NCBI RefSeq assembly: GCF_000379625.1 | Contig: NZ_KB903247.1 | Coordinates: 62,001 to 126,000, forward strand | DNA: 64,000 nucleotides | Direction: 5' to 3' | From: Actinomycetospora chiangmaiensis DSM 45062 | GTDB lineage: Bacteria > Actinomycetota > Actinomycetes > Mycobacteriales > Pseudonocardiaceae | Shown here: positions 1-64,000 of the stretch, in pieces | Position numbering within the stretch: the first letter of the stretch is position 1 | How the letters are laid out: the number at the start of each line of letters is the position of its first letter | Program-made: the position numbers and the translations under genes | Notes under the pieces: model-generated | Databases searched by the model: none | What the model was told of the DNA's origin: nothing | The model's input: the letters and a program-made list of their open reading frames with translations, nothing else

Positions 1-942
1 AGCGGCATGAGCCACCAGGTCGGCTCCGGCCAGCTCATCGAGGGTCTCGACGAGGCCCTCGAGGGCATGTCGGCCGGCGACACCAAGACCTTCACCACGA
101 AGCTCGTCGCGGGCGACCACGCCGGCGAGGAGGCCGAGGTCACCGTCACGGTGTCGCAGGTCAAGGAGCGTCAGCTCCCCGAGGCCGACGACGAGTTCGC
201 CCAGCTCGCGAGCGAGTTCGACACGCTCGACGAGCTCAAGGCCGACCTGCGCGAGCGGCACGGTCGCGTCAAGAAGATGGAGCAGGCCGGCCAGGCCCGG
301 GACAAGGTGCTCGAGGCGCTCCTCGAGGCCGCCGACATCCCCGCGCCGGAGGGCGTCGTCTCCTCCGAGGTCGAGGTCCGCGCCCACGAGGCGGTCCACG
401 AGTTCGACCACGACGAGGACAAGCTCACCGCCTACGTCGAGTCGCAGGGACAGACCCGCGAGGAGTTCGACGCCGAGCTGCGCACCGCGGCCGAGCAGGC
501 CGTGAGGACCCAGCTGCTGCTCGACGAGGTCGCCGAGAAGGGCGAGATCCAGGTCGACCAGCAGGAGCTGATGGAGCGCATCTTCATGCAGGCCCAGCGC
601 TTCGGCATCAGCCCCGAGCAGTACATCCAGCAGGCCCAGGAGGCCAACCAGCTCGGCGCCATCTTCGCGGACGTGCGCCGCGGCAAGGCGCTGGCCTCCG
701 TGGTGCAGGCCGCCACCGTCCTCGGCCCCGACGGCGAGCCGGTCGATCTCTCGGAGCTCTTCGGCACTGCGACGCCCGAGGACGGCGAGGAGGCGGCCGA
801 CGCCGCCGAGGTGGCGGACGAGACCGCCACCGTCGCGTCGGGGTCCGACCAGGACGAGGACGCGGTCGTCGAGGCCGGAGACGGAGCGGAGCGGAGCTCG
901 ACCGTCGAGTCGGCCGACACGGGCGCGCCCGCGTCGAGCTGA
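1..942 (+). CDS. tig: Trigger factor, 5'-truncated by the window edge
   Basis: Ribosome-associated chaperone and peptidyl-prolyl isomerase that binds nascent chains. The open frame runs in from base 1; the ribosome-binding domain and the start of the FKBP domain lie upstream of the window. What remains begins inside the FKBP domain (GQLIEGLDEALEGM, then LVAGDHAGEEAEVTV), followed by the helical C-terminal chaperone domain (ADDEFAQLASEFDTLDELKADLR onward is the family signature region). It ends in a long acidic, low-complexity tail rich in Asp, Glu and Ala, common in high-GC actinobacteria. It lies just upstream of clpP1-clpP2-clpX, the conserved tig-clp order. Identity is secure; the start cannot be given. 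Confidence 0.96.
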   Translation, partial: SGMSHQVGSGQLIEGLDEALEGMSAGDTKTFTTKLVAGDHAGEEAEVTVTVSQVKERQLPEADDEFAQLASEFDTLDELKADLRERHGRVKKMEQAGQARDKVLEALLEAADIPAPEGVVSSEVEVRAHEAVHEFDHDEDKLTAYVESQGQTREEFDAELRTAAEQAVRTQLLLDEVAEKGEIQVDQQELMERIFMQAQRFGISPEQYIQQAQEANQLGAIFADVRRGKALASVVQAATVLGPDGEPVDLSELFGTATPEDGEEAADAAEVADETATVASGSDQDEDAVVEAGDGAERSSTVESADTGAPASS

Positions 943-959
943 CCCCCGCCGTCACGGGT

Positions 960-982
960 CCGTGTGCCGTCAGCGAACACGG
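960..982. promoter_or_regulatory. Imperfect palindrome upstream of clpP1, possible ClgR-type operator
   Basis: CCGTGT and ACACGG arms flank GCCGTCAGCGA, about 90 bp before the clpP1 start. ClgR, the known activator of actinobacterial clpP operons, uses sites with an AGCG(A)AC half, and AGCGAACAC is present here. Only one half fits well, so this is a candidate. Confidence 0.3.
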
Positions 983-1072
983 GCCCGCGACGGACGTTCG
1001 AGCCTCTCTCGATCGTTAGTGTCGGTGGCAGCGCTGCGTCAAGTACCCCAAACCCAAGGAAAGCAGGGACAG

Positions 1073-1714
1073 GTGAGCCAGCACCCCTCCGACCCAGCCG
1101 GGGCGGTCATGCGTTCCGCCGGCGGGTCGATGACGCTCAACGACTCGGTCTACGAGCGCCTTCTCCGGGAGCGCATCGTCGTTCTCGGCCAGGAGGTCAA
1201 CGACGCGATCGCGAACCAGATCTCCGCGCAGCTCCTCCTGCTGTCCGCGGAGGACCCCAAGTCCGACATCCGCCTGTACATCAACTCGCCGGGCGGCTCG
1301 GTGTCCGCGGGCATGGCGATCTACGACACCATGCAGTGGATCGAGCCCGACGTGTCCACCGTGGCGATGGGGCTCGCTGCGTCCATGGGGCAGTTCCTGC
1401 TCTCGGCCGGAGCCCCCGGGAAGCGCTTCGCGCTCCCGCACGCGCAGATCATGATGCACCAGCCGTCGGGTGGTCTCGGCGGCACGGAAACCGACATCAC
1501 GATCCGCGCGGAGTCGCTGCGCAAGCTCAAGCGCCAGCTCGCCGAGCTGATCGCCGAGCACACCGGGCAGAGCTTCGACCAGATCACGGCCGACTCCGAC
1601 CGCGACCGCTGGTTCGACCCGTACGAGGCCCTCGAGTACGGCTTCATCGACCACGTCGTGACCCGGGCGAGCGACGCGAGCTCGAACGGCAACGGCAACG
1701 GCACCAGCGCCTGA
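1073..1714 (+). CDS. clpP1: ATP-dependent Clp protease proteolytic subunit ClpP1
   Basis: Serine peptidase subunit of the Clp protease; in actinobacteria ClpP1 and ClpP2 form a mixed tetradecamer fed by ClpX or ClpC. The 213-aa product has the catalytic triad in order: Ser in LAASMGQF, His in IMMHQPSG, Asp in SDRDRWF, plus the [11 protein letters not shown] oxyanion loop. The frame is open upstream to 962, but GTG 1073 has AAGGAAAG about 9 nt before it and gives an N-terminus of mycobacterial ClpP1 length; ATG 1109 is the alternative. The next gene, clpP2, starts 11 bp after the stop, so the two are co-translated from one operon. An Asn/Gly-rich tail ([11 protein letters not shown]) ends the protein. 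Confidence 0.96.
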
Positions 1715-1725
1715 GGAGACGCACG

Positions 1726-2379
1726 ATGAGTGAGCTTCACGTTCCGGGTGGGCGTGCCTCGGCGTCGCCGGAGGCCCGGTACATCCTGCCGTCGTTCGTC
1801 GAGCGGACGAGCTACGGCGTCAAGGAGTCCAACCCCTACAACAAGCTCTTCGAGGAACGCATCATCTTCCTCGGGGTGCAGATCGACGACGCGTCCGCGA
1901 ACGACGTCATGGCGCAGTTGCTGTTCCTGGAGTCCAACGACCCGGACCGCGACATCACCATGTACATCAACTCGCCGGGCGGGTCCTTCACGGCGCTCAT
2001 GGCGATCTACGACACCATGCAGTACGTCCGGCCCGACATCGCCACGGTCTGCCTCGGGCAGGCCGCGTCGGCCGCCGCGGTCGTGCTTGCCGCCGGTGCC
2101 CCGGGCAAGCGCCTGGCCGTGCCGAACGCGCGCGTGATGATCCACCAGCCGGCCACCGAGGGCTTCTACGGGCAGGCCTCCGACCTGGAGATCCAGGCCA
2201 ACGAGATCACCCGCATGCGCCGGCTGCTCGAGACCACCCTCGCGAACCACACCAACCGCACGCCGGACCAGGTTCGCGCGGACATCGAGCGCGACAAGAT
2301 CCTGACGGCCGACGAGGCCAAGGACTACGGGATCATCGACGACGTCGTCGCGAGCCGGAAGCTCTCGGCGAACCGGTAG
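1726..2379 (+). CDS. clpP2: ATP-dependent Clp protease proteolytic subunit ClpP2
   Basis: Second Clp peptidase subunit, 217 aa. It keeps [11 protein letters not shown], the His motif [11 protein letters not shown] and an Asp in IERDKIL. The nucleophile region reads [14 protein letters not shown], the usual ClpP2 form (AASAA rather than ClpP1's AASMG). The N-terminal [15 protein letters not shown] segment is typical of actinobacterial ClpP2, where the propeptide is processed. ATG 1726 has GAGGAG eight bases upstream. It follows clpP1 by 11 bp; clpX follows after a 201-bp gap. Confidence 0.96.
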
Positions 2380-2580
2380 CGCTCGGCGGTGGGCGGTTCC
2401 CGATCGGGGCCGTCCACCGCGTCGCCCGGCCGGGACGGCGCGTCGCCGCTCGTCCCGGGCACTCGACCAGCAGGATCGCCGCACCCCGAAGCCTCCCGCC
2501 GTGGCGGAGTGGACGGGTACGGTCAATCACGACAGCGCGCACCGTCCGGGTGCGCCGGATGGGACACGGGGTCTGCTGCG

Positions 2581-3867
2581 ATGGCACGCATCGGTGACGG
2601 CGGGGACCTGCTGAAGTGCTCGTTCTGCGGGAAGAGCCAGAAGCAGGTCAAGAAGCTCATCGCCGGTCCCGGCGTGTACATCTGCGACGAGTGCATCGAT
2701 CTCTGCAACGAGATCATCGAGGAGGAGCTCGCCGAGGCCGGTGAGGTCAAGCTCGACGAGCTCCCGAAGCCGACCGAGATCCACGAGTTCCTCGACCAGT
2801 ACGTCATCGGTCAGGACGACACGAAGAAGACGCTCTCGGTCGCCGTCTACAACCACTACAAGCGGGTGCAGGCGGGGGAGAAGAACCGCGAGAACTCGCG
2901 CAGCGACGACACCGTCGAGCTGGCGAAGTCGAACATCCTCATGCTCGGCCCCACGGGCTGCGGCAAGACCTATCTCGCGCAGACGCTCGCGAAGCTGCTC
3001 AACGTGCCCTTCGCGATCGCCGACGCCACGGCCCTCACCGAGGCCGGTTACGTCGGCGAGGACGTCGAGAACATCCTGCTGAAGCTGATCCAGGCCGCGG
3101 ACTACGACGTCAAGCGTGCCGAGACCGGCATCATCTACATCGACGAGGTCGACAAGATCGCGCGGAAGTCGGAGAACCCGTCGATCACGCGCGACGTCTC
3201 CGGCGAGGGCGTCCAGCAGGCGCTCCTGAAGATCCTCGAGGGCACGACGGCGAGTGTGCCCCCGCAGGGCGGGCGCAAGCACCCGCACCAGGAGTTCATC
3301 CAGATCGACACGACGAACGTGCTGTTCATCGTGGCCGGGGCGTTCGCGGGCCTCGAGAAGATCATCGCCGAGCGGGTCGGCCGCGGCGGACTCGGCTTCG
3401 GCGCCGACATCCGGTCGAAGGCCGAGATGGAGTCCGCCGAGTCGTTCGCCGACACGATGCCCGAGGACCTCATCAAGTTCGGGCTCATCCCCGAGTTCAT
3501 CGGCCGCGTGCCGGTGATGGCCTCGGTGTCGAACCTCGACCAGCCCAGCCTCGTCCAGATCCTCACCGAGCCTCGGAACGCGCTGGTGAAGCAGTACCGG
3601 AAACTGTTCGAGATGGACGGGGTCGAGCTCGAGTTCACCCCCGAGGCCCTCGAGGCGATCGCCGACCAGGCCATCCTGCGCGGCACCGGTGCGCGTGGTC
3701 TGCGGGCGATCATGGAAGAGGTCCTCAACCCGGTCATGTACGACATCCCGAGCCGTGACGACGTGGCCAAGGTCGTCGTCACCGAGCAGACGGTGAAGGA
3801 GAACGTCAACCCGACGATCGTCCCCCGTCAGCCCGCCCGCCGGGAGCGCCGCGACAAGTCGGCCTGA
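2581..3867 (+). CDS. clpX: ATP-dependent Clp protease ATP-binding subunit ClpX
   Basis: AAA+ unfoldase that feeds substrates to ClpP, 428 aa. The N-terminal zinc-binding domain has CSFC and CDEC/DLC cysteines within the first 45 residues. Next come Walker A (GPTGCGKT), the pore-loop region GYVGEDVEN, Walker B ([10 protein letters not shown]), the [18 protein letters not shown] segment, and sensor 2 [14 protein letters not shown]. The frame is open upstream, but ATG 2581 begins the conserved [16 protein letters not shown] start; the upstream extension is low-complexity. The 201-bp spacer after clpP2 contains a TACGGT hexamer near 2517 and may hold its own promoter. Confidence 0.97.
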
Positions 3868-3895
3868 TCCACCCGCACGTCCGGGCCGTTCGTCA

Positions 3896-3911
3896 CCGTC
3901 ACCGGTGACGG
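3896..3911. terminator. Palindrome downstream of clpX
   Basis: CCGTCACCGGTGACGG is a perfect 16-bp palindrome 29 bp after the clpX stop, within a wider GC-rich fold. No T-run follows, as is usual in high-GC actinobacteria. Likely terminator for the clp operon. Confidence 0.45.
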
Positions 3912-3988
3912 GCGGCCCGCCCGTCGTTCCGGGCCCGCCTCCGCTGGGTGTATGTCAGGCAGGTCCGGCGGCCCGGGAGCCTGCGTCA

Positions 3989-4007
3989 CCTCACCCTCGC
4001 GGTGAGG
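3989..4007 (-). terminator. Hairpin downstream of the minus-strand esterase gene
   Basis: CCTCACC and GGTGAGG arms (7 bp) around a CTCGC loop lie 8 bp past the stop of the minus-strand gene ending at 4015. Confidence 0.4.
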
Positions 4008-4014
4008 GCACCGC

Positions 4015-4965
4015 CTACAGGTGCGGGAAGGCCGTCGTCGCCGGGGCGGGGCCGACCGGGAGCGTGGTCGGCGCGACGTGCTGGCCCAGGAACGCGAACA
4101 CCTCGGGCAGGATCGTCCCGTAGTACGACCCGGTGTGGGCCCCGGGGCTGATCCGCGAGTACTGCGGCCGCGCGAGGGCGATGTAGCGGCGGACGGCGTC
4201 GACGAAGGAGTCGCGGTCCCCGCACCACATCCCGGTGGGGGTGCCGGCGAGCTCCGGGTAGAAGCGCAGCGGGTCGTTGGCCTGCCAGTCGGCGATCCCC
4301 GCGAACGGGCGCTTGGCGGCGACGGCCCAGTCGGTGAACAGGCCCGGCGACATGGCGGCCACGGCCTTCACCGGCGTCCCGCGCTGCGCGCGCGCCCGGG
4401 CGTACATGAGGGCGCCGGCCCCGCCCATGGAGACGCCCGAGGACAGCACGGGCGCGCCCCCGGTCTCCCGCGCCATCCCGCGCGCCACCAGCCAGCCGGG
4501 CAGCTCCTCGAGCAGCATCCGCATGGGGTTGTCGCCGGGGCGGAAGGGGTGCCAGTAGTTGTCCCCGCCGTCGAGGGCGGCGACGGCGAACGGCGGGACG
4601 CCGGAGGCCCACGCGAGCCCGAGGGCCCGACGCATGCCCGGGTCGCCCCACCAGAGGGCGTTGGCGTAGAGGCCGTGCAGGCCGACCGCGACGGGGAGGG
4701 GTCGGCGATCCACGCCGGCGGGGGAGGTGATGACGAGCCGGACCGAGCGGCCCCGGGCGACCGAGCTCACCCACTCGACCGTCGAGACCGCGTCGGGGAC
4801 GCGGGCGGGGCGTGGCGGGGCCGGCACGCGCTGCGGGATCGGCGCGGGCGTCTCGACGGCCGACGCCAGGCTCGTCGCACCCGCGGCCAGCGCTCCGGCG
4901 CCGAGCACGGCCCCGCCACCGAGGAGGAGCCGTCGACGGCTCACCCGGCGTTCCTGCCCCGCCAC
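4015..4965 (-). CDS. Secreted alpha/beta hydrolase-fold esterase (Tat-type signal)
   Basis: Predicted exported esterase of 316 aa. The N-terminus RRVSRRRLLLGGGAVLGAG looks like a twin-arginine signal followed by a hydrophobic stretch ending near ASAVETPAP. The mature part has a nucleophile elbow (SSGVSMGGAGALMYARA), an oxyanion-type GLHGLYANALWW segment and a late His in PGAHTGSYYG, in the style of putative esterase/mycolyltransferase-like folds. The frame is open upstream, but GTG 4965 is preceded by GGAGGA six bases away, which fixes the start. fdhD starts 62 bp upstream on the same strand. The substrate is unknown. Confidence 0.8.
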   Translation of the reverse strand: MAGQERRVSRRRLLLGGGAVLGAGALAAGATSLASAVETPAPIPQRVPAPPRPARVPDAVSTVEWVSSVARGRSVRLVITSPAGVDRRPLPVAVGLHGLYANALWWGDPGMRRALGLAWASGVPPFAVAALDGGDNYWHPFRPGDNPMRMLLEELPGWLVARGMARETGGAPVLSSGVSMGGAGALMYARARAQRGTPVKAVAAMSPGLFTDWAVAAKRPFAGIADWQANDPLRFYPELAGTPTGMWCGDRDSFVDAVRRYIALARPQYSRISPGAHTGSYYGTILPEVFAFLGQHVAPTTLPVGPAPATTAFPHL

Positions 4966-5027
4966 GTCGCGTCCTCCAACCAGGTTTCGACACCGTCCGA
5001 TCGGGTATCGGCCGACGCCGGAGGACG

Positions 5028-5870
5028 TTACCGCGCCGCCGCCTCGATCCCGGTCACCCGCGATGCTCCGGCGTAGATGTTCATCGACCGGCCACGCAGG
5101 AAGCCGACCAGGGTCATGCCCGCGTCCTCGGCCATCTCGGCGGCGAGCGACGACGGCGCCGACACCGCCGCCAGCGCGGGGATGCCGGCCATCACGGCCT
5201 TCTGGGTCAGCTCGAACGACGCCCGCCCCGAGACCATCAGCACGGTACCGGCGGCCGGGATGCCGCCCGAGAGCAGGGCGTGCCCGATCACCTTGTCGAC
5301 CGCGTTGTGCCGACCCACGTCCTCGCGGACCGCGAGGAGCGTGCCGTCCGCGCGGAAGAGGCCCGCGCCGTGCAGCCCCCCGGTCGAGTCGAAGACCTTC
5401 TGCGCGGCACGCAGGGCGTCGGGCAGGCCGAAGAGGACCTCGGCCGGGATCGTCACGGGGTCGGCGGCGGGGGAGAAGGCGGTGCGGGTGCGCACCGCGT
5501 CGAGGGAGGCCTTGCCGCAGACCCCGCAGCTCGACGTGGTGTAGAAGCGGCGCTCGACCGAGTCGTCCGGCGGGGCGACGCCGGGGGCGAGGGCGAGGTC
5601 GAGCACGTTGTAGGTGTTGCGGCCGGTGTCGTCGACCGAGTCGCAGTAGCGCGCCGTCGCGATGTCGTCCGCCGTGGTGATGACGCCCTCGGTCAGCAGG
5701 AAGCCGTGCGCGAGCTCCACGTCGTGCCCCGGCGTGCGCATCGTCACCGCCAGCGGCTTCCCCTCGATCCGCAGCTCCAGCGGCTCCTCGGCGGCGAGCG
5801 CGTCCGGACGGCGGGCCACGCCACTCTCCCGGACGCGCACCACGGGTCGACGGACCGTCACCCTGCCCAC
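5028..5870 (-). CDS. fdhD: Formate dehydrogenase accessory sulfurtransferase FdhD
   Basis: FdhD carries sulfur from a cysteine desulfurase to the molybdenum cofactor of formate dehydrogenase. The 280-aa product contains the sulfur-relay motif ([13 protein letters not shown]), the HGFLLTEG region, the [10 protein letters not shown] motif and FELTQKA, all family marks. GTG 5870 is chosen because GGAAGGG lies about 8 nt upstream; GTG 5879 would leave almost no spacing. It is divergent from an oxalate/formate-type transporter, which fits a formate theme, but no formate dehydrogenase subunit lies in the window. Confidence 0.93.
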
Positions 5871-5983
5871 ACCGACCACCCCTTCCGTCCCGAATGGCTG
5901 GTTCCCACCACGCCTGCCATAGTGCTCCCGTTACGCAGCCGTCACACAACGGTTACTTCGGGTCGCGCACAGTGGAGGTCGCG

Positions 5984-7354
5984 TTGGGATTCCTGGACCG
6001 CTCGGCCATCGTCGCACCGCCGGGATGGGGCCGCTGGCTCGTGCCGCCGGCCGCCCTCGCCGTGCACCTCTCGATCGGCCAGGCGTACGCGTGGAGCAAC
6101 CTCAAGACCGGCCTCGGGACGGGGGCCGGCAACCTCGGGTACTCCGGCGTCGCCACCGCACTGCCCTTCCAGCTCGCCATCGTGATGCTGGGGCTCTCCG
6201 CCGCCTTCGGCGGGACGACGGTGGAGCGTCGCGGTCCGCGCTGGGCCATGCTCGTCTCGACGATCTTCTTCTCCGGCGGGTTCCTGATCTCCGCGCTCGG
6301 GATGGCCCTGTCGCAGTACTGGCTCGTGGTGATCGGGTACGGCTTCTTCGGCGGGATCGGCCTGGGCATCGGCTACATCTCGCCCGTCTCCACGCTGATG
6401 AAGTGGTTCTCCGACCGGCCCGGCATGGCGACCGGCATCGCGATCATGGGCTTCGGCGGTGGCGCCCTCATCGCCGCGCCGATCGAGACCGCCCTCATGG
6501 CGACCTTCGGCAGGGACTACGGCGGCTTCTCGCTGACCTTCCTCGTCATGGGCGTCGGCTACGCGATCTTCATGTCGATGGGCTGGCTGCTCGTCCGCGT
6601 CCCGGCCGACGACTGGGCCCCGCCCGACACCCCGCGGCCGACCGCGCAGGCGTCCGGCACGACGACGGGTCCAGCGGGTCCGGCGGTGTCCGCCGCGACC
6701 GCCATCAGGCTGCCGCAGTTCTGGTTCCTCTGGATCGTGCTGTGCTTCAACGTGACCGCCGGGATCGGCCTGCTGGAGCGCGCCAACCCGATCTACCGGG
6801 ACTTCTTCGCGACCACGGCGCCGAGCACCCAGATCGCCGCGGCCGCCGGGGCGTTCGTCTCGATCCTGTCGCTGGCCAACATGCTCGGCCGCTTCGTCTG
6901 GTCGTCGGCCTCCGACGTGATCGGGCGGAAGAACATCTACCGGCTCTACCTCGGCGTCGGCGCCCTGCTCTACCTGGTGATCCTCACCCTGGGCGAGGGC
7001 AACAAGGTCGTCTTCCTCGTCGCCGCGCTGCTCATCCTGTCCTTCTACGGCGCCGGGTTCGCGACGATCCCCGCCTACCTGAAGGACCTCTTCGGCACCT
7101 ACCAGGTGGGCGCGATCCACGGCCGGCTGCTCACCGCATGGTCCGCCGCGGGCGTCCTCGGTCCGCTGGTGGTCAACGCGATCGTCGACGCGCAGGGCGA
7201 CGTCCCGGGGCCGGGCAAGTACTCGGTCTCCTTCATGATCATGATCGGCCTGCTCGTGGTCGGCTTCATCGCCAACGAGCTCGTCAGGCCGGTCGACCCG
7301 AGGTTCTACGAGAGCACCGCCACCCCGGTGCGCGAGGAGGAGGCCGCGCGATGA
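5984..7354 (+). CDS. OFA-family MFS transporter (oxalate/formate antiporter-like)
   Basis: Predicted 12-helix major facilitator, 456 aa, with OFA hallmarks: HLSIGQAYAWSNLKTGL in helix 1, GFFGGIGLGIGYISPVSTLMKWF, the DRPGMATG loop, and in the second half LANMLGRFVWSSASDVIGRKN. OFA members exchange oxalate, formate or other small carboxylates; the actual substrate cannot be read from sequence. TTG 5984 has GGAGG five bases upstream; GTG 5972 and ATG 5894 are in-frame alternatives. The stop overlaps the start of a 39-aa membrane peptide, and fdhD is divergent upstream, so formate or oxalate is a reasonable guess. Confidence 0.85.
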   Translation: MGFLDRSAIVAPPGWGRWLVPPAALAVHLSIGQAYAWSNLKTGLGTGAGNLGYSGVATALPFQLAIVMLGLSAAFGGTTVERRGPRWAMLVSTIFFSGGFLISALGMALSQYWLVVIGYGFFGGIGLGIGYISPVSTLMKWFSDRPGMATGIAIMGFGGGALIAAPIETALMATFGRDYGGFSLTFLVMGVGYAIFMSMGWLLVRVPADDWAPPDTPRPTAQASGTTTGPAGPAVSAATAIRLPQFWFLWIVLCFNVTAGIGLLERANPIYRDFFATTAPSTQIAAAAGAFVSILSLANMLGRFVWSSASDVIGRKNIYRLYLGVGALLYLVILTLGEGNKVVFLVAALLILSFYGAGFATIPAYLKDLFGTYQVGAIHGRLLTAWSAAGVLGPLVVNAIVDAQGDVPGPGKYSVSFMIMIGLLVVGFIANELVRPVDPRFYESTATPVREEEAAR

Positions 7355-7470
7355 GCCAGGCGACGAGCGGGACTCGGACGGCCCTCACGGTCGTGGCGTG
7401 GCTCTGGGTGCTGATCCCGTTCCTGTACGGGGTGTGGCAGCTGGTGATCAAGTTGCCGGCGCTGTTCTGA
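7351..7470 (+). CDS. MFS transporter small subunit (39-aa membrane peptide)
   Basis: A 39-residue product with one hydrophobic helix (ALTVVAWLWVLIPFLYGVWQ) and a short tail ending PALF. ATG 7351 overlaps the transporter stop by four bases (ATGA), so the two are translationally coupled. Tiny single-helix proteins next to OFA-type MFS transporters are a recurring arrangement and are annotated as small subunits. I infer that this peptide assembles with the transporter encoded upstream. Confidence 0.75.
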   Translation: MSQATSGTRTALTVVAWLWVLIPFLYGVWQLVIKLPALF

Positions 7471-7478
7471 GCGGGTCG

Positions 7479-7484
7479 TAGGAT
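7479..7484 (+). promoter_or_regulatory. -10 hexamer for a probable leaderless folC mRNA
   Basis: TAGGAT lies 8 nt before ATG 7493. No Shine-Dalgarno precedes the start, so transcription probably begins at the ATG. Confidence 0.5.
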
Positions 7485-7492
7485 CGGGGTCG

Positions 7493-9034
7493 ATGCGCTA
7501 CGAGCCCCACACCTTCGACGCGGACGCCGCGGGCGACACCGACCCGGACGAGATCGCGCAGCTCCTCGCGGCCGCCGGGGGAGACACGACGGCGGGCGGC
7601 GGTGCCCTGGCGGACGCGATGGTCCGCACGGGTCCCGAGCCCGACGCCGTCCCCGCGGCCGAGCACGACACCGCCGAGGACCTCGCGGCGCTCCGCGAGG
7701 TCGAGGCGGAGCTCGACCGGCGATGGCCGGAGACCCGCATCGCGCCGTCGCTCGACCGCATCCGGGCCCTCTGCGACGTCCTCGGGGAGCCGCAGCGTTC
7801 CTACCCGGTCGTCCACGTCGCGGGCACCAACGGCAAGTCCTCGGTGACCCGCATGATCGACGCGCTGCTCACGCGCATCGGTCCCCGCACCGGCCGCTAC
7901 ACCAGCCCGCACCTGCAGCGGGTCACCGAGCGGATCGCCCTCGACGGGCGGCCGATCTCGGCACGGCGTTACGTCGAGACCTGGCAGGAGATCGCCCCGT
8001 ACGTCGGGGTGGTGGACCGGGCCCGCGACGCCGTCGACGGCGTGCACTGCTCGAAGTTCGAGGTCCTGACGGCGATGGCGTTCGCGGCCTTCGCCGACGC
8101 GCCGGTCGACGTCGGGGTGATCGAGACCGGACTCGGCGGGTCGTGGGACGCCACCAACGTCGCCGACGCGGCGGTCGCCGCGATCACACCGATCGGGCTC
8201 GACCACCAGGACTACCTCGGCTCGGACATCCTCGGGATCGCCCGCGAGAAGGCCGGGATCATCAAGCCCGGGTCGGTGGCCCTGCTCGCCCAGCAGACCC
8301 CCGAGGTGGCCCAGGTGCTGCTCGAGCGGGCGGTGGAGGTCGACGCCGAGGTCGCACGCTCGGGTGTCGAGTTCGGGGTGCTCGAGCGGTCGGTGGCCGT
8401 CGGCGGGCAGCAGCTGCGCCTGCAGGGGCTCGGCGGCGAGTACGACGACATCTACCTGCCGTTGTTCGGCGAGCACCAGGCCGGCAACGCCGCGTTGGCC
8501 CTGGCGGCCGTCGAGGCGTTCTTCGGCGCCGGGTCCTCCCGCAAGCTCGACATCGAGGCGGTGCGCGACGCCTTCGCCGCCGTCCGCGTGCCGGGTCGGC
8601 TGGAGCGGCTGCGGTCGGCGCCCACGGTCGTCGTCGACGCCGCGCACAACCCCCACGGTGCCGCGGCCGCGGCCGCCGCGGTGAAGGACGAGTTCTCGTT
8701 CCGCCGCCTCGTGGGCGTCGTCGCGATCATGGCCGACAAGGACGCCGACGGGATCCTCGCCGCCCTCGAACCGATCCTCGACGAGATCGTCGTGACGGGG
8801 ATGTCCTCGCCCCGCGCGATGGATCCCGACCAGCTCGGAGCGCTCGCCGTCGCCCGGTTCGGGTCGGAGCGGGTCGTCGTCGAGACCCGCATGGACGCCG
8901 CGCTCGAGACCGCCGTCTCGATGTCGGAGGAGACCTCCGACGACGGGGCCACCGCGGGTGGCGGCGTCCTCGTCATCGGCTCCGTGGTCGCGGCCGGCGA
9001 GGCCCGCACCCTGCTCGGACGGGAGCCCGCATGA
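7493..9034 (+). CDS. folC: Bifunctional dihydrofolate synthase/folylpolyglutamate synthase
   Basis: Mur-ligase-family enzyme that adds glutamate to dihydropteroate and to folates, 513 aa. The P-loop is HVAGTNGKSSVTRM. Next come TGRYTSPHLQRVTERIA, the ETGLGGSWDATNV block, GLDHQDYLG, the carbamylated-lysine region REKAGIIKPG, and the C-terminal domain VVDAAHNPHGA. The first 80 residues are an acidic, poorly conserved extension. ATG 7493 is supported by a -10 hexamer 8 nt upstream. valS, often found just upstream in related genera, is absent. The stop overlaps the next start (ATGA). Confidence 0.95.
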   Translation: MRYEPHTFDADAAGDTDPDEIAQLLAAAGGDTTAGGGALADAMVRTGPEPDAVPAAEHDTAEDLAALREVEAELDRRWPETRIAPSLDRIRALCDVLGEPQRSYPVVHVAGTNGKSSVTRMIDALLTRIGPRTGRYTSPHLQRVTERIALDGRPISARRYVETWQEIAPYVGVVDRARDAVDGVHCSKFEVLTAMAFAAFADAPVDVGVIETGLGGSWDATNVADAAVAAITPIGLDHQDYLGSDILGIAREKAGIIKPGSVALLAQQTPEVAQVLLERAVEVDAEVARSGVEFGVLERSVAVGGQQLRLQGLGGEYDDIYLPLFGEHQAGNAALALAAVEAFFGAGSSRKLDIEAVRDAFAAVRVPGRLERLRSAPTVVVDAAHNPHGAAAAAAAVKDEFSFRRLVGVVAIMADKDADGILAALEPILDEIVVTGMSSPRAMDPDQLGALAVARFGSERVVVETRMDAALETAVSMSEETSDDGATAGGGVLVIGSVVAAGEARTLLGREPA

Positions 9035-9414
9035 CCACCCCCGGGACCGACGAGGTCCCCCGACCGGATCCACGCCGCGCGTTCCGCGGCCCGGCGTCGG
9101 CGTGCCTGGTCCTCCAGGCGATCGCGGTGCCGTTGGTCCTGCCGGTGATGAACTACGTCGAGGGCGGCATCACGGCGCCCAAGCTGATCCTCGTCGTCGT
9201 GCTCGCTGTCGGGATGATCGTGGGCTGCATCGTCATCCTGAGGCCATGGGGACTGCCCTTCGCGGTCGGGCTGCAGGTCCTCATGCTCCTCGGGTGGGTG
9301 CTCTCGCCGTCGCTCGGCGTGATGGGCCTGATCTTCTGCCTGGTGTGGGGCCTCATGCTCTGGATGCGCCGCGAGGTGATTCGTCGGCAGGAGGCCTGGT
9401 TCGCCCCGCAGTGA
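9031..9414 (+). CDS. DUF4233 integral membrane protein
   Basis: A 127-aa protein with four predicted helices (ACLVLQAIAVPLVLPVM; LILVVVLAVGMIVGCIVIL; FAVGLQVLMLLGWVLSP; MGLIFCLVWGLMLWM) and a cytosolic basic C-terminus. It matches the actinobacterial family found between folC and ndk. The start overlaps the folC stop by 4 nt, so it is coupled to folC. Function unknown. Confidence 0.88.
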   Translation: MTTPGTDEVPRPDPRRAFRGPASACLVLQAIAVPLVLPVMNYVEGGITAPKLILVVVLAVGMIVGCIVILRPWGLPFAVGLQVLMLLGWVLSPSLGVMGLIFCLVWGLMLWMRREVIRRQEAWFAPQ

Positions 9415-9431
9415 GCTGCGAGGGTGGGCTG

Positions 9432-9599
9432 ATGGGCTCCGACAACCGCGCCCGCCGCGCGCAGCGCTCGCGGGACAAGACGCGTGAGGTACGACGCGCC
9501 CGTCGCACCGCGATCGAGGTCGACGACGCCGATCTCGACGTCGAGGTGCTCGACCGGCGGGTCCCGGAGGATCCCCTGCCGGGTCGCCCGGGCAGATGA
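9432..9599 (+). CDS. Small hypothetical protein between DUF4233 and ndk
   Basis: A 55-aa frame rich in Arg at the N-terminus (RARRAQRSRDKTREVRRARR) and acidic in the middle (IEVDDADLDVEVLD). GAGGGTGGG precedes ATG 9432. No family recognised. The charge pattern and ribosome-binding site favour a real gene, but the frame could be chance. The 235 bp after it, up to ndk, holds no convincing gene. Confidence 0.4.
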   Translation: MGSDNRARRAQRSRDKTREVRRARRTAIEVDDADLDVEVLDRRVPEDPLPGRPGR

Positions 9600-9834
9600 T
9601 CGTGACGAGCGCGACGTCGGGGATGTCGCGCCCGCCATGGTCCACTGCCTGGGCGTGACGTCGGACGAGATCGTCCGGTGGGTGCAGCGGTCCGTCGACC
9701 GGTGGGACCCGCCGCCCCGGACGGGGATGCCGCAGCCGCTCCGCCTCCCATCGCCGCCGGAGCCGGACGGCACGTGCGACGGGGGTCTCAGTAGGCTCGA
9801 GCCGGACTGTCGAGCATGAACAGAGAGGAGCGCC

Positions 9835-10242
9835 GTGTCCGACGAGCGCACCCTGGTGCTGGTGAAGCCGGACGGCGTGCAGCGCGGACTGGTCGGTGAG
9901 GTCATCTCGCGCATCGAGCGCAAGGGCCTGCGGCTGGTCTCGCTGGAGCTGCGCGACGTCGAGCGGTCGGTGGCCGAGCAGCACTACGCCGAGCACGCCG
10001 AGCGCCCGTTCTTCGGGGAGCTGATCGAGTTCATCACCTCGGGCAAGGTGGCGGCGATGGTCGTCGAGGGCCCGCGGGCGATCGCGGCCTTCCGGCAGAT
10101 CGCGGGCGGGACCGACCCGGTGGAGAAGGCCACGCCCGGCTCGCTGCGCGGCGACCTGGCGCTGGAGACCGGCTCGAACATCGTGCACGGCTCCGACTCG
10201 CCGGAGTCCGCCGAGCGCGAGATCAAGCTCTGGTTCGGCTGA
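9835..10242 (+). CDS. ndk: Nucleoside-diphosphate kinase
   Basis: Transfers phosphate from ATP to NDPs through a phosphohistidine. At 135 aa it has standard family length. Visible motifs: [19 protein letters not shown] at the N-terminus, [14 protein letters not shown], the Kpn-loop region [11 protein letters not shown], and the catalytic His in [20 protein letters not shown] 9835 has GAGAGGAG seven bases before it. It closes the folC-DUF4233-ndk cluster and ends one base from the convergent hydrolase gene. Confidence 0.97.
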
Positions 10243-10243
10243 C

Positions 10244-11197
10244 CTACCCGGTCGAGCTCCGCCCCGCGGCGTCTCCCGTCCCGGAGATCGCGACGATCCC
10301 GTCCACGACGGCGGGCCAGGAGGCGCGTGCGAGGTCGTGACCCATCCCCGGCAGCTCGAGCAGCTCGGCGCCGGGGATGGCGGCGGCGGTCGCGTGGCCG
10401 CCGCTGGGACGGATGACGGTGTCGTCGGCCCCGTGGATCACCAGCGCGGGCATCGTCAGGGCGCGCAGGTCGGCGGTGCGGTCCCGCTCGCCCACGCACG
10501 CCGCGAGCTGGCGCCCGCCACCCTGCCCGTCGTGGGCCACCGTGGCCTCGCGGCCGGCGGCGCGGCCAATCGTCACGCGCACGTCCTCGTCGTCCTCAAG
10601 GGTCCGGCCCGCCGACCCGATCCGGCGGAACGCCCGCACCATGTCCTCGACGGGGTCGGCCGCGGGCGGTCGCAGGAAGTCGGGCACGCGGCGCCAGGAG
10701 ACCTTCCCGGAACGGCCGTCCCCGGGCCGCCCCATGATCGAGGTCAGCGACAGCGTCCGCCCCGGGTGCCGGATCGCGACCTCCTGGGCCACCATCGCGC
10801 CGAGCGAGGCCCCCACGACGTGCGCGCGACCGCTCGGCACGACCTCGGCGATCACCGCCGCCGCGTCGTCGGCCATGTCGCCCAGCGAGTAGACCGGACG
10901 GGCGCGCCGCGTCAGGAAGCCCCAGGGCGAGATGCCCCGCCCGCTGACGTGGGACGACCGCCCGACGTCGCGGTTGTCGAACCGGACGACGAAGCGGCCG
11001 CGCGCGGCGAGCTCGTCGCAGAAGTCCTCGCGCCACCAGTCGTAGGCGAGGCCCAGCCCCATGATCAGCAGGACGGCCGGGTCGTCGGGCGAGCCCGTCG
11101 TCGTCGTGCAGATCCGCAGGTCGCCGGAGCGGACGAAGCGCTCGGTGCCGGTCACGACCGGTCGTTCGCCCGCGCCCGCACCGCGGTTCAGGAGCAC
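10244..11197 (-). CDS. Alpha/beta hydrolase
   Basis: A 317-aa cytosolic alpha/beta hydrolase. Visible are the oxyanion-region segment VLLIMGLGLAYDWW, the FDNRDVGRSS strand-loop, the nucleophile elbow (VVGASLGAMVAQ), the acid strand ALVIHGADDTVI and the final His in LPGMGHDLARA. This resembles the family around aclacinomycin methylesterase RdmC and other small esterases; the substrate is unknown. GTG 11197 has AGGG upstream; GTG 11155 is an alternative that leaves more room for the divergent promoter. Convergent with ndk at the 3' side. Confidence 0.85.
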   Translation of the reverse strand: MLLNRGAGAGERPVVTGTERFVRSGDLRICTTTTGSPDDPAVLLIMGLGLAYDWWREDFCDELAARGRFVVRFDNRDVGRSSHVSGRGISPWGFLTRRARPVYSLGDMADDAAAVIAEVVPSGRAHVVGASLGAMVAQEVAIRHPGRTLSLTSIMGRPGDGRSGKVSWRRVPDFLRPPAADPVEDMVRAFRRIGSAGRTLEDDEDVRVTIGRAAGREATVAHDGQGGGRQLAACVGERDRTADLRALTMPALVIHGADDTVIRPSGGHATAAAIPGAELLELPGMGHDLARASWPAVVDGIVAISGTGDAAGRSSTG

Positions 11198-11214
11198 GTT
11201 TACCCTGGAGAACC

Positions 11215-13221
11215 ATGACCGTCGATGTCACGACCTCGCCGCGGTCGGTGTACGACCGGCTCGAGCCGCTGCTGCCCCGGGTCCGCAAGCCCGTGCAGTA
11301 CGTCGGTGGTGAGCGCAACGCGACGGTGACGCCGTGGGAGGACGCCGAGGTCCACTGGGCGCTCTGCTACCCCGACGCCTACGAGGTCGGCCTGCCCAAC
11401 CAGGGCCTCATGATCCTGTACGAGGTCCTCAACGAGCGGTCGGACGCGCTGGCCGAGCGCACCTACGCCGTCTGGCCCGACCTCGCCGCGCTGATGCGCG
11501 AGCACGGGGTCCCGCAGTTCACGGTGGACGGGCACCGGCCGGTCGCCGCCTTCGACGTCCTGGGTGTCTCGTTCGCCACCGAGCTCGGCTACACGAACCT
11601 GCTCGAGATCCTCGACCTCGCGGGCGTCCCGCTCCACGCGGCCGACCGCACCGGCGAGCACCCCCTCGTGCTCGCGGGCGGCCACGCGGCGTTCAACCCC
11701 GAGCCGATCGCCGACTTCGTGGACCTCGTCGCCCTCGGTGACGGCGAGGAGGTCGTCGGGGACATCACCGACGTCGTCAAGGCGGCCAGGGCCGAGGGGC
11801 TCTCGCGCCACGCGACGCTCGAGCGGCTCGCCGGCGTGCCCGGCGTGTACGTCCCGGCGCTCTACGCCGTCGACTACCACGACGACGGGTCGATCGCCGC
11901 GGTCCGCCCGACGTCCCCGGCCGCGCCCGAGCGGATCCACAAGCGCACCACGAGCGACCTCGACGACTGGCCGTACCCGAAGCAGCCGCTCGTGCCGATG
12001 GCCGAGACCGTGCACGAGCGGATGAGCGTCGAGATCTTCCGTGGCTGCACCCGGGGCTGCCGGTTCTGCCAGGCGGGGATGATCACGCGGCCGGTGCGCG
12101 AGCGGTCGAAGCAGGGCGTGTCGGAGATGGTCGAGGCCGGTCTGGCGGCCTCGGGCTACTCCGAGGTGGGCCTGCTCTCGCTCTCCAGCGCGGACCACTC
12201 CGAGATCGGGGAGATCGCCAAGGGTCTCGCCGACCGCTACGAGGGCACCGGCACCGGGCTCTCGCTGCCCTCGACCCGGGTGGACGCGTTCAACGTCGAC
12301 CTCGCCGAGGAGCTGACCCGCTCCGGACGCCGGTCGGGGCTCACGTTCGCGCCCGAGGGCGGCTCGGAGCGGCTGCGCCGGGTGATCAACAAGATGGTCT
12401 CCGAGGAGGAGCTCATCGCCACCGTGGCGACGGCCTACGAGCACGGCTGGCGCCAGGTCAAGCTCTACTTCATGTGCGGGCTCCCCACGGAGACCGACGA
12501 GGACGTGCTGCAGATCGCGGCGATGGCCCACGAGGTCGTCCGCACCGGGCGCAAGGCCGCCGGGCGCGGGGACGTGCGGGCCACGGTGTCGATCGGCGCC
12601 TTCGTCCCGAAGCCGCACACACCGTTCCAGTGGGCCGGGCAGACGGCGCCCGAGGTGGTCGACGACCGGCTGCGCAAGCTCCGCGAGGCGATCAACTCCG
12701 ACCGGTCGCTCGGGCGCAACGTGGGCCTGCGCTACCACGACGGGCAGCCCTCGCTCATCGAGGGACTGCTCTCCCGCGGTGACCGCCGGGTCGGGCGGGT
12801 CATCGAGGCGGTCTGGCGCGACGGCGGGCACTTCGACGGCTGGAGCGAGTACTTCTCCTTCGAGCGCTGGGAGACCGCGGCGGCCGCCGAGCTCCCGCCG
12901 CAGGGCGTGGACCTGTCTTGGTTCACCACCCGCGAGCGCGACGAGCACGAGGTCCTGCCCTGGGACCACCTGGACTCCGGCCTGGACCGGGGTTGGCTGT
13001 GGGACGACTGGCAGGACGCGCTCGACTCCCGGGAGCAGGACGACTGCCGCTGGACGCCCTGCTTCGACTGCGGCGTCTGCCCGCAGATGGGCACCGAGAT
13101 CCAGATCGGCCCGACGGCGGGTGCGATGGCCCCGGGCCGGATGCTGTCGCTGACACCGGTGGAGACGCGGACGTCGACGCCGGTGCACAACCCGAGGTTG
13201 GCGGGGCAGGACCCGGCATGA
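11215..13221 (+). CDS. TIGR03960-family B12-binding radical SAM protein
   Basis: A 668-aa radical SAM protein. The N-terminal cobalamin-binding-like region (ALCYPDAYEVGLPNQG) precedes the iron-sulfur motif CxxxCxxC in RGCTRGCRFCQAGM, then RPVRERS, the SAM-domain LYFMCGLPTETDED, and a C-terminal cysteine cluster (CRWTPCFDCGVC). These are marks of the family always paired with a DUF2344 protein next to RNase E/G. ATG 11215 has GGAGA a few bases upstream. The stop overlaps the DUF2344 start by 4 nt. The reaction is not established; an RNA or ribosome-related modification is often supposed from context. Confidence 0.92.
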   Translation: MTVDVTTSPRSVYDRLEPLLPRVRKPVQYVGGERNATVTPWEDAEVHWALCYPDAYEVGLPNQGLMILYEVLNERSDALAERTYAVWPDLAALMREHGVPQFTVDGHRPVAAFDVLGVSFATELGYTNLLEILDLAGVPLHAADRTGEHPLVLAGGHAAFNPEPIADFVDLVALGDGEEVVGDITDVVKAARAEGLSRHATLERLAGVPGVYVPALYAVDYHDDGSIAAVRPTSPAAPERIHKRTTSDLDDWPYPKQPLVPMAETVHERMSVEIFRGCTRGCRFCQAGMITRPVRERSKQGVSEMVEAGLAASGYSEVGLLSLSSADHSEIGEIAKGLADRYEGTGTGLSLPSTRVDAFNVDLAEELTRSGRRSGLTFAPEGGSERLRRVINKMVSEEELIATVATAYEHGWRQVKLYFMCGLPTETDEDVLQIAAMAHEVVRTGRKAAGRGDVRATVSIGAFVPKPHTPFQWAGQTAPEVVDDRLRKLREAINSDRSLGRNVGLRYHDGQPSLIEGLLSRGDRRVGRVIEAVWRDGGHFDGWSEYFSFERWETAAAAELPPQGVDLSWFTTRERDEHEVLPWDHLDSGLDRGWLWDDWQDALDSREQDDCRWTPCFDCGVCPQMGTEIQIGPTAGAMAPGRMLSLTPVETRTSTPVHNPRLAGQDPA

Positions 13222-14066
13222 GCTACAAGGGGGAGGCCGCTCACCCGTCCGCGCCGACCGTGGCGAAGGTGCGGATGCGGTTCGCCAAGCGCGGCCGCGC
13301 CCGGTTCAGTTCCCACCGCGACGTCGCCCGGGCGATGGAGTGGGCGCTGCGCCGCGCGGGCGTTCCGGTGTCGCTCTCCCAGGGGTTCAGCCCGCACCCC
13401 CGGCTGTCGTGGATCGGGGCCTCGCCGACCGGCGCCGCGAGCGAGGCCGAGTTCGTCGAGATCGGCCTGACCGCCGACCTCGACCCGGCGGCCGTCGCCC
13501 GTGAGGTCGGCGCGGTCCTGCCCGAGGGCCTCGTCGTGCTGGACGTGGTGCGCTCCGGCCCCGGCGCCCTGGCCGACCGGATCGACGGGTCCGCCTGGCG
13601 GATCGAGCTGCCCGGGGTGGACCCCGCCGATCTGGCGTCCGCCGTGGCGGCGCTGCTCGCCTCCGACGTCGTCGAGGTCGAGCGGATGACCAAGAACGGC
13701 CCGCGGACGCTCGACGTCCGCTCGGCGCTCGTGGCGGTCACCGTCGAGGACGGCGTCACGGAGCCGCTCGACGAGCGTCACCCGAACGATGAACGCACCA
13801 CGCGCGACACGCCGCCGACACGCCCGTCGGTCGAGAACGACCGCCGAGCGCATGCGCCATCGGCGGTGTGTGGGACACTGACGGCGGTCGTACGGCACAC
13901 CACGCCGGCCGTACGACCCGACGACGTGGTGAGCGCGCTGCGTATCGTCGCCGGGCTGGAGCCGCCCGTCCCCGTCAAGGCGACGAGGACGGCGCAGGGC
14001 CGGCTCGACGACGACGGAGCGCTGCTCGACCCGCTCGAGGCGGACCGCGACCCGATCGGTCGCTGA
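13218..14066 (+). CDS. TIGR03936-family (DUF2344) protein, partner of the radical SAM protein
   Basis: A 282-aa protein with the family opening (VRMRFAKRGRARFSSHRD, then MEWALRRAGVPVSLSQGF and PHPRLSW) and closing (RHTTPAVRPDDVV, AQGRLDDDGALLDPLE). It is translationally coupled to the radical SAM gene through ATGA. Between about residues 180 and 215 lies a poorly conserved hydrophilic stretch rich in Arg, Thr and Pro, longer than I expect; its DNA holds a perfect 11-bp inverted repeat (13886-13896 with 13908-13918). In some bacteria the pair is fused; here the two stay separate. Function unknown. Confidence 0.88.
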   Translation: MSYKGEAAHPSAPTVAKVRMRFAKRGRARFSSHRDVARAMEWALRRAGVPVSLSQGFSPHPRLSWIGASPTGAASEAEFVEIGLTADLDPAAVAREVGAVLPEGLVVLDVVRSGPGALADRIDGSAWRIELPGVDPADLASAVAALLASDVVEVERMTKNGPRTLDVRSALVAVTVEDGVTEPLDERHPNDERTTRDTPPTRPSVENDRRAHAPSAVCGTLTAVVRHTTPAVRPDDVVSALRIVAGLEPPVPVKATRTAQGRLDDDGALLDPLEADRDPIGR

Positions 14067-14195
14067 CCCCGCACCGCGCGGCACGTCCCGGGACTTCCGT
14101 GGTCGCCCCGAGCGGACGGCCACTCCAGGCGAGACCACGCGATGCCCTCGTGTGGCCGCGACCGCGAGGTCGCGCCCGGGGGCCGAAGGAGTTGC

Positions 14196-17100
14196 ATGTC
14201 CGAGAACGACGCCCAGCCCGACGCGTCATCACCGTCCCGCCCCGACGAGGCCGCCCTCGCCGCGCTCCCCGCGAAGCTGCGGGTGCACGCCCTCGCCCGG
14301 CTGGTCGGGTCCTCCAGCCGTGAGGTCCTCGCCCTGCTGGCCCGGCTCGAGGTGCCCGCCCGCAGCGCCCAGTCCAGCGTGGACCGGGCGACCGTCTCGC
14401 AGGTGGTCGAGAACTTCTTCCCGAGCGAGCCGCTCTCGCCCGAGGCCGTCGAGGACGCGGTCGAGGCGTCCGAGGCCACGATCACGGCCGAGACGCTCCC
14501 CGAGATCCCCGAGGACCTGACCCTCGACGACCCGGCGGCCGACGCCGAGCCGCGGGTCACCGGCGCGATCACCGCCGCCCCGGCCGCGCCCGCCGCCCTC
14601 TTCCTCGCGCCCGACGTGACCACGCCGGCCGCCCCGTCCTCCTCGTCCTCCGACGAGGGCGAGACCGGCGGGGGCCGCCGTCGCCGTCGCGGCAGCCGCA
14701 GCTCCGGGGTCGTCACCCCGGGCCAGGGCGACGCGCCCGCCACCGAGGACCCCGCGGAGGACACCGCCGACGAGGACGCCGCGAGCGGCTCCGGCCCGGC
14801 CGCCGACGGCACGGACGCCGAGGGCGACGACGAGTCCGGCCGCCGCCGCCGTCGTCGGGGACGCCGGGGTCGCGGGCGCGGTCGCGGGGGCGACGAGACC
14901 ACCGGCGACGACGACGCCGCGGACGACGCCGAGGACAGCGACGACGCCGAGGACACCGACGAGCAGGACGGTGACGACGCCGAGGACCAGGGTGACGCGT
15001 CGTCCGACGAGGGCTCCTCGGAGTCCGGGTCGTCGCGGCGCCGCCGCCGGCGCCGTCGGCGGGGGTCCGACGACTCGTCGGACGGGTCGTCGTCGACGAA
15101 CGACGACCCGCCCAACACCGTCACCCACGTCCGCGAGAAGGCGGAGAAGAGCGAGAAGTCCGAGAAGGACGCGCCGCGACGCTCGAGCGACGACGAGGTC
15201 AAGGGCGTCAAGGGCTCGACCCGCCTGGAGGCGAAGCGCCAGCGGCGCCGCGACGGGCGGGAGGCGGGTCGCCGCCGCCCCTCGATCCTCTCCGAGTCCG
15301 AGTTCCTGGCCCGCCGCGAGGCCGTCGAGCGGACGATGGTCGTGCGCCAGCAGGCCGACCGGAACCAGATCGGCGTCCTCGAGGACGGTGTGCTCGTCGA
15401 GCACTTCGTCGCGGGCAGCGGCCAGAACTCGATGGTCGGCAACGTCTACCTCGGCCGCGTGCAGAACGTGCTGCCCTCGATGGAGGCGGCGTTCGTCGAC
15501 ATCGGCCGCGGCCGCAACGCGGTGCTCTACGCCGGCGAGGTCAACTGGGACGCCGCAGGGCTCGACGGCAAGCAGCGCAAGATCGAGCACGCGCTGTCCT
15601 CGGGCGACGCGGTGCTCGTCCAGGTCACGAAGGACCCGGTCGGCCACAAGGGCGCCCGGCTGACCACGCAGATCAGCCTGCCCGGCCGGTTCCTGGTGTA
15701 CGTCCCCGGGGGCGGCGCCACCGGCATCAGCCGCAAGCTGCCCGAGCCCGAGCGCAAGCGGCTCAAGGAGATCCTCAAGCGGATCGTCCCCGACGAGGCC
15801 GGGGTCATCATCCGCACGGCCGCCGAGGGCATCGAGGAGGCCGAGCTCGAGGCCGACGTGCGCCGCCTGGCGGCCCAGTGGGAGGTCATCGAGAAGACCG
15901 GCCGCGACGCCGCCGAGGGCAAGGGGAAGAACAAGCCCAAGGCACCGTCGCTCGTGCACGAGGAGCCGGACCTGCTCATCCGGGTCGTCCGCGACATGTT
16001 CAACGAGGACTTCTCCTCGCTGGTCATCTCGGGGGAGCAGGCCTGGGAGACCCTCGAGGGCTACATCTCGCACGTCGCCCCCGAGCTGGTGCCGCGGCTC
16101 TCGCGCCACACCGGCCCGGAGGACGTGTTCAGCGCCTACCGGATCGACGAGCAGCTGATGAAGGCCCTCGACCGCAAGGTCTGGCTGCCCTCGGGCGGCA
16201 CGCTGGTGATCGACCGCACCGAGGCCATGACCGTGGTCGACGTCAACACCGGCAAGTTCACCGGCTCCGGGGGCAACCTCGAGGAGACGGTCACCCGCAA
16301 CAACCTCGAGGCCGCCGAGGAGGTCGTGCGCCAGCTCCGGCTCCGCGACATCGGCGGCATGATCGTCATCGACTTCATCGACATGGTCCTGGAGTCGAAC
16401 CGCGACCTCGTGCTGCGTCGGCTCACCGAGTGCCTCGGGCGCGACCGGACCCGCCACCAGGTCGCCGAGGTCACCTCGCTCGGGCTCGTGCAGATGACCC
16501 GCAAGCGGGTCGGCCAGGGGCTGCTCGACGAGTTCTCCACGGTCTGCGAGCACTGCAAGGGCCGCGGCGTGATCGTCTCGACCGAGCCCGTCATCGGGCC
16601 CAACGGCAACGGCCACACCCACGAGCCGGCCAAGGTCGCCTCGGGTGGGTCGGGCGACGGGGGCTCCACCGAGTCCACGTCCGGCGGCTCGAACGGCTCG
16701 ACCGGGTCGGGCGGCGGCCGTCGACGCGGGCGGGGTCGTCGGGGGGCGTCCTCCGAGGGCGGCTCGCCCAGCACCGTGGCGGCGAGCGCGAACGGCCACG
16801 ACGGGCCCGTGCCGAGCCCGGCCGACGTCGCCGCCCGCCGGTCCTCGGCGGCGGACGACGCCGAGGAGTCCGAGGTGGCCCTCGAGACCGACCTCGCCCA
16901 GGAGTCGATCGGGTCGGTCGAGGAGACGGTCCCGACGACCGGGCCCGACGCCGACGCGGAGGACACCGCGGCCGCCGCGGGCGACCCGGAGGTGGCCCTC
17001 GAGGCAGACCTCGCCGAGGAGTCGACGGGCGAGGCCGACAACACCGCCGAGGCCGCCGGGGTGCCCGTCGAGGCGGCCCTGGCGGAGACGTCCGGGACGT

Positions 17101-17561
17101 CCGACACGGCAGCCGCGGACGGGACCGACGCCGACACCGACGCCGTGGCGGAGGAGCCGGAGGTGGCCCTGGAGGCCGACCTCGCGGCGGAGTCCGCCGG
17201 TACCCCGGAGCCGGTCGCCCCCGACGCCGACGGGCCCGTCACGGCGGACCCCGTCACGTCGGACACCACCGTCGAGTCCGACACCGAGGACACCGAGGAG
17301 TCCGCTCCCGCGGAGGTCGTGTCGGGCCCGGTGTCCGAGGAGCCCGACCAGCCCGAGGACCCCGACGAGCCGTTCATCACCGGGCGGATCGGGGCGATGC
17401 TGCCGCCGCAGGCGGTGGCCGCGCCGGAGGCCGAGGACGAGCCCGAGGAGTCCGAGGAGACCGCGCCCGTCGTCGGGGACGCGGAGCCGACCCCGAAGCG
17501 GCAGCGACGCCGGGCGGCGTCGCGTCCCGCCGGCCCGCCGGTGGCGGTCGCCGGGACCTGA
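14196..17561 (+). CDS. rne: Ribonuclease E/G family endoribonuclease
   Basis: Main single-strand endoribonuclease for mRNA decay and rRNA processing, 1121 aa. After an N-terminal segment (about 1-90) comes a charged linker of Asp/Glu and Arg runs. The catalytic core starts near residue 375: S1 domain ([35 protein letters not shown]), DNase I-like part with [20 protein letters not shown] and [11 protein letters not shown], and the zinc-link CEHCKGRG. The C-terminal third is acidic and disordered and carries repeats of an EVALEADLA motif. ATG 14196 has GAAGGAG upstream; an in-frame ATG at 14142 is unlikely. Part of the rSAM-DUF2344-rne cluster. Confidence 0.94.
16870..17196 (+). repeat. Repeats encoding EVALEADLA(E)ES in the RNase E tail
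   Basis: The codons for [24 protein letters not shown] and [12 protein letters not shown] recur near residues 892, 931 and 988 of the protein, with a weak fourth unit ([10 protein letters not shown]) near 957. Spacing is about 30-57 residues in otherwise disordered sequence. Confidence 0.75.
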
Positions 17562-17614
17562 TCACCCGACGCCGGCCCGGCGACCCCGGACACGGGGGAG
17601 CCGGACCGGGCGGG

Positions 17615-17690
17615 TATCGTGGAGCGAGCAGTGCCGGGGTGGACCACGCCGGCACACGGTGAGGCGCCCTCGAGGGCGGGCCTCCCGACC
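17615..17690 (+). promoter_or_regulatory. Promoter -10 and structured leader of rplU-rpmA
   Basis: TATCGT (17615-17620) is a good -10 hexamer. The roughly 100-nt leader that follows contains two hairpins: GCCGG/CCGGC (17633-17653) and GAGGC/GCCTC enclosing the palindrome GCCCTCGAGGGC (17661-17684). A ribosomal-protein leader is possible; an RNase E terminator is the alternative. Confidence 0.45.
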
Positions 17691-17730
17691 CCGAACAGAA
17701 CGTCCAGTACGACAGGAGCCTGCGTCCGAG

Positions 17731-18030
17731 ATGTACGCGATCGTGAAGACCGGCGGCAAGCAGTACAAGGTCGCGGTCGGCGACGTCCTCGACGTGGAGC
17801 TGCTGGACGGCGACTCGGTCGACCTCCAGCCCGTGCTCGTCGTGGACGGCTCGACCGTCCTGTCCTCGGCCGACGACCTGGCGAAGGTGTCGATCACCGG
17901 CACCATCACGGGTGAGGTCAAGGGCCCGAAGATCAAGATCATGAAGTACAAGAACAAGACCGGCTACAAGCGGCGCGTCGGGCACCGTCAGCGCTACAGC
18001 CAGGTCGAGATCACCGGCATCTCGAAGTAG
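17731..18030 (+). CDS. rplU: 50S ribosomal protein L21
   Basis: Large-subunit protein of 99 aa with the typical opening [20 protein letters not shown] and the KKRRxGHRQ-type signature ([16 protein letters not shown]). ATG 17731 has CAGGAG 12-17 bases upstream. It leads the rplU-rpmA pair, with rpmA 13 bp downstream. Confidence 0.98.
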
Positions 18031-18043
18031 GGGAGCGGAACTC

Positions 18044-18301
18044 ATGGCTCACAAGAAGGGTGCGTCCAGCTCCCGTAACGGTCGCGACTCCAACGCCCAG
18101 CGGCTCGGGGTCAAGCGCTTCGGCGGCCAGGTCGTCAAGGCCGGCGAGATCCTCGTCCGCCAGCGCGGCACCAAGTTCCACCCGGGCGTCGGCGTCGGCC
18201 GCGGCGGGGACGACACGCTGTTCGCCCTGATCCCGGGCGCCGTCACCTTCGGCACCAAGGCCGGGCGCAAGAACGTCAACATCGTGCCGGTCGAGGCCTG
18301 A
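18044..18301 (+). CDS. rpmA: 50S ribosomal protein L27
   Basis: An 85-aa large-subunit protein whose N-terminus reaches toward the peptidyl-transferase centre. The opening [17 protein letters not shown] follows the methionine directly, so no Firmicutes-type N-terminal cleavage is expected. The [16 protein letters not shown] signature is intact. GGGGAGCGG precedes the start. A strong hairpin follows before obgE. Confidence 0.98.
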
Positions 18302-18329
18302 GCCTCCACCAGCAAGCACCATCAGGCGA

Positions 18330-18355
18330 GGGGCGGGCCCGATCGGGTCCGCCCC
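18330..18355 (+). terminator. Terminator-like hairpin between rpmA and obgE
   Basis: GGGGCGGGCCCGA (18330-18342) pairs with TCGGGTCCGCCCC (18343-18355) through a 13-bp stem with one G-U pair, the innermost bases forming the loop. TTCGTCTGTCT follows. It sits 29 bp after the rpmA stop. Confidence 0.65.
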
Positions 18356-18379
18356 TTCGTCTGTCTCCAGGAAGGCACC

Positions 18380-19924
18380 ATGGCACGCTTCGTCGACCGC
18401 GTGACGCTCCACGTGACCGCCGGGTCCGGCGGACACGGCTGCGCCTCGATCCGCCGTGAGAAGTTCGTGCCGCTCGGCGGCCCGGACGGCGGGAACGGGG
18501 GCCGCGGCGGCGACGTCGTCCTCGTCGCGGACCCGGGCGTGCACACGCTCCTGGACTTCCACCACCGCCCGCACGCCGTCGCCGGCAACGGGCGCCCTGG
18601 CATGGGCGCGTTCCGCAACGGCGCCAACGCCGAGGACGTCGAGCTCGCCGTGCCCGAGGGCACCGTCGTGATGTCCCCCGAGGGCGAGGTGCTCGGCGAC
18701 CTCAACGTCCCCGGCATGCGTTTCGTCGCCGTCGCCGGGGGCCGCGGAGGGCTCGGCAACGCCGCCCTGGCCGGCCCCACCCGCAAGGCGCCCGGCTTCG
18801 CGCTGCTCGGCGAGCCGGGTGACAGTCGCGACCTCGTGCTCGAGCTGCGGTCGATGGCCGACGTCGGGCTCCTCGGGTTCCCGAGCGCGGGCAAGTCGTC
18901 GCTGGTCTCCGCCCTGTCCGCCGCCCGGCCGAAGGTCGCCGACTACCCCTTCACCACGCTGACCCCGCACCTCGGCGTGGTGAGCGCGGGCGACTCGACG
19001 TTCACCGTCGCCGACGTGCCGGGCCTCATCCCCGGCGCGTCCGACGGCAAGGGCCTCGGCCTGGACTTCCTGCGCCACATCGAGCGGTGCTCGGTGCTCG
19101 TGCACGTCGTGGACTGCGCGACGTTCGAGACCGACCGTGACCCGGTCTCCGACATCCGCGCGCTCGAGGCCGAGCTGGCCGCCTACACCCCGGCGCTGGG
19201 CACCGACCTCAGTGAGCGGCCCCGCATCGTCGCGCTGAACAAGATGGACGTGCCCGACGCCGCCGACCTCGCCGAGCTGGTCCGGCCCGACGTCGAGGCG
19301 TTCGGATGGCCCGTCGTCGAGATCTCGACGGCGGCGCACACCGGCCTCCGGGAACTCACCTTCCTCATGGCCGGTGCCGTCGAGGAGGCCCGTCGGACGG
19401 CGCTCGTCACCGTGCCGCCGCGGGTCGTCCTGCGGCCCAAGGCGGTCGACGACGCCGGGTACACGGTCGCGCGCGACACCTCGGTCGACCCGACCGAGGG
19501 TCCGGCGTGGGTGGTGCGCGGCGAGAAGCCCGAGCGGTGGGTGCGCCAGACGGACTTCAGCAACGACGAGGCCGTCGGCTACCTCGCGGACCGGCTCGCG
19601 AAGCTGGGCGTCGAGGAGTCGCTGGCCGAGGCGGGCGCCGCGCCGGGCGACATGGTGACGATCGGCGTGCACACCTTCGACTGGGAGCCCTCGACCCCGG
19701 CCGGCGTGGCGGCCCTCGGGTCGCCGGTGCAGTCGGGCAACCGCGGCACCGACGCCCGGCTGGACAACGTGGGCCGCGCCGATCGCTCCTCGGCGGCCGA
19801 GCGCAAGGCCGCCCGCATCGAGCGCCGCCGCCACCGCGACGACGAGGAACTCGGTGTCGCCTCGTGGGCCGACGGGGGAGAGTCCGTGTCGTGGGAGAAC
19901 CTGGCCGGGTGGGACGAGGAGTGA
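18380..19924 (+). CDS. obgE: GTPase ObgE/CgtA
   Basis: Essential ribosome-associated GTPase, 514 aa. The glycine-rich Obg fold occupies about 1-160 ([30 protein letters not shown]). The G domain follows with G1 [11 protein letters not shown]3 DVPGLI and G4 NKMD. The actinobacterial OCT domain lies at about 350-430 ([25 protein letters not shown]), and a basic tail ends the protein. ATG 18380 has AGGAAGG upstream. The stop overlaps proB (GTGA). Confidence 0.96.
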
Positions 19925-21093
19925 GCTCCGGCGTGGGCACCGGGGCACGCGGGACGGTCCAGGAGGCGCGGCGGCTCGTCGTCAAGGTCGGGTCGTCCTC
20001 GCTGACCAGCGTCTCCGGCGGGCTCGACATCGCGCGGCTGGACGCCCTCGTGGACGCGGTCGCCGCACGGGCGACCACCGGGACCCAGGTCATCCTGGTG
20101 TCGTCCGGCGCCATCGCCGCGGGGTTGTCCCCGCTCGGGCTGGCGCGGCGTCCCCGGGATCTCGCCACGCAGCAGGCCGCCGCCTCCGTCGGCCAGCTCC
20201 ACCTCACCCGCGCCTACGCCGACGCGTTCGCCCGGCACGAGCGGGTCGTCGGGCAGGTGCTGCTGACCAGCCACGACGTCGTCCGCCGGGCCCCGTACCG
20301 CAATGCGCAGCGGACCTTCGAACGGCTGCTCGGGCTCGGCGTGGTGCCGGTGGTCAACGAGAACGACACGGTGGCCACCGACGAGATCCGGTTCGGCGAC
20401 AACGACCGGCTGGCCGCACTCGTCGCCCACATCGTCGGCGCGGACGCGCTGGTGCTGCTCTCCGACGTCGACGGCGTGTACGACGACGACCCCCGCGCCC
20501 CCGGGGCCGCCCTGCTCGACGAGGTGCACGGCATGGCCGACCTCGCCGCCGTGCGCATCGCGAAGCCCGGGGCCTCGTCCGTCGGCACCGGGGGCATGGC
20601 CTCGAAGCTCGCGGCCGCGGACCTCGCCTCCGGGGCGGGCGTCCCGGTCCTCGTCGCCGGCGCCGCCCATGCCGCGGCCGCGCTCGGACCGGGCGACGTC
20701 GGGACGGTCTTCGCCCCGACCGGTCCCCGGCTCTCCGCCCGCCGCTTCTGGCTGCGCCACATGGCCGGATCCCGCGGCCGGCTCCATCTCGACGACGGGG
20801 CGGTGCGGGCGGTGACGTCGGGCTCGGCCTCGACGCGGCGCTCGCTGTTGGCGGCCGGCATCACCGGGTCGGACGGCGACTTCGAGGCCGGCGACGTCGT
20901 CGAGCTCGTCGGCCCTCACGGCGAGACCGTGGCCCGCGGGGTCGTGGCGTTCGACTCCGAGGAGATGCCCGAGCTCGTCGGCCGCAAGACCCGCGACCTC
21001 GCGCCCGAGCAGCGCCGCGAGGTGGTGCACGCCGACGACCTGGTGCCGGTCGGTCGCCGGTCGGTGCCGGCCGCGGCGACGTCGGCCCCCTGA
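19921..21093 (+). CDS. proB: Glutamate 5-kinase
   Basis: First step of proline synthesis, phosphorylating glutamate; 390 aa. The amino-acid-kinase domain shows [44 protein letters not shown] and [10 protein letters not shown], then [14 protein letters not shown]-terminal PUA domain follows ([21 protein letters not shown]). GTG 19921 overlaps the obgE stop by 4 nt with GAGGAG in the end of obgE; GTG 19933 is an alternative. Unlike many relatives, proA is not directly downstream but 562 bp away. Confidence 0.95.
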
Positions 21094-21183
21094 TGTCAGC
21101 GGTGGCCCACGGCTGCCACCGGGTGTCAGCGGTGGCCCACGGCTGCCCCCTGATGTCAGCGGTCGCACACGACTGACGGGCCC
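21094..21183 (+). repeat. Three tandem 30-bp repeats starting at the proB stop
   Basis: Units beginning TGTCAGCGGT recur at 21094, 21124 and 21154, exactly 30 bp apart. The first two share TGTCAGCGGTGGCCCACGGC, and the third has drifted. The array starts at the proB stop codon. Confidence 0.85.
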
Positions 21184-21655
21184 GACTGTCCGAGATCCTG
21201 ACGAGCCGCGCGACGTGCTCGCTCAGCGACCGTCTCGCGCGGCACGTCGAGATCTTGTGCTGCGGCTCCGATCCGACCCCACCCGCCGTCGGGAAAGGTG
21301 CGTCTGCCGGTGCGGATCGGCGGCCCCTCGGCCGCGGGCAGGACCGACCGGAGCTGCGCGTCGCGCACACAGTCCGGCGGCGGCGTCGAGGTCCGGCAAC
21401 CCCTGCGCGTCGCGCACACACGTCGCGGCCCGGAGCGAGTGTGTGTGCCACGCGTCGAGGTCGTCGGGGTTGGGTCGTGGGCGGCCGGAGTGTGTGCGTG
21501 GCGCGTCGGGTTCCTGGGGTCTGCTCGTCGTGGCGGCCGGAGTGTGCGCGTGGCGCGGAGGAGCCGACCGGGGGAACGGCTGACCGGCAGTCGAACCCGA
21601 GCCGGCCCCACCCGCCACCGGGAAAGGCCCTGGCGGAGATCGGCATACTGGTCCG
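21184..21655. repeat. Repeat-rich spacer between proB and proA with no convincing gene
   Basis: About 470 bp of imperfect repeats. Three direct units of about 51-52 bp begin near 21437, 21488 and 21540 (each GAGTGTG, then GTGGCGCG or a variant). Two near-inverted copies (TGCGCGTCGCGCACACA) begin near 21356 and 21407. CACCCGCC..CGGGAAAGG occurs at both ends (near 21280 and 21610). Open frames here encode only low-complexity Arg/Thr/Pro sequence on both strands and look like by-products of composition. The proA promoter lies at the right end. Confidence 0.6.
21644..21649 (+). promoter_or_regulatory. -10 hexamer for a probable leaderless proA mRNA
   Basis: CATACT ends 6 nt before ATG 21656, and no Shine-Dalgarno is present. 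Confidence 0.5.
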
Positions 21656-22909
21656 ATGCGTACTCCCGCCGACATCGTGACCGACTGTGGCGAACGGGCG
21701 GCCGCGGCCGCACCGGCCATGGCGGCGGCGACCGACGCGCAGATCGCGACGGCGCTGCGGGGGATGGCCGACCTGCTGGTGTCGAAGGCGCCCACGCTCG
21801 CGGTCGCGAACGCCGCCGACCTGGCCGCGGCTCGGGACGCGGGGATGACCGGCGCGCTGCTCGACCGGTTGCGGCTCGACGAGGGCCGGCTCGCGACGAT
21901 GGCCGAGTCGCTGCGGGTGCTCGCGGACGTGACCGTGCCGCCGCGGGACACCGTCGTCGAGGAGCGGCCCGACGGGCTGCGGCTGATCGAACGCCGGCGG
22001 CCGGTCGGCGTGATCGGCGCGAACTTCGAGGCGCGGCCCAACGTGGTGGTCGACGTGGCCTCGCAGCTGGTGAAGTCGCGCAACGCGGGCGTGCTGCGCA
22101 CCGGCGGTGCCGCCCTGGCGTCGGCGAGCGCGCTGATGGCCGACGTCGTGGGCCCGGCGCTCGCGGGTGCCGGGCTGCCCGCGTACGCCGTCACGCTGGT
22201 CGGAGACGCGAGCCGGGAGTGCGCGGTGGAGTTGGTGCGCCGTCCTGGGCTGATCCCGCTGGTGATCCTGCGCGGGTCGGGGGAGACGACGCGCTCGCTC
22301 GGGCTCGAGGCGGCGCAGCACGGGGTGCGCACGCTGGCCCACGCCGACGGCGGCGGGGTGCTCTACGTCGACCGCGCGGCCGACCGCGAGGTGGCGGCGC
22401 GGCTGGTGACGGACTCGGTCGACCGGCTCGGCGTCTGCAACCGGCTGAACCTGCTGCTCGTCGACGCGCCCCAGTGGGACACGGTGACGCCGGTCCTGGT
22501 CAAGCTGCTGGCCGACGCCGGTGTGACTGCCTCGCTGCCGCCGCACGAGCACGCCCTCGGCCACGAGTGGGCCCTCGACGACGGGCACGAGGCCACGGTG
22601 ACGGTGGCTCCCGCGCAGGGGCCCGCCGACGCGGCCGCGATCGCGAACCGGGAGACCTCGGGGCTCGCCGCGACCGTGGTGACGGCCGACGAGGCCGCCG
22701 CCCGCATCTTCCTCGACACCTACGCGGGGACCGGTGCCTTCTGGAACGCCACCACGCGCCTGCTCGACGGGTTCAAGCTGCGCCGCGTGCCGGAGACCGG
22801 CATCAACGTCGACCACGTGCCCGGCCCGCGCGGCCCGGTCGTGTTCACCGACCTCGTGCTGCGGCAGTTCGTGGTGGTGCCCGCGTCGACGGCCGTCGGG
22901 CTCGGGTAG
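21656..22909 (+). CDS. proA: Glutamate-5-semialdehyde dehydrogenase (gamma-glutamyl phosphate reductase)
   Basis: NADPH-dependent reduction of glutamyl phosphate in proline synthesis, 417 aa, standard length. The aldehyde-dehydrogenase fold has PVGVIGANFEARPNV, a nucleotide-binding segment VKSRNAGVLRTGG, the catalytic Cys in RLGVCNRLNLLLVD, and FWNATTRLLDGFKL near the end. Several motifs differ slightly from E. coli ProA (RNAGVLRTGG for the usual NA..LRGGKEA), so it is a divergent member. ATG 21656 is supported by a -10 hexamer. It probably has its own promoter. Confidence 0.9.
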   Translation: MRTPADIVTDCGERAAAAAPAMAAATDAQIATALRGMADLLVSKAPTLAVANAADLAAARDAGMTGALLDRLRLDEGRLATMAESLRVLADVTVPPRDTVVEERPDGLRLIERRRPVGVIGANFEARPNVVVDVASQLVKSRNAGVLRTGGAALASASALMADVVGPALAGAGLPAYAVTLVGDASRECAVELVRRPGLIPLVILRGSGETTRSLGLEAAQHGVRTLAHADGGGVLYVDRAADREVAARLVTDSVDRLGVCNRLNLLLVDAPQWDTVTPVLVKLLADAGVTASLPPHEHALGHEWALDDGHEATVTVAPAQGPADAAAIANRETSGLAATVVTADEAAARIFLDTYAGTGAFWNATTRLLDGFKLRRVPETGINVDHVPGPRGPVVFTDLVLRQFVVVPASTAVGLG

Positions 22910-23132
22910 ACGCCGCCGTCTCGGCACGTCCTCGCCGGCCACGGCCGGGCACCGTGGTGCCCGGCCGCTCCCCCCGGCGGCCACGGCCGGTCGGAGCCGG
23001 CCGCGGGTGACGGCCCGCCCCCCTCGCGCCGTCGGGTCCCTGGATACCGAGAAGATCGGGTCGCGCACCAGACGCGCCGAAAAGATCGACCCTTCCAACG
23101 CTCCGACCTGCGTTTTCTCGCGGTCGATCCGG

Positions 23133-23138
23133 CATAGT
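23133..23138 (+). promoter_or_regulatory. -10 hexamer before the membrane HTH gene
   Basis: CATAGT lies 7 nt before ATG 23146, with no Shine-Dalgarno. Upstream, GAGAAGATCGGGTC and GAAAAGATCGACCC form a degenerate direct repeat (about 23049-23098). The rest of 22910-23132 holds nothing I can name. Confidence 0.45.
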
Positions 23139-23145
23139 GACGGGC

Positions 23146-24081
23146 ATGGGGGAGCAGGGGCCCCGGCAGGGGGAGCCGGGTCGGCGGCCCGTGCCCGTGC
23201 CGCGGGACGGGTCACCGCGCCGCGAGCTGGCGCACTGGTTGCGGCGCAGCCTCGCGGCACACGGCGAGCCGACGCTCGAGGCGATGCTCACCGGCATGCC
23301 CGACGAGGTCCGGCTCAGTCGTTCTGCGCTCGCGAAGGCGTTGCGCGGGGAGACGTTCGCCTACCTGCCCCTCGTGCAGGCGGTCCTGCGGACCGCGGGT
23401 GCCGACGAGGCCGAGGTCGCGGCCTGGACCACCTACTGGCACGAGCTCGACGACCTCGAGCAGCGGCGCCGACGCAACGAGCCGGTGACCGCGTACCCGC
23501 CCCCGTGGGCCGTCGCGGTGGCGCCGCAGGAGGTCCCGGCGCCCCCCGAGGCCGACCGGGACGAGGTGGCCGCCGCCCCGGCGCCCCGACGACGGCTGCC
23601 GATGGCGGTCGTCGCCGTCGTCTCACTGCTGCTCGGGGTCGCGCTGGCCCTGGGTGGGGTCGCCCTCGTGGCGCGGGCGTCGGAGCCGTCGCAGCCCCCG
23701 TCGGCGACGGTGCTGGACCCGGTCACCAGCACGGTGCCGAAGACGTTCCGCCTGGTCGGCTCGTCGCGGAACCTCCGTGACGGGACGCTGCTGTGGGCCA
23801 CCACGTACGACCCGGGCACGAACCGCTACTTCCCCCAGGACAAACCGTGCCTCGTGCGTCCCGACGACACGTTCGACTGCGGCCAGTACTACCTCGGCCG
23901 GCAGTTCGACCCCGACACGGCCCCCTACCGCATCGACCTGTTCGTCGCCGACTCCGACGCGAGCAACGCCCTGCTGCAGTACCAGATCGACAAGGGCGGG
24001 CCCGACGGCGCGAACCCCGGCGTCCCGGCCCTGCCGCCGGGCACCACCGTGATCGGCGGCCGGTGGTACGCCCGGTCCTGA
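23146..24081 (+). CDS. Membrane-anchored protein with N-terminal HTH-like domain
   Basis: A 311-aa protein of unknown function. Residues about 25-100 form a helical domain (HWLRRSLAAHGEPTLEAM, LSRSALAKALRGETF, LPLVQAVLRTAGADE) that looks like the Xre-type HTH of actinobacterial regulators. A Pro/Ala linker and a single membrane helix at about 149-171 (MAVVAVVSLLLGVALALGG) follow. The outer domain of about 140 aa has two cysteines ten residues apart (about 234 and 244) that could form a disulfide. The layout, DNA-binding-like domain inside and sensor-like domain outside, resembles one-component membrane regulators. GTG 23137 is an alternative start. Confidence 0.75.
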   Translation: MGEQGPRQGEPGRRPVPVPRDGSPRRELAHWLRRSLAAHGEPTLEAMLTGMPDEVRLSRSALAKALRGETFAYLPLVQAVLRTAGADEAEVAAWTTYWHELDDLEQRRRRNEPVTAYPPPWAVAVAPQEVPAPPEADRDEVAAAPAPRRRLPMAVVAVVSLLLGVALALGGVALVARASEPSQPPSATVLDPVTSTVPKTFRLVGSSRNLRDGTLLWATTYDPGTNRYFPQDKPCLVRPDDTFDCGQYYLGRQFDPDTAPYRIDLFVADSDASNALLQYQIDKGGPDGANPGVPALPPGTTVIGGRWYARS

Positions 24082-24084
24082 CCC

Positions 24085-25692
24085 TCAGGCCCGGCGTCGG
24101 TACCGCGCCGTGATCGCGGCGGCCGCGGCCACCAGGTCGGTGACACCCGCCGTCAGGACGAGGTAGGAGCCGAGCCAGACGTGCTTGGAGAGCTCGTAGT
24201 AGCCGTCGCCGGCGACGGCGAGCGCGACGATGCCGAGCCCGAGCAGCGCCATGGCGCCCGCGACGCGGACCAGGCCGACGACGAGCGGGTCGCCGCGGCG
24301 GACCACGGTCGCGGCGGCGGCCCCGAGCGCGAGGACGACGAGCGCGAGCGGCAGCCAACCCAGCTCGATCGTGTCCAGCCACCGCAGGAGCAGGCTCGTC
24401 TGCGGGCCCGCCTCGGGGTAGATCGTGCGGCCCTCGAAGTGCTCCGGGGCCGTGCCCCTCGGGGCCGACGGCAGGTAGGTCAGCTGGGGCCGCAGCGTGG
24501 CGGTGAGGCCGCGCCCGACCATCGTCGCGAAGGCCCCCGGGTGCTCGAGCAGCAGGTCACGGGCGGTGGCGCGGGCCTGCTCGGGGCGATCGCCGACGGC
24601 GGTCGCCCAGCCGGGGATGCCGACGCCGCCTGCCCAGTAGTAGCCCTCGCCGGAGTGGGCCGCGGCGGCCGGTGGCAGGCCGACCGCGCGGGCGACGACG
24701 TCCGGGCCGACCTCGGGCATGACCGCCGTGAAGAGCAGGTTGTGGGCGTTCACCGCGGCGTAGCTCCGGTCCTGGCCCACCATGGCGGCCTCGACGGGGT
24801 ACGCCGCGCCGGCGACCAGGGCGACCGCGACGAGCGGCCCCGCGAGGCGCCACATTCGCCGTCGGGACCGGGCCCGCACGACGACGAGCGCGGCGCAGCC
24901 CGCCGCGACCAGCCCGATGGGCACGAAGCCGGGCTTCGCGGTGGCGCCGACGAGTCCGCCGAGGCCGAGCAGGACGAGCGCGGCCAGCCGTTGCCAGCGG
25001 TGTTCGGGGCGGGTCCCGGCGACCACGAGGAGGCCGACGAGCACGGCGACGGTGGCCACGAGGGCGGTCGGCTCGGCGTAGAGCGACACCAGGAAGCGCG
25101 ACCACCACGAGACGCCCAGCAGCCCGACCAGCGGGATCGCGACGATCGCGGCGCGCCACGGCCGGACGGTGGCCAGCGTCGCTGAACCGATCCCGATCAC
25201 GAGCGCGGTGATCCCGGCGAGCAGCCAGGCGTAGGACGTCAGCGACCACGTGCCGGGTCCGCCCGGGACGACGAGGCGGAGCAGGACCGCCGCGGACGAG
25301 GGCGCAGCGGTGCAGGGCTCGGCGCCCGTGGTGAAGGCGGTGACCACCACCCCGCGCCACAGCGACACCCGCGACGGCGTGTCCGGCGTCAGGCCCGCGG
25401 TGCAGAAGAGCCGGTAGGCGTCACCGTTGTCGCCCGCCCCGATCAGACCGCCCCCGAGACCGGGCAGCGTGAGCAGCCCGATCCGCAGGGCGAGCCCGAG
25501 GAGGGTCGCGAGCGCCGCCGAGAGTCCGATCGCGATCGGGACGGCGACGGCGCGCGGCACCGCCCGGGCGGCGTCGTGGAGCTCGCTCGCCGCGGTGCGC
25601 AGACCGTCGCGCAGGGCGGAGCCCCGCCGGTCGCCGGCGGGGAGGGTCGTCAGGTCGATCCGCCGACCGTACGAAACGCTCTCAGCGATCAC
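24085..25692 (-). CDS. Polytopic membrane protein, GT-C glycosyltransferase-like (paralogue of 29845-31404)
   Basis: A 535-aa protein with roughly ten or more membrane helices and one larger outer segment. An acidic motif after the first helix (GAGDNGDAYRLFC) sits where GT-C glycosyltransferases carry their catalytic acid. Other distinctive segments are WWSRFLVSLYAEPTALV, ATAKPGFVPIG, NAHNLLFTAVMPE, GEGYYWAGG and GDGYYELSKHVWLGSYLV. All of these recur in the paralogue 4 kb away. The fold and motif suggest a lipid-linked sugar transferase for a cell-envelope glycan, perhaps like the WsfD group; this is inference. The GTG 25692 start is uncertain. It is convergent with the HTH gene, three bases apart. 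Confidence 0.7.
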   Translation of the reverse strand: MIAESVSYGRRIDLTTLPAGDRRGSALRDGLRTAASELHDAARAVPRAVAVPIAIGLSAALATLLGLALRIGLLTLPGLGGGLIGAGDNGDAYRLFCTAGLTPDTPSRVSLWRGVVVTAFTTGAEPCTAAPSSAAVLLRLVVPGGPGTWSLTSYAWLLAGITALVIGIGSATLATVRPWRAAIVAIPLVGLLGVSWWSRFLVSLYAEPTALVATVAVLVGLLVVAGTRPEHRWQRLAALVLLGLGGLVGATAKPGFVPIGLVAAGCAALVVVRARSRRRMWRLAGPLVAVALVAGAAYPVEAAMVGQDRSYAAVNAHNLLFTAVMPEVGPDVVARAVGLPPAAAAHSGEGYYWAGGVGIPGWATAVGDRPEQARATARDLLLEHPGAFATMVGRGLTATLRPQLTYLPSAPRGTAPEHFEGRTIYPEAGPQTSLLLRWLDTIELGWLPLALVVLALGAAAATVVRRGDPLVVGLVRVAGAMALLGLGIVALAVAGDGYYELSKHVWLGSYLVLTAGVTDLVAAAAAITARYRRRA

Positions 25693-25755
25693 TCATCCGG
25701 GTCCCCGGGTACCGTGTCGGTTGGAGTGCGATCGGCCGATCGCGTACCGGCCGGG

Positions 25756-27270
25756 TCAGACGGTGTCCCGCAGGACCCGCTTGAGGAGCTTGCCCGACTG
25801 GTTGCGCGGCAGTTCCTCGATCAGGTGCACCGCCTTGGGCACCTTGAACCTCGCGAGCCGCCCCTTCGCGTGCTCGATGAGGGCGGCCGGCCGGAAGCCC
25901 TCGGCGTGTTCCGGACGCAGCACGACGAAGGCCGTGACGGCCTCGATCCACGTCTCGTCGGGCGTGCCGATCACGGCGACCTCGGCGACGGCCTCGTGGG
26001 TGTAGAGCGCGTCCTCCACCTCACGGGAGGCCACGAGGATGCCGCCGGTGTTGATGACGTCCTTGATCCGGTCGACGACGGTGATGAACCCCTCCTCGTC
26101 GATGCGGACGAGGTCGCCGGAGTGGAACCAGCCGTCGCGGAACGCCTCCGCGGTCTCCTCGGGCTTGTCCCAGTAGCCCTCGCAGAGCTGGGGGGAGCGG
26201 TAGACGACCTCGCCGGCCTCGCCCGGGGCCACGTCGTCGCCGTGCTCGTCGATCACCCGCAGCTCGACGAAGAGGACCGGCCGGCCGCACGACTCGGGGC
26301 GCTCGTCGTGCTCCTCGGGCTGCAGCACCGTGGCGAGGGGGCCGATCTCCGACTGGCCGAAGCAGTTGTAGACGCCGAGCTCGGGGAGCCGTTCGCGCAG
26401 CCGCGCGAGGATCGGGCCGGGCATGATCGAGGCGCCGTACTGGGCCTTGCGCAGGCTCGACAGGTCGCGCGTCGCGAAGTCGGCGTGGTTGACCGCGGGC
26501 ACCCACACCGTCGGGGCGAGGAAGAGCGACCCGATGCGTTCGGCCTCGACGCGGCGCAGGATCTCCGGGACGTCCGGTGCCTCCATCATGCGCACGGTGG
26601 CGCCGACAGCGAGGTAGGGCAGCGTGAACACGTGCATGCCCGCCGAGTGGTAGATCGGCATGCAGACCAGCGGGTCGTCGTCCTGCTCCAACGTCAGGGC
26701 GTGGACGCAGGACACGTAGTGGTGGACCAGGCCGCGGTGGGTCATCATCGCGCCCTTGGGCCTCGACGTGGTGCCGCTCGTGTAGAGCAGCTGGACGAGG
26801 TCGGTGTCCTCGACCGTCACGTCGAGCTCCGGCACCTCGCCGGTGCGGGCGGCCTCGAGCAGGCTGCCGGGCGCGTCGCGCAGCGGGACGACCTGGTCGG
26901 GTCGGTGGTCCAGCGCCTCGACGTGACCGGCGAGCCCCGGGTCGACGGCGAGCACCTTCGAGCCCGACTGGTCGATCAGGTACGCGAGCTCGTCCCCGGT
27001 GAGCGCGTAGTTGATCGGGACGTGGACCGCGCCGATCCGCGCCGCGCCGAGGAAGCTCAGGACGTAGGCGTCGGAGTTGCGCCCGTAGGTGGCCACCCGG
27101 TCGCCCTGGGACACACCGAGCCCGCGCAGCCACCCGGCGGTGCGGGTCGTCGCGTCGTCGAGCTCGCGGTAGGTCCACGTGCGGTCGGCGAAGACGAGCG
27201 CGGGGCGGTCGGGCGTACGGCGGGCGCTGCGGCGCAGGACGCCGTCCACGGTGTTGGCGCGGGTGTCCAC
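25756..27270 (-). CDS. Fatty-acyl-CoA synthetase / AMP-binding ligase (FadD-like)
   Basis: Acyl-adenylate-forming enzyme of 504 aa that activates a carboxylic acid to its CoA thioester. The P-loop is LLYTSGTTSRPKGAMMTH. A5-type NCFGQSEIG, the hinge Asp in GWFHSGDLVRIDEEGF, DRIKDVINTGG and the C-terminal catalytic Lys in NQSGKLLKRVLRDTV are all present. GTG 27270 has GAGAGG upstream; the frame is open to 27348 but that part is not conserved. The substrate is unknown, probably medium- or long-chain acids. It lies between the two GT-C-like paralogues. Confidence 0.9.
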   Translation of the reverse strand: MDTRANTVDGVLRRSARRTPDRPALVFADRTWTYRELDDATTRTAGWLRGLGVSQGDRVATYGRNSDAYVLSFLGAARIGAVHVPINYALTGDELAYLIDQSGSKVLAVDPGLAGHVEALDHRPDQVVPLRDAPGSLLEAARTGEVPELDVTVEDTDLVQLLYTSGTTSRPKGAMMTHRGLVHHYVSCVHALTLEQDDDPLVCMPIYHSAGMHVFTLPYLAVGATVRMMEAPDVPEILRRVEAERIGSLFLAPTVWVPAVNHADFATRDLSSLRKAQYGASIMPGPILARLRERLPELGVYNCFGQSEIGPLATVLQPEEHDERPESCGRPVLFVELRVIDEHGDDVAPGEAGEVVYRSPQLCEGYWDKPEETAEAFRDGWFHSGDLVRIDEEGFITVVDRIKDVINTGGILVASREVEDALYTHEAVAEVAVIGTPDETWIEAVTAFVVLRPEHAEGFRPAALIEHAKGRLARFKVPKAVHLIEELPRNQSGKLLKRVLRDTV

Positions 27271-27456
27271 GTCGTCCTCTCGTGAGCCGTGCGTGTGCCC
27301 GGTCACTCTCGCCGCTCGACCGGTACGCGTCCAGTCGCCGGGCGGCACCCGGGCGCTGGCGCCGTGAGGGTCTGGGGCAGGTCCCTCGGCCTGCCAGGTG
27401 TGCGTATCGCGGTGCGGAGGCCCGAGCTCGACCGCCCCCCCGGGTCCGACCGGCCT

Positions 27457-27666
27457 TCAGCGCCCGCGAGGCGGGTCACGGCGGAACAGGCCGCCGGAGG
27501 CCACCAGGATGCCGAGCACGACCAGCACGATCCCGATGATCAGCCACAGTCGCTGCCCGGTCATGAAGCTGCCACCCACCAGGCCGAGGCCCTGCAGGGC
27601 GAACAGCAGGCCGAGCAGGGCGGCGACGATCCCGACGACGCGGAGTGGTGTCCGGGCGCTTCTCAT
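27457..27666 (-). CDS. Small two-helix membrane protein
   Basis: A 69-aa product with two hydrophobic helices (VVGIVAALLGLLFALQGLGLV and LWLIIGIVLVVLGILVASGGL) joined by a short SFMTGQR loop, and a basic tail. Small proteins of this pattern are common in actinobacteria and unassigned. ATG 27666 lies 37 bp after the recQ stop, so it may ride on the same transcript. Confidence 0.75.
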   Translation of the reverse strand: MRSARTPLRVVGIVAALLGLLFALQGLGLVGGSFMTGQRLWLIIGIVLVVLGILVASGGLFRRDPPRGR

Positions 27667-27703
27667 GAGCCGACGATAGAGACGGGCGGCTCGGCGGGCC
27701 CGC

Positions 27704-29848
27704 TCAGTTCGTCGTCGCGAGCGTGAGCGGCAGGACGGCCGGGGCGCCCGCGCGGCGCAGCAGCATCGCCGCGACGGTGAGCGTCCACCCGGAGTCCGAC
27801 ACGTCGTCGATCAGCAGCACCGGTCCCGCCCCCAGCGCGCCCGGGTCGAGCCCGCGCGGCACCGACAGCCGCCGGTACACCTCGGCGAGCCGCTGGGCGG
27901 AGTTCGGCGGCTCCGGCTCGCTGTCGTCCTCCGGGTCGGAGTAGACCGGCGGCGCGTCGTCGGCCAGGGCACCGAGCAGCGGGAGCCGGCCGATCGACGC
28001 GATGCGCTGGGCGAAGCTCTCGACGAGCGCGGGCCGGGTCCGGCTCGGCAGCCACACGATCCCGGACGGCCGCTCCGACCACCCCCAGCCCTTGAGGACC
28101 TCGACCGCGGCGTCGACCACCGCGTCGGGCACGAGGTCGTCGGCCCGGAGCAGCGGGCGCAGGCGCGGGCCCCAGCCCACGTCGGTGAGCCGGCCGATCG
28201 CCCGCCCCTCCTCGGCGGCCTCGTCGGGCTTGATCTTGCCCTTGAGCGGTACGTCGAGGGCGTCCATCCCGCTCGGCCACTGCTTGCGCGGGGCGAGCGG
28301 CACGCCCGGCCGGTCGAGCACCTCCTGGGCCTGCGCCCGGACGTCCTCGCCGACCGACGGGTCGTAGTGCCTCCCCGTGCAGTTGTCGCACCGACCGCAG
28401 GGGGCGGCCCCGGGGTCGTCGAGCTGGCGGCGGAGGAACTCCATCCGGCAGCCGGACGTGGTGATGTAGTCGAGCATCGCCTGCTGCTCGGCGCGCCGGG
28501 CCTTCGCGAGGCCGAGGTAGCGCCGGCCGTCGTACTCCCAGGGCTCCCCGGTGGCCTCCCAGCCGCCCTTGACCCGCTTCACCGCACCGTCGGTGTCGAG
28601 GACCTTGAGCATCATCTCGAGGCGCCCGCGGGACAGCTCGACCCGCGGCTCGAGCGCGGCGGTGGACAGCGGGCGCCCGGCGTCGCCGAGCACCGACAGC
28701 GCCGTCCGCACCTGGGGCTCGCCGGGGAACGCCAGCGACGCGAAGTAGGCCCAGATGTCGCGGTCCTCCGGGCCGGGCAGCAGGAGGACCTCGGCCCGCT
28801 CCACGCCGCGGCCGGCGCGGCCGATCTGCTGGTAGTAGGCCACGGGCGACTGCGGGGCCCCGAGGTGGACGACGAAGCCGAGGTCGGGCTTGTCGAACCC
28901 CATCCCGAGTGCACTCGTGGCGACCAGTGCCTTCACGCGGTTGGCCAGCAGGTCGTCCTCGGCGCGTTCCCGGTCGGCCGGGTCGCTCTTGCCGGTGTAG
29001 GCCGTGACCGCGTGGCCCCGCTCGCGCAGGAACGCGGCCAGCTCGTCCGCGGCGCTCACGGTGAGCGTGTAGACGATGCCGGAGCCCGGCAGCTCGTCGA
29101 GGTGCTGCGCGAGCCAGGCGAACCGGTCGGCGCCCTTCGCCAGCGACAGCACGTTGAGGTGCAGCGACTCCCGGTCGAGCTCGCCGCGCACCACCAGCGC
29201 GCCGTCGCCGTCCCCGGACACGCCCAGCTGGTCGGCCACGTCGGTGGTCACCCGGTCGTTCGCCGTGGCCGTGGTGGCGAGGACCGGGACCCCGTCGGGC
29301 AGCTCGGAGATCAGCGTGCGGAGCCGCCGGTAGTCGGGCCGGAAGTCGTGCCCCCAGTCGGAGATGCAGTGCGCCTCGTCGACCACGAGGAGCCCGGCGG
29401 TGCGGGACAGCTCGGGGAGCACCTGGTCGCGGAACTCCGGGTTGTTCAGCCGCTCCGGGCTCACCAGCAGCACGTCGACCTGCCCGGCGCGCACCTCGTC
29501 GTAGACCGCGTGCCAGTCGTCGGTGTTCGCGGAGTTGACCGTCACGGCGCGGATCCCGGCCCGCTCGGCCGCCTCGATCTGGTTGCGCATGAGCGCGAGC
29601 AGCGGGCTGACGATGACCGTCGGCCCCTTCCCGCGGGCCCGCAGCAGCGCCGTCGCCACGAAGTACACCGCGGACTTGCCCCACCCCGTGCGCTGCACGA
29701 CCAGCGCTCGCCGCCCGTGCGCGACAAGCGCCTCGATCGCCCGCCACTGGTCCTCGCGCAGGCGCGCCCCGGACCCGGCCAGGCGCTGCAGCGTGGCCTC
29801 GGCGTCGTCCCGCAGATCGGTGGCCAGACCGGGAGGCAAGGTGGTCAT
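27704..29848 (-). CDS. recQ: RecQ-family DNA helicase with C-terminal phosphoribosyltransferase-like domain
   Basis: ATP-dependent 3'-5' helicase of 714 aa. Walker A (QRTGWGKS, about 53-59) has Trp at a usually small position. DEAH (157-160, DEAHCISDWGHDF), SATSALGMGFDKPDLGF-type motif V and QQIGRAGRG motif VI follow. The RecQ zinc cysteines sit in GCRMEFLRR and CGRCDNC. The C-terminus carries a PRTase PRPP-loop-like motif (LLIDDVSDSGWTL, about 678-690). ATG 29848 overlaps the stop of the upstream membrane-protein gene by 4 nt. It does not resemble E. coli RecQ in its C-terminal third, where HRDC would be expected. Confidence 0.9.
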   Translation of the reverse strand: MTTLPPGLATDLRDDAEATLQRLAGSGARLREDQWRAIEALVAHGRRALVVQRTGWGKSAVYFVATALLRARGKGPTVIVSPLLALMRNQIEAAERAGIRAVTVNSANTDDWHAVYDEVRAGQVDVLLVSPERLNNPEFRDQVLPELSRTAGLLVVDEAHCISDWGHDFRPDYRRLRTLISELPDGVPVLATTATANDRVTTDVADQLGVSGDGDGALVVRGELDRESLHLNVLSLAKGADRFAWLAQHLDELPGSGIVYTLTVSAADELAAFLRERGHAVTAYTGKSDPADRERAEDDLLANRVKALVATSALGMGFDKPDLGFVVHLGAPQSPVAYYQQIGRAGRGVERAEVLLLPGPEDRDIWAYFASLAFPGEPQVRTALSVLGDAGRPLSTAALEPRVELSRGRLEMMLKVLDTDGAVKRVKGGWEATGEPWEYDGRRYLGLAKARRAEQQAMLDYITTSGCRMEFLRRQLDDPGAAPCGRCDNCTGRHYDPSVGEDVRAQAQEVLDRPGVPLAPRKQWPSGMDALDVPLKGKIKPDEAAEEGRAIGRLTDVGWGPRLRPLLRADDLVPDAVVDAAVEVLKGWGWSERPSGIVWLPSRTRPALVESFAQRIASIGRLPLLGALADDAPPVYSDPEDDSEPEPPNSAQRLAEVYRRLSVPRGLDPGALGAGPVLLIDDVSDSGWTLTVAAMLLRRAGAPAVLPLTLATTN

Positions 29849-31404
29849 GGCTCCACGAAAGCACAGGGGTCCGACACCGTGGGGCGGGATCCCGCGGTCC
29901 GGTCCTCCGACGTCCCGGACCCCCGCGCCCGCCGGCGGACCGCGGCGAGCCCGGCGGCCACCACCGCCGCGATCAGCAGGGTCCCGGTCACCACGAGGAG
30001 GTACGAGGCGAGCCACACGTGCTTGGCGAGCTCCACGTAGCCGTCGCCCAGCACGGCGAGCACCACGGTCCCGAGGGCGCCCACCGCGAGGACGCCCGCC
30101 ACGCGCAGGAGCCCCCGACCCGCGCCCAGGCGGCGCGTCGCCCGCGGGAACAGCACCGTCGACGCGGCGCCGAGCAGTGCGACGGCCAGGACGAGGGGCG
30201 GGACCGGACGCCCGGGCAGCCGGTCCAGGTAGGCGAAGGTCACGCCCATCCGCTGGGCGGCCTCCGGGACCTCCGGCACCGGCAGCGAGCCGTCGACGGT
30301 CCGGTCGCCCGCCGTCGTCGACACCAGGTAGGGGATCTGCGGGCGCACCGTGATGACCAGACCCCGGTGCACCATCCGCGCGAGCAGGACGGGGTGCTCC
30401 GCCACGTAGCGCCGCGCGGCCGAGCGCAGCTCGAGCGTGCGCGGCCCGGGCGTCTCGTCCCAGCCCCGCACGTCCCGCCCCTCGTACAGGTAGTAGTGCT
30501 CACCGGAGGCCCGGAACGCCGCGGCGGGCAGCCCGAGAGCGGGGAGCGGAGCGGGGCCGGACTCCGGCAGGATCGCCGTGAACACCAGGTCGTGCGTGTT
30601 GGGCACCTCGTAGAGCGCGTCCTGGTAGCGGATGCCGGCGAGGACGGGGGACGCGGCGATCCCGACGGCGAGCGCGGCCGCCACCTGGGCCGGCCCGCGG
30701 CGCCACCACCACCGCCGCCCCGTCCCGACCGTCACGAGGGCGACGGCGGCGACCGCCGCGACGCCCACGGGCATGAAGCCGGGCTTGGCGGTGGCCGCGA
30801 CCACCCCGCCGACCGCGACCAGCCCGATGGCCGCGAGGCGGGCCGACCGGTCGACCGGGCGCGTCAGCGCCACGACGAGCAGCCCCCACACGCACCAGGC
30901 CGCCCCGAGGAGTCCGGCCGGCTCGGCGTAGGTGGAGACGAGGAACCGGCTCCACCAGGGCACGACGAGCAGGGGGAGCAGCGGCGGGACGACGACCGCG
31001 ACGGCGGGCCCGGGCCGCCGCCCGGCCGCCCACGCCGCGACCCCCGCGCCCAGTCCCAGCAGTGCGGCGTAGGCCGTGGCGAGCCGGCTCAGGTCGAAGG
31101 CGTCCCCGGCGGTGAGCGCGACGGTCGCCCGCAGGATCACCCCGCCGGAGGTGACGGGGGCCGGGAGACGGCACTCCGGACCGCCCGTGCGGAACGCGTC
31201 GACGACGATGCCGTGGCCCGAGGCCCGGCCGTCCGTGGCGTCGGGGGCGAGGCGGGCGGTGCAGAAGAGGCGGACCCCGTCGGCGTTGTCCGCGGCCCCG
31301 ACCGGTTCGCCGGCCACCACGCCGATCCGCCCGAGCACCGCGATCGTGACCACGAGCGCGATCCCGACCGCCACCAGCACGCGGCGTGCGGCCCCCGGCG
31401 TCAT
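29845..31404 (-). CDS. Polytopic membrane protein, GT-C glycosyltransferase-like (paralogue of 24085-25692)
   Basis: A 519-aa membrane protein with the same landmark order as the gene at 24085: GAADNADGVRLFC, WWSRFLVSTYAEPAGLL, ATAKPGFMPVG, NTHDLVFTAILPE, GEHYYLYEG and GDGYVELAKHVWLASYLLV. The conserved Asp-Asn-x-Asp motif after helix 1 and the many helices suggest a GT-C sugar transferase acting outside the membrane on a lipid-linked donor. ATG 31404 is chosen; GTG 31440 is in frame. Its stop overlaps the recQ start (ATGA), so recQ is translated from the same message. Divergent from gntR-acdS. Confidence 0.7.
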   Translation of the reverse strand: MTPGAARRVLVAVGIALVVTIAVLGRIGVVAGEPVGAADNADGVRLFCTARLAPDATDGRASGHGIVVDAFRTGGPECRLPAPVTSGGVILRATVALTAGDAFDLSRLATAYAALLGLGAGVAAWAAGRRPGPAVAVVVPPLLPLLVVPWWSRFLVSTYAEPAGLLGAAWCVWGLLVVALTRPVDRSARLAAIGLVAVGGVVAATAKPGFMPVGVAAVAAVALVTVGTGRRWWWRRGPAQVAAALAVGIAASPVLAGIRYQDALYEVPNTHDLVFTAILPESGPAPLPALGLPAAAFRASGEHYYLYEGRDVRGWDETPGPRTLELRSAARRYVAEHPVLLARMVHRGLVITVRPQIPYLVSTTAGDRTVDGSLPVPEVPEAAQRMGVTFAYLDRLPGRPVPPLVLAVALLGAASTVLFPRATRRLGAGRGLLRVAGVLAVGALGTVVLAVLGDGYVELAKHVWLASYLLVVTGTLLIAAVVAAGLAAVRRRARGSGTSEDRTAGSRPTVSDPCAFVEP

Positions 31405-31488
31405 GCCCGCAGCGTGGCAGGAGCCCCTGACGGCCCGCACCCGGACCCGCCGTCGGGAAGACGTCCTTGACGGGGGACGACATCCGAG

Positions 31489-31504
31489 ATGCGATATATC
31501 GCAT
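31489..31504. promoter_or_regulatory. 16-bp palindromic operator overlapping the gntR start
   Basis: ATGCGATATATCGCAT is a perfect palindrome whose last two bases are the AT of ATG 31503. GntR/FCD regulators commonly bind AT-centred palindromes of this size in their own promoter, so autoregulation of gntR-acdS is likely. It stands out as an AT-rich core in a very GC-rich genome. Confidence 0.75.
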
Positions 31505-32141
31505 GCCGGTCCCGAGCTCCGACGCCGCTGCCTCGCGCACGTCGCTGCGCGAGCAGGTGTTCACGCGCCTGCGAACGGCGATCGTCGACGGCACGTTGGA
31601 ACCGGGGGAGCGCCTGCACGACGCCGAGCTCTGCCGCTGGCTCGGGGTCAGCCGCACCCCGGTGCGCGAGGCGATCGCGCGGCTGGAGTCGGCGGGCCTC
31701 GTCGTCGTGAAGCCGGGGAGCTCCACCGTCGTCAGCCCGCTGGACCACCGCGCCGCGCGCGACGCGGCGCAGGTCGCCGCGGCGATGCACGAGCTCGCCA
31801 CCCGCAGCGCCGCCCCGCACCTCACCGTGGATCACCGGCAGGCGATGACCGCCGCCAACGACCGGTTCGCGCGCGCCCTCGCCCGCGACGACGTCGACGC
31901 CGCGATCACGGCCGACGACGCCTTCCACCGCATTCCGGTCGAGGTCGCCGCCAACCAGGCACTCGGGGACACGCTCGACCAGGTCACGCCCCTGCTCCGC
32001 CGCATGGAGCGCACCCGTTTCGCCTCGCTGACCGGCCGCGCGTCGGTCGCCCAGCACGCCCGGATCGTCGAGCTCGTGGCGGCCGGCGACGCCGACGGGG
32101 CGGGCCGCGAGGCCCGCGCCAACTGGCTCACCCTCACCTAG
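31503..32141 (+). CDS. GntR-family (FCD domain) transcriptional regulator of acdS
   Basis: A 212-aa one-component regulator. The winged-helix domain covers about 14-80 (LREQVFTRLRTAIVDGTLEPG, then VSRTPVREAIARLESAGLV). The ligand-binding helical C-terminus has the FCD-type Asp/His positions (DDAFHRIPVEVAANQ, QHARIVELVAAGDADGA). ATG 31503 is favoured because the palindrome lies directly upstream; TTG 31467 is in frame. Nine bases separate it from acdS, so I infer that it controls acdS and responds to ACC or a related amino acid. Most known acdS regulators in proteobacteria are Lrp-type (AcdR), so a GntR partner is notable. Confidence 0.88.
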   Translation: MPVPSSDAAASRTSLREQVFTRLRTAIVDGTLEPGERLHDAELCRWLGVSRTPVREAIARLESAGLVVVKPGSSTVVSPLDHRAARDAAQVAAAMHELATRSAAPHLTVDHRQAMTAANDRFARALARDDVDAAITADDAFHRIPVEVAANQALGDTLDQVTPLLRRMERTRFASLTGRASVAQHARIVELVAAGDADGAGREARANWLTLT

Positions 32142-32150
32142 GAGACCGCC

Positions 32151-33161
32151 GTGTCACTCGACGACTTCGACCGCTACCCGCTGCTCTTCGGGCCGAGCCC
32201 GGTCCACCGGCTCGACCGGCTCACGGCGCACCTCGGAGGCGGGGCGCAGATCTGGGCCAAGCGCGAGGACGTCAACTCCGGCCTGGCCTACGGCGGCAAC
32301 AAGACGCGGAAGCTCGAGTACATCGTCCCGGACGTCCTGGCCAGCGGCGCGGACACGCTCGTCTCCATCGGCGGGGTGCAGTCCAACCACACGCGCCAGG
32401 TCGCGGCGGTCGCGGCGAAGCTCGGGCTGAAGGCGCGGTTGGTGCAGGAGCGCTGGGTCGACTGGCCGGACAGCGTCAACGACAAGGTCGGCAACATCCT
32501 GCTCTCGCGCATCCTCGGGGCGGACGTGCGCCTGGACCCGGCCGGCTTCGACATCGGCCTGCGCGACTCCTACGAGCGCGCCCTGCAGGAGGTGCGCGAC
32601 GCGGGCGGCGTCCCCTACGGCATCCCCGCCGGCGCGTCCGAGCACCCGCTGGGCGGGCTGGGGTTCGCGCAGTGGGCCCGCGAGGTGGAGGCGCAGGAGG
32701 CGGCCCTCGGCGTCTTCTTCGACACCGTCGTCGTGTGCACCGTCACCGGCTCGACCCACGCGGGGATGATCGCGGGCTTCGCGGCGTCCGACCGGCCCCG
32801 CCGGGTCATCGCGATCGACGCCTCGGCGACCCTCGAGAAGACCCGCGACCAGGTGGACCGCATTGCGCGCCACACCGCGAAGCTCATCGGGCTCGAGCGC
32901 GACCTGCGCGACGACGAGGTCACGGTCCTCGAGGGCTGGGCCGGCGACCGCTACGGCATCCCGGTCGCCTCCACCCGGGCCGCGATCGAGCTGACCGCCC
33001 GCCTGGAGGGGGTCATCCTCGACCCGGTCTACGAGGGCAAGTCGATGGCCGGGCTCGTCGACCTCGTCGTCGGCGGGGAGATCGACCGCGGCTCGACGGT
33101 GCTCTACGCCCACCTCGGCGGGCAGCCCGCGCTCAACGCGTACGCGGGGGCCTTCGTCTGA
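32151..33161 (+). CDS. acdS: 1-aminocyclopropane-1-carboxylate deaminase
   Basis: PLP enzyme that opens ACC, the plant ethylene precursor, to 2-oxobutanoate and ammonia; 336 aa. The PLP lysine is Lys51 in [12 protein letters not shown]. Residue 295 is Glu ([12 protein letters not shown]) and residue 322 is Leu ([14 protein letters not shown]), the two positions that separate true ACC deaminase from D-cysteine desulfhydrase homologues. GTG 32151 has GGAG eight bases upstream. Translation follows gntR by 9 bp. The stop abuts the stop of a convergent gene. It supports a plant-associated lifestyle, or use of ACC as a nitrogen source. Confidence 0.94.
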
Positions 33162-33380
33162 TCAGGCCTCCTCGAGCGCCCGGCCGGCCTCCCGGACCGA
33201 GGGGTCGGAGCGGTCGGCGGCGAGCACGTGGCCGGCCCCGAGCACCAGCGCGATCGGCCACTCGAGGACGCCGAGCGCGCCGAGCACGGCGACACCTCCC
33301 ACGAAGACGAGCTGCGGGCGGGACAGCCGGAGGGGGCCGACCCAGGGGAGCGTGACGGTGGTGGTCGGTGGCGCGGTCAT
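33162..33380 (-). CDS. Small membrane protein convergent with acdS
   Basis: A 72-aa product with a hydrophobic hairpin (QLVFVGGVAVLGALGVLEWPIALVLGAGHVLAA) and an acidic end (DRSDPSVREAGRALEEA). Short proteins of this kind are widespread in actinobacteria; function unknown. Its stop codon touches that of acdS with no base between (TGATCA). Confidence 0.72.
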   Translation of the reverse strand: MTAPPTTTVTLPWVGPLRLSRPQLVFVGGVAVLGALGVLEWPIALVLGAGHVLAADRSDPSVREAGRALEEA

Positions 33381-33507
33381 CGCCCGGGATGGGCGCCGGG
33401 CGCCCCCGGCTACACCTCCGTTCCCGACGACGGGTGCGACGTGGACCGCACCCGCGTCCCGTGATCAGCGGGGGACAACTCGTCGATCTCCGGGCAGGAT
33501 GCGAATC

Positions 33508-34389
33508 GTGGGCAGCGACGCGACCGGCCGGACGACATTCTTCGACTCCGTCGACGACGTCCTGGCGCGCCTCGGCGAGGTCGGCTACCTCGCGTCGACC
33601 GCCGTGGCGACGACGGTGTTCCTCGCCGACCGGCTCGGCAAGCCGCTGCTGGTCGAGGGGCCGGCGGGGGTCGGCAAGACCGAGCTCGCCCGCGCGGTGG
33701 CCGAGGCGACCCACGCCGGTCTCGTGCGGCTGCAGTGCTACGAGGGCATCGACGAGGCCCGCGCGCTCTACGAGTGGAACCACGCGAAGCAGCTCCTGCG
33801 CATCCAGGCGAGCCAGGGCCAGGACTGGGACGCCACGCGCGACGACGTGTTCTCCGAGGAGTTCCTGCTCACCCGTCCACTGCTCACCGCCATCCGCCGC
33901 GACGAGCCGACCGTGCTGCTGGTCGACGAGACCGACAAGGCCGACGTCGAGGTCGAGGGACTGCTGCTCGAGGTGCTCGGCGACTTCCAGGTCACGGTGC
34001 CCGAGCTCGGCACGATCACCGCCACCCAGCGGCCGTTCACGCTGCTCACCTCGAACGCGACCCGCGAGCTCTCCGAAGCGCTCAAGCGCCGCTGCCTCTT
34101 CCTCCACCTCGACTTCCCCGACGCCGAGCTCGAGCGCCGGATCGTCGCCTCCCGCGTCCCGCAGCTCGGGGAGGCGCTCGCCGAGGAGCTGGTGCGCATC
34201 ATCGGGGTGCTGCGCGGGCTGGACCTCCGCAAGGCGCCGTCGGTGTCGGAGACGATCGACTGGGCCCGCACCCTCGTCGCGCTCGGTCTCGACACCCTCG
34301 ACGACGACGCGGTGCGCCGGAGCCTCGGCGTCGTCCTCAAGCACCGCGCGGACCTGGTCAAGGCCTCCTCGGAACTGCGGCTGAACTGA
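33508..34389 (+). CDS. MoxR-family AAA+ ATPase
   Basis: A 293-aa chaperone-like ATPase. It has Walker A (EGPAGVGKTELA), Walker B (VLLVDETDKAD), the TSNATRELSEALKRRCLF sensor-1/arginine-finger region and the helical lid. MoxR proteins work with a VWA-domain partner to activate metal or multisubunit enzymes, and such a partner overlaps the stop here. GTG 33508 is preceded by CAGGAT at 7 nt, fitting a leaderless mRNA; ATG 33499 is the in-frame alternative. No CO-dehydrogenase or nitric-oxide-reductase genes are nearby, so the client is unknown. Confidence 0.88.
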   Translation: MGSDATGRTTFFDSVDDVLARLGEVGYLASTAVATTVFLADRLGKPLLVEGPAGVGKTELARAVAEATHAGLVRLQCYEGIDEARALYEWNHAKQLLRIQASQGQDWDATRDDVFSEEFLLTRPLLTAIRRDEPTVLLVDETDKADVEVEGLLLEVLGDFQVTVPELGTITATQRPFTLLTSNATRELSEALKRRCLFLHLDFPDAELERRIVASRVPQLGEALAEELVRIIGVLRGLDLRKAPSVSETIDWARTLVALGLDTLDDDAVRRSLGVVLKHRADLVKASSELRLN

Positions 34390-35843
34390 TGACCGCCACC
34401 ACCCCGGAGCGGGGTCTCCCGGCCCACCTCGTCGACTTCGTGCAGGCGCTGCGCCGTCACCACGTCGACGTCGGCCCGGGGGAGACCGTCGACGCCGCCG
34501 CGGTGATGGCGGAGATCGACCTGCTACGCCGCGAGCAGCTCCGCGAGGGTCTCGCCGCCGCCCTGCTGCGCCGCAGCGGTCAGCGCCAGACCTTCGACGC
34601 GCTGTTCGAGCTCTGGTGGCCGCTCGGGCAGGGCGCGGCCCTCGGCGAGGTCGCGCTGCCCTACAGCGAGGACGGTTCGGTCGACGTCGACGCCCTGCGC
34701 GACCTGCTCGCCGAGCTGCTCGTCGACGGCGACACCGCCGCGCTCTCCGAGCTCGCCCGCGCCGTCGTCGACGGCCTCGGCGCCCTCGGGGCCGGCCGCG
34801 GCCCGGGGTCGGGCGGCTCCGGGGGCGAGGGCCGGGACGGGCAGGGCGGCCCGCCGTCGGGCTTCTCCTCCTACCAGGCGCTGAACAGCGTGAAGCCCGA
34901 GACGCTGCTCGCGCGGGTGCTGGCCGAGCTGCGCACCCGCCGGCAGGCCGACGCGGCGGACAGCCCCTTCGCCGAGGAGGTCGCCCGTCGCGAGACCCGC
35001 GCGCGGATCGCGGAGTTCCGCCGCATGGTGCAGGGCGAGACGACGCGGCGCGGCAGCGAGATCCGCGGCCGGGAGGCCGCCGCGCGCACCGGGGTGCGCC
35101 GCCAGGCCGAGCAGACCGACTTCCTCTCCGCGGGCGCCGACACGCTCGCCGACCTGCGACGGCGGGTGGCGCCGCTGGGTCGCCACCTCGCCACGCGACT
35201 CGCGGCCCGCCGTCGTCGGGCGCACCGCGGGCCGATCGACATGCGCCGCACCCTGCGCCGCTCGATGTCGACCGGCGGCGTGCCGGTGAACCTGGTGCAC
35301 CGGCGCCCGCGCCCCGGCCGCCCCGAGCTGGTCCTGCTCTGCGACGTCTCCGGTTCGGTGGCGGGCTTCAGCCACTTCACGATGATGCTGGTCCAGGCGC
35401 TGCGCGAGCAATTCTCCCGCATCCGGATCTTCTGCTTCGTTGACGGCTGCGTCGAGGTCACCGACCTGTTCACCCCGGGCGCCGACCTCGCCGGGATCCT
35501 CACCGAGGTGCACTCGCGCCGCGGGCTCGTCGCGTGGAGCGGCCACTCCGACTACGGACGTGCCTTCGAGCGCTTCGCCGACCGCTGGCCCGACGCCGTC
35601 ACCGACCGCAGCTCCCTGCTCGTCCTCGGCGACGCCCGCACCAACCACCAGGACCCGGGGCTCGGCGTCCTGGGCGCCGTCGTCGCGCGGGCCCGCCACG
35701 CGCACTGGTTGAATCCTGAACCGCAGCGGCAGTGGGGGACCGGCGACTCGGCGGCGATCGAGTACGGCCGGGTCATGCCGATGCACGAGTGCCGCACGGC
35801 GGCCCAGCTCGCCGGCGTGGTCGGCGGACTGCTCCCGGTCTGA
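34389..35843 (+). CDS. VWA domain-containing CoxE-like protein
   Basis: A 484-aa partner of MoxR. A helical N-terminus is followed by a Gly-rich linker (about 137-155) and an Arg-rich stretch (HLATRLAARRRRAHRG, then IDMRRTLRRSMSTGG). The C-terminal VWA domain has an intact MIDAS (LLCDVSGSVAGFSHF) and a later Asp in LLVLGDARTN. The start shares one base with the MoxR stop (TGATG), so the pair is coupled. Such pairs act in assembling or activating a metalloenzyme; the client is not visible here. Confidence 0.88.
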   Translation: MTATTPERGLPAHLVDFVQALRRHHVDVGPGETVDAAAVMAEIDLLRREQLREGLAAALLRRSGQRQTFDALFELWWPLGQGAALGEVALPYSEDGSVDVDALRDLLAELLVDGDTAALSELARAVVDGLGALGAGRGPGSGGSGGEGRDGQGGPPSGFSSYQALNSVKPETLLARVLAELRTRRQADAADSPFAEEVARRETRARIAEFRRMVQGETTRRGSEIRGREAAARTGVRRQAEQTDFLSAGADTLADLRRRVAPLGRHLATRLAARRRRAHRGPIDMRRTLRRSMSTGGVPVNLVHRRPRPGRPELVLLCDVSGSVAGFSHFTMMLVQALREQFSRIRIFCFVDGCVEVTDLFTPGADLAGILTEVHSRRGLVAWSGHSDYGRAFERFADRWPDAVTDRSSLLVLGDARTNHQDPGLGVLGAVVARARHAHWLNPEPQRQWGTGDSAAIEYGRVMPMHECRTAAQLAGVVGGLLPV

Positions 35844-35861
35844 GCTGGAACGGAGACGACG

Positions 35862-36473
35862 ATGCGCGTCGGCGTGATGGGCGGGACGTTCGACCCGATC
35901 CACCACGGGCACCTGGTGGCGGCCAGCGAGGCCGCCCTGCGGTTCGACCTCGACGAGGTCGTGTTCGTGCCCACCGGACAGCCGTGGCAGAAGACGAAGA
36001 AGGACGTGACCGCCGCCGAGGACCGCTACCTGATGACGGTGGTGGCCACCGCGTCGAACCCGCGCTTCACGGTCAGCCGCGTCGACGTCGACCGCGACGG
36101 CCCGACCTACACCGTCGACACGCTGCGCGACCTCGCCGAGGTCTTCCCCGACGACGAGCTCTTCTTCATCACCGGCGCCGACGCGCTCGAGCAGATCCTC
36201 TCCTGGCACCGGGCCGACGAGATGTTCGAGATCGCCCACTTCGTCGGCGTCACCCGGCCCGGGTTCGAGCTCGTGTCCGACCACCTGCCGAAGGGCGCGG
36301 TGTCGTTGATCGAGGTGCCGGCCATGGCGATCTCGTCGACCGACTGCCGCGCGCGGGTCGGGAAGGGCGAGCCGGTCTGGTACCTCGTGCCCGACGGCGT
36401 GGTGCAGTACATCGCCAAGCGCGGGCTCTACCGCAACGGCGGCTCCCCGTCGCGCCTGGAGCACCTGGGGTAG
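35862..36473 (+). CDS. nadD: Nicotinate-nucleotide adenylyltransferase
   Basis: Makes deamido-NAD from nicotinate mononucleotide and ATP; 203 aa. The nucleotidyltransferase signature [12 protein letters not shown] opens the protein, then [11 protein letters not shown], the [17 protein letters not shown] block, [12 protein letters not shown] and the [13 protein letters not shown] motif. ATG 35862 has GGAG upstream. In relatives rsfS follows directly; here YdeI- and FIST-type genes intervene, and a 40-bp repeat begins 11 bp after the stop. Confidence 0.97.
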
Positions 36474-36483
36474 TCGCGCCCCG

Positions 36484-36523
36484 CCGTGGCAGCGAAGCGT
36501 CGTCGCTGTCATCCAGTGGGAGG
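36484..36523 (+). repeat. 40-bp interspersed repeat, copy 1
   Basis: It starts CCGTGGCAGCGAAGCGTCGT and ends CAGTGGGAGG, and matches 57530-57569 on the other strand at 35 of 40 positions. Its core is a hairpin with CAGCGAAG and CGTCGCTG arms around CGT. It lies between nadD and the YdeI-like gene. Confidence 0.75.
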
Positions 36524-36583
36524 GAAGCCGCATCGTCGGCCTTGCCTGGTGTCCGCCTCGCGGTGGCGGCAGGATGTCGCGCC

Positions 36584-37195
36584 GTGGACCAGCCGGAGCT
36601 CCTCCTCCCCGACGCCGGGTCCTGGCGGCGCTGGCTCGAGGCCAACCACGCCGACCCGACCGGGGTGTGGCTCGTGCTCGCGAAGAAGGCGGCGTTCACG
36701 GCCGTCGACCCACCGACGACGCTGGTCTACGCCGAGGCTCTCGACGAGGCCCTGTGCTTCGGCTGGATCGACGGGCAGGTCCGCCGGCGGGACGAGCTCT
36801 CGCTGTTCCAGCGGTTCACGCCCCGGCGGGCGCGGTCTCCGTGGTCGGCCCGGAACGTCGGGCACGTCGACCGGCTCGTCGCGGCGGGGCGCATGCACGA
36901 CGCCGGGCTCGCCGAGGTCGAGCGGGCGCGGGCCGACGGCCGGTGGGAGGCCGCGTACGCGGGGCCCGCCACGGCGACGGTGCCCGAGGACCTCGCGGCC
37001 GCGCTCGCCGCGTCACCGGCCGCGACGGCCATGTTCGAGACCCTCACCAGCCAGAACCGGTACGCGCTCACCCACCGGCTCGGCCAGCTGAAGACGGCCC
37101 GCACGCGGGAACGCCGCGTCGCCGAGTACGTCGCGATGCTCGAGCGCGGCGAGACGATCCACCCGCAGGGTGGCCGTCGGCCCCGTGAGCAGTGA
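36584..37195 (+). CDS. YdeI/OmpD-associated family protein
   Basis: A 203-aa protein with the bacteriocin-protection/YdeI signature: a WLEANHADPTGVWLVLAKK opening, VYAEALDEALCFGWIDGQ, FTPRRARSPWSARN and a C-terminal Lys/Arg-rich helix with YVAMLERGETIHP. GTG 36584 is preceded by CAGGAT at 8 nt and no Shine-Dalgarno. Homologues have been linked to antimicrobial-peptide tolerance in enterobacteria; the role here is unknown. With the antisense FIST gene it splits the usual nadD-rsfS neighbourhood. Confidence 0.82.
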   Translation: MDQPELLLPDAGSWRRWLEANHADPTGVWLVLAKKAAFTAVDPPTTLVYAEALDEALCFGWIDGQVRRRDELSLFQRFTPRRARSPWSARNVGHVDRLVAAGRMHDAGLAEVERARADGRWEAAYAGPATATVPEDLAAALAASPAATAMFETLTSQNRYALTHRLGQLKTARTRERRVAEYVAMLERGETIHPQGGRRPREQ

Positions 37196-37239
37196 TCCGT
37201 GCCGGAACACGGAGAAATGCACCCGGGCGCGGCGGGCTC

Positions 37240-38448
37240 CTAGCCGAACGCCAGCACCGACGCCGTGAAGCCGTGCAGGTGGTTCTTCGACGCGACCGGC
37301 CCGATCTCGCCGTCGGCGAAGAACCCGGCGACCCGGGGCGCGAGGCCGCGCCTGATCGCCCGGACGTCGTGCGACGTGTCGTCCCCGAACATCACGCGGC
37401 CGCGGCCGGTGCAGGAGAACAGCAGCGCCCCGCCGGCGGGGGCGTCCTCGGCGGTGAGCGCCATGAGGGCGTCGAGGTCCTCGCCCGCGGTCGACGCGTC
37501 GCGCACGTGGAAGCGCACGGTGCGGCCCACCTCCACGATGTCCCCGACGGTGACCGTCCCCGCCTCCTCGTCGGCGCCGACCACGCCGCGGACCAGGAAG
37601 TCACCCCGGCCGTGCTCGTCGGCGTACTCGTCCATCGCGATGCCGAGGTGCAGCCCCCGCATCGCGAGCGCCGAGTCCTCCTCGCCGAGGTCGCGCAGGA
37701 TCTCCTCGAGCTTGCGGTAGGCCGGCTGCCCCGCGAGCGAGGTCAGCTGCGAGCCCGACGAGCCCGTGACCGTCATGGCCGGGCCGATCGGCCGGCACCC
37801 CTGGCTGACGAGGGTGCGCACGGCCACGTCGCCGCCGAGCAGGACCCCGACGGCGCCGCGGTCGTGCACCTCGCCGTCGAGGAAGAGCCGGGCGCCGCCG
37901 GGACCGGGGCGCGCCGGGCCGAGCGCGGTGCTGCCGACCGGCGCCGTCGCAAGGCCCCCCACGAGCGGCAGGCCGGGCAGCGCCTGCCCCGACTGCTCGA
38001 CGAAGCCCTGCGCCGGGAACGTGAACGGATCGGCCAGCAGGACGGCCACGGCGTCGTCCGGCGCGGGCACCGGCATCCCGCCGACCGAGATGCCGCCCTC
38101 GTGGCGGGCGGCCTGCAGGTGGAACGGCGTGACCCGCACCCCCGGCAACGTCGCCGCCCACACCGCGACGGCCGGCGCGTCCTCCACGCCGCGCCCGTCG
38201 CCGATCACGCCGGACGCCCGGCACCCGAGCGTGGTGGTGGCCCCGGCGACCTGCATCGCCTGCCGGCCGACGGCGGCGGCCACCTCCGGGTCGGGGTGCG
38301 AGACGAACACCGACATCAGATCGGGCCGGCGGCCCTGCAGGGGAGCGGTGGCGGCGGCCACGGCTGTCTCGGCGGCGGCCTCGAGATCGGGCCCCTGCGC
38401 GAGCCCGTCCCCGAACGCCGAGGTCTGCGTCGTCGCGGCGTCGTGCAT
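37240..38448 (-). CDS. FIST signal-transduction domain protein
   Basis: A 402-aa cytosolic protein with FIST N-terminal (FVSHPDPEVAAAVGRQAM, TLGCRASGVIGDGRGVE) and FIST_C (YRKLEEILRDLGEED, GDFLVRGVVGADEEAG, LLFSCTGRGRVMFGDD, VAGFFADGEIGPVASKNHLHGFTAS in segments) regions. FIST domains sense small ligands, likely amino acids, and usually link to signalling genes; none is adjacent. On the minus strand CATACT lies 6 nt before the ATG, suggesting a leaderless mRNA. Divergent from rsfS with a 59-bp gap. Confidence 0.87.
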   Translation of the reverse strand: MHDAATTQTSAFGDGLAQGPDLEAAAETAVAAATAPLQGRRPDLMSVFVSHPDPEVAAAVGRQAMQVAGATTTLGCRASGVIGDGRGVEDAPAVAVWAATLPGVRVTPFHLQAARHEGGISVGGMPVPAPDDAVAVLLADPFTFPAQGFVEQSGQALPGLPLVGGLATAPVGSTALGPARPGPGGARLFLDGEVHDRGAVGVLLGGDVAVRTLVSQGCRPIGPAMTVTGSSGSQLTSLAGQPAYRKLEEILRDLGEEDSALAMRGLHLGIAMDEYADEHGRGDFLVRGVVGADEEAGTVTVGDIVEVGRTVRFHVRDASTAGEDLDALMALTAEDAPAGGALLFSCTGRGRVMFGDDTSHDVRAIRRGLAPRVAGFFADGEIGPVASKNHLHGFTASVLAFG

Positions 38449-38494
38449 GACGGGAGTATGAACGCCACCACCGACAGCGAAACCCGGGCAGCGG

Positions 38495-38500
38495 TAAGCT
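38495..38500 (+). promoter_or_regulatory. -10 hexamer for a probable leaderless rsfS mRNA
   Basis: TAAGCT lies 7 nt before ATG 38508. The divergent FIST gene has its own hexamer at 38455-38460 (minus strand), so the 59-bp gap serves both. Confidence 0.5.
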
Positions 38501-38507
38501 CACCGCG

Positions 38508-38891
38508 ATGGCCGCCACCGATCACGCGCGCCGCCTGGCCGAGGTCGCGGCCCTGGCCGCCGCGGACAAGCTCGCCCTGGACGTCGTCGCGATCGACGTC
38601 TCCGAGCGCCTCCCCCTCACCGACTGCTTCGTCATCGCCTCCGCGCCCAACGAGCGCCAGGTGCAGGCCGTCGTCGACAACGTCGAGGAGAAGCTGCGCG
38701 GCGAGGACGTCAAGCCGGTGCGCCGCGAGGGCACGCAGGAGGCCCGCTGGGTGCTCCTGGACTTCGGCGACGTCGTGGTGCACGTGCTGCACTCCGACGA
38801 GCGCGACTTCTACGGCCTGGAGCGGCTGTGGAAGGACTGCCCGCACATCGACCTGCCGGCCGAGGTCTCGCTGCCGCACAGCGCGGAGTGA
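38508..38891 (+). CDS. rsfS: Ribosome silencing factor RsfS
   Basis: Binds L14 of the 50S subunit and blocks subunit joining in starvation; 127 aa. Family blocks present: LDVVAIDVSERLPLTDCFVIAS, ERQVQAVVDNVEE, and ARWVLLDFGDVVVHVLHSDERDFYGLERLW in segments. It starts a co-oriented run through comEC. It normally sits beside nadD; here 2 kb of other genes lie between. Confidence 0.96.
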   Translation: MAATDHARRLAEVAALAAADKLALDVVAIDVSERLPLTDCFVIASAPNERQVQAVVDNVEEKLRGEDVKPVRREGTQEARWVLLDFGDVVVHVLHSDERDFYGLERLWKDCPHIDLPAEVSLPHSAE

Positions 38892-38906
38892 GCTGAGTGA
38901 GCTGAC

Positions 38907-39506
38907 GTGGTGAGTCGCATCGTCCTGCTCCGGCACGGACGGACCGCCTGGAACGCCGAGCGGCGCATGCAGGGCCGCCTCGACCCGCCGCTCGACACCA
39001 CCGGGCAGGCGCAGGCCGAGGCGACCGCACCCGGCATCCGGGACCTGGCACCCGTCGTCGTGATCGCCTCCGACCAGGCACGGGCCTGGCAGACGGCGGC
39101 GGCCGCGGCCGAGGGTCTCGACGTCGAGCCGCGCAAGGAGCCGCGGCTGCGCGAGACCGACGTCGGGCAGTGGCAGGGGCTCGTCGACGCCGAGGTGGAC
39201 GCGACCTGGCCCGGGGGGATCGACGCCTGGCGGGTCGACGCGCACTACCGCCCGCCCGACGGCGAGTCGCGCCACGACGCGTACCTGCGCGCGCTGCCGG
39301 TGCTGCACGAACTGCTCGACGCCGACCTCGACGGGACCGCCCTGCTCGTCGCCCACGGCGGCGTCATCATGGCGCTGACCTGCGGTTTCCTCGGTCTGCC
39401 GCCGGAGCACTGGGGCGCACTCGCGCCGCTGGGCAACTGCCGCACCGCCGTCCTCGAGTACCGGGTCGACCGCTGGCGCCTGGCCCGGTGGGGCGCCGAG
39501 GCGTGA
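38907..39506 (+). CDS. Histidine phosphatase, GpgP-like
   Basis: A 199-aa member of the histidine phosphatase (phosphoglycerate mutase) superfamily. The phosphohistidine motif is VLLRHGRTAWN, with Glu/Arg in RLRETDVGQWQG and the second His in LLVAHGGVIM. In mycobacteria the gene between rsfS and octT is gpgP (glucosyl-3-phosphoglycerate phosphatase, methylglucose lipopolysaccharide pathway). The same order here supports that role, but activity within this family is hard to read. GTG 38907; the next gene overlaps by 4 nt (GTGA). Confidence 0.85.
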   Translation: MVSRIVLLRHGRTAWNAERRMQGRLDPPLDTTGQAQAEATAPGIRDLAPVVVIASDQARAWQTAAAAAEGLDVEPRKEPRLRETDVGQWQGLVDAEVDATWPGGIDAWRVDAHYRPPDGESRHDAYLRALPVLHELLDADLDGTALLVAHGGVIMALTCGFLGLPPEHWGALAPLGNCRTAVLEYRVDRWRLARWGAEA

Positions 39507-40288
39507 CCCTGCTGGTGCTGGGGGACTCGCTGAGCTTCCACGGGCCACGCACCGCGCACCCGGTCGACGAGCCGCGGCTGTGGCCGCAGGTCGCCGGCGC
39601 CTGCCTCGGCACGACGACGGACCTGCACGCCGGCCTCGGCTGGACCGCCCGGCACGCGTGGAGCGCCGTCCGCACCGACCCGCGGGTGTGGGCCTCGGTG
39701 CGGACCGCCGACGCCCTCGTGCTCGGCGTCGGGGGCATGGACTCGCTGCCCTCCCCGCTGCCCACGGCGGTGCGCGAGCTCATCCCGGTGCTGCGCCCGG
39801 CGCCGCTCGCCGCGCGGGCGCGCCGGCTCTACCGCGATCGGCACGCCCGCCTGGTGCGCCTCTCGCGAGGGCGTCCCACCGCGTTGCCGCCCGCCGAGAC
39901 GGTGCGGTGCCTGGAGCAGATCCGGGTGGCGGTGACGACGCTGCGCCCGCAGGCGCCGGTCGTGCTGCTCCTGCCGTCGGTGCACCGCTCCCCGCTCTAC
40001 GCCGGGGCGCACCCCGGACGGTCGGCGCACGTGGACGCGATGCGGACGTGGGCGGCGTCGTCCGGTGTGCGCACGCTGGACGTGGCCCCGCTCGTCGTCG
40101 AGCACGTGCTCGGCGGCCACGGCAACCCCGATGGCATCCACTGGGGCTGGCCGGCCCACCGGGTGGTCGGGGAGGCGGTGGCCCGTCTGCTCCGTGCGGA
40201 GCAGCGAGTTGTCCCCAGTGGCACCGGCGGGGGCAGTTGTCCACACGACGAGGCGCTGACCTGGGAGGACGCAGCGCAGCAGTCCTAG
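39503..40288 (+). CDS. octT: SGNH/GDSL-type acyltransferase, OctT-like (diglucosylglycerate octanoyltransferase)
   Basis: A 261-aa SGNH-fold enzyme. The nucleophile Ser is in LLVLGDSLSFHG at the N-terminus, a Gly-block lies in VLGVGGMDSLPSPLP, and the catalytic Asp/His pair is in NPDGIHWGWPAH. In mycobacteria the orthologous position after rsfS-gpgP encodes OctT, which octanoylates diglucosylglycerate during methylglucose lipopolysaccharide synthesis. Gene order and motifs agree. GTG 39503 overlaps the phosphatase stop. The last 30 residues are hydrophilic and unlikely to be structured. Confidence 0.8.
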   Translation: MTLLVLGDSLSFHGPRTAHPVDEPRLWPQVAGACLGTTTDLHAGLGWTARHAWSAVRTDPRVWASVRTADALVLGVGGMDSLPSPLPTAVRELIPVLRPAPLAARARRLYRDRHARLVRLSRGRPTALPPAETVRCLEQIRVAVTTLRPQAPVVLLLPSVHRSPLYAGAHPGRSAHVDAMRTWAASSGVRTLDVAPLVVEHVLGGHGNPDGIHWGWPAHRVVGEAVARLLRAEQRVVPSGTGGGSCPHDEALTWEDAAQQS

Positions 40289-40291
40289 CGT
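40286..40291 (+). promoter_or_regulatory. -10 hexamer for a probable leaderless comEA mRNA
   Basis: TAGCGT, overlapping the end of octT, lies 7 nt before GTG 40299. Confidence 0.45.
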
Positions 40292-40298
40292 CGGCCGG

Positions 40299-41198
40299 GT
40301 GACCCAGGATCCCCGCCTCCGGCTGCAGGCCGCCGTCGTTCCCGACGGAGTGGCCGAGCACGGCGACGGGGGGCCGGCGCGGCCGGGGCGCCAGGGCTGG
40401 CCCACAGCCCCGCCGGGGACACCGGGGGCGTCGCTCGCCTACGACGAGGGGCTCCCGGACGACCCGCCGGAGGCGTCGGCCGGGTGGGACCCGCCGGCGC
40501 GGCCGAGCGCGTGGGACCCGCCGGCGCGGGGCCTCGCCCGGTGGCTCCCCGCGTCGTGGACCGCCGCGCGCTGGGACCCGGGCCGGTGGGGCGCGGTCGC
40601 GCTGGCGGCGGTCGTGGTGGTGGCGGCGCTCGTGGCCGGGGTCGGCCTCTGGGGCGGGCGCCCGGTCGCCGAGCCCGTGCCCGCGTTGCCCGTGGTGGCG
40701 GAGGCGACCGCGGCGCCGACGGCGGTGCCGGTGTCCCGCGGGCCGGTCGTGGTGCACGTCGCGGGCAAGGTGCGCCGGCCGGGGCTGGTGACGCTGCGGG
40801 ACGGTGCCCGGGTCGGGGACGCCGTCGAGGCGGCCGGCGGGGCGCTGCCGGCGGTCGATCTGACCCCGCTGAACCTCGCGGCCCGGGTGACGGACGGGCA
40901 GCAGATCGTCGTGGGCGCCCCGGCGGCCCCGGCGGCTCCGGCGGCTCCGGCGGCTGCGGCTCCGGGGGCTCCTGCGGCTGCCGCGGCACCGGCGGGCCGT
41001 GGGGACGGGAAGCTCGACCTGAACGCGGCCACCCTGGAGCAGCTCGACGGGCTGCCCGGCGTGGGACCCGTGACGGCGAAGAAGATCCTCGACTGGCGGA
41101 CGCAGAACGGCCGGTTCGCCGCGACCGAGCAGCTGCGCGAGATCCCGGGCATCGGTGAGGCCCGGTTCGGCACCCTGCGCGAGCTGGTGCGGGTGTGA
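40299..41198 (+). CDS. comEA: ComEA-family DNA-binding competence protein
   Basis: Membrane-anchored DNA receptor, 299 aa. A disordered cytosolic N-terminus with WDPPAR repeats is followed by one membrane helix (about 100-121, VALAAVVVVAALVAGVGLW), an SLBB domain (VVVHVAGKVRRPGLVTL), an Ala/Pro spacer made of short GCN-type codon repeats, and a helix-hairpin-helix pair (LDLNAATLEQLDGLPGVGP, then QLREIPGIGEARF). GTG 40299; the stop overlaps comEC (GTGA). With comEC it would form a DNA-uptake path, but no type IV pilus genes are in the window. Confidence 0.93.
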   Translation: MTQDPRLRLQAAVVPDGVAEHGDGGPARPGRQGWPTAPPGTPGASLAYDEGLPDDPPEASAGWDPPARPSAWDPPARGLARWLPASWTAARWDPGRWGAVALAAVVVVAALVAGVGLWGGRPVAEPVPALPVVAEATAAPTAVPVSRGPVVVHVAGKVRRPGLVTLRDGARVGDAVEAAGGALPAVDLTPLNLAARVTDGQQIVVGAPAAPAAPAAPAAAAPGAPAAAAAPAGRGDGKLDLNAATLEQLDGLPGVGPVTAKKILDWRTQNGRFAATEQLREIPGIGEARFGTLRELVRV

Positions 41199-43558
41199 CC
41201 GGCCCGGACGAGGACCGGCCCCGCCTCGACGCACGGCTGGTCCCCGCGGCGCTCGGGGCGTGGGGCGCGGCCCTCGTGGCCCTCGGCCTCGGGTGGGGGC
41301 CGGGCGCGGCGGTGGTGGTCACGGCCCTCGTCGTGGTGGGGTTCGCCGTCGTCCGGCGGGATCGTCGCTGGGCCGCGGGGCTCGTCGCGGCGGGAGCCTG
41401 TGTGGTGGCCGTGGGCGGCGTGGCGTCCGCGGCGGCGTTCCGGGTGGCCGACCACCCGGTCCACGCCGCGGCGGCCTCCGGCTCGGCGGCGACGCTGGAG
41501 GTGGTCCTCACCGACGACCCGGCGCCGCTGCGCTCGTCGGGCCTCGGCGGGCCGCGGGTGGTGGTCCACGCCGACCTCGTCGTGGCGCAGACCGGTGGCG
41601 GGCGGTGGGCGGGGGAGGGGCACGTCGTCCTGCTGGCGCCCGCCGAGGGATGGGTCGGGCTGCTCCCGGGGCAGCGCGCCACCGCGAGCGGCTCGCTCGC
41701 GGCGTCGTCCCGCGGCGACCTGACGGTGGCGGTGCTCCGGACCCGCGGTCCGCCCCGGGACGTCGGCCCGCCCCCGGCCGTCCAGGTGGCGGCCGGTGAC
41801 CTCCGGGCCGGCTTGCGCGACACCGCCCGCGCGGTCCTCGACGAGGACCCGGCGGGGTTGTTGCCGGGCCTCGTCGTGGGCGACACCTCGGGGGTCGGCG
41901 CCGACCTCGCCGACGACTTCCGGACGGCGGGGCTGACCCACCTGACCGCGGTCAGCGGCTCGAACGTGGCCTTCGTGCTGGGGGCGGTCCTGCTCCTGGT
42001 GCGTCTCGCCCGGCTCGGGCCGCGGACGGCGGCGGTACTGGCGGCGCTCGCCCTGGTCGGGTTCGTGGTCCTGGCACGTCCCTCGCCGAGTGTGCTGCGA
42101 GCGGGCGCGATGGGGGCGGTGGTGCTGCTGGCACTGGCCCTCGGACGCCGCCGGTCGGTGCTGCCGGCGCTGGCGGCGACGGTCGTCGGGCTGCTCCTGG
42201 TCGACCCGGCCCTGGCCACCGACGCCGGGTTCGCCCTGTCGGTACTGGCCACGGGGGCGCTCGTGATGCTCGCGCCGCCGCTGGTCGCCGCGCTACGGGC
42301 CCGACGGGTACCGCCGGTCGTGGCGGAGGCCCTCGCCGTCCCGGTGGCGGCCCACGTGGTCACCGCGCCGGTGGTCGCCGGGCTCTCGGGCGAGGTCAGC
42401 CTCGTCGCGGTGCTCGCGAACCTGCTCGCGGCGCCGGTCGTCGCGCCGGCGACCGTGCTGGGCGTGGTCGCCGCGCTGTGTGCCCCGTGGTGGGCCTGGG
42501 GCGCGCAGGCCGCGGTGTGGCTGGCCGGGCCGGAGGTGTCCTGGCTCGTGTGGATCGCCCGGCGCTGCGCCGGCGTCGACGGGGCCGCCGTGAGCTGGCC
42601 GGGCGGTGTCGTGGGCGGCCTGGCCCTGGCCGGGTTGGTGGTGCTCGGGGCGGTCGCCCTGCGGTGGCGGCCGGTGCGGCTCGTGGCGATGGCCGCGGCG
42701 ATCGGACTGCTGCTGGTGTTCGTGCCCACCCGGGTGGTGCCGGTGGGCTGGCCGCCGCCGGGCTGGGCGATGGTGGCGTGCGACGTCGGGCAGGGCGACG
42801 CGCTCGTGCTGGCGACCGGGGAACCGGGGCGTGCGGTGCTCGTCGACGCGGGGCCCGACGCCGGACCGGTCGACCGCTGCCTCGCGCGGCTCGGGGTGCG
42901 GTCGCTCGCGCTGGTCGTGCTCTCGCACCTGCACGTCGACCACGTCGGCGGGCTGGCGGGAGCGCTGCGGGGCCGGTCGACGGGCGCCGTCGCGGTGGGT
43001 CCGGTGCGCGAGCCGGTCGCGACCCTGGCCCAGGTGACGGGACGGGCCCGGGCGGCGGGAGCACCCGTCGTCGGGATGGAGCGGGGGATGGTGCTGCGGT
43101 GGCCGGGGCTCGTGCTGGAGGTGCTCGGGCCGGTGCACCCGAGCGTGCACGTCGACGGCGACGACGGGTCGCAGGTGAACGACACGTCGCTCGTGCTGCG
43201 GGCGAGCACGCCGCTGGGCCGCGTCCTGCTGCCCGGCGACGCCGAGCGGTCCTCGCAGGACGCACTGCTCGCCGCCGGGGTGGACCTGCACGCCGACGTC
43301 CTCAAGGTGCCGCACCACGGCTCGCGGTCGTCGCTGCCGTCGTTCCTGGTGGCCCCGGGCTCACGCCTGGCGCTCGTGAGCGTCGGGCGCGGCAACTCCT
43401 ACGGCCACCCGAACCCGTCGGTCCTGGGGCTGCTCGCCGGGACGGGCGCGCTGGTGCGCCGTACCGACGAGAGCGGCGATCTCGCGCTCGTGCCGGGGTC
43501 GCGGGGCCCGGCCGTGGTCGCACGGGGCGACCCGTTGCCGGACCCGCGACGGCGCTAG
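41195..43558 (+). CDS. comEC: ComEC/Rec2 family DNA-transport membrane protein
   Basis: Predicted DNA channel of 787 aa: N-terminal helices and a DUF4131-like part, the Competence domain (LTHLTAVSGSNVAFVLG, then PSPSVLRAGAMGAVVLLA), and a C-terminal metallo-beta-lactamase domain with DVGQGDALVL, SHLHVDHVGGL and KVPHHGSRSSLPSF. All metal-ligand motifs are intact. GTG 41195 is coupled to comEA. Convergent with thrC, 8 bp apart. Confidence 0.95.
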   Translation: MTGPDEDRPRLDARLVPAALGAWGAALVALGLGWGPGAAVVVTALVVVGFAVVRRDRRWAAGLVAAGACVVAVGGVASAAAFRVADHPVHAAAASGSAATLEVVLTDDPAPLRSSGLGGPRVVVHADLVVAQTGGGRWAGEGHVVLLAPAEGWVGLLPGQRATASGSLAASSRGDLTVAVLRTRGPPRDVGPPPAVQVAAGDLRAGLRDTARAVLDEDPAGLLPGLVVGDTSGVGADLADDFRTAGLTHLTAVSGSNVAFVLGAVLLLVRLARLGPRTAAVLAALALVGFVVLARPSPSVLRAGAMGAVVLLALALGRRRSVLPALAATVVGLLLVDPALATDAGFALSVLATGALVMLAPPLVAALRARRVPPVVAEALAVPVAAHVVTAPVVAGLSGEVSLVAVLANLLAAPVVAPATVLGVVAALCAPWWAWGAQAAVWLAGPEVSWLVWIARRCAGVDGAAVSWPGGVVGGLALAGLVVLGAVALRWRPVRLVAMAAAIGLLLVFVPTRVVPVGWPPPGWAMVACDVGQGDALVLATGEPGRAVLVDAGPDAGPVDRCLARLGVRSLALVVLSHLHVDHVGGLAGALRGRSTGAVAVGPVREPVATLAQVTGRARAAGAPVVGMERGMVLRWPGLVLEVLGPVHPSVHVDGDDGSQVNDTSLVLRASTPLGRVLLPGDAERSSQDALLAAGVDLHADVLKVPHHGSRSSLPSFLVAPGSRLALVSVGRGNSYGHPNPSVLGLLAGTGALVRRTDESGDLALVPGSRGPAVVARGDPLPDPRRR

Positions 43559-43566
43559 CGACCCGA

Positions 43567-44829
43567 CTAGATCCCGAGGGCCTCGCGGACGGCCTTCGAG
43601 GTCGCGGGCACGGTGGCCTTCGGGCCGACCTGGTGCTCGATGGCGTCGAGGGTCTTCAGTCCGTCGCCGGTGATGAGCAGGACGGTGTCCGCGTCGGGGT
43701 CGAGCTGCCCGGTCTCGACGAGCTTCTTCGCGTTCGCGACGGTCACGCCGCCCGCAGTCTCGGCGAAGACACCCTCGGTGCGGGCGAGCAGGCGGATGCC
43801 GTCGCGGACCTCGTCGTCGGTCACGTCGGTGACCGCGCCGCCGGTGCGGCGGACGGTGTCGAGCACGTAGGGGCCGTCCGCCGGGTTCCCGATCGCGAGC
43901 GAGCGGGCGATCGTGTCCGGCCGCTGCGGGCGGACGACGTCGGTGCCCTCGCGGAAGGCGGTCGACACGGGGGAGCAGCCCGCGGCCTGGGCGCCGAAGA
44001 TCTTCCAGTCGGCGCCGTCGACGAGGCCGAGCGAGACCAGCTCGCCGTACGCCTTGTCGATCTTCGTGAGCTGCGAGCCCGACGCCACGGGGATCACGGT
44101 CTGCGCCGGGATGCGCCACCCGAGCTGCTCGGAGATCTCGTAGCCCAGGCTCTTCGAGCCCTCGGCGTAGTACGGGCGCACGTTGACGTTGACGAACGCC
44201 CAGTCCTCCTGCTCGAACGCGAGCTCGGTGGCGAGGCGGTTCACGTCGTCGTAGTTGCCCTCGACGGCCAGCAGGTTCGTGTCGTACACCGCGGTCATGA
44301 GGACCTTGGCCCGCTCCAGCGAGGAGGGGATGAGCACGACCGACTCCCACCCGGCGCGGGCGGCCGCGGCAGCGGTGGCGTTGGCCAGGTTCCCGGTGGA
44401 GGGGCAGGCCAGGACCGTGAAGCCGAGCTCACGGGCGGCGGCGAGCGCCACGGCGACCACGCGGTCCTTGAAGGAGTGCGTCGGGTTGCCGGTGTCGTCC
44501 TTGACCCAGAGGTTCCGGATGCCGAGCTCGGCGCCGAGGCGGTCGGCGCGGATCAGGCGGGTGAAGCCCGGGTCCATGTTCGGGTGGTCCTGCACCGTGG
44601 TCGGCACCGGCAGGAGCTTCTGGTACCGCCAGATCGACTTCGGACCGCGCTCGATCTCCTCCCGGGTGATCGACGGGAAGTCGTAGGCGATCTCGAGGGG
44701 ACCGAAACACTGCGGACACGCGAACTCCGGGGCCAACGGGGTGCGGTGGCCGCAGGCGCGACACGAGAGGGCGGCGGCCGGGCCGAGGTCATAACCGGTC
44801 GACGTCTGGTCGGGCGCAGTCAGGGTCAT
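43567..44829 (-). CDS. thrC: Threonine synthase
   Basis: PLP enzyme converting O-phosphohomoserine to threonine; 420 aa. An N-terminal zinc-ribbon-like segment (CRACGHRTPLAPEFACPQC) precedes the fold-type II core. The PLP lysine is in NPTHSFKDRVVAVA, with the phosphate loop ACPSTGNLANATAA and VIPVASGSQLTKI. ATG 44829 is preceded by GAGGAG at 11 nt, and that Shine-Dalgarno overlaps the closing helix of a SAM riboswitch (44844-44954), so SAM probably represses its translation. It is alone on this strand between comEC and holA. Confidence 0.96.
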   Translation of the reverse strand: MTLTAPDQTSTGYDLGPAAALSCRACGHRTPLAPEFACPQCFGPLEIAYDFPSITREEIERGPKSIWRYQKLLPVPTTVQDHPNMDPGFTRLIRADRLGAELGIRNLWVKDDTGNPTHSFKDRVVAVALAAARELGFTVLACPSTGNLANATAAAAARAGWESVVLIPSSLERAKVLMTAVYDTNLLAVEGNYDDVNRLATELAFEQEDWAFVNVNVRPYYAEGSKSLGYEISEQLGWRIPAQTVIPVASGSQLTKIDKAYGELVSLGLVDGADWKIFGAQAAGCSPVSTAFREGTDVVRPQRPDTIARSLAIGNPADGPYVLDTVRRTGGAVTDVTDDEVRDGIRLLARTEGVFAETAGGVTVANAKKLVETGQLDPDADTVLLITGDGLKTLDAIEHQVGPKATVPATSKAVREALGI

Positions 44830-44843
44830 GGAAGAGTGTTCTC

Positions 44844-44954
44844 CTCATCTTCCCCGCGTGTCGCGGGTCGGAATTGGCACCGGTCTTGCGCACGGACGTG
44901 CGCCGCCGGTTGCCGGGGTGTCGTCGGGCCGTTCCCTCTACCCCTCTGGATGAG
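44844..44954 (-). promoter_or_regulatory. SAM (S-box, SAM-I type) riboswitch in the thrC leader
   Basis: Read on the minus strand, the leader has every S-box mark in order: P1 strand CTCATC, the kink-turn purine block AGAGGGAACGGCCCGACGA, CCCCGGCAACCGG, an extended P3 hairpin (GCGCACG/CGTGCGC), GGTGCCAATTCCGACC, P4 hairpin CCCGCG/CGCGGG, then GGGGAAGATGAG closing P1 (CTCATC with GATGAG). The P1 3' strand (44849-44844) shares three bases with the Shine-Dalgarno GAGGAG (44846-44841), so ligand-stabilised P1 would block ribosome binding. No terminator hairpin lies between it and the ATG, which supports translational control. Confidence 0.9.
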
Positions 44955-45093
44955 CCGTATTCGGTTGTGGGCGCCGCGCGGGTCGACACCCGCGGTCGCG
45001 CTACGGGCACGTTACGGCACCCGGAGCACACGAGGCCACAGCCGGACGCGTTGCCCACGCCACGCTGTCGGGGGGCGGTGCGAGGATGAGGAC

Positions 45094-46095
45094 GTGCCAC
45101 CCCGCGCCCGCAGCAGGCCCGCCGACGAGCTCGTGCCGGTGCGGCTGGTCGTCGGCGACGAGGGCCTGCTCGTGGAGCGCGCCGTGTCCACGGCGATCAC
45201 CGCGGCCCGCCGTCAGGACCCGGACGTCGAGGTCCGCACCCTCAAGGCCAACGAGATCACCGCCGGCGTGCTGGCCGAGCTCGTCAGCCCGTCGCTGTTC
45301 GCGGAGTCGCGGGTGGTGGTGCTGGAGGCGGCGCAGGACGCGAACGCCGAGGTCACGACGGTGCTGGTGGAGTACGCGAAGGCGCCGACCGACGGGGTGG
45401 CGCTCGTCGTCGTGCACCCGGGCGGCGCGAAGGGCAAGGCCCTGCTCGACGGGCTGAAGAAGGCCGGCGCCGCCGTGAGCGAGGCGGCGAAGTTCAAGCC
45501 CTGGGAGAACGACCGGCGGGCCGACTTCGTCCGCAACGAGATCCGGCAGGCGGGCGGCGGCATCACGGGGGAGGCCCTGAGCCTGCTCATGGAAGCGGTC
45601 GGGGCCGACCTGCGCGAGCTCGCCGCGGCCGCCTCGCAGCTGGTCAGCGACTCCGGCGGCCAGGTCGACGCCGAGTCGGTCCGCCGCTTCCACCGCGGGC
45701 GCGCCGACGTGACGGGGTTCGCCGTGGCGGAGAAGGCGGTGTCGGGCGACCGCGCGGGTGCCCTCGAGGCGCTGCGGTACGCCCTCGACACCGGCGTGCC
45801 GCACGTGCTGGTCGCCGACGCGCTGGCCGACGCGGTGCGCACCATCGCCCGGGTGTCGGCGGCGGGGCGGGGCGACCCGGGCGCGCTCGCGAGCCGGCTG
45901 CGGATGCCGCCGTTCAAGGTGAAGAAGGCGATGGGCCAGGCGCGCGGATGGGACGCGCCGGGCCTCACGCGCGCGATGGCGCTCGTCGCCGACGTCAACG
46001 CGGACGTCAAGGGCGTGGCCGCGGACGCGTCGTACGCCCTGGAGCGGGCCACCTCGGAGCTGGCGGAGCTCGCCGGGCAGTCGCGCCGGCGCTGA
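45094..46095 (+). CDS. holA: DNA polymerase III delta subunit
   Basis: Clamp-loader subunit of 333 aa. Visible features: an N-terminal RLVVGDEGLLVERAVSTAI segment, the SPSLFAESRVVVLEAA block typical of HolA, AKFKPWENDRRADFVRNEI, a mid-domain with EAVGADLRELAAAASQLV, and a C-terminal helical collar (LRMPPFKVKKAMGQARGW). The same frame is open far upstream, but that part is antisense to thrC. GTG 45094 is six bases after GAGGAT, a possible leaderless start. Convergent with rpsT. Confidence 0.93.
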   Translation: MPPRARSRPADELVPVRLVVGDEGLLVERAVSTAITAARRQDPDVEVRTLKANEITAGVLAELVSPSLFAESRVVVLEAAQDANAEVTTVLVEYAKAPTDGVALVVVHPGGAKGKALLDGLKKAGAAVSEAAKFKPWENDRRADFVRNEIRQAGGGITGEALSLLMEAVGADLRELAAAASQLVSDSGGQVDAESVRRFHRGRADVTGFAVAEKAVSGDRAGALEALRYALDTGVPHVLVADALADAVRTIARVSAAGRGDPGALASRLRMPPFKVKKAMGQARGWDAPGLTRAMALVADVNADVKGVAADASYALERATSELAELAGQSRRR

Positions 46096-46247
46096 GCGGT
46101 CGGGCCCGGGGGTCGTGCGTGGCACACCCCTGACGTCGGACGTCAGGACGGCGCCACTCACGCAGGCAGCCGCCGCGCGGGGGTGAGGCATGGAGACCGA
46201 CGACCTGCGTCGTGTGCACCTCGCCGAGCGGCAGCGCACCCCTGGAA

Positions 46248-46293
46248 CGACGACGGGCGCCCTCCGGTCGGAACCGGAGGACGCCCGTCGTCG
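46248..46293. terminator. Bidirectional terminator between holA and rpsT
   Basis: CGACGACGGGCG and CTCCGGT pair with ACCGGAGG and CGCCCGTCGTCG, with a small bulge and a loop of about five bases. It lies 7 bp past the rpsT stop and 150 bp past holA. The region 46096-46247 holds no other feature I can support. Confidence 0.75.
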
Positions 46294-46300
46294 GGAAGAG

Positions 46301-46594
46301 CTAGGCCGGGGTCTTGCCACCCTTGGCGTCGACCGTGTGGGTCGAGGCGCGGTGGGCCATGCGCGACTTCTTGTTCGCGGCCTGGTTCTTGTGGATGACG
46401 CCCTTGCTCACGGCCTTGTCGAGCAGGCGCGCGGCGTGACGGCGGCGCTCGTCGGCGGCGGTGGCGTCGCCGGTCTCGGCGGTCTCGCGGTAGCGGCGGA
46501 TCGCCGTCTTGATCTCGGACTTGACCGCCTTGTTGCGCTGGCGGGCTTCCTCGTTCTTCCGGTTACGCTTGACCTGCTGCTTGATGTTCGCCAC
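46301..46594 (-). CDS. rpsT: 30S ribosomal protein S20
   Basis: A 97-aa basic protein binding the 5' domain of 16S rRNA. The opening [20 protein letters not shown] and the [20 protein letters not shown] signature are diagnostic. GTG 46594 begins the conserved sequence; the frame is open to 46663 but that is not conserved. The usual holA-rpsT-lepA arrangement is kept, with lepA divergent. Confidence 0.97.
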
Positions 46595-46739
46595 GGGGCT
46601 TTCGAACCTCTTGATCGCTGGGGTGTCTTCGTGCGGGCGCGCACCAGGCCAGCCGGCCCGCACGGCGCAATGGCTTCCAGGTTACCAACGGCCCTCGCCG
46701 ACGATGTCGGTCGGGGTCACGTGGGACGATGGGCCGGAG

Positions 46740-48689
46740 ATGTCCGAAGACATGGAAGGCGAGACCTCGTTGACCGAGACCACCACCCAGCAGTCGACCA
46801 AGACCCCTGGCCGACCGGGCACCGTGGGCTACGCCGACGAGACGTTCACGCCCCCGGACCGGATCCGCAACTTCTGCATCATCGCGCACATCGACCACGG
46901 CAAGTCCACGCTGGCCGACCGGATGCTGCAGCTCACGGGCGTCCTGGGCGACCGTGCCTATCGCGCGCAGTACCTCGACCGCATGGACATCGAGCGGGAA
47001 CGCGGCATCACCATCAAGGCGCAGAACGTCCGGCTGCCGTGGTGCGCCGCGGGTCCCGACGGCGAGCTGCGCGACCACGTGCTGCACCTCATCGACACCC
47101 CCGGCCACGTCGACTTCACCTACGAGGTGAGCCGGTCGCTCGCGGCGTGCGAGGGCGCGATCCTGCTGGTCGACGCGGCGCAGGGCATCGAGGCCCAGAC
47201 GCTCGCGAACCTCTACCTCGCGCTCGACCACGACCTGGAGATCATCCCGGTCCTCAACAAGATCGACCTGCCCGCGGCGGAGCCCGAGAAGTACGCGGCC
47301 GAGATCGCGCACCTCATCGGCTGCGAGCCCGACGACGTGCTGCGCATCTCGGCGAAGACCGGTGACGGTGTCGCGGCGGTGCTCGACGAGGTCGTGCGGC
47401 GCATCCCGGCCCCGGTCGGCGACCCCGACGCCCCGGCGCGCGCGATGATCTTCGACTCGGTCTACGACACCTACCGCGGCGTCGTCACCTACATCCGCGT
47501 GGTCGACGGGAAGATCACCCCGCGCGAGCGCATCCGGATGATGAGCACGAACGCGGTCCACGAGCTGCTCGAGGTCGGGATCATCTCGCCCGACCAGAAG
47601 GCCTCCCAGGGCCTCGGGGTCGGCGAGGTGGGCTACCTGATGACCGGCGTGAAGGACGTGCGCCAGTCCCGCGTCGGCGACACCGTCACCACCGAGCGCA
47701 AGGGCGCCACCGAGTCGCTGGGCGGCTACCAGGATCCACAGCCGATGGTCTTCTCCGGGCTCTACCCGATCGACGGCAGCGACTACCCGCTGCTGCGCGA
47801 CGCCCTCGACAAGCTGCGTCTCAACGACGCCGCGCTGTCCTACGAGCCGGAGACCTCGGCCGCGCTGGGCTTCGGCTTCCGATGCGGCTTCCTCGGCCTG
47901 CTCCACCTCGAGATCACCCGCGACCGGCTCGAGCGCGAGTACGGCCTCGACCTGATCTCCACCGCGCCGAACACCGTCTACCGGGTCGAGCTCGACGACG
48001 GCGGCGAGGTCGAGGTGACCAACCCGGCCGAGTGGCCCGAGGGCAAGGTCAAGGAGGTCTACGAGCCGGTCACGAAGGTCTCGGTGCTGGCCCCGGCCGA
48101 CTTCGTGGGCTCGATCATGGAGCTCTGCCAGTCGCGGCGCGGGCAGCTCGAGGGCATGGACTACCTGTCCGACAGCCGGGTCGAGCTGCGCTACTCGATG
48201 CCACTGGCCGAGATCATCTTCGACTTCTTCGACGTGCTGAAGTCGAAGACCCGCGGCTACGCCTCGCTGAACTACGAACCGGCCGGGGAGCAGCCCGCCG
48301 ACCTGGTGAAGGTCGACATCCTGCTGCAGGGCGAGCCGGTGGACGCGTTCTCCGCGGTCGTGCACAAGGACGCCGCCTACGCCTACGGCAACACGATGGC
48401 CGGCAAGCTGCGCGAGCTCATCCCGCGCCAGCAGTTCGAGGTGCCGATCCAGGCCGCGATCGGCTCGCGCATCATCGCCCGCGAGACGATCCGCGCGATC
48501 CGCAAGGACGTGCTCTCCAAGTGCTACGGCGGCGACATCACGCGCAAGCGCAAGCTGCTGGAGAAGCAGAAGGAGGGCAAGAAGCGAATGAAGACGATCG
48601 GCCGGGTCGACGTCCCGCAGGAGGCCTTCGTCGCCGCGCTCTCCACCGACCAGAACGCCGTCGACAAGGCCAAGTCCGGCAAGAAGTGA
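46740..48689 (+). CDS. lepA: Elongation factor 4 (LepA)
   Basis: Ribosomal GTPase that affects translocation and initiation; 649 aa. G1 is [16 protein letters not shown], followed by [11 protein letters not shown]3 DTPGHVDF, G4 NKID, domains II and III, the LepA-specific [23 protein letters not shown] block in pieces, and the C-terminal domain [28 protein letters not shown] 46740 is chosen; the frame is open upstream to 46509 over the rpsT promoter region. The first 35 residues are a variable Thr/Gln-rich extension. A strong hairpin follows. Confidence 0.96.
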
Positions 48690-48696
48690 CGCATGA

Positions 48697-48729
48697 CCCG
48701 CCGTCGGGAAGCCCCTTCCCGACGGCGGG
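48697..48729 (+). terminator. Terminator of lepA
   Basis: CCCGCCGTCGGGAAG (48697-48711) and CTTCCCGACGGCGGG (48715-48729) form a perfect 15-bp stem with a CCC loop, 7 bp after the lepA stop. Half-copies of the arm occur near 21284, 31446 and 57028. Confidence 0.85.
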
Positions 48730-48744
48730 CCGGGCCGCTTCGCG

Positions 48745-48852
48745 TACGATCGTCATGTAGGTGCCGAGCTGTCGGCCTGGGATGGACCGCGTGTGTGTCG
48801 GGTCCGCGGACAGCTCTCACCGTCCGATGAACCCCTCCCTCGAAAGAGTTCT
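48745..48852 (+). promoter_or_regulatory. -10 and structured 5' leader of the DEAD-box helicase gene
   Basis: TACGAT (48745-48750) is a likely -10. The leader of about 95 nt folds with GAGCTGTC (48766-48773) against GACAGCTC (48809-48816), and inside it GGACC/GGTCC (48784-48788 with 48801-48805). Long structured leaders that control cold- or structure-dependent expression are known for DEAD-box helicase genes; the role here is inferred. Confidence 0.5.
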
Positions 48853-50667
<1,815 letters not shown>

Positions 50668-50681
50668 TCCGAGCACGTACC

Positions 50682-50711
50682 GGGCCCCGTCGCAGACCTG
50701 CGGCGGGGCCC
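50682..50711 (+). terminator. Terminator of the DEAD-box helicase gene
   Basis: GGGCCCCGTCGCAG and CTGCGGCGGGGCCC pair over 14 bp with one G-U pair and a two-base spacer, 14 bp after the stop. Confidence 0.8.
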
Positions 50712-50773
50712 GTCGTGTGTCCGGGGCCGGCCGGACCACACCACATCGGGTGGCCGCAATCGGATCCCGCGCC

Positions 50774-50779
50774 TACCGT
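50774..50779 (+). promoter_or_regulatory. -10 hexamer for a probable leaderless FAD-protein mRNA
   Basis: TACCGT lies 8 nt before ATG 50788, with no Shine-Dalgarno. Confidence 0.45.
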
Positions 50780-50787
50780 CGGATGAC

Positions 50788-52722
50788 ATGACGCGTTCGG
50801 TCGTGATCGTCGGTGGCGGACCACGCGGGACCGGGGTGCTGGAGCGGCTCGTCGCCGGCGCGCCCGGCGCGGGGGTCGACGCCGAGCACCCGCTCGACGT
50901 CCACCTCGTCGACCCGTACCCGGCCGGGGCCGGCCGCATCTGGCGCACGCGGCAGTCCGAGCTGCTGTGGATGAACTCCATGGCGGCCGACGTCACGATG
51001 TGGACCGACGACTCGGTCACCTGCACCGGTCCGATCGTGCCGGGGCCGAGCCTCATCGAGTGGGCCGAGGAGGTCCGCGACGCCCACGCCGAGCCCGAGG
51101 GCCGCGTGGGCGAGGAGATCCGCGGGCTCACGGCGTCGACGTTCCCCACCCGGCAGCTGCAGAGCCACTACCTCGCGGCCGTCCTGCAGCGGGTCCTCGA
51201 CTCGCTGCCCGAGGGCGTGCGCGTCCACGTCCACGAGCAGAAGGCCACCGGGATCGAGGGCGGGGACGTCCGCCGGGTCCGGCTCGAGGACGGCGAGACG
51301 CTCGACGCCGACGTCGTGGTCCTCGCGTCCGGTCACCTCGACGCGTCACCGACCGACGACGAGGCCGCCCTGCTGCGGTGCTCGAAGCGCCTCGGCCTGC
51401 GCTACTTCGCCCCCGAGCAGACCACCGACTCCGACCTCGACGCGATCCCGCCCGGCGAGACGGTGATCGCCCGCGGCATGGGTCTCGCCTTCATCGACCT
51501 CATGGTGCTGCTCTTCGAGGGCCGCGGCGGGCGCTTCGAGGAGGAGCCGGAGGGTCCCGACGACGGGTCCGGGCGCGGCCGGCTGGTCTACGTCCCGTCG
51601 GGCCGGGAGGTGTCCCTGCACGTCGGGTCCGGCCGCGGGGTGCCCTACCACGCCAAGACCGAGTACACCCTCATCGGCCCGCGCCCGCCGCTGCCGCGCT
51701 TCTTCGGACCCGACCAGGTCGCCGAGCTCGCGAGTCGGCAGGGCGGCGTCAGCCTGCGCCAGGACGCCTGGCCGCTGATCGCCAAGGAGGCGGGCTGGGG
51801 CTGGTACCACGAGCTCTTCCACGGCCACCCGGACCGCGTCACGGGCGACTGGGACACGTTCGCCGCCGCCTACGCGGACGTCGACTGGTACTCCGTCGAG
51901 CGGGAGCGCCTCGTCGAGCGGCACGTCCCCGACGAGGCCGACCGCCTCGACTTCGAGCAGCTCGACCGGCCGCTCGACGGGCTGCGGACCGACCCCGAGA
52001 CGCTGCAGAAGTTCCTGCGCACCTACATCGGCGACGACCTCGCGCGGCACGTCGACCCGGCCCACACCGAGGAGCTCGGGGCGTTCACGGCGCTGCTGAG
52101 CGCGTTCATGATGTCGGTGGAGCTGGCGAGCCGCGGCGGGCTCACCGCGAAGTCGCGGGCCCGCGACCTCGGCTGGTGGCAGAACCTGTTCTCGTCGATG
52201 GCGAGCGGTCCGCCCGGGCCGCGGCTGCGGCAGCTGCTCGCGCTCAACCGCGCGGGGTTCGTGACGTTCCTGGGGTCGGGGCTGTCGGTCGAGGTCGACG
52301 AGCACGGGCCGTCGTTCCTCGCCACCGGCGCGGCCCTCGACGCGCCGCCGACCCGCGCGACGACCTTCGTCGACGCCCGCCTGGCGTCCCCGAGCGTGCG
52401 TCGCAGCTCGGACCCGATGTTGCGCTCGTTGATGCGCGCCGGCCTCGTCGACGAGGAGACGCTGAGCTGGAACGCGTGCTCCCGGGGCGACGACTACTCC
52501 GGCGTCGTCGAGCACTCCACGGGGCTGCTCCCGGTGGACCCGTCGGACTACCGGGTGCTCACCGGCCCCGAGGAGGAGCCGCACCCGCGGCTGTTCGCCA
52601 TCGGCCCGCACACCACCGTCCGGTTGCCAGGTGCGTTCACCCGGCCGAACACGAACAGCCTGAGCTTCCGCGCCAACGACGCGGTCGCTCAGGCGCTCCT
52701 GGCGATCACCGACGACGACTGA
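50788..52722 (+). CDS. FAD/NAD(P)-binding protein (NAD_binding_9 family)
   Basis: A 644-aa flavoprotein-like protein. The N-terminal Rossmann motif VVIVGGGPRGTGVLERL is followed by VHLVDPYPAGAGRIWRT and a long helical C-terminal region; ADVVVLASGHLDASP marks the second nucleotide contact, and FAIGPHTTVRLPGAFTRPNTNS closes the fold. Proteins with this opening are annotated only as FAD/NAD(P)-binding or putative adenylyltransferase-type oxidoreductases; the reaction is unknown. The 3' end overlaps the convergent sigma-factor gene by 34 bp. Confidence 0.8.
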   Translation: MTRSVVIVGGGPRGTGVLERLVAGAPGAGVDAEHPLDVHLVDPYPAGAGRIWRTRQSELLWMNSMAADVTMWTDDSVTCTGPIVPGPSLIEWAEEVRDAHAEPEGRVGEEIRGLTASTFPTRQLQSHYLAAVLQRVLDSLPEGVRVHVHEQKATGIEGGDVRRVRLEDGETLDADVVVLASGHLDASPTDDEAALLRCSKRLGLRYFAPEQTTDSDLDAIPPGETVIARGMGLAFIDLMVLLFEGRGGRFEEEPEGPDDGSGRGRLVYVPSGREVSLHVGSGRGVPYHAKTEYTLIGPRPPLPRFFGPDQVAELASRQGGVSLRQDAWPLIAKEAGWGWYHELFHGHPDRVTGDWDTFAAAYADVDWYSVERERLVERHVPDEADRLDFEQLDRPLDGLRTDPETLQKFLRTYIGDDLARHVDPAHTEELGAFTALLSAFMMSVELASRGGLTAKSRARDLGWWQNLFSSMASGPPGPRLRQLLALNRAGFVTFLGSGLSVEVDEHGPSFLATGAALDAPPTRATTFVDARLASPSVRRSSDPMLRSLMRAGLVDEETLSWNACSRGDDYSGVVEHSTGLLPVDPSDYRVLTGPEEEPHPRLFAIGPHTTVRLPGAFTRPNTNSLSFRANDAVAQALLAITDDD

Positions 52723-53501
52723 GCGCCCGACGTCGCGTCGCGCACCCGGGCGCGCTCGCGGAGACGCTCCAGCGTCTGCGCGAGCAGCCGGGACACGTGC
52801 ATCTGCGAGATCGACAGCCGCTCCGCGATCTCGGACTGCGTCTTCTCGTGCACGAAGCGCAGCACGAGGATCGTGCGCTCCCGCTCGGGCAGCGTGCCGA
52901 CGAGGTCGCGCACCAGGGCGCGGGACTCGACGTGGGCCAGGTCCGGGTCGTCGTGACCGAGCACGTCGGCGACGGTGGTGTCGGTGCCCTGGGTGAGGGT
53001 CGAGTCCAGCGAGTCCGGCCGGTAGGAGTGGTGCGCCGAGATCGCCTCGATGACCTCCTCGCGGTCGATCCCGAGGTGCTCGGCGAGCTCGGTGGCCGTG
53101 GGGGCCCGCCCGAGCTGCTGGCCGAGCGTGGTCGAGGCGGTCCCGACCTGCAGGTAGCGGTCCTTCACCCCGCGCGGCGTGCGGATCGCCCAGGCGGCGT
53201 CGCGGAAGTGGCGGCGGACCTCGCCCATCATCGTGGGGACGGCGTAGGACAGGAAGTCGCGGCCCTGGTCGGGGTCGAACCGTCGCAGGGCGTGGAGCAG
53301 CCCGATCGCGGCGACCTGTTCGAGGTCGTCGACGGACTCGCCGCGCCGCGAGAAGCGCCGCGCGATGTTGCGGGCCACGGGCCGGAAGGCGTCGGTCAGT
53401 TCGGCGACGAGGACGGTCCGACGGGGGTCGTCCGCCGCCAACGAGGCGAGTTCCTCGAGCTGCGGGGCGTACTGGTCGTAGGCACTGGTGCGCTCGGACA
53501 C
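52689..53501 (-). CDS. RNA polymerase sigma factor, SigB/SigF group
   Basis: Group 3 sigma factor of 270 aa. Region 2 has RRFSRRGESVDDLEQVAAIG and FLSYAVPTMMGEVRRHFRD. Region 3 shows LGRAPTATELAEHLGIDREEV, and region 4 ERERTILVLRFVHEKTQSEIAERLSISQMHVSRLL in segments. This matches stress-response and sporulation-type factors of actinobacteria. The usual anti-sigma (RsbW) and anti-anti-sigma (RsbV) genes are not adjacent, so control would be from elsewhere. GTG 53501. The first 20 residues are variable. Confidence 0.93.
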   Translation of the reverse strand: MSERTSAYDQYAPQLEELASLAADDPRRTVLVAELTDAFRPVARNIARRFSRRGESVDDLEQVAAIGLLHALRRFDPDQGRDFLSYAVPTMMGEVRRHFRDAAWAIRTPRGVKDRYLQVGTASTTLGQQLGRAPTATELAEHLGIDREEVIEAISAHHSYRPDSLDSTLTQGTDTTVADVLGHDDPDLAHVESRALVRDLVGTLPERERTILVLRFVHEKTQSEIAERLSISQMHVSRLLAQTLERLRERARVRDATSGAQSSSVIARSA

Positions 53502-53662
53502 GGGCAGACCTCACAGACGCGCAAGGATGCGGTCCGTCTGGCTGCGGTGTGAACCACGACGGGGGAGCAGCCGGGCCACCTGGAGCGGCAGGCCCGGAAC
53601 CAGAACTGGTTGCTCAACCCTGGGACATCGAGATTCCCGGTGCTCGGGAAGATCAAACATGA

Positions 53663-53696
53663 CCGACGACGGGTCCGGCGGCGGACCCGTCGTCGG
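53663..53696 (-). terminator. Terminator of the MDR oxidoreductase gene
   Basis: CCGACGACGGGTCCG and CGGACCCGTCGTCGG form a perfect 15-bp stem with a GCGG loop, 10 bp past the stop of the minus-strand gene. The remaining 53502-53662 is the sigma-factor upstream region; it holds CCAGAACTGG and GGTTGAGCAACC palindromes of unknown use. Confidence 0.82.
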
Positions 53697-53706
53697 GACG
53701 GCGTCC

Positions 53707-54672
53707 TCAGCGGGTGAAGACGATCTTGCCGGCGGTCTCGCCGTCGAACATGGAGCGGAATCCGGTCTCGGCCTCGGTCATCGGCAGCTCCTGGCCGACC
53801 TCCGGGGTGATCCCGGTGGTCGCGACGAAGTCGAGGAGGTCACGCAGCTCGTCGAGCGTGCCCATGGTCGAGCCGACCAGGTTCTTCTGCAGGAAGAACA
53901 TCTGCGCGAGCTCGGCGGGCGGCTGGTTGCCCGAGGTGGCGCCGGAGCAGACGATCGTGCCGCCCGGCACCAGCGAACGCACCGAGTGCTTCCAGGTGGC
54001 CTCGCCGACGGTCTCGAAGACCGCCTGGACCTTGCCGGGGAGCTTGCCGTTGGACTCGAAGACCTGGTGGGCGCCGAGGCGCAGTGCGAGCTCCCGCTTC
54101 TCCTCGCTGCGCCCGGTCACCCAGACCTGCATCCCGGCGGCGCGGCCGAGGGCGATGAGCGCGGTCGAGACGCCGCCGGAGGCGCCCTGGACCAGCATCG
54201 TCTGCCCGCCGCGCAGGCCCGACTTGGTGAACAGCATGCGGTAGGCGGTCAGCCACGCGGTGCCCATGACGGCCCCGGCGACGGCCGTCATGCCCTCGGG
54301 ACGGGGGAGGGCGTTGCGCTTCGGGACGACGACGTAGTCGGCGAAGCTGCCCTGCGCCCACTCGGTGAGCATCTTGCGCTTCGGGTCGAGGGTCTCGTCG
54401 CCCTTCCAGTCCGGGTCGCCCATCAGCGAGTGCAGGACCACCGGGGTGCCGTCGTCGAGCGTGCCGGCGCCGTCGCAGCCCAGGATCATGGGGAACTGCT
54501 CGGGCTTGATGCCGACGCCCCGCAGCGTCCACAGGTCGTGCATGTTGAGGCTCGCGGCCTCCACCTTGACCCGCACCCAGCCCTCGGGGGTCTCGGGATC
54601 GGGACGCTCACCCACGACGAGGGAGGCGAGCGGGTCGTCGCTGTTGGGCTCGGACGCGTAGACGGCGAACAT
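53707..54672 (-). CDS. Zinc-independent MDR oxidoreductase (quinone-reductase-like)
   Basis: A 321-aa medium-chain dehydrogenase/reductase. The GroES-like N-terminus (VKVEAASLNMHDLWTLRGVG) lacks the catalytic-zinc Cys. The Rossmann part has MLVQGASGGVSTALIALGRAAG and VFETVGEATWKHS. This pattern fits NADPH-dependent quinone or enal reductases. ATG 54672 starts the conserved MFAVYASEP; TAGGTT lies 7 nt upstream on the minus strand, suggesting a leaderless mRNA. The frame stays open through the upstream 10-bp repeats, which are not taken as coding. Confidence 0.88.
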   Translation of the reverse strand: MFAVYASEPNSDDPLASLVVGERPDPETPEGWVRVKVEAASLNMHDLWTLRGVGIKPEQFPMILGCDGAGTLDDGTPVVLHSLMGDPDWKGDETLDPKRKMLTEWAQGSFADYVVVPKRNALPRPEGMTAVAGAVMGTAWLTAYRMLFTKSGLRGGQTMLVQGASGGVSTALIALGRAAGMQVWVTGRSEEKRELALRLGAHQVFESNGKLPGKVQAVFETVGEATWKHSVRSLVPGGTIVCSGATSGNQPPAELAQMFFLQKNLVGSTMGTLDELRDLLDFVATTGITPEVGQELPMTEAETGFRSMFDGETAGKIVFTR

Positions 54673-54727
54673 GGCGCCGAACCTAGCGGGGAGCGCCGAC
54701 CCGCGCGCCGGGGAGACGGAGCGCGGC

Positions 54728-54787
54728 GGAGCTCGACGGAGCTCGACGGAGCTCGACGGAGCTCGACGGAGCTCGACGGAGCTCGAC
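54728..54787. repeat. Six perfect 10-bp tandem repeats in a divergent promoter region
   Basis: GGAGCTCGAC repeats six times without change between divergent starts at 54672 and 54814. Each unit has a GAGCTC palindrome, so identical sites are spaced by about one helical turn. Confidence 0.95.
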
Positions 54788-54800
54788 GATGGTGGACCGG

Positions 54801-54806
54801 TACCGT
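54801..54806 (+). promoter_or_regulatory. -10 hexamer next to the 10-bp repeats
   Basis: TACCGT lies 7 nt before GTG 54814 and 14 bp after the repeat array. Confidence 0.45.
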
Positions 54807-54813
54807 GGCGACC

Positions 54814-55014
54814 GTGCTGCACGCCGTCGCGACCTGGTGGGACGGGGTCGAGCTGTGGCTCACCCAGCTCGACTTCACGCTGCAGGTGATCATCGTGATC
54901 GGCGTCGTCGGGCCGGCGTGCTGGGCGGTCGCCGCGCTGGTGGACACCCTGGTCGAGCGGACGGTCGCGTGGCGCCTCGCCGCCCTGGAGCGTCGCAGCG
55001 GCTCGGCCGACTAG
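54814..55014 (+). CDS. Small single-helix membrane protein
   Basis: A 66-aa product with an amphipathic start (TWWDGVELWLTQLDFTLQ), one helix (VIIVIGVVGPACWAVAALVD) and a basic cytosolic tail (ERTVAWRLAALERR). GTG 54814 fits the nearby -10; GTG 54805 is in frame. Its stop shares one base with the start of a second tiny membrane peptide (TAGTG). Function unknown. Confidence 0.7.
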   Translation: MLHAVATWWDGVELWLTQLDFTLQVIIVIGVVGPACWAVAALVDTLVERTVAWRLAALERRSGSAD

Positions 55015-55103
55015 TGGACCGCCGCTACGCCCGGCTCTGGGTCACGGGCACCCTCGTCGCGCTGATCCTGCTGGTGATCGTGCTCGACGTGCTCCGCAGG
55101 TGA
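55014..55103 (+). CDS. 29-aa membrane peptide coupled to the preceding gene
   Basis: Codes for a basic N-terminus (VDRRYARLW) and a hydrophobic helix (VTGTLVALILLVIVLDVL) ending RR. GTG 55014 overlaps the preceding stop by one base. The stop TGA lies in the left arm of the bidirectional terminator. The coupling and hydrophobic-basic layout suggest a real micro-protein, but its shortness leaves doubt. Confidence 0.55.
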   Translation: MDRRYARLWVTGTLVALILLVIVLDVLRR

Positions 55104-55139
55104 GCACTTTCCGTGGCAGGAGCCACGGAAAGTGCTCAC
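55100..55139. terminator. Bidirectional terminator containing both stop codons
   Basis: GTGAGCACTTTCCGTGGC and GCCACGGAAAGTGCTCAC form a perfect 18-bp stem with an AGGA loop. Each arm opens with GTGAGC, which supplies TGA for the convergent gene on that strand (55101-55103 plus, 55138-55136 minus). Confidence 0.9.
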
Positions 55140-55924
55140 GAGGGCGGAGCCCACCTCGGCGGCCGCTTCTCCGCGAACGCCGCCATGCCCTCCTGCCCCT
55201 CCTCGGAGGCGAAGAACTCGGCGGACAGGGCGAGCATCGCGTCGAACTCGGCCGCCATGTCCTCGGCCGGCGTGCGGCGCAGCATCTCCTTCGTCGCGGC
55301 CAGGGCGTGCGGGGCGCCGAGGGCGAGCATCCCGACGTAGCGGTCCACGGCGGCGTCGAGCTCTCCGGGGTCGACGGCGGCGTTGAGCAGGCCGACCGCG
55401 GCCGCCCGATCGGCGTCGACGACCTCTCCGGTCAGCATGAGCTCGTGCGCGGCCCGGGGGAGCAGCCGCGGCAGCACGGTCACCGAGATGACGGCGGGCA
55501 CGACGCCGATGCGCACCTCGCTGAAGGCGAACGTCGCGCCCTTCGTGTCCCCGCCCGCCCGCGCGGCGACCGCGATGTCGCAGGCGGCGACGAGGCCGAC
55601 CCCGCCCGCGCGGGCCGGGCCGGCGAGGCGGGCCACCACGGGCTTCGGCGAGGTCCAGAGCAGCTGCAGGATCGCCGGGAACTCGCGCACCCCCTGGTCC
55701 CCGGACCCGGCGCCCCGGGACTCCCGCAGGTCCATGCCGGAGCAGAACACGGACCCGGTGTGGGTCAGCACGATCACGCGCACGGCATCGTCGTCGAGCG
55801 CGGTCTCCAGGTGCGCGTGCAGCTCGCGGCGCAGCTGGGCGGACAGCGCGTTGCGGTTCGACGGCGAGTCCAGCGTGATGGTCGCGCGGCCCGCGTCGAC
55901 CTCGAGGTGCACGAGTTCGGTCAC
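55136..55924 (-). CDS. Enoyl-CoA hydratase/isomerase family protein
   Basis: A 262-aa crotonase-fold protein. The oxyanion-hole segments are GSVFCSGMDLRES and ARLAGPARAGGVGLVAACDIAVAA, with FAFSEVRIGVVPAVISVTVLPRL next. One active-site Glu sits in the FSEVRIG segment; the second acidic residue usual for a hydratase is less clear, so the exact reaction is open. GTG 55924 is preceded by TAGCGT at 8 nt on the minus strand; the frame is open to 55993 across a hairpin. Likely in fatty-acid or acyl-CoA breakdown. Confidence 0.87.
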   Translation of the reverse strand: MTELVHLEVDAGRATITLDSPSNRNALSAQLRRELHAHLETALDDDAVRVIVLTHTGSVFCSGMDLRESRGAGSGDQGVREFPAILQLLWTSPKPVVARLAGPARAGGVGLVAACDIAVAARAGGDTKGATFAFSEVRIGVVPAVISVTVLPRLLPRAAHELMLTGEVVDADRAAAVGLLNAAVDPGELDAAVDRYVGMLALGAPHALAATKEMLRRTPAEDMAAEFDAMLALSAEFFASEEGQEGMAAFAEKRPPRWAPPS

Positions 55925-55963
55925 GGGCGGCCACGCTATCGGGGCGTTCCCCGATGACGGCAC

Positions 55964-56000
55964 CGCGTCGTTGCCGTCGTCCCGTGCCGGCAACGACGCG
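55964..56000 (-). terminator. Hairpin downstream of the LuxR-type regulator
   Basis: CGCGTCGTTGCCG and CGGCAACGACGCG form a perfect 13-bp stem with an 11-nt loop, 16 bp past the regulator's stop and 40 bp before the echA-like start. Confidence 0.75.
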
Positions 56001-56015
56001 TCGCCGGCAGGAGGG

Positions 56016-56774
56016 TCAGCGCACCACCCCGGCCCGCATGGCCAGCGCGACCATCTGGGCGCGGTCGCCGGTGCCGAGCTTGCGCCCGATGCGGGACAGG
56101 TGGGACTTCACGGTGAGCGCGGAGAGGCCGAGCTCGGTGCCGATCTCCGCGTTGGAGTGGCCGTCGGCGACCTGCTGGAGCACCTGCACCTCCCGCGGGG
56201 ACAGCTCGCGCGGGGCACCGTCGACGGCGGCGATGCGGGTGCCCGTGCCGACGAGCGGGCCGACCGAGGCGTCCGGCTCGACGACCCGGCAGACGCCCGA
56301 GTCGGAGGTGAGGTAGGCCAGCGCACCGACCCCGAAGGCGGCCTGGGCGGCGGTGTGGTCGTCGGGGCCGACCGCGACGGCGCGCCAGCCGTCGGCCCGC
56401 AGCTCGGCGATGAGGGCGAGCGCGTCGCCGTCGTCGAGCCCCAGGTCGACGACGGCGAGCTCGCAGGGCGGTCCGCTGCGGGCGCGACGCCGGGCCTCGT
56501 CGGCGGAGGATGCCTCGTGGACGGTGCCGGCGCCGGCCTCGGCCAGGGAGCGGGTGAGGGCCTCGCGCCGCCGCTGCTCGCCGTCGACGACGAGCACCGA
56601 GAGGCGCACCTGGTCCTCGGCGGAGCCCGGGAGCGACGGGGCGAAGAGCGAGCCGGGCGCGGCCCGCTCGGCGTGGGGGGTGCGTGCGGCCGGGATCATC
56701 GCCCGACGGGTGTCACCCGACGGAGCGGCAGCCTCCGGACGGACGAAGGACTGGTGGTCGATGAGCGGGAACAC
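56016..56774 (-). CDS. LuxR-type response-regulator-like transcription factor
   Basis: A 252-aa protein. After a variable N-terminus of about 55 residues comes a receiver-like domain (LSVLVVDGEQRRREALTRSL, candidate phospho-Asp in LAVVDLGLDDGDAL). The opening strand has VVDGE where a standard receiver has an acidic pair, so phosphorylation may be altered. The C-terminal NarL/LuxR helix-turn-helix is complete (LSPREVQVLQQVADGHSNAEIG, LSALTVKSHLSRIGRKL). No histidine kinase is nearby. GTG 56774 has GGAG upstream. Targets are unknown. Confidence 0.85.
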   Translation of the reverse strand: MFPLIDHQSFVRPEAAAPSGDTRRAMIPAARTPHAERAAPGSLFAPSLPGSAEDQVRLSVLVVDGEQRRREALTRSLAEAGAGTVHEASSADEARRRARSGPPCELAVVDLGLDDGDALALIAELRADGWRAVAVGPDDHTAAQAAFGVGALAYLTSDSGVCRVVEPDASVGPLVGTGTRIAAVDGAPRELSPREVQVLQQVADGHSNAEIGTELGLSALTVKSHLSRIGRKLGTGDRAQMVALAMRAGVVR

Positions 56775-57232
56775 ACCACTCCATCGGTCGTCCCCCGATC
56801 AGGCTTGAGCGACCCGGTCGAGGGCAGGACCGGAGCGGTGCGCCCGTCGGACACGCGTCGTAGAACCGAATGACACCGGTGTCGTCCGAGGGCCACTCGA
56901 TCAGTCGTACGGCGTCGGCGGCAGTGAGGAACCGGGCCGATCGGCGCCTGCTCGCTGCACCACACGGAGCATCGACTCATGTGACCCGGATCACGCTACA
57001 GCTCGACCGATGGAAGCCTTCCGGGCCCTTCCCGACGGCGGGTCGGTGCCCGACGTGCGCACGATCGACCCGCATGATCACGTCGGTGGGACCGTGATGG
57101 CTGTGGCCGGAGATCGACATCAGCCTTGGCCGTCCCGCCGACGTGATCATGGGCGGGGAGACCGGCGTGGTCGTCCCGGAGAAGACGGTGGCCCGCCGCC
57201 GGGGTCGGCGACGGGCCACGGGGACGGCGGGA
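56775..57232. other. 458-bp spacer without a supported gene
   Basis: Contains the regulator's promoter region on the right of 56774, an AT-richer part (about 56860-57000), a half-copy of the CTTCCCGACGGCGGG arm near 57028, and the large inverted repeat at 57073-57151. Open frames here cross the inverted repeat and look unlike proteins. Confidence 0.6.
57073..57151. repeat. Long inverted repeat downstream of the MFS fusion gene
   Basis: CATGATCACGTCGG (57073-57086) and CCGACGTGATCATG (57138-57151) are perfect inverted arms; pairing extends six more bases with one G-U. A smaller GGCTG/CAGCC stem lies in the 39-nt interior. It begins 82 bp after the MFS stop. Confidence 0.85.
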
Positions 57233-59413
57233 TTACGACCCGGCGACCGGCGTCCGGGCGCCGCGGGTGGTCGACTCGAGCACCACGTCGTGCCGGGTGC
57301 CCCCGACGCCGATCGTCAGCGTCTCCGCGCGCGGCGCGTGGCCGGGCGCCGAGCAGATCAGCAGCGCCGTCCCGGGCCGGGCGCGCAGCGTGAACGCGCC
57401 CTCCGAGTCGGCGCGGGCCCGCCCGAGCTGGCGTCCGCTCGCGTCGGTCGCGGTGAGGGTCGCGCCGACCGGGCGGCCCTCCGCGGTGGTGACGCGGCCG
57501 GTGAGGACCGCCGCCGACCCAGTGGTGTTCCTGTCACCGGACGACAGCGACGACGCGTCGCTGCCACGGGGGGTGGCGGGAGCACCCGCCGTCGCGAACT
57601 CCGCGGTGTCCGCCGTGTCGTCGGTGTCGACCGCCGCCGGTGCCGCGTGCGAGACGGTGGGCGCCGGGAGTGCCGGACCGGCCGGGTCACCCTCGGCGGG
57701 CTCCACCGCGTCCTGCCCGTGGACGTACTTCCCGCCGCGGAACAGCGAGGCGATCGCACCGACGAGCGAGACCGCGATGGCGACGGCGAACACGACCACG
57801 AGGCCGTCGTGGAAGGCGCCGGTGACGAGGTTCGGGAAGAACTGCTTGCCGACCAGCGTCGCGGCGTTCCCGGGCGGCAGCGCGCCGAGCACCTGCGGGC
57901 CGAGGATCTCCGCCATCGGGTTGTAGCCGAGGAACGCGGCGAACAGGGTCCCGACCGGCGGCAGCGCCGCGACCTGCTGCGCCACCGGCAGCGGGACGTT
58001 CTGCGCGGTCAGACCGCCCAGCAGCGCGGCGGGCATCGAGGACGCGAGCCCGGCGATCAGCATCGAGAAGAAGATGCCGATGGAGAGCGCCATGCCGGAG
58101 TTCTGCAGCGTCGACATCATGCCGCTGCCGGCGCCGCGCTGGTCGGCGGGCAGCGAGTTCATGATCCCGGTCATGTTGGGCGAGATGAACAGCCCCGACC
58201 CGACGCCGTTGACGAACAGGATCGCCGCGAACCACCAGTAGTTGAAGTCCGTCGGCAGGACGAGCAGGCCGACGAAGGTCAGCGCGACGATCACGAGACC
58301 GCCGGTGGCGAACAGGCGCGCGCCGAACCGGTCGGAGAGCACGCCCGAGATCGGCGCGGAGATCAGGAAGCCGACCGTCAGCGGCAGCATGTAGATGGCC
58401 GACCACAAGGGGGTCTGCTCGTAGTCGTACCCGTGCAGCGGCAGCCAGATCCCCTGCAGCCAGATGATCAGCATGAACTGCAGGCCACCACGGGAGAGCG
58501 CACTCATCAGCGTCGCGACCAGGCCCGAGGTGAACGCCCGGATCCTGAACAGCTCCAGGTGGAACATCGGCTGGTCGACCTTGGTCTCGACCACGCAGAA
58601 GATCGCCAGCACGACCACGCCGCCGATGAGGCAGCCGAGCACGAACGGGTTCGTCCACCCCTCGGCGTGCCCGCCGTAGGGCTGGATGGCGTAGATGACG
58701 CCGACGAGCAGCAGGATCAGCCCGACGCCGAAGGTCAGGTTGCCCCACCAGTCGATCTTGTGCTCACGACGGCCGGCCGGGTCGCGCAGGGTCTTGTACG
58801 CCCAGATCGTGCCGAGCACCCCGAACGGCACGCTCACCCAGAACACGAGGCGCCAGTCGACCTCGGAGAGCACGCCGCCGACCAGCAGGCCGATGAACGA
58901 GCCGCCGATCGCCGCCACCGAGTTGGTGCCGATCGCGAAGCCGCGCCGCTCGGCGGGGAAGGCGTCGGTGAGGATCGCGGTCGCGTTCGCCATGAGCATG
59001 GCGCCGCCGATGCCCTGCACCACGCGCACGAGGATGAGCCAGAGCGCCCCGCCGCCCCCGGAGAAGGGGTCGAGGGCCAGGGCGATCGAGGCGACGGTGA
59101 ACACCGCGAAGCCGGCGTTGTAGATCTTCGCGCGGCCGTACATGTCGCCGAAGCGGCCCAGCGTGACCACCAACACCGCGGTGACCAGCATGTAGCCCAT
59201 GATCATCCACAGCAGGTAGCTGATGTTGCCGGGCTCGAGCGGGTTGATGCCGATGCCCCGGAAGATCGCGGGCAGCGAGATGAGGACGATCGACGAGTTC
59301 ATCGTCGCCATCAGCACGCCGAGCGTGGTGTTCGACAGGGCGAGCCACTTGTACCCGGGGTGGGCCGGGTCGGCCCGGGACACGGGCACGGGCTCCTGTG
59401 CGGTCGTGGTCAT
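57233..59413 (-). CDS. DHA2-type MFS exporter fused to a carboxypeptidase-regulatory-like domain
   Basis: A 726-aa protein. Residues about 1-540 form a 14-helix drug/proton antiporter ([55 protein letters not shown], then RLFATGG and [19 protein letters not shown]). A Pro/Ala/Thr linker of about 80 residues then leads to a C-terminal beta-sandwich-like domain ([41 protein letters not shown]) as in CarboxypepD_reg folds. The linker contains a copy of the 40-bp repeat, read as [16 protein letters not shown] 59413. A palindromic operator precedes it. DoxX is divergent. Confidence 0.88.
57530..57569 (-). repeat. 40-bp interspersed repeat, copy 2, inside the MFS linker
   Basis: On the minus strand it begins CCGTGGCAGCGACGCGTCGT and ends CGGTGACAGG, 35 of 40 bases identical to 36484-36523. 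The hairpin core CAGCGACG-CGT-CGTCGCTG is perfect here. Confidence 0.75.
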
Positions 59414-59438
59414 CGGTCGGACCTCTGATCGTTAGGAC

Positions 59439-59466
59439 GTGCAACGACAACCGTTGCATTGTGCAC
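59439..59466. promoter_or_regulatory. Palindromic operator upstream of the MFS exporter and DoxX gene
   Basis: TGCAACG and CGTTGCA (59440-59446, 59452-59458) flank ACAAC; outer GTGCA and TGCAC (59439-59443, 59462-59466) extend the symmetry. It lies 26 bp before the MFS start. Such sites fit a MarR or TetR repressor; no such gene is next to it. Confidence 0.6.
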
Positions 59467-59554
59467 CTATCGGCGGACGACGGCACCTGTGACGTCCGTC
59501 GGCGGTGTGGTCTAGCTTGACGTCACAACTGTTCGCTCGGGTAACGGAGTCCTC

Positions 59555-60043
59555 GTGAAGATCGGAATGGCCGTGCTGCGGCTCGTGGTGGGCCTGCTGT
59601 TCGTGGGTCACGGCATGCAGAAGCTCGCCGGGTGGTTCGGGGGCGGCGGCGTGGCGGGCACGGCGGCGGGCTTCGAGAGCATGGGCATCAAGCCGGGCCG
59701 GGACAACGCCGTGGCGGCCGGCGTCTCGGAGGCGGGCGGCGGCGCGCTGCTCGCGGCCGGGCTCGCGACCCCGCTCGCCGCGACCATGATCTCGGGCGCC
59801 ATGGGCTCGGCGGTCTACCACGTGCACCGCACCAACGGCCCCTGGGTGACCCAGGGCGGCTGGGAGTACAACGCCGTCCTCACCGCGGTGGTCTTCGCCG
59901 TCGCGGCCGCCGGCCCGGGGGAGCTGTCGCTGGACCACGCCCTCGGCATCGAGCGCTCGGGCCCCGCGATCGCGCTCGCCGCGATCGGTGCGGGTCTGCT
60001 CGGGTCGGCCGGGGTCGCGGCGCGGGCGAGGTCGCTGGCCTGA
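59555..60043 (+). CDS. DoxX family membrane protein
   Basis: A 162-aa protein with four helices (LRLVVGLLFVGHGMQKLAGWF; VSEAGGGALLAAGLATPLA; AVLTAVVFAVAAAG; AIALAAIGAGLLGSAG). The RLVVGLLFVGHGMQKL start is the DoxX signature. DoxX proteins in mycobacteria work with a superoxide dismutase and a thiosulfate sulfurtransferase; neither is adjacent. GTG 59555 has GGAG eight bases upstream. Divergent from the MFS fusion. Confidence 0.88.
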   Translation: MKIGMAVLRLVVGLLFVGHGMQKLAGWFGGGGVAGTAAGFESMGIKPGRDNAVAAGVSEAGGGALLAAGLATPLAATMISGAMGSAVYHVHRTNGPWVTQGGWEYNAVLTAVVFAVAAAGPGELSLDHALGIERSGPAIALAAIGAGLLGSAGVAARARSLA

Positions 60044-60108
60044 GCCGCCTGTGGGCGACGCCACGGCGACCTCGGCGGCGGGCTCGCGAGCGGGCAGGGT
60101 GACCCGAC

Positions 60109-61275
60109 GTGGAGCTCGTCAGCGGTCGCCGGGTGGTCGTCGACGCGGAGCGCCCGCCGCTCGACCACGCGGCGGTGCTGGTCGCCGACGGCCGGGTCGC
60201 GGCGGTGGGCCCGACGGCGGACCTGGTCGCCGCCCATCCCGACGTCACCCACCGGGCGTTCCCGGACGCGACCGTCCTGCCCGGCCTGATCGACGCCCAC
60301 GTCCACCTGGCCTTCGACGTCACACGTGACCCGGTCCCCGCGCTGCGCGACGCCGACCACGACGCCCTGCGCACGACGATCCGCACCCACGCCGCCGCGA
60401 TGCTCGCGGCGGGGATCACCACCGTGCGCGACCTCGGTGACCGCGACGGGCTGGTCGCGGCCTTCCGCGACGACGTCGCCGCCGGGGTCGTCCCCGGCCC
60501 GCGGGTCCTGACGGCGGGTGCCCCGTTGACGCCGCCGGGTGGCCACTGCTGGTTCCTCGGTGGCGAGGTCGGGCGCGACGGGGTGCGGGCCGCGGTGGCC
60601 GCCCGGGCCGCGGCAGGGCTCGACGTCGTGAAGGTGATGGCGAGCGGCGGGATGCTCACGCCGGCCGGGCCGGGGATCGCCGACGTGCAGTTCGACCTGC
60701 CGACGCTGCGGCTCGTCGTCGAGGCCGCCCGGGAGGTCGGGCTGCCGGTGGCGGTGCACGCGCACGGCACCGCGTCGATCGCGATGGCGGCCCGGGCGGG
60801 GGCGGACACCATCGAGCACGCGGGCTGGTACGCCCCCGACGGCGGGCGGGACCTCGACGACGCGGTCGCGGAGCTGGTCGCCGCGAGTGGTGCCGTGACC
60901 GTGCCGACCCGCTTCCGGGGCTGGCCGGACTGGCCGGCGGCCGAGCGGACGGCCGCGCTCGCCCGGCAGCGCTGGGCCGACGGGCACGGCGTCCCGGTGA
61001 TCGTCGGGAACGACGCCGGCGCGGGGCAGGGTCGCTTCGACGACCTCCACGACGCGCTGACGTACTACGCCGCGGTCGGCTGGACCCCGGCGCAGGTGCT
61101 CGCGGCGGCGACCGGCCGCGCGGCGGACGCCCTGGGCCTCGGCGGCGTGACCGGCCGGCTCCTGCCGGGTCTCGCGGCGGACCTGATCGTCGTCGACGGG
61201 GACCCGTTGACGGACCTGTCGGCGCTGAGGTGCCTGCGGCTCGTGAGCACTAAGTGGGGCTATAGCCCCCGTTAG
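60109..61275 (+). CDS. Metal-dependent amidohydrolase
   Basis: A 388-aa amidohydrolase of the imidazolonepropionase-like group. The metal motif is VLPGLIDAHVHLAFD, followed by TTVRDLGDRDG, the lysine strand GLDVVKVMASGGMLTPAG, His ligands in AVHAHGTASIAMA and DTIEHAGW, the Asp motif VGNDAGAGQGRF, and the LLPGLAADLIVVDGDP closing strand. The last ten codons (VSTKWGYSPR) lie inside a symmetric terminator hairpin. Substrate unknown. Confidence 0.88.
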   Translation: MELVSGRRVVVDAERPPLDHAAVLVADGRVAAVGPTADLVAAHPDVTHRAFPDATVLPGLIDAHVHLAFDVTRDPVPALRDADHDALRTTIRTHAAAMLAAGITTVRDLGDRDGLVAAFRDDVAAGVVPGPRVLTAGAPLTPPGGHCWFLGGEVGRDGVRAAVAARAAAGLDVVKVMASGGMLTPAGPGIADVQFDLPTLRLVVEAAREVGLPVAVHAHGTASIAMAARAGADTIEHAGWYAPDGGRDLDDAVAELVAASGAVTVPTRFRGWPDWPAAERTAALARQRWADGHGVPVIVGNDAGAGQGRFDDLHDALTYYAAVGWTPAQVLAAATGRAADALGLGGVTGRLLPGLAADLIVVDGDPLTDLSALRCLRLVSTKWGYSPR

Positions 61276-61282
61276 TGCTCAC
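61243..61282. terminator. Symmetric terminator forming the C-termini of both convergent genes
   Basis: GTGAGCACTAA (61243-61253) pairs with TTAGTGCTCAC (61272-61282), with inner palindrome GGGGCTATAGCCCC (61256-61269) and two mismatches between. Both strands are coding: plus reads VSTKWGYSPR-stop, minus VSTNGGYSPT-stop. Outer arms share GTGAGCACT with the hairpin at 55100. Confidence 0.9.
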
Positions 61283-62857
61283 GAGCGCGGAGCGCACCTT
61301 GAACTTCTGCACCTTCCCGGTCGGCGTCCGCGGCAGCTCCGCCACGATCTCGAGCCGCTCCGGGCACTTCTGTCGCGCGACGCCCTGCCCGAGCAGGAAC
61401 GCCCCCAGCGACGCCAGCGTCACCTCCGCGCCGGGCCGCGGCACCACGACCGCGCACGCCCGCTCGGTCATGACCGGGTCGGGCACCGCGACCACGACCA
61501 CGTCCGCCACGTCGGGGTGGGTGTAGAGCAGGTCCTCGATCTCCTTCGCCGACAGGTTCTCCCCGCCGCGCAGGATGATGTCCTTGCTCCGCCCCGTCAC
61601 CGTCAGGAACCCGTCGTCGTCGAGGGAGCCGAGGTCGCCGGTGGGGAACCAGCCGTCCTCGAACGGGCTCGGACGGCCCAGGTAGCCCGCGAACATCTCC
61701 GGTCCGCGCGCCAGCAGCATGCCCGCCGTTCCCGACGGCAGGTCGGTGCCGGTCTCGTCGACCACGCGCAGCTCCGCGGCGCCGACCGGGCGGCCGTCGG
61801 TGCCGGCGCGCTGCGCGGGGGGGTCGGACGCGTGCCCCGCCGTCGCCGTCGGGATCTCGGTGGAGCCGTAGACGCGGACGACGAGGCAGTCGAGCGCGGC
61901 GGTCGCGTCGAGGACCAGGCCCGGCGGCACGTCGGCGCCGCCGCAGGCGAAGACGCGCAGCGAGGAGAGGTCGTGGGCGTCGCGGTCGGGGTGGTGGACG
62001 ATCCCGTGCAGGAACGGGGTCGCGGCGACGGTGACGCTGCACCGCTCGCGCTCGACGAGGGCCAGGGCGGCGCCCGGGTCCCAGACGTCCTGGTAGACGA
62101 CCGTCGTGGCGAGCATCGTCGCCAGGTGGAAGCCGTAGAGCACGCCGGTCACGTGGGCGACCGGCGAGGGCATCCACACGACGTCGTCGGCGGTCAGCCC
62201 GAGGTGGGCGATCATGCTGGCGTCCTCGGCCGCGAGCGTCTCGTGGCAGTGCACGGCGCCCTTCGGGTCGGACTCGGTGCCGGAGGTGTAGAGCAGCACG
62301 GCGGGGTCGGTCGGCTCGCGGCCGGGCGCGGCGGCCGGGTCGTCCCCGTCGAGGGCGTCGAAGCGGAGCTCCCCGTCGCCGCGGACCACGACGAGGTGCG
62401 CCAGGTCGTCGAGCTCCTCCCGCAGCGTCCGGCCCAGGGCGGCGTGGTCGAAGCCGCGGAAGACGCCCGGGACCACCAGGACCTTCGACCGTGCGGTGCG
62501 CAGCGCGAACCGCATCTCCCGCTCGCGCAGGATCGGCATCAGCGGGTTCGACACGGCACCGAGCCGCAGCACCGCCAGGTGGACGACGAGGGCCTCCCAC
62601 CAGTTCGGGAGCTGCAGGGAGACGACGTCGCCGCGCCCGACGCCGAGGCCGCGCAGGCCCGCCGTCGTGCGCGCGACCCGGTCCGCGAGCGCGGCGTAGG
62701 TCAGGCGGGTGCGGCCCTCGACGACGGCCCTGCGGGCGGGGTGGGCGGCCGCGGCGTCGTCGAGCCAGGAGTCCAGGAGCCGGTTCGGCCAGTGGCCGGA
62801 GGCGCGCCAGCGGGCGACCGCGTCCGGGTCGGGTTCCGGGAAGCTCAGGAGGCCCAC
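61250..62857 (-). CDS. Acyl-CoA synthetase / AMP-dependent ligase
   Basis: A 535-aa adenylate-forming ligase of the cyclohexanecarboxylate-CoA ligase type. The P-loop is LLYTSGTESDPKGAVHCH, then RVYGSTEIPTATAG, the hinge GWFPTGDLGSLDDDGFLTVTGRSKDIILRGGENLS in segments, and the catalytic Lys in PRTPTGKVQKFKV. GTG 62857 overlaps the end of the SDR gene by 13 bp, so the two are one operon. The frame is open far upstream antisense to nothing else. Likely activates a cyclic or aromatic acid; unproven. Confidence 0.9.
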   Translation of the reverse strand: MGLLSFPEPDPDAVARWRASGHWPNRLLDSWLDDAAAAHPARRAVVEGRTRLTYAALADRVARTTAGLRGLGVGRGDVVSLQLPNWWEALVVHLAVLRLGAVSNPLMPILREREMRFALRTARSKVLVVPGVFRGFDHAALGRTLREELDDLAHLVVVRGDGELRFDALDGDDPAAAPGREPTDPAVLLYTSGTESDPKGAVHCHETLAAEDASMIAHLGLTADDVVWMPSPVAHVTGVLYGFHLATMLATTVVYQDVWDPGAALALVERERCSVTVAATPFLHGIVHHPDRDAHDLSSLRVFACGGADVPPGLVLDATAALDCLVVRVYGSTEIPTATAGHASDPPAQRAGTDGRPVGAAELRVVDETGTDLPSGTAGMLLARGPEMFAGYLGRPSPFEDGWFPTGDLGSLDDDGFLTVTGRSKDIILRGGENLSAKEIEDLLYTHPDVADVVVVAVPDPVMTERACAVVVPRPGAEVTLASLGAFLLGQGVARQKCPERLEIVAELPRTPTGKVQKFKVRSALVSTNGGYSPT

Positions 62858-63612
62858 GTCGACCCGCCGTCCACCACCAGGGAGCTGCCGTGCACGAAGG
62901 CGGCCATCGGGCTCGCGAGCCAGACCGCGGCGTCGGCGATGTCCCCGGGCTGCCCGGCACGCCCGAGCGGGATGCGGCTCTCGCTGACCGAGCCGGTGTC
63001 GATGCGGCCGAGGTCCGTGCGGGTCATCTCGGTCTCGGTGAGCCCGGGGTGCAACGCGTTGACCCGCACGCCCGCACGGCCGAGTTCGGCGGCGAGGGAG
63101 TAGGCGAGCAGTCGGACGGCGCCCTTCGACGCGGTGTAGACCGCGAGGTCGGACTGTCCCTTGAGTCCGCCGGTCGAGGAGACGAGCACGATCGAGCCGC
63201 GGCCCCGGTCCACCATCCGCCGGGCGGCGGCCTGGGCGGTGAAGAACGTGCCCTTGGCGTTGACGTCCATCACCGCGTCGTAGTCGGCCTCGGTGACGTC
63301 GAGGAGCCCGCCGCGTCGGGCGATACCGGCGGCCGTGACCAGGACGTCCACGCCCCCGAGCGCGTCGGCGGCGGCCACGGCGGCCTCGGCCTGCGCGGGG
63401 TCGGTCACGTCGGTCCGGACGAAGACCGCCTCCGCCCCGGCCGACCGCACCAGCTCCGTCGTCGGGACCCCGCCCTCCCGCGGGTCCTCGCGGCGGTCGG
63501 CGACCACCACGGCACGGGCTCCGTGGCGAGCGCAGCGCTCGGCGATCGCACGGCCGATGCCGCTGGCCCCACCGGTGACGACGGCGACGATGCCGTCCAG
63601 CATGTCGGTCAT
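62845..63612 (-). CDS. SDR family oxidoreductase
   Basis: A 255-aa classical short-chain dehydrogenase. Cofactor motif VVTGGASGIGRAIAE, NAG equivalent VTAAGIARRGG, active-site Ser in IVLVSSTGGLKGQ and YxxxK in VYTASKGAVRLLA; the C-terminus ends VVDGGSTWAS. The Asn of the NAG motif is replaced by Ala (TAAG), a known variant. ATG 63612. It heads the operon with the acyl-CoA ligase, suggesting a hydroxyacyl or alcohol dehydrogenase step in the same route. Divergent from another SDR gene. Confidence 0.9.
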   Translation of the reverse strand: MTDMLDGIVAVVTGGASGIGRAIAERCARHGARAVVVADRREDPREGGVPTTELVRSAGAEAVFVRTDVTDPAQAEAAVAAADALGGVDVLVTAAGIARRGGLLDVTEADYDAVMDVNAKGTFFTAQAAARRMVDRGRGSIVLVSSTGGLKGQSDLAVYTASKGAVRLLAYSLAAELGRAGVRVNALHPGLTETEMTRTDLGRIDTGSVSESRIPLGRAGQPGDIADAAVWLASPMAAFVHGSSLVVDGGSTWAS

Positions 63613-63644
63613 GAGGTGCGATGATCCTCGCCGGACGACCCGTA

Positions 63645-63660
63645 ATCAACACAGACGTTG
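63645..63660. promoter_or_regulatory. Small inverted repeat in the divergent SDR promoter
   Basis: TCAAC and GTTGA flank ACAGAC between the divergent starts at 63612 and 63674. Possible repressor site; weak. Confidence 0.3.
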
Positions 63661-63673
63661 ACCTGGAGGACTC

Positions 63674-64000
63674 GTGCAGCTGTTCGACCTGACCGGCAAG
63701 GTCGCGGTGGTCACCGGCGGAACGCGCGGCATCGGGCTGATGATCGCGCGCGGCCTGCTCGACGCCGGGGCGCGCGTGTACGTCAGCTCGCGCAAGGCCG
63801 CGGCGGGCGACGACGCGGTGCGTGAGCTCGCGCCGCACGGCGACGTCGTCTCGATCCCCGCCGACGTCTCGACCGAGGGGCAGTGCAAGCACCTCGCGGC
63901 CCTCGTGCGGGAGAGGGAATCGGCCGTGCACGTGCTCGTCAACAATGCGGGCGCGACGTGGGGGGAGCCGTTGGAGGAGTACCCGGCCGAGGCGTGGGAC
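63674..64000 (+). CDS. SDR family oxidoreductase, 3'-truncated by the window edge
   Basis: GTG 63674 with GGAGGA four bases before it opens a frame that runs off the end of the window; 109 codons are visible. It reads VQLFDLTGKVAVVTGG, then TRGIGLMIARGLLDAGARVY, and VHVLVNNAGATWGEP, so both the cofactor Gly motif and NNAG are intact. The catalytic YxxxK lies beyond the window. The family is secure; the substrate is unknown. Divergent from the other SDR gene. Confidence 0.88.
   Translation, partial: MQLFDLTGKVAVVTGGTRGIGLMIARGLLDAGARVYVSSRKAAAGDDAVRELAPHGDVVSIPADVSTEGQCKHLAALVRERESAVHVLVNNAGATWGEPLEEYPAEAWD

Follow-up and report, generated by a model that had tools for sequence, protein, structure and literature searches.

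A canonical SAM-I riboswitch very probably controls translation of a metM gene in Actinomycetospora chiangmaiensis DSM 45062 by masking the Shine-Dalgarno (SD) sequence in its closing helix P1; the enzyme is predicted, by orthology to the published MetM, to convert O-phosphohomoserine to homocysteine, and SAM binding and the direction of control are likewise predicted. In the proposed mechanism, plentiful SAM would stabilise P1, hold the start of the SD in a helix and block ribosome loading; when SAM is low, P1 would open and the MetM-type enzyme would be made. This threonine-synthase-like PLP enzyme would draw O-phosphohomoserine from the threonine branch into homocysteine for methionine. The preliminary description of this DNA had placed a SAM-I riboswitch on a threonine synthase gene; its RNA part holds, while the gene name does not, as the protein belongs to a metM-type clade.

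Architecture and conservation of the riboswitch

When the whole 64,000-nt stretch (the window) was searched with cmscan, a sole match passed the gathering thresholds of Rfam 15: RF00162 (SAM), on the minus strand at 44956-44842 (75.1 bits, gathering score 44.4 bits, E 8.8e-16, model positions 1-108 of 108; Table 1). The covariance model therefore agrees with the preliminary description, which had read the S-box core elements in order on the minus strand and had the closing helix overlap the ribosome-binding site (RBS) by three bases. That overlap is 3 nt when GAGGAG is counted and 2 nt for AGGAG. The ATG lies at 44829, with 12 nt between it and the aptamer match, and the region 44700-45150 contains no terminator-like site; on these two features terminator-type control was rejected. 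Translational control, proposed from the start, is supported by the SD-P1 fusion, by the lack of a terminator-like site, and by a published SAM-I type whose P1 stem carries the RBS in its 3′ side (PMC2258182). As described in the available portion of that source, the published type shares with the window element a full-length aptamer, an RBS at the 3′ side of P1 and an occurrence in Actinobacteria, and nothing that defines it differs here, SAM binding by the window element being predicted. Judged by its sequence, the element is a genuine SAM-I riboswitch whose mechanism is ordinary.

Table 1 Features of the leader and metM-type gene in the window
Feature	Position	Strand	Basis
metM-type gene (annotated as threonine synthase; 420 aa, PLP enzyme)	43567..44829	-	ORF, PALP, NCBIfam thrC models, clade
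SAM-I (S-box) riboswitch aptamer	44842..44956	-	RF00162; same element at 43/43 related lineage loci
P1 5′ strand CUCAUC	44949..44954	-	Rfam alignment; identical in 44/44 leaders
P1 3′ strand GAUGAG	44844..44849	-	Rfam alignment; identical in 44/44 leaders
Shine-Dalgarno AGGAG, first two bases within P1	44841..44845	-	sequence
Candidate -10 element TAACGT, upstream of aptamer	45009..45014 (45014-45009)	-	leader alignment
Possible competing hairpin GGAAGA/UCUUCC around the Shine-Dalgarno, unproven	44830..44853	-	fold and shuffle control, 44 leaders

Upstream of the aptamer, a sigma-70 scan found no consensus promoter. An alignment of 23 of the 43 related leaders with the window revealed a TAnnnT element in 24/24 leaders, 25-80 nt ahead of the aptamer (a count without shuffle control), suggesting that the transcript includes the aptamer.

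At all 43 Actinomycetospora/Pseudonocardia loci surveyed, one of them from a Pseudonocardiales MAG, the orthologue has the aptamer immediately upstream; a 44th locus (L073), encoding a 32%-identical Acidobacteria protein, is without it. The P1 strands, GGCTCATCC on the 5′ side and GATGAGGA on the 3′ side, are identical in all 44 lineage leaders, window included, and P1 itself therefore provides no covariation support. AGGAG follows P1 in 42 of these 44 leaders and AGGA in the other two (L036 and L039), and the aptamer match ends 5-14 nt from the start codon. In the wider class, an SD-like motif is found within 6 nt of P1 in 28/28 leaders and overlaps P1 in 12 of them; this set comprises 28 of 29 leaders, L102 being excluded because its assigned start lies inside the aptamer.

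In the window and the 43 related leaders, the bases separating the SD from the start codon can pair with the J4/1-P1 3′ strand more extensively than their shuffles, with a mean longest stem of 5.37 vs 4.04 for shuffled sequences (0/2000; 27 unique leaders, kinship ignored). The stem has just 3-4 pairs, the shuffle level, in 12 of the 44 leaders. This competing hairpin, which would carry the SD in its loop and exclude P1, may represent the SAM-free form; in its minimum-energy fold, the window leader has P1 formed without ligand.

Identity of the downstream gene

The window protein contains a PALP domain (Pfam) and passes the NCBIfam threonine synthase model TIGR00260 (263.6 bits vs a cut-off of 167.1), and it scores 266 against NF006050, under the cut-off of 303. 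Threonine synthases rank first among its solved relatives by sequence, and the best-matching of these align to it from residue 63 or later only. The 5.86-Mb genome (31 contigs; closest named relatives Actinomycetospora, 97-98% identity) encodes a second ThrC-like protein, about 34-35% identical to the window protein, within a hom-thrC-thrB cluster. No SAM match was found in the 12-kb stretch around this cluster, where the sole Rfam match is an L31 leader.

A quick tree built from 95 proteins, in which the placement of long branches (L122, L073 and others) is unsure, has a branch with a support of 100 between two groups: the window protein with 72 relatives, and 21 other ThrC-like proteins of class genomes, including the ThrC of the same genome. 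Within this tree the window protein groups with carrier-linked relatives from the class (65-73% identity). Across the 73 metM-type proteins, 156 positions are invariant, and an N-terminal Cys4 motif (C23, C26, C38 and C41) and the SFKDR lysine K121 are conserved throughout.

Across the class, 118 genomes were sampled, A. chiangmaiensis included, with counts that ignore relatedness. A metM-type gene, called at E 1.5e-112 or better, is present in 88 of them, and each of these 88 genes has a SAM-I match upstream in the same orientation, at a distance of 12-288 nt from where the protein match begins; among the lower-scoring ThrC-like matches listed for class genomes, 0/62 have a SAM-I upstream. 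Of the 97 SAM-I matches, 88 in class genomes sit on metM, the search having used stricter filters by which weak matches can be lost. SAM-I matches without metM were recorded in G002, G021, G027, G056 and G071, those of G002 and G071 below the gathering score.

The A. chiangmaiensis genome carries a second SAM-I riboswitch outside the window (52 bits; L010:6739-6834, equivalent to C30:182738-182833). It precedes two genes for NtaA/DmoA-family FMN monooxygenases (TIGR03860), beyond which lie ABC-transporter-like permease ORFs, and the operon looks like one for sulfur scavenging.

The separate hom-thrC-thrB cluster, the distinct SAM-I-linked paralogue, the carrier gene that often follows it and its probable correspondence to MetM make it most likely that the S-box stands on a methionine gene after all. 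By sequence, the window gene is most likely metM, encoding a homocysteine enzyme that supplies the methionine precursor, and the label 'threonine synthase' a misnomer. Against the metM reading stand the absence of an adjoining carrier, the presence of metX, metY and a cystathionine gamma-synthase elsewhere in the genome, the TIGR00260 match, the pairing of only 2-3 nt of the SD in P1, and a P1 that folds ligand-free.

Hasebe et al. are reported to have found in 2024 that MetM of Streptomyces, a threonine-synthase homologue, converts O-phosphohomoserine to homocysteine with the help of the carrier MetO. The available portion of PMC12172450 recounts their identification of MetM as a homocysteine synthase and notes a SAM riboswitch upstream of S. 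albulus metM. As far as it is described there, Streptomyces metM is like the window gene in its threonine-synthase-like enzyme, the separate ThrC of the organism and the upstream SAM riboswitch, whereas the window gene is without an adjoining metO-like carrier and its genome also has metX-metY. According to excerpts of PMC8079986, RF00162 precedes SLIV_16930-SLIV_16925 of S. lividans TK24, listed under threonine biosynthesis; as in the window, SAM-I stands before a unit labelled threonine biosynthesis, but that unit has two genes and the window a single one. We infer that SLIV_16930-SLIV_16925 is metM-metO.

SCO4293 'thrC' and SCO4294 are listed among sulfate assimilation genes (PMC2267785), and ArgR binding has been reported upstream of the SCO4293 'threonine synthase' of S. 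coelicolor (PMC3293853); if SCO4293 is metM, arginine and SAM regulation would meet on one gene. In Bacillota, SAM riboswitches occur on hom1 and T-boxes on thrC (PMC12452182), and the available text of a 2005 comparison of actinobacteria reports that the operons for threonine or methionine lacked conserved RNA structures upstream (PMC1262725). Both a SAM-I on metM and an RBS inside P1 are already published.

Sulfur carriers and other routes to homocysteine

A CysO-like gene lies directly downstream of metM in 20 of the 29 class loci searched, its product 50-61% identical to the CysO of A. chiangmaiensis, and a linked carrier gene follows metM in at least 58 of the 88 class genomes with metM. 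A metO-like carrier is absent beside the window metM, where the next gene is convergent. At the 44 related loci, a tblastn search with the three A. chiangmaiensis carriers gave nothing significant (best E 0.052; locus L068 ends inside the gene). The genome encodes three ThiS-family proteins: CysO, flanked by a JAB-domain protein and a CysM-like protein and with PDB matches that include 3dwg; one protein in a locus with a TPP riboswitch; and a third, MoaD-like protein (C29). The last was rejected as MetO, as it matches MoaD models, all below cut-off, and has no significant match beside metM.

The A. chiangmaiensis genome also encodes metY-metX, a second O-acetylhomoserine sulfhydrylase-like protein and a cystathionine gamma-synthase, and metM is therefore not its only route to homocysteine, the presence of metX and metY ruling this out. 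No Rfam match was found in the metY-metX stretches searched. Within the class sample, metX and metM are distributed in a complementary manner (metM only 48, both 40, metX only 26, neither 4; Fisher p 8.7e-5), with metX counted by TIGR01392 at E 1e-70 or better and metA and other acyltransferases left out. The curated TIGR01392 cut-off is passed by 0/118 genomes; the A. chiangmaiensis MetX passes NF047917 and NF001209. The genomes with neither a metM-type gene nor a metX match are G007, G010, G069 and G071.

CysO, CysM and Mec form a cysteine pathway of actinobacteria, to which the A. chiangmaiensis gene order JAB protein-cysO-cysM corresponds, as does the similarity to its CysO of the carriers found beside metM elsewhere. 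Among the matches listed, 30 metM genomes have no linked carrier, and 12 of these 30 also have no metX match. In all 8 genomes examined of those 12, the sole CysO-like match among those listed lies between a Mec-like gene and cysM or a cysM-like gene, an arrangement that leads to the proposal that CysO also feeds MetM. We advance the fuller version tentatively, as having perhaps slightly under an even chance: Pseudonocardia, Actinomycetospora and several other actinomycete families would use MetM without a dedicated MetO, taking sulfur from CysO, and SAM-I would then set the split of CysO-bound sulfur between homocysteine and cysteine, giving A. chiangmaiensis a SAM-gated second route beside metX-metY. 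More broadly, no gene for the sulfur donor adjoins metM in this lineage, and the donor is probably CysO or free sulfide; MetM may also draw on free sulfide or another ThiS protein. In the literature searched, which covered few subscription papers and for which CysO was not a query, neither metM without metO nor CysO serving MetM is described. The occurrence of metM without a linked carrier in Pseudonocardia/Actinomycetospora, in A. chiangmaiensis alongside metX-metY, is mildly new.

Discussion

The preliminary description had put thrC under SAM and so tied threonine output to methionine status. This idea, that the genome has two genuine threonine synthases and that SAM sets the threonine output of the one in the window, would explain why the protein passes the TIGR00260 cut-off and why threonine synthases come first among its solved relatives, but we regard it as very unlikely. 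The hom-thrC-thrB cluster lies elsewhere without a SAM match, the window protein belongs to a separate clade, SAM-I is found on 88/88 metM-type genes and 0/62 of the others among the matches listed, and a carrier gene stands downstream in at least 58/88. SAM control of threonine synthesis was rejected on these grounds. It is also quite improbable that the metM-type enzyme of Pseudonocardia/Actinomycetospora has shifted towards a different SAM- or sulfur-linked product: the missing linked carrier and the presence of metX and metY in the genome would fit such a change, yet the protein groups with carrier-linked relatives, the invariant positions include the Cys4 motif and K121, and the riboswitch is kept at 43/43 lineage loci.

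A different question is how the aptamer acts. With only 2-3 nt of the SD paired in P1, a possible competing hairpin around the SD, and overlap of SD and P1 in just 12 of the 28 wider-class leaders, it could operate mainly through mRNA stability or Rho-dependent termination and not through SD masking. We consider this unlikely, since the SD is fused to P1 in 44/44 lineage leaders and lies within 6 nt of it in 28/28 wider-class leaders, 44700-45150 holds no terminator-like site, and the RBS-in-P1 type is described in the available portion of PMC2258182.

With metM under translational control by SAM-I as the preferred reading, SAM control of threonine synthesis disappears as an apparent exception, and the gene is probably misnamed. 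With metM as the most likely identity of the gene, the switch resembles conventional feedback control of methionine synthesis. This raises the question of the carrier from which MetM receives its sulfur when metO is unlinked. Every metM-type 'threonine synthase' in the class sample has a SAM-I upstream, and actinomycete annotation and pathway models that read thrC at these genes therefore need correcting.
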